A DNA stretch of 11,626 nt from a bacterium. GTDB lineage: Bacteria > Patescibacteriota > Minisyncoccia > Phycocordibacterales > Phycocordibacteraceae. A model generated the notes under the pieces. The model had not been told where the DNA came from. It did not search any database and saw nothing but the letters and a program-made list of their open reading frames with translations. Where the stretch lies: assembly GCA_021802795.1 (NCBI GenBank), contig JAJZRH010000011.1, positions 1-11,626 of the forward strand, written 5' to 3'. The translations under genes were made by a program, and so were the position numbers. Of this stretch, positions 1 to 11,626 are shown piece by piece (the stretch's first letter is position 1; each line of letters opens with the position of its first letter).

Positions 1-1089
1 GCCGCCGTCGAGGTCTATGAGGGTCTGTACCGAACCCTTGCCGAACGACTTCGTGCCGATGAGGGTTGCGGCGTGATTGTCCTGCAGCGCGCCCGCGAGG
101 ATCTCGGAGGCGGAAGCGGAACCGCTGTCGATGAGCACGGCGATCTTCACCCCCGCCGGCGCATCCATATAGCCGAGGCTGGTATGCACGTTGTTATCCT
201 GCTTGCCGCCGAAGTCTTCGGTGACGATGGTCGTGCCCTTGGCGAGGAAATGGCTGGCGATGTCTACCGCCGCGTCGAGGTAGCCGCCCGGATTCCCGCG
301 CAAATCGATGACCAGTTTTTTCGAACCGGACGCTTTGAACCGCTCGAAGGCCTGGTCGAAGAGGTCCGCGGAGTTGGAAGTGAATTCATAGAGCGCGATA
401 TGGTAGACCCCGCTCGCTTTGTCGAGGCCGTCGTCGGTTTCGGGAACCTGTATGGTGTCGCGCGTGACTTTGACGTCGAACGCCTTCTTGTCGCGGACGA
501 CGGTGAAGCTGACCGTCGTGCCGATAGGGCCGCGTATCATGCTCACCGCCTTTTCGGTTGAGAGGCCGTCGGTTGATTTTCCGTCGATAGCGATTATCTG
601 GTCGCCTGCTTTCATGCCGGCCGCTTCTGCGGGGGTCCCCTTCAGGGGAGCAATGACGGTCAAGACGCCGTTCTTCACGTCTATCTCCATGCCGACGCCG
701 GCGAAGCTTCCCGAGATGCTTTCTGAGAACGCCTTTGCCTCCTTTGGCGGGAAGAAGACCGTATACGGGTCGCCGTAGGAAGCGGCCAGGCCGCTGATGG
801 CGCCGTAGAGGCGTTCCTTGGTCGTCGGGAGCGTGGAGGAAGCGTGCGTGATGACGTAATTGGTCGCAAGCGCGTTCCACGCCTTCCAGAACGAGACCAG
901 ATCGACGCTCTGGTCCGGCGTCGAGTCAAGGCCGTCGCCGATGAGCGGGATATGCGAGGCGACAGCGGCCGCGGAGCCGGTACCGCCGACCGAAAGTCCC
1001 GCGCCGAAGGCGACAGCGGCAACGAGCGCGAACGAGATGCCGCGCATCACAATGCTCCGCTTCCCCGGTCCCTCCGCTCCAAATTCCAT
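1..1089 (-). CDS. C-terminal processing peptidase, S41 family (CtpA/Prc-like), partial
   Basis: Serine protease of the tail-specific (CtpA/Prc) family, acting outside the membrane on protein C-termini. The frame is open from 1089 to the left window edge (363 codons), so the 3' end is missing. Seen, numbering from the 1089 ATG: a hydrophobic anchor or signal segment at about 17-44, a PDZ domain at about 120-205, the RGNPGG motif at 264-269, then a GSASASE block. By alignment with E. coli Prc (Ser430/Lys455/Gln459) the triad is Ser326, Lys351 and Gln355, all present, so an active protease is expected. Start choice is open: the ATG at 1089 lies 2 nt after the predicted start of an extended -10 promoter and has no Shine-Dalgarno, while an in-frame ATG at 1047 has GGAG (1055-1058) 7 nt upstream. 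Either start keeps the hydrophobic segment. Divergent from the corA-like gene. Confidence 0.93.
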   Translation of the reverse strand, partial: MEFGAEGPGKRSIVMRGISFALVAAVAFGAGLSVGGTGSAAAVASHIPLIGDGLDSTPDQSVDLVSFWKAWNALATNYVITHASSTLPTTKERLYGAISGLAASYGDPYTVFFPPKEAKAFSESISGSFAGVGMEIDVKNGVLTVIAPLKGTPAEAAGMKAGDQIIAIDGKSTDGLSTEKAVSMIRGPIGTTVSFTVVRDKKAFDVKVTRDTIQVPETDDGLDKASGVYHIALYEFTSNSADLFDQAFERFKASGSKKLVIDLRGNPGGYLDAAVDIASHFLAKGTTIVTEDFGGKQDNNVHTSLGYMDAPAGVKIAVLIDSGSASASEILAGALQDNHAATLIGTKSFGKGSVQTLIDLDGG

Positions 1090-1097
1090 ATCTGCAG

Positions 1098-1106
1098 AGT
1101 GTAGCA
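1098..1106 (-). promoter_or_regulatory. extended -10 promoter of the S41 protease gene
   Basis: On the minus strand TGC-TACACT reads as an extended -10 (TGn plus a 4/6 match to TATAAT). No good -35 is seen at 16-18 nt. Transcription would start near 1091, 2 nt before the ATG at 1089, giving a practically leaderless mRNA; it would also leave a 44-nt leader for the alternative SD-preceded ATG at 1047. Confidence 0.45.
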
Positions 1107-1122
1107 CACGGCAAATTGCGCG

Positions 1123-1131
1123 TGGTATTCT
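1123..1131 (+). promoter_or_regulatory. extended -10 promoter of the corA-cysS run
   Basis: TGG-TATTCT is an extended -10 (TGn, with 4/6 bases matching TATAAT). Counting 7 nt from the hexamer end puts +1 at 1138, the A of the second in-frame ATG of the corA-like gene. It would therefore be translated without a leader and residue 1 would be the MISRHEY methionine. No Shine-Dalgarno precedes either ATG. It lies 19 bp from the divergent promoter of the protease gene. Confidence 0.45.
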
Positions 1132-1137
1132 ATGGGT

Positions 1138-2058
1138 ATGATATCTCGGCACGAATACCGCGGCGGCGTATGGGTCGACCTCGAACAGCCCACCGAAGAA
1201 GAGATACGGGAGATCGTCCAAGAATTTTCCATCTCCAAGCAGTTTGAAAAAGAGCTCGTCTCCCCCACCCCGTCCCCGCTCGTCGCCGCCGGCGACGATT
1301 CGGTCCTCCTCGTCCTGCATTTCCCGGCGCACGGCCCCGAGGACGGCGCTACTGTGAATCAGGAGATCGATTTCATCATCGGAAAGCGCTTCATCGTGAC
1401 CGTGCGCTATGAAGTCGTCGCTCCGCTCTACCACCTGAAGAAGCTCTTGGAGGCGCAGGAGCTCGTGAACGGCAAAGATTCCATCACGACCGACGTTCTG
1501 CTTGAGGTGCTCTTTGCGCGCCTCTATACGGCGGTGCGCGACCACGCCGACCACGCGGTGGACGGCATGGCGCGCGTGGAGCGGGACATGTTCGACGGAC
1601 GCGAGCGCGCGGCGGTGCGTTCCATCTCGATCATTAATCGCGAATTCCTCCACATTGAGGCACTGCTCGCAAACCAGGAAGAACCGCTCGATCGATTCCT
1701 GAAAACGCTTGTCGAGCACGGTTCATTCGGCCCGTCGTTCGTCGAGCGCGGCGATCGCATCCGGGCGGAACGCGCGCAGGTCGCGCGGCTTATCACGACG
1801 CACCGCGCCATCGCCGCCGAACTCCGCCGGACCAACATGGCTCTGCTTGAAGTGCGCCAGAGCGAGATCATGAAGACGCTCACCGTCATCACCGTCATCG
1901 TGCTTCCCTTGGAGCTTATGGCGTTCATCTTCGGCATGCACCTGCCGGGGACGCCGTTCGAGGGGAACCCGAACGCATTCCTCATCGTCATGGCGCTCAT
2001 GTTCGGGGCGGTCGGCCTCGTGGCCGTTTTCTTTGCGCGCAAGCGCTGGATATTCTGA
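1138..2058 (+). CDS. CorA-like divalent metal ion transporter with a GMH motif
   Basis: Membrane protein of the CorA superfamily, which forms pentameric channels for Mg2+ and related ions. From the 1138 ATG it is 306 aa. Seen: an N-terminal cytoplasmic alpha/beta domain, a long helical stalk (about 120-245), then two C-terminal membrane helices (about 250-267 and 280-300) and a basic end ARKRWIF, the expected CorA plan and length. The motif at the end of the first membrane helix, normally GMN, reads FGMHLPG (GMH at 266-268); the codons GGC ATG CAC are unambiguous. GMN is the family's hallmark at the pore mouth and is needed for Mg2+ transport in studied CorA proteins, so the ion carried here cannot be inferred. 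An in-frame ATG at 1132 is the alternative start; 1138 coincides with the predicted +1. The stop TGA overlaps the cysS ATG by one base (TGATG), indicating translational coupling. Confidence 0.9.
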   Translation: MISRHEYRGGVWVDLEQPTEEEIREIVQEFSISKQFEKELVSPTPSPLVAAGDDSVLLVLHFPAHGPEDGATVNQEIDFIIGKRFIVTVRYEVVAPLYHLKKLLEAQELVNGKDSITTDVLLEVLFARLYTAVRDHADHAVDGMARVERDMFDGRERAAVRSISIINREFLHIEALLANQEEPLDRFLKTLVEHGSFGPSFVERGDRIRAERAQVARLITTHRAIAAELRRTNMALLEVRQSEIMKTLTVITVIVLPLELMAFIFGMHLPGTPFEGNPNAFLIVMALMFGAVGLVAVFFARKRWIF

Positions 2059-3518
2059 TGAGCTGGCTCGCGCGCATATTCAAGAAAAAAAATACGGAAG
2101 GCGTCAGGCGGCCGGCGCAAGTGTTCTTCACGAACACGCTCTCGGGTAACAAGGAGCTTTTCATACCCCAACGGCCGGGCATCGTGACGATGTACTCCTG
2201 CGGCCCGACGGTCTACAGCCAGCAGCACATCGGGAACCTGCGCGCCGCCGTGTTCGCCGACACGCTTGCGCGCGTTCTCAAAGGCGCGGGTTATCACGTC
2301 CGCCGCGTCATCAACATCACCGACGTCGGACACCTGGCCGGCGACGGCGACCGCGGGGAGGACAAGATGGCTATCGGCGCGGCGCGCGAACACACGACGC
2401 CCGAAGCGATCGCCGAACGCTACACGCGCATCTATCTGGACGATCTGGACGATCTCAACATTGACACCAAGGACATCCAGTTCCCGCGCGCGACCGAGTA
2501 CATCAAGGAACAGGTCGCTCTCGCAAAGACCCTGGAGGAGAAAGGGTTCGCCTACCGTCTCCCCGACGGCCTTTACTTTGATACTGAAAAATTCCCGAGC
2601 TACGGCAAGCTCGGCGGCCTCCAGGGCGTAAAGCAGGAGGCGGGCGCGCGCGTTGAGGTGGTCAAGGGCAAGCGCCATCCCGCCGACTTCGTCCTCTGGC
2701 GGACGGCCAAACCGACCGACCTCCAGCAATGGGACAGCCCGTGGGGGCGCGGCAATCCGGGTTGGCACATCGAATGCTCGGCGATGTCCCGCTCCCTGCT
2801 CGGCCAGGAGATAGACATCCACACCGGCGGCATGGAACACATCGGCGTTCATCACAACAACGAGATAGCGCAATCGGAGGCGGCGAGCGGCCGCACGTTC
2901 GTGCACTACTGGCTCCATAATGCGCACTTGAGCATCGAGGGCGCGAAGCTGGCGAAATCGACCGGTAACGCGATCTATCTTTCCGATATCACAAAAAGAG
3001 GCTTGCATCCGCTCGCACTGCGTTACTTCTTTCTCCAGGCGCACTATCATACTCCCCTCTCCTTCTCGTGGGATGCGCTCGCCGGCGCGGGGAACGCGCT
3101 CGAACGCCTTCACAAGATGGCGGGCGACATCGCCGAGGAGTCGAAGTGCGCGAGCGCGCCGAGCGAAGCGCGCGACCGTTTCCTCGCCGCGATGCGCGAC
3201 GACCTCGCGACGCCGCAAGCGCTCGGCGTGCTCTGGGACTCCCTCAAAAGCGAAGACTACGCGCCGGAAGAGAAATGGGGGCTTTTGGAGGATGCCGACG
3301 TGCACCTCGGCCTTTCGCTCGCCGAATCAAGGGCATCGGGGACGGTCGCGGAGGCGGACATTCCTCAGGCGATCCGGGATATGCTCTCCCGGCGCGAAAT
3401 AGCCCGCGTTTCCAAGGATTTCGCCGAGGCGGACCGCATCCGGGGCGATATCGAGCGCAGTGGATATCGTGTGGATGACGGCCCGGACGGACCAGTGTTG
3501 ACCAGGGACGCGATTTGA
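2058..3518 (+). CDS. cysS: cysteinyl-tRNA synthetase
   Basis: Class I aminoacyl-tRNA synthetase charging tRNA-Cys in the cytosol. 486 aa, near the usual 460-470. Seen: the HIGH-type motif as HIGN (57-60), the KMSKS-type loop as KLAKS (297-301), and the catalytic zinc ligands expected by alignment with E. coli Cys28/Cys209/His234/Glu238: Cys48 (MYSCGPTVY), Cys240 (HIECSAMS), His265 and Glu269 (HHNNEIAQSEA). The C-terminal DALR and anticodon-binding regions are present, so the gene is complete. About 20 extra residues precede the usual N-terminus, beginning MSWLARIFKKK, a short amphipathic basic stretch. The only nearby in-frame ATG lies in the MYSC motif, so the overlap start is kept. The start codon shares one base with the corA-like stop and has no clear ribosome site, so it is probably translated by re-initiation. 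Pairing with a metal transporter may be only operon packing. Confidence 0.97.
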   Translation: MSWLARIFKKKNTEGVRRPAQVFFTNTLSGNKELFIPQRPGIVTMYSCGPTVYSQQHIGNLRAAVFADTLARVLKGAGYHVRRVINITDVGHLAGDGDRGEDKMAIGAAREHTTPEAIAERYTRIYLDDLDDLNIDTKDIQFPRATEYIKEQVALAKTLEEKGFAYRLPDGLYFDTEKFPSYGKLGGLQGVKQEAGARVEVVKGKRHPADFVLWRTAKPTDLQQWDSPWGRGNPGWHIECSAMSRSLLGQEIDIHTGGMEHIGVHHNNEIAQSEAASGRTFVHYWLHNAHLSIEGAKLAKSTGNAIYLSDITKRGLHPLALRYFFLQAHYHTPLSFSWDALAGAGNALERLHKMAGDIAEESKCASAPSEARDRFLAAMRDDLATPQALGVLWDSLKSEDYAPEEKWGLLEDADVHLGLSLAESRASGTVAEADIPQAIRDMLSRREIARVSKDFAEADRIRGDIERSGYRVDDGPDGPVLTRDAI

Positions 3519-3524
3519 TACAAT
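3498..3524 (+). promoter_or_regulatory. promoter of dnaB inside the end of cysS
   Basis: TTGACC (3498-3503, 5/6 match to the -35) is followed after a short 15-nt spacer by TACAAT (3519-3524, 5/6 match to the -10). The predicted +1 is near 3531, 2 nt before the ATG at 3533. The promoter lies across the last codons and stop of cysS, so dnaB-recR could be transcribed separately from corA-cysS. The spacer is 1-2 nt shorter than ideal. Confidence 0.5.
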
Positions 3525-3532
3525 GGTCGGCA

Positions 3533-4888
3533 ATGGCCACCGACCGCGTTCCCCCGCAATCCCTTGAATCAGAACGCGCCTTGCTCGGCGCGCTTCTTCT
3601 CAAACCCGACGCCATCCACGACGTTTCCGACCTTATCCATCCGGACTCCTTCTACGCGGAAAAACATCGCATCATTTTCGGCGCGATGCGCGAGCTTTCC
3701 GAGCGCGGTGAACCCATCGACCAGCTCTCGCTCTCCGAGCGCCTCCAGGGACAGGGACAGCTTGAACGCGCCGGCGGCAGAAGCTATCTCGCCGAGCTCG
3801 CCGGCAGCGCACCCGCGCCGGGCAACTTCTCGCACTACGCCGAGCTCGTCTCGCGCAAGTTCCTGATGCGCTCGCTTATCGACGCCGCCTACGCCATCAA
3901 TGAGTCCGCCTACGATGAGGCGCGCGACACGATGGAAGTGCTCGATGAAGCAGAAAAAAATATCTACGCCATCGGCAACGCGTCGGCCGCACACAAGTTC
4001 ACCGCAATCGGCGACAAAATACACGAGGCGTGGGAACGCATTGAGGCGCTTTCCCACAAGGAAGGCGGCATCCGCGGCGTCCCGTCCGGCTTCCCCGCCC
4101 TCGACAACCTGCTTTCCGGATTCCATCCGTCCGATCTCGTCATCCTCGCCGCGCGTCCTTCGATGGGTAAGACCTCGCTCGCGCTCGACATCGCCCGGAA
4201 CGCGGCGGTGCGCCACAACGTACCCGTCGGCATCTTCTCGCTTGAGATGAGCTCGGAACAGCTCATTGACCGCATGCTCGCGGCTGAATCGTTCGTGAAC
4301 TCCTGGAAACTGCGCACCGGCCAGGTAAAAGAGGAGGAGGATTTCAACCGCATCCGCGACGCGCTCGAGGTGCTCTCCAAAGCGCCCATCTATATCGACG
4401 ACAAGCCGGGCAATAACATCCTCGCCATGCGCGCGGTGGCGCGGCGCCTCAAGCGCGAGCGCGGCATCGGGCTCATCGTCGTGGACTACCTTCAGCTCAT
4501 GGCGCCGACCTCAACCAAAGCTTCCGACTCCATGGTCCAGCAGGTGACGGAAATATCCCGCTCGCTCAAGGGGCTTGCCCGCGAACTCGAAGTGCCGGTC
4601 ATCGCGCTCTCCCAGCTTTCCCGCGCGGTGGAACAGCGCGGCGGTAAACCGCGCCTCTCCGACCTGCGCGATTCCGGTTCCATTGAACAGGACGCGGACG
4701 TGGTGATGTTCATCCACCGCGAGGATAAGCAGAACAAGGACAGCGATCGCCCGAACATCGCCGAGATACTCATCGAGAAGCACCGCAACGGCCCGACCGG
4801 CAAGACCGAACTCTACTTTGACGAGAAACGCGCCACTTTCCAACCGGTCGACACTTCGGGTTACGGCGAACTCGCGCAGGAATTCTAA
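3533..4888 (+). CDS. dnaB: replicative DNA helicase DnaB
   Basis: Hexameric 5'-3' helicase that unwinds DNA at the replication fork and recruits primase. From the ATG at 3533 it is 451 aa, usual for DnaB. Seen: N-terminal helical domain starting PPQSLESERALLGALL (1-110), linker (about 110-180), RecA-like domain with Walker A ARPSMGKTS (207-215), catalytic Glu238 in FSLEMSS, Walker B DYLQL (318-322), the SQLSRAVEQR block (360-369), the DLRDSGSIEQDAD block (377-389), and an arginine-finger candidate Arg418 in KHRNGPTG. No intein interrupts the Walker motifs. The frame extends upstream to a TTG at 3515, but 3533 gives the family N-terminus (MATDRVPPQ) and sits next to the predicted +1. No Shine-Dalgarno is seen. 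The TAA overlaps the recR ATG by one base. Confidence 0.97.
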   Translation: MATDRVPPQSLESERALLGALLLKPDAIHDVSDLIHPDSFYAEKHRIIFGAMRELSERGEPIDQLSLSERLQGQGQLERAGGRSYLAELAGSAPAPGNFSHYAELVSRKFLMRSLIDAAYAINESAYDEARDTMEVLDEAEKNIYAIGNASAAHKFTAIGDKIHEAWERIEALSHKEGGIRGVPSGFPALDNLLSGFHPSDLVILAARPSMGKTSLALDIARNAAVRHNVPVGIFSLEMSSEQLIDRMLAAESFVNSWKLRTGQVKEEEDFNRIRDALEVLSKAPIYIDDKPGNNILAMRAVARRLKRERGIGLIVVDYLQLMAPTSTKASDSMVQQVTEISRSLKGLARELEVPVIALSQLSRAVEQRGGKPRLSDLRDSGSIEQDADVVMFIHREDKQNKDSDRPNIAEILIEKHRNGPTGKTELYFDEKRATFQPVDTSGYGELAQEF

Positions 4889-5490
4889 TGGACCATATCG
4901 AGGAACTCGCGCGTGCGCTCTCTCGCCTGCCGGGCATCGGACCGCGGCAGGCAAAACGCTTTGTGTACTTCCTCCTTGCCGCCCCCGCCGCGGAACGCAC
5001 CGAACTCGCAGGGCTTATTACGGCACTGGGAAAATCCGTCCATCAATGCCCGGAGTGCCTCCGCTTTTACAACGGCACCACGGCGCTTGTCTGTAACTAC
5101 TGTTCCGACGGCAAGCGCGACGATTCTCTGCTCTTGCTCGTGGAGAAAGATCAGGACCTCGCCGCCGTGGAGCGCGCCGGCACTTACAAGGGGCGCTACT
5201 TCGTCCTTGGCGGCGTACTAACCCTTACCGGCAAGGGCGCCATTCGAGAAAAAGAACTCGTGCGCACCGTTGAAAAGCGTTTGAAAAATAACCTGAGCGA
5301 AGTGGTGCTCGCGCTCTCGGCCACGAGCGAGGGCGAACACACGGCGGACCGCGTGCGCGAACTGCTCCTGCCGTACCGCGATCACCTGAGGGTGTCCGTG
5401 CTCGGACGAGGACTTGCGACCGGAAGCGAACTTGAATACTCCGATGCCGAGACACTCCGTGCCGCACTCACCAATCGCAAGGAGGCGTAA
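4888..5490 (+). CDS. recR: recombination mediator protein RecR
   Basis: DNA-binding ring protein of the RecFOR pathway, which helps load RecA on gapped single-stranded DNA. 200 aa, the family norm. Seen: helix-hairpin-helix LSRLPGIGPRQAKRF (11-25), four-cysteine zinc motif Cys54-Cys57-Cys69-Cys72, Toprim domain (about 79-175, with VEKDQDLAAVE and the ALSATSEGEHTA block), and the closing GLATGSELEYSDAETL segment. Start ATG overlaps the dnaB stop (TAATG) and has AGGA (4878-4881) 6 nt upstream, one of the few clear ribosome sites in the window; this fits an internal operon gene while first genes lack one. In many bacteria recR follows dnaX and ybaB, so direct coupling to dnaB is a different context. 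A strong terminator follows 11 bp downstream. Confidence 0.96.
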   Translation: MDHIEELARALSRLPGIGPRQAKRFVYFLLAAPAAERTELAGLITALGKSVHQCPECLRFYNGTTALVCNYCSDGKRDDSLLLLVEKDQDLAAVERAGTYKGRYFVLGGVLTLTGKGAIREKELVRTVEKRLKNNLSEVVLALSATSEGEHTADRVRELLLPYRDHLRVSVLGRGLATGSELEYSDAETLRAALTNRKEA

Positions 5491-5501
5491 CCGCACGACA
5501 T

Positions 5502-5540
5502 AAAGAAAAACACTACCATATAGGGCAGTGTTTTTCTTTT
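5502..5540. terminator. bidirectional Rho-independent terminator between recR and the helicase gene
   Basis: A perfect 13-bp inverted repeat: AAAGAAAAACACT (5502-5514) and AGTGTTTTTCTTT (5527-5539) around a 12-nt loop. The A-rich arm on one side and T-rich arm on the other give a U-run at the 3' end whichever strand is read, so it can end both recR (+) and the convergent helicase mRNA (-). Confidence 0.85.
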
Positions 5541-5551
5541 GTAATAAATGA

Positions 5552-6907
5552 TTAGCCCTGCACGAAGGTCAACGCCTTCCCTTTCATCTCTGCGCGGCCG
5601 GTGCGGCCGATGCGGTGGACATAGTCCTCATACGTGGACGGAAGGTCGTAGTTGATGACGTGGGACACGGCAGGGATATCCAGGCCGCGGGCGGCCACGT
5701 CGGTCGCGACAAGCGCGACCACCTTCCCCGTCTTGAACGCTTCCAACGCGCGGATGCGGGCGCCGTAGGTCTTGTTGCCGTGAATGCTCTCCGCGTGGAT
5801 GTGCCGGCGCGACAGCGCCTTGGCGAGCTTCTCCACGCCGAACTTCGTACGGCCGAATATGAGCACGCGGCTGAAATCGCGGTCTTTGAGGAGATCAACG
5901 AGCACCTCAAATTTGTCGGCGCCGCGCGGGATGCGGACGACATCTTGCTCGACGTTCTTTGATGTATCCTGCGTCTTCACCGAAATGATGACCGGGTTGT
6001 CCAGGAAGTCGCCGATGAGGCGCTCGATATCCTTCCCCATCGTTGCGGAGAAGAACAGCGTGTGCCGCTCCTTGCGCATTTTGGAAAGAATGAGGCGCAT
6101 GTCGTCGATGAAACCCATGTCGAGCATGCGGTCCGCCTCGTCGAGGACGACCGTGCCGAACTCGGTCAAGACGAGCGCCTTGCGCTCCAAGAGGTCCTTC
6201 AGGCGTCCCGGCGTACCGATGACGAATGCCGGATCATGCTTCAACTGGGAGATCTGCGGGCCGATATTGGCGCCGCCGACGGCAACCATGCCGCGGAAGC
6301 CCAAGCCCTTTGCAAAGCCCGCGAGCTCCTTCTCTATCTGCACCGCGAGCTCGCGCGTGGGCGCCATAATGAGCACGCGCTCTCCTTTCTGCTTCATCAC
6401 CTTGTCGATGAGCGGAATGAGGAAGGCAGCCGTTTTGCCGGTGCCGGTTTCGGCGAGGCCGACCACGTCCTGTCCAAGGAGCGCATGCGGAATGGCCTTG
6501 TCCTGAATGGGCGTCGGCGACACGTATTTGTGCGCCTCAATGTTCGCCTTGAGCTTCGGGTTGATGTCGAAGTCGGAGAACTTATGCTCCGCAACGAATA
6601 CCGGCTCGGAGGTCGTCACGACCGTTTTGTTCGTAAATTTCGCTATCTCCGCCTCGGTCTCGCCGAAGGTGCCGAAGCCCCCGCGGCGCTGACCGCCGCG
6701 ACCGCCAAAGCTCGGCTTGCCGCCGAAACCGCCCCGGCTGCCGTAGCTCGAACCGCCGCGGGACGGGCCGCGATCGCTTCCGTAGCGGCGCGGGCCGCTT
6801 GCGCTGCCGCCCTGTGACGGACGCGGCGAATACGGCCGGCTCGCGCCGCCTTTGCTATGCGAGGAGCTGCCTCCCCCTGACTGATGATTCCATCTTCCTA
6901 TTTGCAT
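5552..6907 (-). CDS. DEAD-box ATP-dependent RNA helicase with N-terminal RG-rich tail
   Basis: Superfamily 2 RNA helicase, probably for ribosome assembly or RNA remodelling. 451 aa. Seen: a disordered Gly/Ser/Arg tail (about 1-82) with four RGG triplets (about 50-77), then a complete core: Q-motif PTPIQ (131-135), Walker A AETGTGKT (152-159), PTREL (183-187), TPGR (232-235), DEAD (256-259), SAT (287-289), motif V ATDVAARGLD (401-410), motif VI HRIGRTGR (431-438). Two things are odd. The RG-rich tail is N-terminal, while RhlE/CsdA-type enzymes carry it C-terminally. The protein also stops 13 residues after motif VI (ALTFVQG-stop), before the last helix that usually closes the second RecA domain. 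No Shine-Dalgarno or good -10 is seen just before the ATG, so it may be co-transcribed from rplU 69 bp upstream. The subfamily cannot be assigned. Confidence 0.94.
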   Translation of the reverse strand: MQIGRWNHQSGGGSSSHSKGGASRPYSPRPSQGGSASGPRRYGSDRGPSRGGSSYGSRGGFGGKPSFGGRGGQRRGGFGTFGETEAEIAKFTNKTVVTTSEPVFVAEHKFSDFDINPKLKANIEAHKYVSPTPIQDKAIPHALLGQDVVGLAETGTGKTAAFLIPLIDKVMKQKGERVLIMAPTRELAVQIEKELAGFAKGLGFRGMVAVGGANIGPQISQLKHDPAFVIGTPGRLKDLLERKALVLTEFGTVVLDEADRMLDMGFIDDMRLILSKMRKERHTLFFSATMGKDIERLIGDFLDNPVIISVKTQDTSKNVEQDVVRIPRGADKFEVLVDLLKDRDFSRVLIFGRTKFGVEKLAKALSRRHIHAESIHGNKTYGARIRALEAFKTGKVVALVATDVAARGLDIPAVSHVINYDLPSTYEDYVHRIGRTGRAEMKGKALTFVQG

Positions 6908-6933
6908 TGTGTGTAACTAAATAAATAAAAGAT

Positions 6934-6948
6934 AAGGCGACATGCCTT
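6934..6948 (-). terminator. weak hairpin between rplU and the helicase gene
   Basis: On the minus strand AAGGC-ATGTC-GCCTT (5-bp stem, 5-nt loop) is followed by the T-rich ATCTTTTATTTATTTAG. It could be a weak or leaky terminator after rplU, or a leader element of the helicase mRNA. The stem is short, so the call is tentative. Confidence 0.3.
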
Positions 6949-6975
6949 TTCAAGTAGGTCCGTTCTCTAAAAAAG

Positions 6976-7293
6976 TTAGGAGATCGAATCGATCTTCACT
7001 TTCAAGATTGGCTGGCGGTGTCCGCGGCGCTTGTAGTAGCGGCTCTTCGGCTTGTACTTCACCACCTCAACTTTCTTATCCAATCCGGCGAGAACAACGG
7101 TGCCCTTGACCTCCGCGCCCTTAATGAGCGGCGCGCCGATGGTCGTGTCCGAGCCGTTGTCCACGAGGAGCACCTCGCCAAAGACAACCGTGTCACCCTT
7201 CTTCAAATCCCCCGGGAGCTTCTCAATAGCGATAGTGTCGCCTTTTGAGACGACATACTGCTTCCCGCCGGTCTTGATTACGGCCACTTCCAT
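6976..7293 (-). CDS. rplU: 50S ribosomal protein L21
   Basis: Structural protein of the large ribosomal subunit that binds 23S rRNA. 105 aa, the usual length. Seen: the N-terminal signature VIKTGGKQYVVSKGD (5-19), the central KGDTVVFGEVLLV and GAPLIKGAEVKGTVV stretches, and the basic C-terminal block KYKPKSRYYKRRGHRQP typical of L21. In most bacteria rplU is followed directly by rpmA (L27); here a DEAD-box helicase follows and no L27 frame is present. A good promoter lies in the 42-bp gap after rmuC, with the predicted +1 three bases before the ATG. AGGGA sits only 2 nt before the ATG, too close for a normal Shine-Dalgarno. Confidence 0.97.
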   Translation of the reverse strand: MEVAVIKTGGKQYVVSKGDTIAIEKLPGDLKKGDTVVFGEVLLVDNGSDTTIGAPLIKGAEVKGTVVLAGLDKKVEVVKYKPKSRYYKRRGHRQPILKVKIDSIS

Positions 7294-7302
7294 AGTCCCT
7301 GT

Positions 7303-7331
7303 AATCTAGCATTTCCGCCCTAAATAGGCAA
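7303..7331 (-). promoter_or_regulatory. promoter of rplU
   Basis: On the minus strand TTGCCT (7326-7331) is separated by exactly 17 nt from TAGATT (7303-7308), which carries an upstream TGC to make an extended -10. The predicted +1 is near 7296, leaving a 3-nt leader before the ATG at 7293. It overlaps the end of the rmuC region, so rplU can be transcribed independently of rmuC. Confidence 0.55.
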
Positions 7332-7335
7332 GTTT

Positions 7336-8394
7336 CTACTCGTCCGATGCCGACGGCTTGTCCAGCAGTTCCGGTTCAATGCCTATCTTTGCCTCTGCGA
7401 TGCGGTAGACGTCCTTGTCTATCTTGCCGAGCTCTTTATAACCCGCGTTCCAGTGCGAAACTGAGGTGCCGAGCGAGACGCCGAGTTTCTTATAAAACTC
7501 CTCATACGCGCCGATGTGCTTCCCGAGCTCCCCTACCCGCTTCTGGATGTCCGCCGCCTTCTCCTCTATCTGAAGCGCCTTGAGCCCTTGCATGACCGTC
7601 TGGAGGTACGCCAGGAACGAGGTCGGCGAGACGATGATGACCTTGTATTTGCTCGCCGCCCGCTGGATGAGATTCTCCTCCTCGGCGCCTCCGCCGATTT
7701 GGTTGGTGAGGAGGTCGTAGTAGATGCCCTCGGACGGGATGAACATGAAGGCAAAGTCCATCGTGTCCTCTTCCGGCCGGATGTATTTTGCGGTCTCCTG
7801 GATGCGGAGTTTCAGGTCGTTCACGAACGCTTTCTCTGCCGCCGCGCGCTCCGGCGTACCCACCTGCGTGCTCACGAAGCGGTTGTAGTTATCCAGCGAA
7901 AACTTTGAGTCTACCGGCACAAGTTTCTTGTTGATGATAATGACGGCGTCCACGATCTCGCCGTTCTTAAACGGATACTGGATGCGGTAGTCCTCCGGCG
8001 ACATCACGTTCCGGAGCACGGTCTCCAGATAGTACTCGCCCAAGATGCCGCGCTGTTTCGGGTTCTTAAGAAGGTCTTGGAGCGATTGAAGCTGTTCGGC
8101 GTAGGTCTGCGTCTGCCGGCCGATTTCTTTCACCGAGGTGAGCTCGGTCGTGATTTCCTTGATGAGCCGGCTGGATTCGGAGAACTGGCGGTGCGCGTTT
8201 TCCTGCATCGCTTTCGACGATTCCGAGACGCGCGCGTCCAGGGTCCGTGCCAGCTCCTGCATCTGTTGCTGGAGGAGCACCATGCCGCTCCCCTCCTCTA
8301 CCGGCGCTTCGCGGCGCTTGAATATGAAATACAGACCGATGCCCTGCACGAACAAGAGCGCGAGGATGATGAGAGCAATGGTGAACAAATCCAT
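7336..8394 (-). CDS. rmuC: RmuC family DNA recombination protein
   Basis: Family linked in E. coli to limiting inversions at short inverted repeats; the core is a predicted PD-(D/E)XK-type nuclease fold. 352 aa, shorter than the E. coli protein (about 475). Seen: a single N-terminal membrane helix (about 4-25) followed by FKRRE, a coiled coil (about 38-110), then the core with RGILGEYYLETVL (115-127), GEIVDAVIII (145-154) and VDSKFSLDNY (161-170). Candidate catalytic residues are Glu120, Asp149, Asp162 and Lys164. The block FAFMFIPSEGIYYDLL, typical of RmuC, follows. It would be anchored in the membrane with the core in the cytosol. No Shine-Dalgarno precedes the ATG; the predicted promoter start coincides with it. 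Divergent from the YqeY-like gene, sharing a 21-bp gap. Confidence 0.93.
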   Translation of the reverse strand: MDLFTIALIILALLFVQGIGLYFIFKRREAPVEEGSGMVLLQQQMQELARTLDARVSESSKAMQENAHRQFSESSRLIKEITTELTSVKEIGRQTQTYAEQLQSLQDLLKNPKQRGILGEYYLETVLRNVMSPEDYRIQYPFKNGEIVDAVIIINKKLVPVDSKFSLDNYNRFVSTQVGTPERAAAEKAFVNDLKLRIQETAKYIRPEEDTMDFAFMFIPSEGIYYDLLTNQIGGGAEEENLIQRAASKYKVIIVSPTSFLAYLQTVMQGLKALQIEEKAADIQKRVGELGKHIGAYEEFYKKLGVSLGTSVSHWNAGYKELGKIDKDVYRIAEAKIGIEPELLDKPSASDE

Positions 8395-8398
8395 GTCC

Positions 8399-8410
8399 GT
8401 AGTATACTAC
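8399..8410. promoter_or_regulatory. palindromic shared -10 element between rmuC and the YqeY-like gene
   Basis: GTAGTATACTAC is a perfect 12-bp palindrome. It contains TATACT on both strands (plus 8403-8408; minus 8406-8401), a 5/6 match to the -10. Counting 7 nt outward gives +1 at 8415 for the plus gene (ATG at 8416) and 8394 for rmuC (ATG at 8394). Both mRNAs would be leaderless and the two promoters overlap, so polymerase should be able to occupy only one at a time. No convincing -35 or TGn is seen on either side. A repressor operator is the alternative reading. Confidence 0.55.
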
Positions 8411-8415
8411 CCGAT

Positions 8416-8922
8416 ATGGCTATCCACGAAACACTGAAGCAATCCATCCCCGAGGCGCTCCGCGCTCATGACGAAGTCCGCCTCCGAACGCTCCGTTCGC
8501 TCGTTACCATGATGACGAACGAAGTCGTCGCCAAGAAGCGCAAACCCGACGAGTTCCTCACGGATGAGGAAGCGCTGACCGTCGTGAAGCGCGCCGCGAG
8601 CCAGCGCAAGGACTCCATAGAACAATTTGAAAAGGCGTCCCGGAACGACCTCGCCGAGCCGGAGAAGCTTGAGCTCGCCATCATAGAGTCCTACCTCCCC
8701 CAGATGATGAGCCGCGAAGAAATTATGCCGATCGCCAAAGCGAAGATGGCGGGGCTCGGCATCTCATCCAAGGCCGACGCGGCTAAAACGCCCGAAGGGC
8801 GTTCGCCCGGCGCCTCTTTAGAGGCGCTTAGGGGCAAGTTTACCGGCACGCTGATGAAGGAGTTGAAAGGTAAAGCCGACGGAGGCGACGTGAAGGCGGT
8901 TGTGGATTCACTTCTCCAATAA
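8416..8922 (+). CDS. YqeY/GatB-like family protein with in-frame insertion
   Basis: Protein of the YqeY family, related to the tail domain of the amidotransferase subunit GatB; it may assist tRNA-dependent amidation, but its exact role is unknown. 168 aa against about 148 for B. subtilis YqeY. Seen: the N-terminal helical part with LRTLRSLVTMMTNEVV and TDEEALTVVKRAASQRKDSIEQFEKA, then LELAIIESYLPQMMS, and the C-terminal GISSKAD ... LKGKADGGDVKAVVDSLL. The extra length is about 18 residues at 122-139, between SKAD and GKFTGTLM, where the family normally runs on directly; the DNA there is two hairpins. The reading frame extends upstream of 8416 inside the rmuC antisense region, but the family N-terminus (MAIHETLKQ) and promoter geometry fix the start at 8416. 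Confidence 0.93.
   Translation: MAIHETLKQSIPEALRAHDEVRLRTLRSLVTMMTNEVVAKKRKPDEFLTDEEALTVVKRAASQRKDSIEQFEKASRNDLAEPEKLELAIIESYLPQMMSREEIMPIAKAKMAGLGISSKADAAKTPEGRSPGASLEALRGKFTGTLMKELKGKADGGDVKAVVDSLLQ
8787..8827 (+). repeat. double-hairpin palindromic insertion inside the YqeY-like gene
   Basis: Two adjacent perfect hairpins: AACGCCC-GAA-GGGCGTT (8787-8803, 7-bp stem) and GCGCCTC-TTTA-GAGGCGC (8810-8827, 7-bp stem). They coincide with the 18-residue protein insertion (codons about 8779-8832). Codons in this stretch (CGT, TCT, TTA, CTT, AGG) differ from the C/G-ending choice of the surrounding gene. This resembles small palindromic elements that insert in-frame in genes, such as the Rickettsia palindromic elements, but no second copy is seen in the window. 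Confidence 0.6.
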
Positions 8923-8928
8923 GCGCCC

Positions 8929-8958
8929 TTGACCGGGTGGCGGCATCCCTGTCATACT
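8929..8958 (+). promoter_or_regulatory. promoter of the small 8992 gene
   Basis: TTGACC (8929-8934, 5/6 match to the -35), an 18-nt spacer, then CATACT (8953-8958) preceded by TGT as an extended -10. The predicted +1 is 8965, exactly the A of an in-frame ATG. The ATG at 8992, which has a ribosome site, would then have a 27-nt leader. Confidence 0.6.
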
Positions 8959-8978
8959 TTGAACATGTCCAACCGCAT

Positions 8979-8984
8979 GGAGGG
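8979..8984 (+). promoter_or_regulatory. Shine-Dalgarno site of the small 8992 gene
   Basis: GGAGGG lies 7 nt before the ATG at 8992, the strongest Shine-Dalgarno match ahead of any gene here. It favours 8992 over the upstream in-frame ATG at 8965 and shows that this genome still uses SD initiation. Confidence 0.6.
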
Positions 8985-8991
8985 ACGACCT

Positions 8992-9297
8992 ATGGGCAGC
9001 AGACGCAATGAACCGGGACCGGAAGATCCTTGGTCCGTACTCGGGTCCGAAGCGCTCAAGGCGCATGAGGCGGCCGGAGCGGCGAAAAGGATACAGCAGG
9101 TCCTCGACAAACATCGGCCGACCAACGACACAACCGCGGCGCCGGAAGCCGTGCCGGTGGTCACCGCGCCGACACGCCCGCCCAATCCGCAGGAAGCAAA
9201 AAAACGATTGGCGGAGATCTTCACCGACCCCGAAGAAGCGCTACGAGAAGCCGGGGAGGCGGCAATTCGGCTCGAGAAATCGAACCCAACTCCCTGA
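8992..9297 (+). CDS. small hypothetical protein, charged and Pro/Ala-rich
   Basis: Not recognised. 101 aa from the SD-preceded ATG at 8992, or 110 aa from the ATG at 8965 that coincides with the predicted +1. Seen: a polar start MGSRRNEPGPEDPW, a helical stretch about 16-42 (SVLGSEALKAHEAAGAAKRI), a Pro/Thr/Ala-rich probable linker about 42-66, and a second charged helical part (PQEAKKRLAEIFTDPEEALREA). No signal peptide, membrane segment or cysteine is present, so a soluble cytosolic protein is expected. Its own promoter, ribosome site and a strong terminator right after it support a real, separately expressed gene. The antisense frames over it are shorter and have no such signals. No function can be assigned. 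Confidence 0.75.
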   Translation: MGSRRNEPGPEDPWSVLGSEALKAHEAAGAAKRIQQVLDKHRPTNDTTAAPEAVPVVTAPTRPPNPQEAKKRLAEIFTDPEEALREAGEAAIRLEKSNPTP

Positions 9298-9318
9298 CTG
9301 GCGAGTCTTGGGACAACC

Positions 9319-9346
9319 CGGGTAGCCTCGGCTACCCGTCTTTTTT
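9319..9346 (+). terminator. Rho-independent terminator after the small gene
   Basis: CGGGTAGC (9319-9326), loop CTCG, GCTACCCG (9331-9338), then TC and six T (9341-9346). This is a classic 8-bp GC-rich stem with a U-run on the plus strand only. The T-run overlaps the stop codon of the convergent response regulator gene; on the minus strand the hairpin has no U-run, so it should not stop that mRNA efficiently. Confidence 0.9.
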
Positions 9347-9758
9347 ACGGACAGGGGAGCTTCTCGGCGTTCAACACCTCTTTGACCTTTTCTGCAACGG
9401 CCTCTAATTTCCAATCGGCCTTCACCATAAAGAACGAGGGACCGAGCTCGGCGATATGCCGTATCTGCTCATCCTCGTTCGCGCTCAAATTGGTCAAAAT
9501 GATGACCGGCACGCACTTTCCCCAATCGTCTTTCTCGCGCACCTGCTTCAGCATTCCCCATCCGTCCATCCTCGGCATCAGGATATCCAGCAGAATGAGA
9601 TCAGGGCGTTCCTTGAACGCGGCGGCAAGGCCCGTCACGCCGTTTTCCGCCTCGACCACGTCGAGACCTTCCTTCGCGAGCATCGTGTGCAGGGCCTTGC
9701 TGATGGTCAGATCATCCTCGACCACGAGAACCTTCTTTTTGCCGGTTTCTATAGTCAT
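9345..9758 (-). CDS. single-domain response regulator (receiver only)
   Basis: Phosphoacceptor protein of a two-component system. 137 aa, receiver domain only, with no DNA-binding or enzyme output domain, so it resembles CheY- or Spo0F-like relays that act through protein contacts. Seen: acidic cluster VVEDD (Asp15/Asp16), phosphorylated Asp58 in LILLDILMPRMDG, Thr89 in IILTN, and Lys113 in FFMVKAD, the full set of switch residues. It ends EKLPCP with a C-terminal cysteine. It begins 6 bp after the stop of the histidine kinase gene on the same strand, so the two are very probably partners. No ribosome site is visible; CATAAT (9764-9769, minus) lies just upstream and could be a -10, though the predicted start would fall within the ATG. 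Confidence 0.95.
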   Translation of the reverse strand: MTIETGKKKVLVVEDDLTISKALHTMLAKEGLDVVEAENGVTGLAAAFKERPDLILLDILMPRMDGWGMLKQVREKDDWGKCVPVIILTNLSANEDEQIRHIAELGPSFFMVKADWKLEAVAEKVKEVLNAEKLPCP

Positions 9759-9764
9759 ACAGGA

Positions 9765-11567
9765 TTATGGTATCACCCTTTTCCCGTCCAAAGGAAGAAG
9801 CACATAGAACGTCGTACCCTTTCCTTCCTCGGATTCGAACCAGATGGCGCCGCCGATTGTATCCACCATCCTATTGGTCATATAGAGGCCCAGGCCGTTC
9901 CCGTTCGGGTCCCATTTCTTGGCGTTATCGGTTCGGAAGAATTTCGTAAATATCTTTTCGCGATCGGCTGCGGGTATGCCGATGCCCGTATCGTGAACGC
10001 TTACCAGAATGGTGTCTTGAACCGCAGTTTTCCCCGCAACAGCCTCTCCCTGCTTAACTCTCCGAAGTTCGACGGCCATTTCTCCTTTTTCAGGTGTGTA
10101 TTTCACGGCGTTCGAGACGAGGTTCTGCAAAACAACGCGGACGAGTTCGACGTCAATGCGGAGCTCGGGTAACGGATCCTGATACTGCTCTACGACGCGA
10201 AGATTCTTTTTTCCTATCTCAAGCGAGAGTTCTTTAACGGTCGTCTTCGCTATGTCCGCCAGATTGACCGGAACGGGATTCATCGCCACCGTGCCGGTCT
10301 CGAGCCGCAATATGTGGAGGAAGGACTTTATGATGTCGTTCATCTGCCGCCCCGCGGTATAAATGGCATGGAAGTACTCGTTCTGTTTCTTGCTCATTTT
10401 CCCCGCGTCACCCCCAAGGAGCATCTCCGAATACCAATTGATGGCGGTGAGCGGAGTGCGCATCTGGTGCGAGGCGAGCGATATGAACTCGCTCTTTGCC
10501 TTATCTATCTCCTTTTCCTTGGTGATGTCCCGTTCCAGACCGACGAAGAACATGATGTTCTTATCTTTATCCAACACCGGGGATATGCTCACCGTGGAAA
10601 TGTAGAGCTGACCGTTCTTCCGCTTGTTCTGGATCTCCCCGATGAACGGCATTTTCTGCTCCTTTATCGTGCGCCAAAGTTGTTCGTAATATTGAAGCGG
10701 CATCGGCATCCGCCAAAGTGCCCCGGCTTTTTTACCGATCGTTTCTTCCGGCGCGTAGCCGGTTATCTTCCCCGTCGCCGCGTTCGCATACACGACGACC
10801 CCTTCCGGATCGGTGATGATGACCAGGTCGGACGTATTGTCCAGAGCCAGCTTGAACTTTTTGAGATCGTCCGCCAAACGCTCCTCTTTGGTTTTTTCTT
10901 CAGCGAGTCTCTCTTCTTCGTCCTTGAGGTCGGCGGCAATGTTGAATGCTGCCTTTCGGCTCTCTTCGGCCTCGCGGGTCTTTTCCGCAAGGCCGGCCGT
11001 ACGCTCGGCAACTTTCTGTTCCAAGGTCTCATAAGCGCTCCTGAGTTTGAAAAGCATATTATTGAATGCCTGCGCGAGCTGCCCGACCTCGTCCAAGCTC
11101 CGGATGATGATGCTTTCATTCAGGTTGCCCGCGGCAACACTTCCGGCAAAATCCGTCAGTTCTTTTATTGGGCCGGTTATGGAACGCGTGACGGAAATGG
11201 CGATGAACACGATAAGGAGCGCGATGACCCCTATGATGAGCAGGAACAGGTCGCGCAGCAATCTGATCGGCCCGAACGCCTCGGATTCGTCAACTTTCAC
11301 GACGATGCCCCAGCCGGCGCTCGGTATATACCGGGTCGCCGCGACGACCCGTATACCGCGATAATCCACCACGTTCCTGAAGATACCTTCTTCTCCTTTG
11401 ATGGCGTGTACGGCGGGAATATCGTTTCTTTCTTTCGGTATGAGGAGCGAGACCGGATCGTTCGGCCCGTAGCGGGTCGGGACGAGGAAGAAAGCGTTAC
11501 CGCTCCCGTCGTTCCTCACGAGCACCGTTTCCCCGCTCTTCCCGAGTCCGACATAATCTTTGGTCAC
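9765..11567 (-). CDS. PAS-domain sensor histidine kinase, N-terminally truncated or disrupted
   Basis: Membrane histidine kinase, probably phosphorylating the adjacent receiver. From the GTG at 11567 it is 600 aa. Seen: the distal part of a Cache-type extracellular sensor (DYVGLGKSGETVLV, 4-17, to about 95), a membrane helix (106-126), HAMP (127-180), a charged coiled coil (180-237), PAS (about 238-350), HisKA with His367 in SHQMRTPL, and HATPase_c with Asn482/Asn486 (LQNLVSNAVKYTP), DTGIGIP (526-532) and GNGLGL (556-561). The expected first membrane helix and the front of the sensor are absent. Sensor-like residues (TVVLITGADDIAS) continue in frame upstream of the GTG to 11606, where TGA (11607-11609) ends the frame. 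So GTG is probably not the ancestral start: either a frameshift or nonsense change split the gene, or there is an assembly error near the window end. The kinase core is intact. Confidence 0.88.
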   Translation of the reverse strand: MTKDYVGLGKSGETVLVRNDGSGNAFFLVPTRYGPNDPVSLLIPKERNDIPAVHAIKGEEGIFRNVVDYRGIRVVAATRYIPSAGWGIVVKVDESEAFGPIRLLRDLFLLIIGVIALLIVFIAISVTRSITGPIKELTDFAGSVAAGNLNESIIIRSLDEVGQLAQAFNNMLFKLRSAYETLEQKVAERTAGLAEKTREAEESRKAAFNIAADLKDEEERLAEEKTKEERLADDLKKFKLALDNTSDLVIITDPEGVVVYANAATGKITGYAPEETIGKKAGALWRMPMPLQYYEQLWRTIKEQKMPFIGEIQNKRKNGQLYISTVSISPVLDKDKNIMFFVGLERDITKEKEIDKAKSEFISLASHQMRTPLTAINWYSEMLLGGDAGKMSKKQNEYFHAIYTAGRQMNDIIKSFLHILRLETGTVAMNPVPVNLADIAKTTVKELSLEIGKKNLRVVEQYQDPLPELRIDVELVRVVLQNLVSNAVKYTPEKGEMAVELRRVKQGEAVAGKTAVQDTILVSVHDTGIGIPAADREKIFTKFFRTDNAKKWDPNGNGLGLYMTNRMVDTIGGAIWFESEEGKGTTFYVLLPLDGKRVIP

Positions 11568-11626
11568 CGAAGCGATGTCGTCGGCGCCAGTGATGAGAAC
11601 GACCGTTCACGCTACATGATGCCGGC

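Follow-up and report, generated by a model that had tools for sequence, protein, structure and literature searches.

Predicted extended -10 promoters and leaderless starts in a Kaiserbacteria-type lineage

Genes and candidate promoters in the window

The bacteria of this lineage are tiny and uncultured. We examined the window, meaning the whole stretch of 11,626 nt analysed from one MAG of the family Phycocordibacteraceae (GCA_021802795.1, contig JAJZRH010000011.1), which holds the following genes and predicted elements.

1..1089, minus: S41 C-terminal processing peptidase (TIGR00225, E 4.9e-77), truncated at its 3' side by the contig boundary
1091, minus: predicted S41 protease +1, 2-nt leader
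1098..1103, minus: extended -10 TGC-TACACT, 8 nt before the S41 ATG at 1089 (P 0.0022)
1126..1131, plus: extended -10 TGG-TATTCT, 6 nt before the CorA ATG at 1138 (P 0.0011)
1138, plus: predicted CorA +1, the A of the ATG
1138..2058, plus: CorA-like transporter (TIGR00383, E 3.4e-31, under the curated cut-off)
3519..3524, plus: extended -10 TGA-TACAAT, 8 nt before the dnaB ATG at 3533 (P 0.0032)
3531, plus: predicted dnaB +1
3533..4888, plus: dnaB (TIGR00665, E 4.9e-158)
4888..5490, plus: recR, an internal gene (TIGR00615, slightly under cut-off)
6976..7293, minus: rplU (bL21; TIGR00061, E 3.1e-29)
7296, minus: predicted rplU +1, 3-nt leader
7303..7308, minus: extended -10 TGC-TAGATT, 9 nt before the rplU ATG at 7293 (P 0.0086)
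7336..8394, minus: RmuC-like gene (weak NCBIfam match), predicted +1 at 8394, the A of the ATG
8399..8410, both strands: 12-bp palindrome GTAGTATACTAC with overlapping -10 hexamers for rmuC and yqeY
8401..8406, minus: rmuC -10 hexamer, inside the palindrome
8403..8408, plus: yqeY -10 hexamer, inside the palindrome
8416..8922, plus: YqeY-like gene, predicted +1 at 8415, 1-nt leader
8953..8958, plus: TGT-CATACT, 6 nt before the small-ORF ATG at 8965 (P 0.0054)
8965..9297, plus: small ORF of 110 aa, start at 8965 (with the -10) or in frame at 8992 (with GGAGG)
9345..9758, minus: response regulator (named from its sequence), TACCAT (-14) or CATAAT (-11) before the ATG at 9758

A preliminary description of this DNA had placed promoters directly at seven start codons, and all seven +1 positions (1091, 1138, 3531, 7296, 8394, 8415 and 8965) were reproduced exactly as the seventh base after the hexamer. 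The TGn extension it reported for several of them precedes the hexamer at the S41, CorA, DnaB, RplU and small-ORF starts; at rmuC and yqeY the hexamer with its three preceding bases reads TAG-TATACT. Scored against 927 in-frame internal ATGs from sampled genes, the seven sites have P values of 0.0011 to 0.0086, each above at least 99% of internal ATGs, and these values are mildly circular because the window's own genes were among the 125 used to train the score matrix. TAnnnT lies at -15 to -12 in 7/12 window starts (binomial P = 2.3e-6, background 7.6/121): S41, CorA, DnaB, RplU, RmuC, YqeY and the response regulator, with the small ORF excluded. The response regulator is an eighth -10 candidate (P 0.012), overlooked earlier. 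The lack of a Shine-Dalgarno (SD) sequence that had been noted at most of the seven starts extends to all of them, with GGAG, GAGG or AGGA found in 0/7 over the 17 nt upstream. The TGA of the dnaB extended -10 doubles as the cysS stop codon.

The rmuC and yqeY ATGs stand 22 nt apart, with 21 nt between their starts, around one palindromic -10, and GTATAC is retained in 21/31 divergent rmuC-yqeY pairs from relatives. The name YqeY comes from the preliminary description; an NCBIfam search with the protein gave no match. As read from the sequence, the element fits a symmetrical -10 bidirectional promoter, with one shared -10 and predicted opposite starts some 18-23 bp apart. Such promoters are described in the text of Warman et al. 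2026 (PMC12825309), where divergent TSSs flank a shared symmetrical -10 at common spacings of 18, 10 and 23 bp. The likeness lies in the single -10 between opposite starts, which here are predicted from sequence; unlike the promoters in that text, in which the word "leaderless" is absent, the rmuC/yqeY core is flanked directly by start codons, with almost no leaders.

The small ORF, put forward earlier as the weaker case, has two candidate starts: ATG 8965 has the -10 and ATG 8992 has GGAGG. Either could be used, since some short genes in relatives carry strong SDs. No homologues of the ORF were found across all fetched loci.

At recR, whose start overlaps the dnaB stop (TAATG), there is no -10, and TAnnnT occurs at -15 to -12 in 5/82 orthologues. 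The AGGA reported there is present at offset -10. The implied use of SD by internal genes finds no support in the genome sample, where SD cores ahead of such genes do not exceed background (2/50 vs 3.9 expected; for SD 5-mers, 0/57 vs 1.0), and the 16S tails of the genus lack the anti-SD. We infer that recR is probably translated by coupling.

The motif across the genome, its relatives and control species

The genome sample comprised 182,729 of 477,136 bases. TAnnnT was found at -15 to -12 in 44/125 transcript-first genes, 81/125 being without strict TAnnnT there, and in 6/57 internal genes. A second run, before which five survey stretches no longer than 4,000 nt (L175, L186, L190, L212 and L215) were set aside, gave 41/121 first genes vs 7.6 expected, with SD cores at background (8/121 vs 8.2). 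Internal genes are enriched too, less than first genes (6/50 vs 0.8 expected). De novo search recovered TGnTATAcT with its mode at -12 and a log-likelihood ratio of 173.7, vs 43-66 in 20 shuffles. The EM mixture fraction was rejected as a leaderless percentage, since the shuffles were equally high, and only likelihood and position were kept. Genes with the motif start with ATG in 53/54 cases vs 111/141 without it (Fisher P 3e-4), an excess due in part to miscalled starts. No clear preferred spacer to a -35 box was seen in 47 genes. The view that first genes are largely leaderless stands as a substantial predicted share, about 28% above background (41 minus 7.6 of 121), an estimate that noisy start calls may have pushed either up or down.

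Orthologues were accepted when the alignment began no more than 25 residues from the query start and a start codon, preferably ATG, lay within 12 codons. The arrangement is kept in relatives for six of the seven genes, with TAnnnT at -15 to -12 in 45/59 (S41), 62/62 (CorA), 71/77 (dnaB), 65/67 (rplU), 50/55 (rmuC) and 51/55 (yqeY) orthologues, and the conserved spacing is gene-specific. It occurs there in 5/9 orthologues of the response regulator, in 17/70 of cysS and in 12/37 of a DEAD-helicase, whose -10 is not fixed. In near relatives 93/188 divergent genes carry TAnnnT, orthologues being counted repeatedly because all named relatives' loci surround dnaB; the orthologue counts above and the SD counts from relatives given below share this repetition. 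Locus L031, nearly identical to the window, is in the orthologue counts and outside the count of divergent genes.

Positional enrichment of TAnnnT near -12, the test the preliminary description had suggested, therefore appears in the genome sample, in relatives and among orthologues, and E. coli is a clean negative: the same code found no TAnnnT peak there and a strong SD signal (36/89 vs 5.8 expected). Deinococcus (D. radiodurans MP1) gave a weaker TAnnnT peak and SD in 20/85 vs 8.8.

The candidate statement that SD is entirely gone was rejected, as strong SDs (AAGGAG/AGGAGG) still exceed expectation in relatives. In named relatives they precede 7/381 and 10/414 first genes, about 2%, where 0.8 and 2.1 would be expected; the clade has 4/150 (0.9 expected) and this genome 3/138 (1.5 expected). 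Among relatives' genes that lie behind a gap and are not window orthologues, SD-like 4-mers occur in 47/200 vs 14 expected (6.0 + 8.0); by eye, 10 of those 47 sites contain TAGGAT, which is also a TAnnnT box.

16S tails and IF3 in the clade

CCTCC is missing from 24/24 of the 16S tails read in the genus, from 9/9 in other genera of the family and from that of a member of the order (G099), and it is kept in 14/14 tails read from other classes. Searches of the MAG itself (71.5% complete) yielded neither 16S nor infC, so anti-SD loss in this species is deduced from the genus. The pattern used to read the tails missed 22/96 loci, of which 6 belong to the genus or family, 2 to the class and 14 to other classes; one class genome without a tail by pattern (G080) was read as intact in a separate look. 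Of the 47 genomes of the class that had a 16S match, 30 were covered by the class survey, and the 16S tree left out 4/74 tails with too little 16S. The new tail offers a hairpin candidate (TCC...GGA repeat), whose folds vary among 9 tails. No 4- or 5-mer complementary to it was enriched before first or internal genes in the sample, and an alternative SD matching it was rejected; the top internal-gene words look like stop-codon artefacts.

A one-residue insertion in IF3 is present in 16/16 genomes of the anti-SD-lost clade vs 0/28 outside and, in the sequences compared, is a mark of the clade. As a general marker of anti-SD loss it was rejected, being absent in 4/4 other lost and 4/4 altered genomes outside the clade. 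Speculatively, this clade-specific change may help leaderless initiation. Loss of bS21 was discarded as a correlate, since matches were weak and mixed (34/64, 12 above cut-off), and loss of S1 was ruled out, S1 domains being present in 64/64 genomes.

Probable leaderless initiation and its alternatives

In Actinobacteria, leaderless genes have TAnnnT adjoining the start codon. In most bacteria that use it, leaderless initiation is a secondary path next to SD. We consider it highly probable that extended -10 promoters setting leaderless starts are a standing expression mode of this Kaiserbacteria-type lineage. A sigma-70-type extended -10 (TGnTATAcT) would make transcription begin 0-3 nt before the start codon; we infer that it does begin there, and the ribosome would then start directly on the 5'-terminal AUG. 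Most operon-internal genes would be reached by termination-reinitiation where the preceding stop codon overlaps or abuts their own start codon, a few such as dnaB would have their own leaderless promoter within the end of the upstream gene, and a small gene set is possibly still SD-led. We advance more tentatively, as a reading that might or might not hold, that leaderless initiation is a clade-wide default, in which anti-SD-less 16S, leaderless first genes, internal coupling, residual SD and an IF3 C-terminal change accepting 5'-terminal AUGs would belong together.

Leaderless starts could instead be a general trait of Patescibacteria, with anti-SD loss in the clade incidental. Other classes do show a weaker TAnnnT peak alongside SD (388 first genes: TAnnnT 92 vs 52.5 expected, SD 65 vs 24.8), so leaderless starts are not limited to anti-SD loss. 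However, the mean TAnnnT excess reaches 0.29 over 10 genomes of the anti-SD-lost clade, compared with 0.08 over 10 genomes of the class whose anti-SD is intact (genomes contributing under 4 first genes were left out). The Mann-Whitney P of 0.007 for this difference ignores phylogeny, and all clade genomes may trace back to one event. We regard the general-trait explanation as rather unlikely. Counting against the preferred reading, two genomes with separate anti-SD losses (G043 and G071) show no TAnnnT excess, and SD per genome does not differ significantly between the clade and other classes (P 0.088).

Less probable still is a two-layered arrangement, in which upstream promoters would give many of the same genes leadered mRNAs as well, these would account for much of the translation, and some SD-led genes would persist. 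The motif search placed some -10 sites at -40 to -20, certain divergent gaps reach hundreds of nt, and relatives retain the strong-SD residue described above. However, the sample has neither enriched words matching the new tail nor SD cores above background, and gaps of at most 30 nt between divergent genes, found in 7/24 pairs (two of them overlapping calls) vs 0/23 in E. coli, give little space for such promoters. It seems very improbable that the motif is an AU-rich translation signal (for example S1-binding or an unstructured start context) with the real promoters further upstream: S1 is universal among the genomes tested and non-SD genes are known for reduced structure at their starts (PMC5397173), but motif learning returned an extended -10 that includes TGn and has a modal spacing, one palindrome is shared by rmuC and yqeY, and the equivalent Deinococcus motif is by experiment a -10, not an RBS (PMC12340547).

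The preferred reading, start-fixed extended -10 promoters, has a close known parallel in Deinococcus-Thermus, where the main text of Zhong et al. 2025 (PMC12340547) describes -10 elements adjoining nearly a third of the ORFs in D. radiodurans. That text, in which "Patescibacteria" does not appear (its supplementary all-bacteria survey lies outside this statement), likewise has the -10 directly before the start codon and leaderless mRNA, which here is predicted. Unlike Deinococcus, which keeps SD genes, our genome has SD at background and its genus lacks the anti-SD. The text of Amin et al. 2018 (PMC6107228), which contains neither "Parcubacteria" nor "CPR", lists 128 anti-SD-lacking organisms, mostly Bacteroidetes, Mycoplasma and Carsonella. 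These resemble our lineage in having 16S tails without CCUCCU (here, the relatives' tails) and SD motifs that are not enriched (here, in the genome sample, with a small strong-SD residue in relatives); unlike that set, a leaderless promoter system is visible here as the likely replacement. The ingredients are known, and it appears that their combination is new.

Tails without anti-SD, background SD, a start-fixed -10 and a shared IF3 insertion together make it testable whether leaderless initiation can be the default. Gene finders should also check starts in such MAGs against the -10, not against SD alone; for CorA, the gene finder of this analysis chose 1132, and the orthologues favour ATG 1138 (62/62).

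Promoter-like motifs at start codons

The window is one entire contig of 11,626 bp from a MAG of 477 kb in 65 contigs (71.5% complete). Its DnaB matches proteins of Kaiserbacteria/Paceibacterota MAGs from 100% identity down, and the window is therefore assigned to a Kaiserbacteria-type Patescibacterium. The window's DnaB is matched at 100% identity by the one encoded on JAKAGD010000005.1 (locus L031, WY2.bin144), which probably comes from the same organism or a near-identical one. The genes are listed below; the names YqeY, response regulator and kinase come from the preliminary description or from their own sequence, rather than from a family search.

First six genes: S41 protease, CorA-like, CysS, DnaB, RecR, DEAD helicase
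Last six genes: L21, RmuC-like, YqeY-like, small ORF, response regulator, histidine kinase

By eye, a terminator-like hairpin with a T-run lies between convergent genes at 5500-5540 and at 9310-9350.

Seven transcription starts (1091, 1138, 3531, 7296, 8394, 8415 and 8965) had been predicted next to start codons, and recomputation from the sequence gave all seven predicted positions to the base. Each site scored at P ≤0.0086 against 927 in-frame internal ATGs of sampled genes. The start of the response regulator gene at 9758 adds an eighth candidate to these seven. Because the 125 genes used to train the score matrix included the window's own, the simple count of the -10-like hexamer TAnnnT is the cleaner test; it occurs at -15 to -12 in 7 of 12 window starts (binomial P 2.3e-6).

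We called genes from coding statistics alone, ignoring upstream signals, in the window and 20 other contigs of the same MAG (the own sample; 182,729 bp, 206 genes). The expected positional enrichment of TAnnnT was found, with a peak at -15 to -12 before transcript-first genes (44/125, vs. 6/57 internal genes). A second run with pooled training gave 41/121 first genes (7.6 expected from upstream positions) and 6/50 internal genes (0.8 expected). De novo expectation maximization recovered TGnTATAcT with its mode at -12 (log-likelihood ratio 173.7, vs. 43 to 66 in 20 shuffles). With the same code, E. coli had no excess of TAnnnT (7/89 vs. 8.9 expected) and 36 Shine-Dalgarno (SD) cores vs. 5.8 expected; D. 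radiodurans MP1 had TAnnnT in 10/85 (2.6 expected) and 20 SD cores vs. 8.8. SD cores in the second run numbered 8 vs. 8.2 expected before first genes and 2 vs. 3.9 expected before the 50 internal genes. The preliminary description was thus borne out in its observation and supported in its reading that first genes are largely leaderless, which remains a prediction from sequence; internal genes, however, do not appear to be SD-led. Overlaps between same-strand neighbours are frequent in the own sample, ten being of 4 nt and six of 1 nt, and coupling of these genes is therefore likely.

In relatives, start codon and -10 are kept together while the surroundings vary. The -10 is retained in orthologues of CorA (62/62), RplU (65/67), DnaB (71/77), YqeY (51/55), RmuC (50/55) and S41 (45/59); among control genes the motif precedes 5/82 RecR, 17/70 CysS and 12/37 DEAD helicase orthologues. 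Spacing is gene-specific among the orthologues listed, mostly -12 for CorA and RmuC and mostly -15 for RplU. Among named relatives (DnaB identity at least 88%, 37 loci), 93/188 divergent genes carry the motif.

A palindrome between divergent genes

The starts of the divergent rmuC and yqeY are separated by 21 nt and have GTAGTATACTAC in common.

8399-8410: perfect 12-bp palindrome, putative shared -10 for rmuC and yqeY

GTATAC is retained in 21/31 divergent rmuC-yqeY pairs of relatives, 17 of them with 20-23 nt between starts; pairs with longer gaps apparently have two separate -10s (by eye). Judged by its sequence, the palindrome would fit among the bidirectional promoters with a symmetrical -10 of PMC12825309, in their 23-bp class. 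Divergent gaps of ≤30 nt make up 7/24 in the own sample (two being overlapping calls), 0/23 in E. coli, 0/12 in the anti-SD-intact class set and 4/67 in other classes.

16S tails and initiation factors

No 16S gene was found in the window's own, incomplete MAG. The anti-SD (CCTCC) is absent from all 24 tails read in the genus, typically of the form GGAACATATCCAATTGGAA, and from 9/9 tails of other genera in the family. In the 27 tails from the rest of the class the anti-SD is intact in 10, altered in 6 and lost in 11, with G080 intact in addition; in other classes 14/14 tails read are intact, and 14 more were unreadable by the search pattern. Genus and family tails (e.g., L225, L252, L152) carry, in place of the anti-SD, a TCC-N4/5-GGA inverted repeat, which perhaps serves rRNA processing, and folding gave no consistent common structure for it.

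A 16S tree of 70 genomes places 36 lost and 2 altered genomes in one clade of 38 (support 100/99), with additional losses outside it. Mean leaderless excess was 0.29 in the clade vs. 0.08 in anti-SD-intact genomes of the class (10 each; P 0.007, uncorrected for shared ancestry). In the clade, 13 first genes had SD cores (11.2 expected); the count was 14 in the intact class genomes (9.2 expected) and 65 among 388 first genes of other classes (24.8 expected). The SD difference between the clade and other classes, taken per genome, was not significant (P 0.088).

S1 domains are present in 64/64 genomes and IF3 in 62/64, the exceptions being the own incomplete MAG and G025. In 16/16 members of the clade, vs. 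0/28 others (infC loci L327-L370), the C-terminal domain of IF3 has one extra residue after a GR[AYE]K motif, which reads GQAK in one of them; the 28 include four further genomes with a lost anti-SD and four with an altered one. The extra residue would lie at R131-E134 of E. coli IF3, where the R131P mutation reportedly alters start selection. The insertion is best regarded as a clade marker and a candidate lead, not proof.

Among the open-literature matches listed, there was no account of the present pattern of leaderless genes and anti-SD loss in CPR, Patescibacteria, Parcubacteria or Saccharibacteria. Loss of the anti-SD in tiny genomes was reportedly described by Nikolaeva et al. 2021, and CPR ribosomes are the reported subject of Tsurumaki et al. 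2022; as both are likely relevant, anti-SD loss may already be partly known. Leaderless starts themselves are of a known kind; what looks new is their combination with the loss of the anti-SD, the inserted IF3 residue and a palindromic -10 common to two genes.

Residual Shine-Dalgarno motifs

SD-like motifs and strong SDs (AAGGAG or AGGAGG) in relatives speak against complete SD loss. With the window's orthologues excluded, SD-like 4-mers precede 47/200 gap-preceded genes of named relatives (14 expected); 10 of these 47 contain TAGGAT, itself a TAnnnT box.

Strong SDs by gene position (expected numbers in parentheses)
Group; first genes; internal genes
Named relatives, two groups; 7/381 (0.8) and 10/414 (2.1); 0/198 and 0/141
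Survey clade; 4/150 (0.9); 1/54
Own sample; 3/138 (1.5); 0/57
Other classes; 17/410 (1.5); 5/142
E. coli; 10/91 (0.0); 9/38

Genes of relatives with SD-like 5-mers are shorter than -10 genes (medians 113 and 145 aa vs. 151 and 186). They may be recent arrivals. The small ORF of the window, whose ATG 8992 is preceded by GGAGG, could belong to this group. In relatives (L031-L110, e.g., L050, L060, L097), whose genus lacks the anti-SD, the genes with a classic strong SD form a small set and are mostly short. Genes resembling bL9 in the relatives (named by eye; L071, L075, L086, L094, L104) have TAGGAT about 14-15 nt before the ATG, and since AGGA sits inside TAGGAT, their apparent SD is part of the -10 box.
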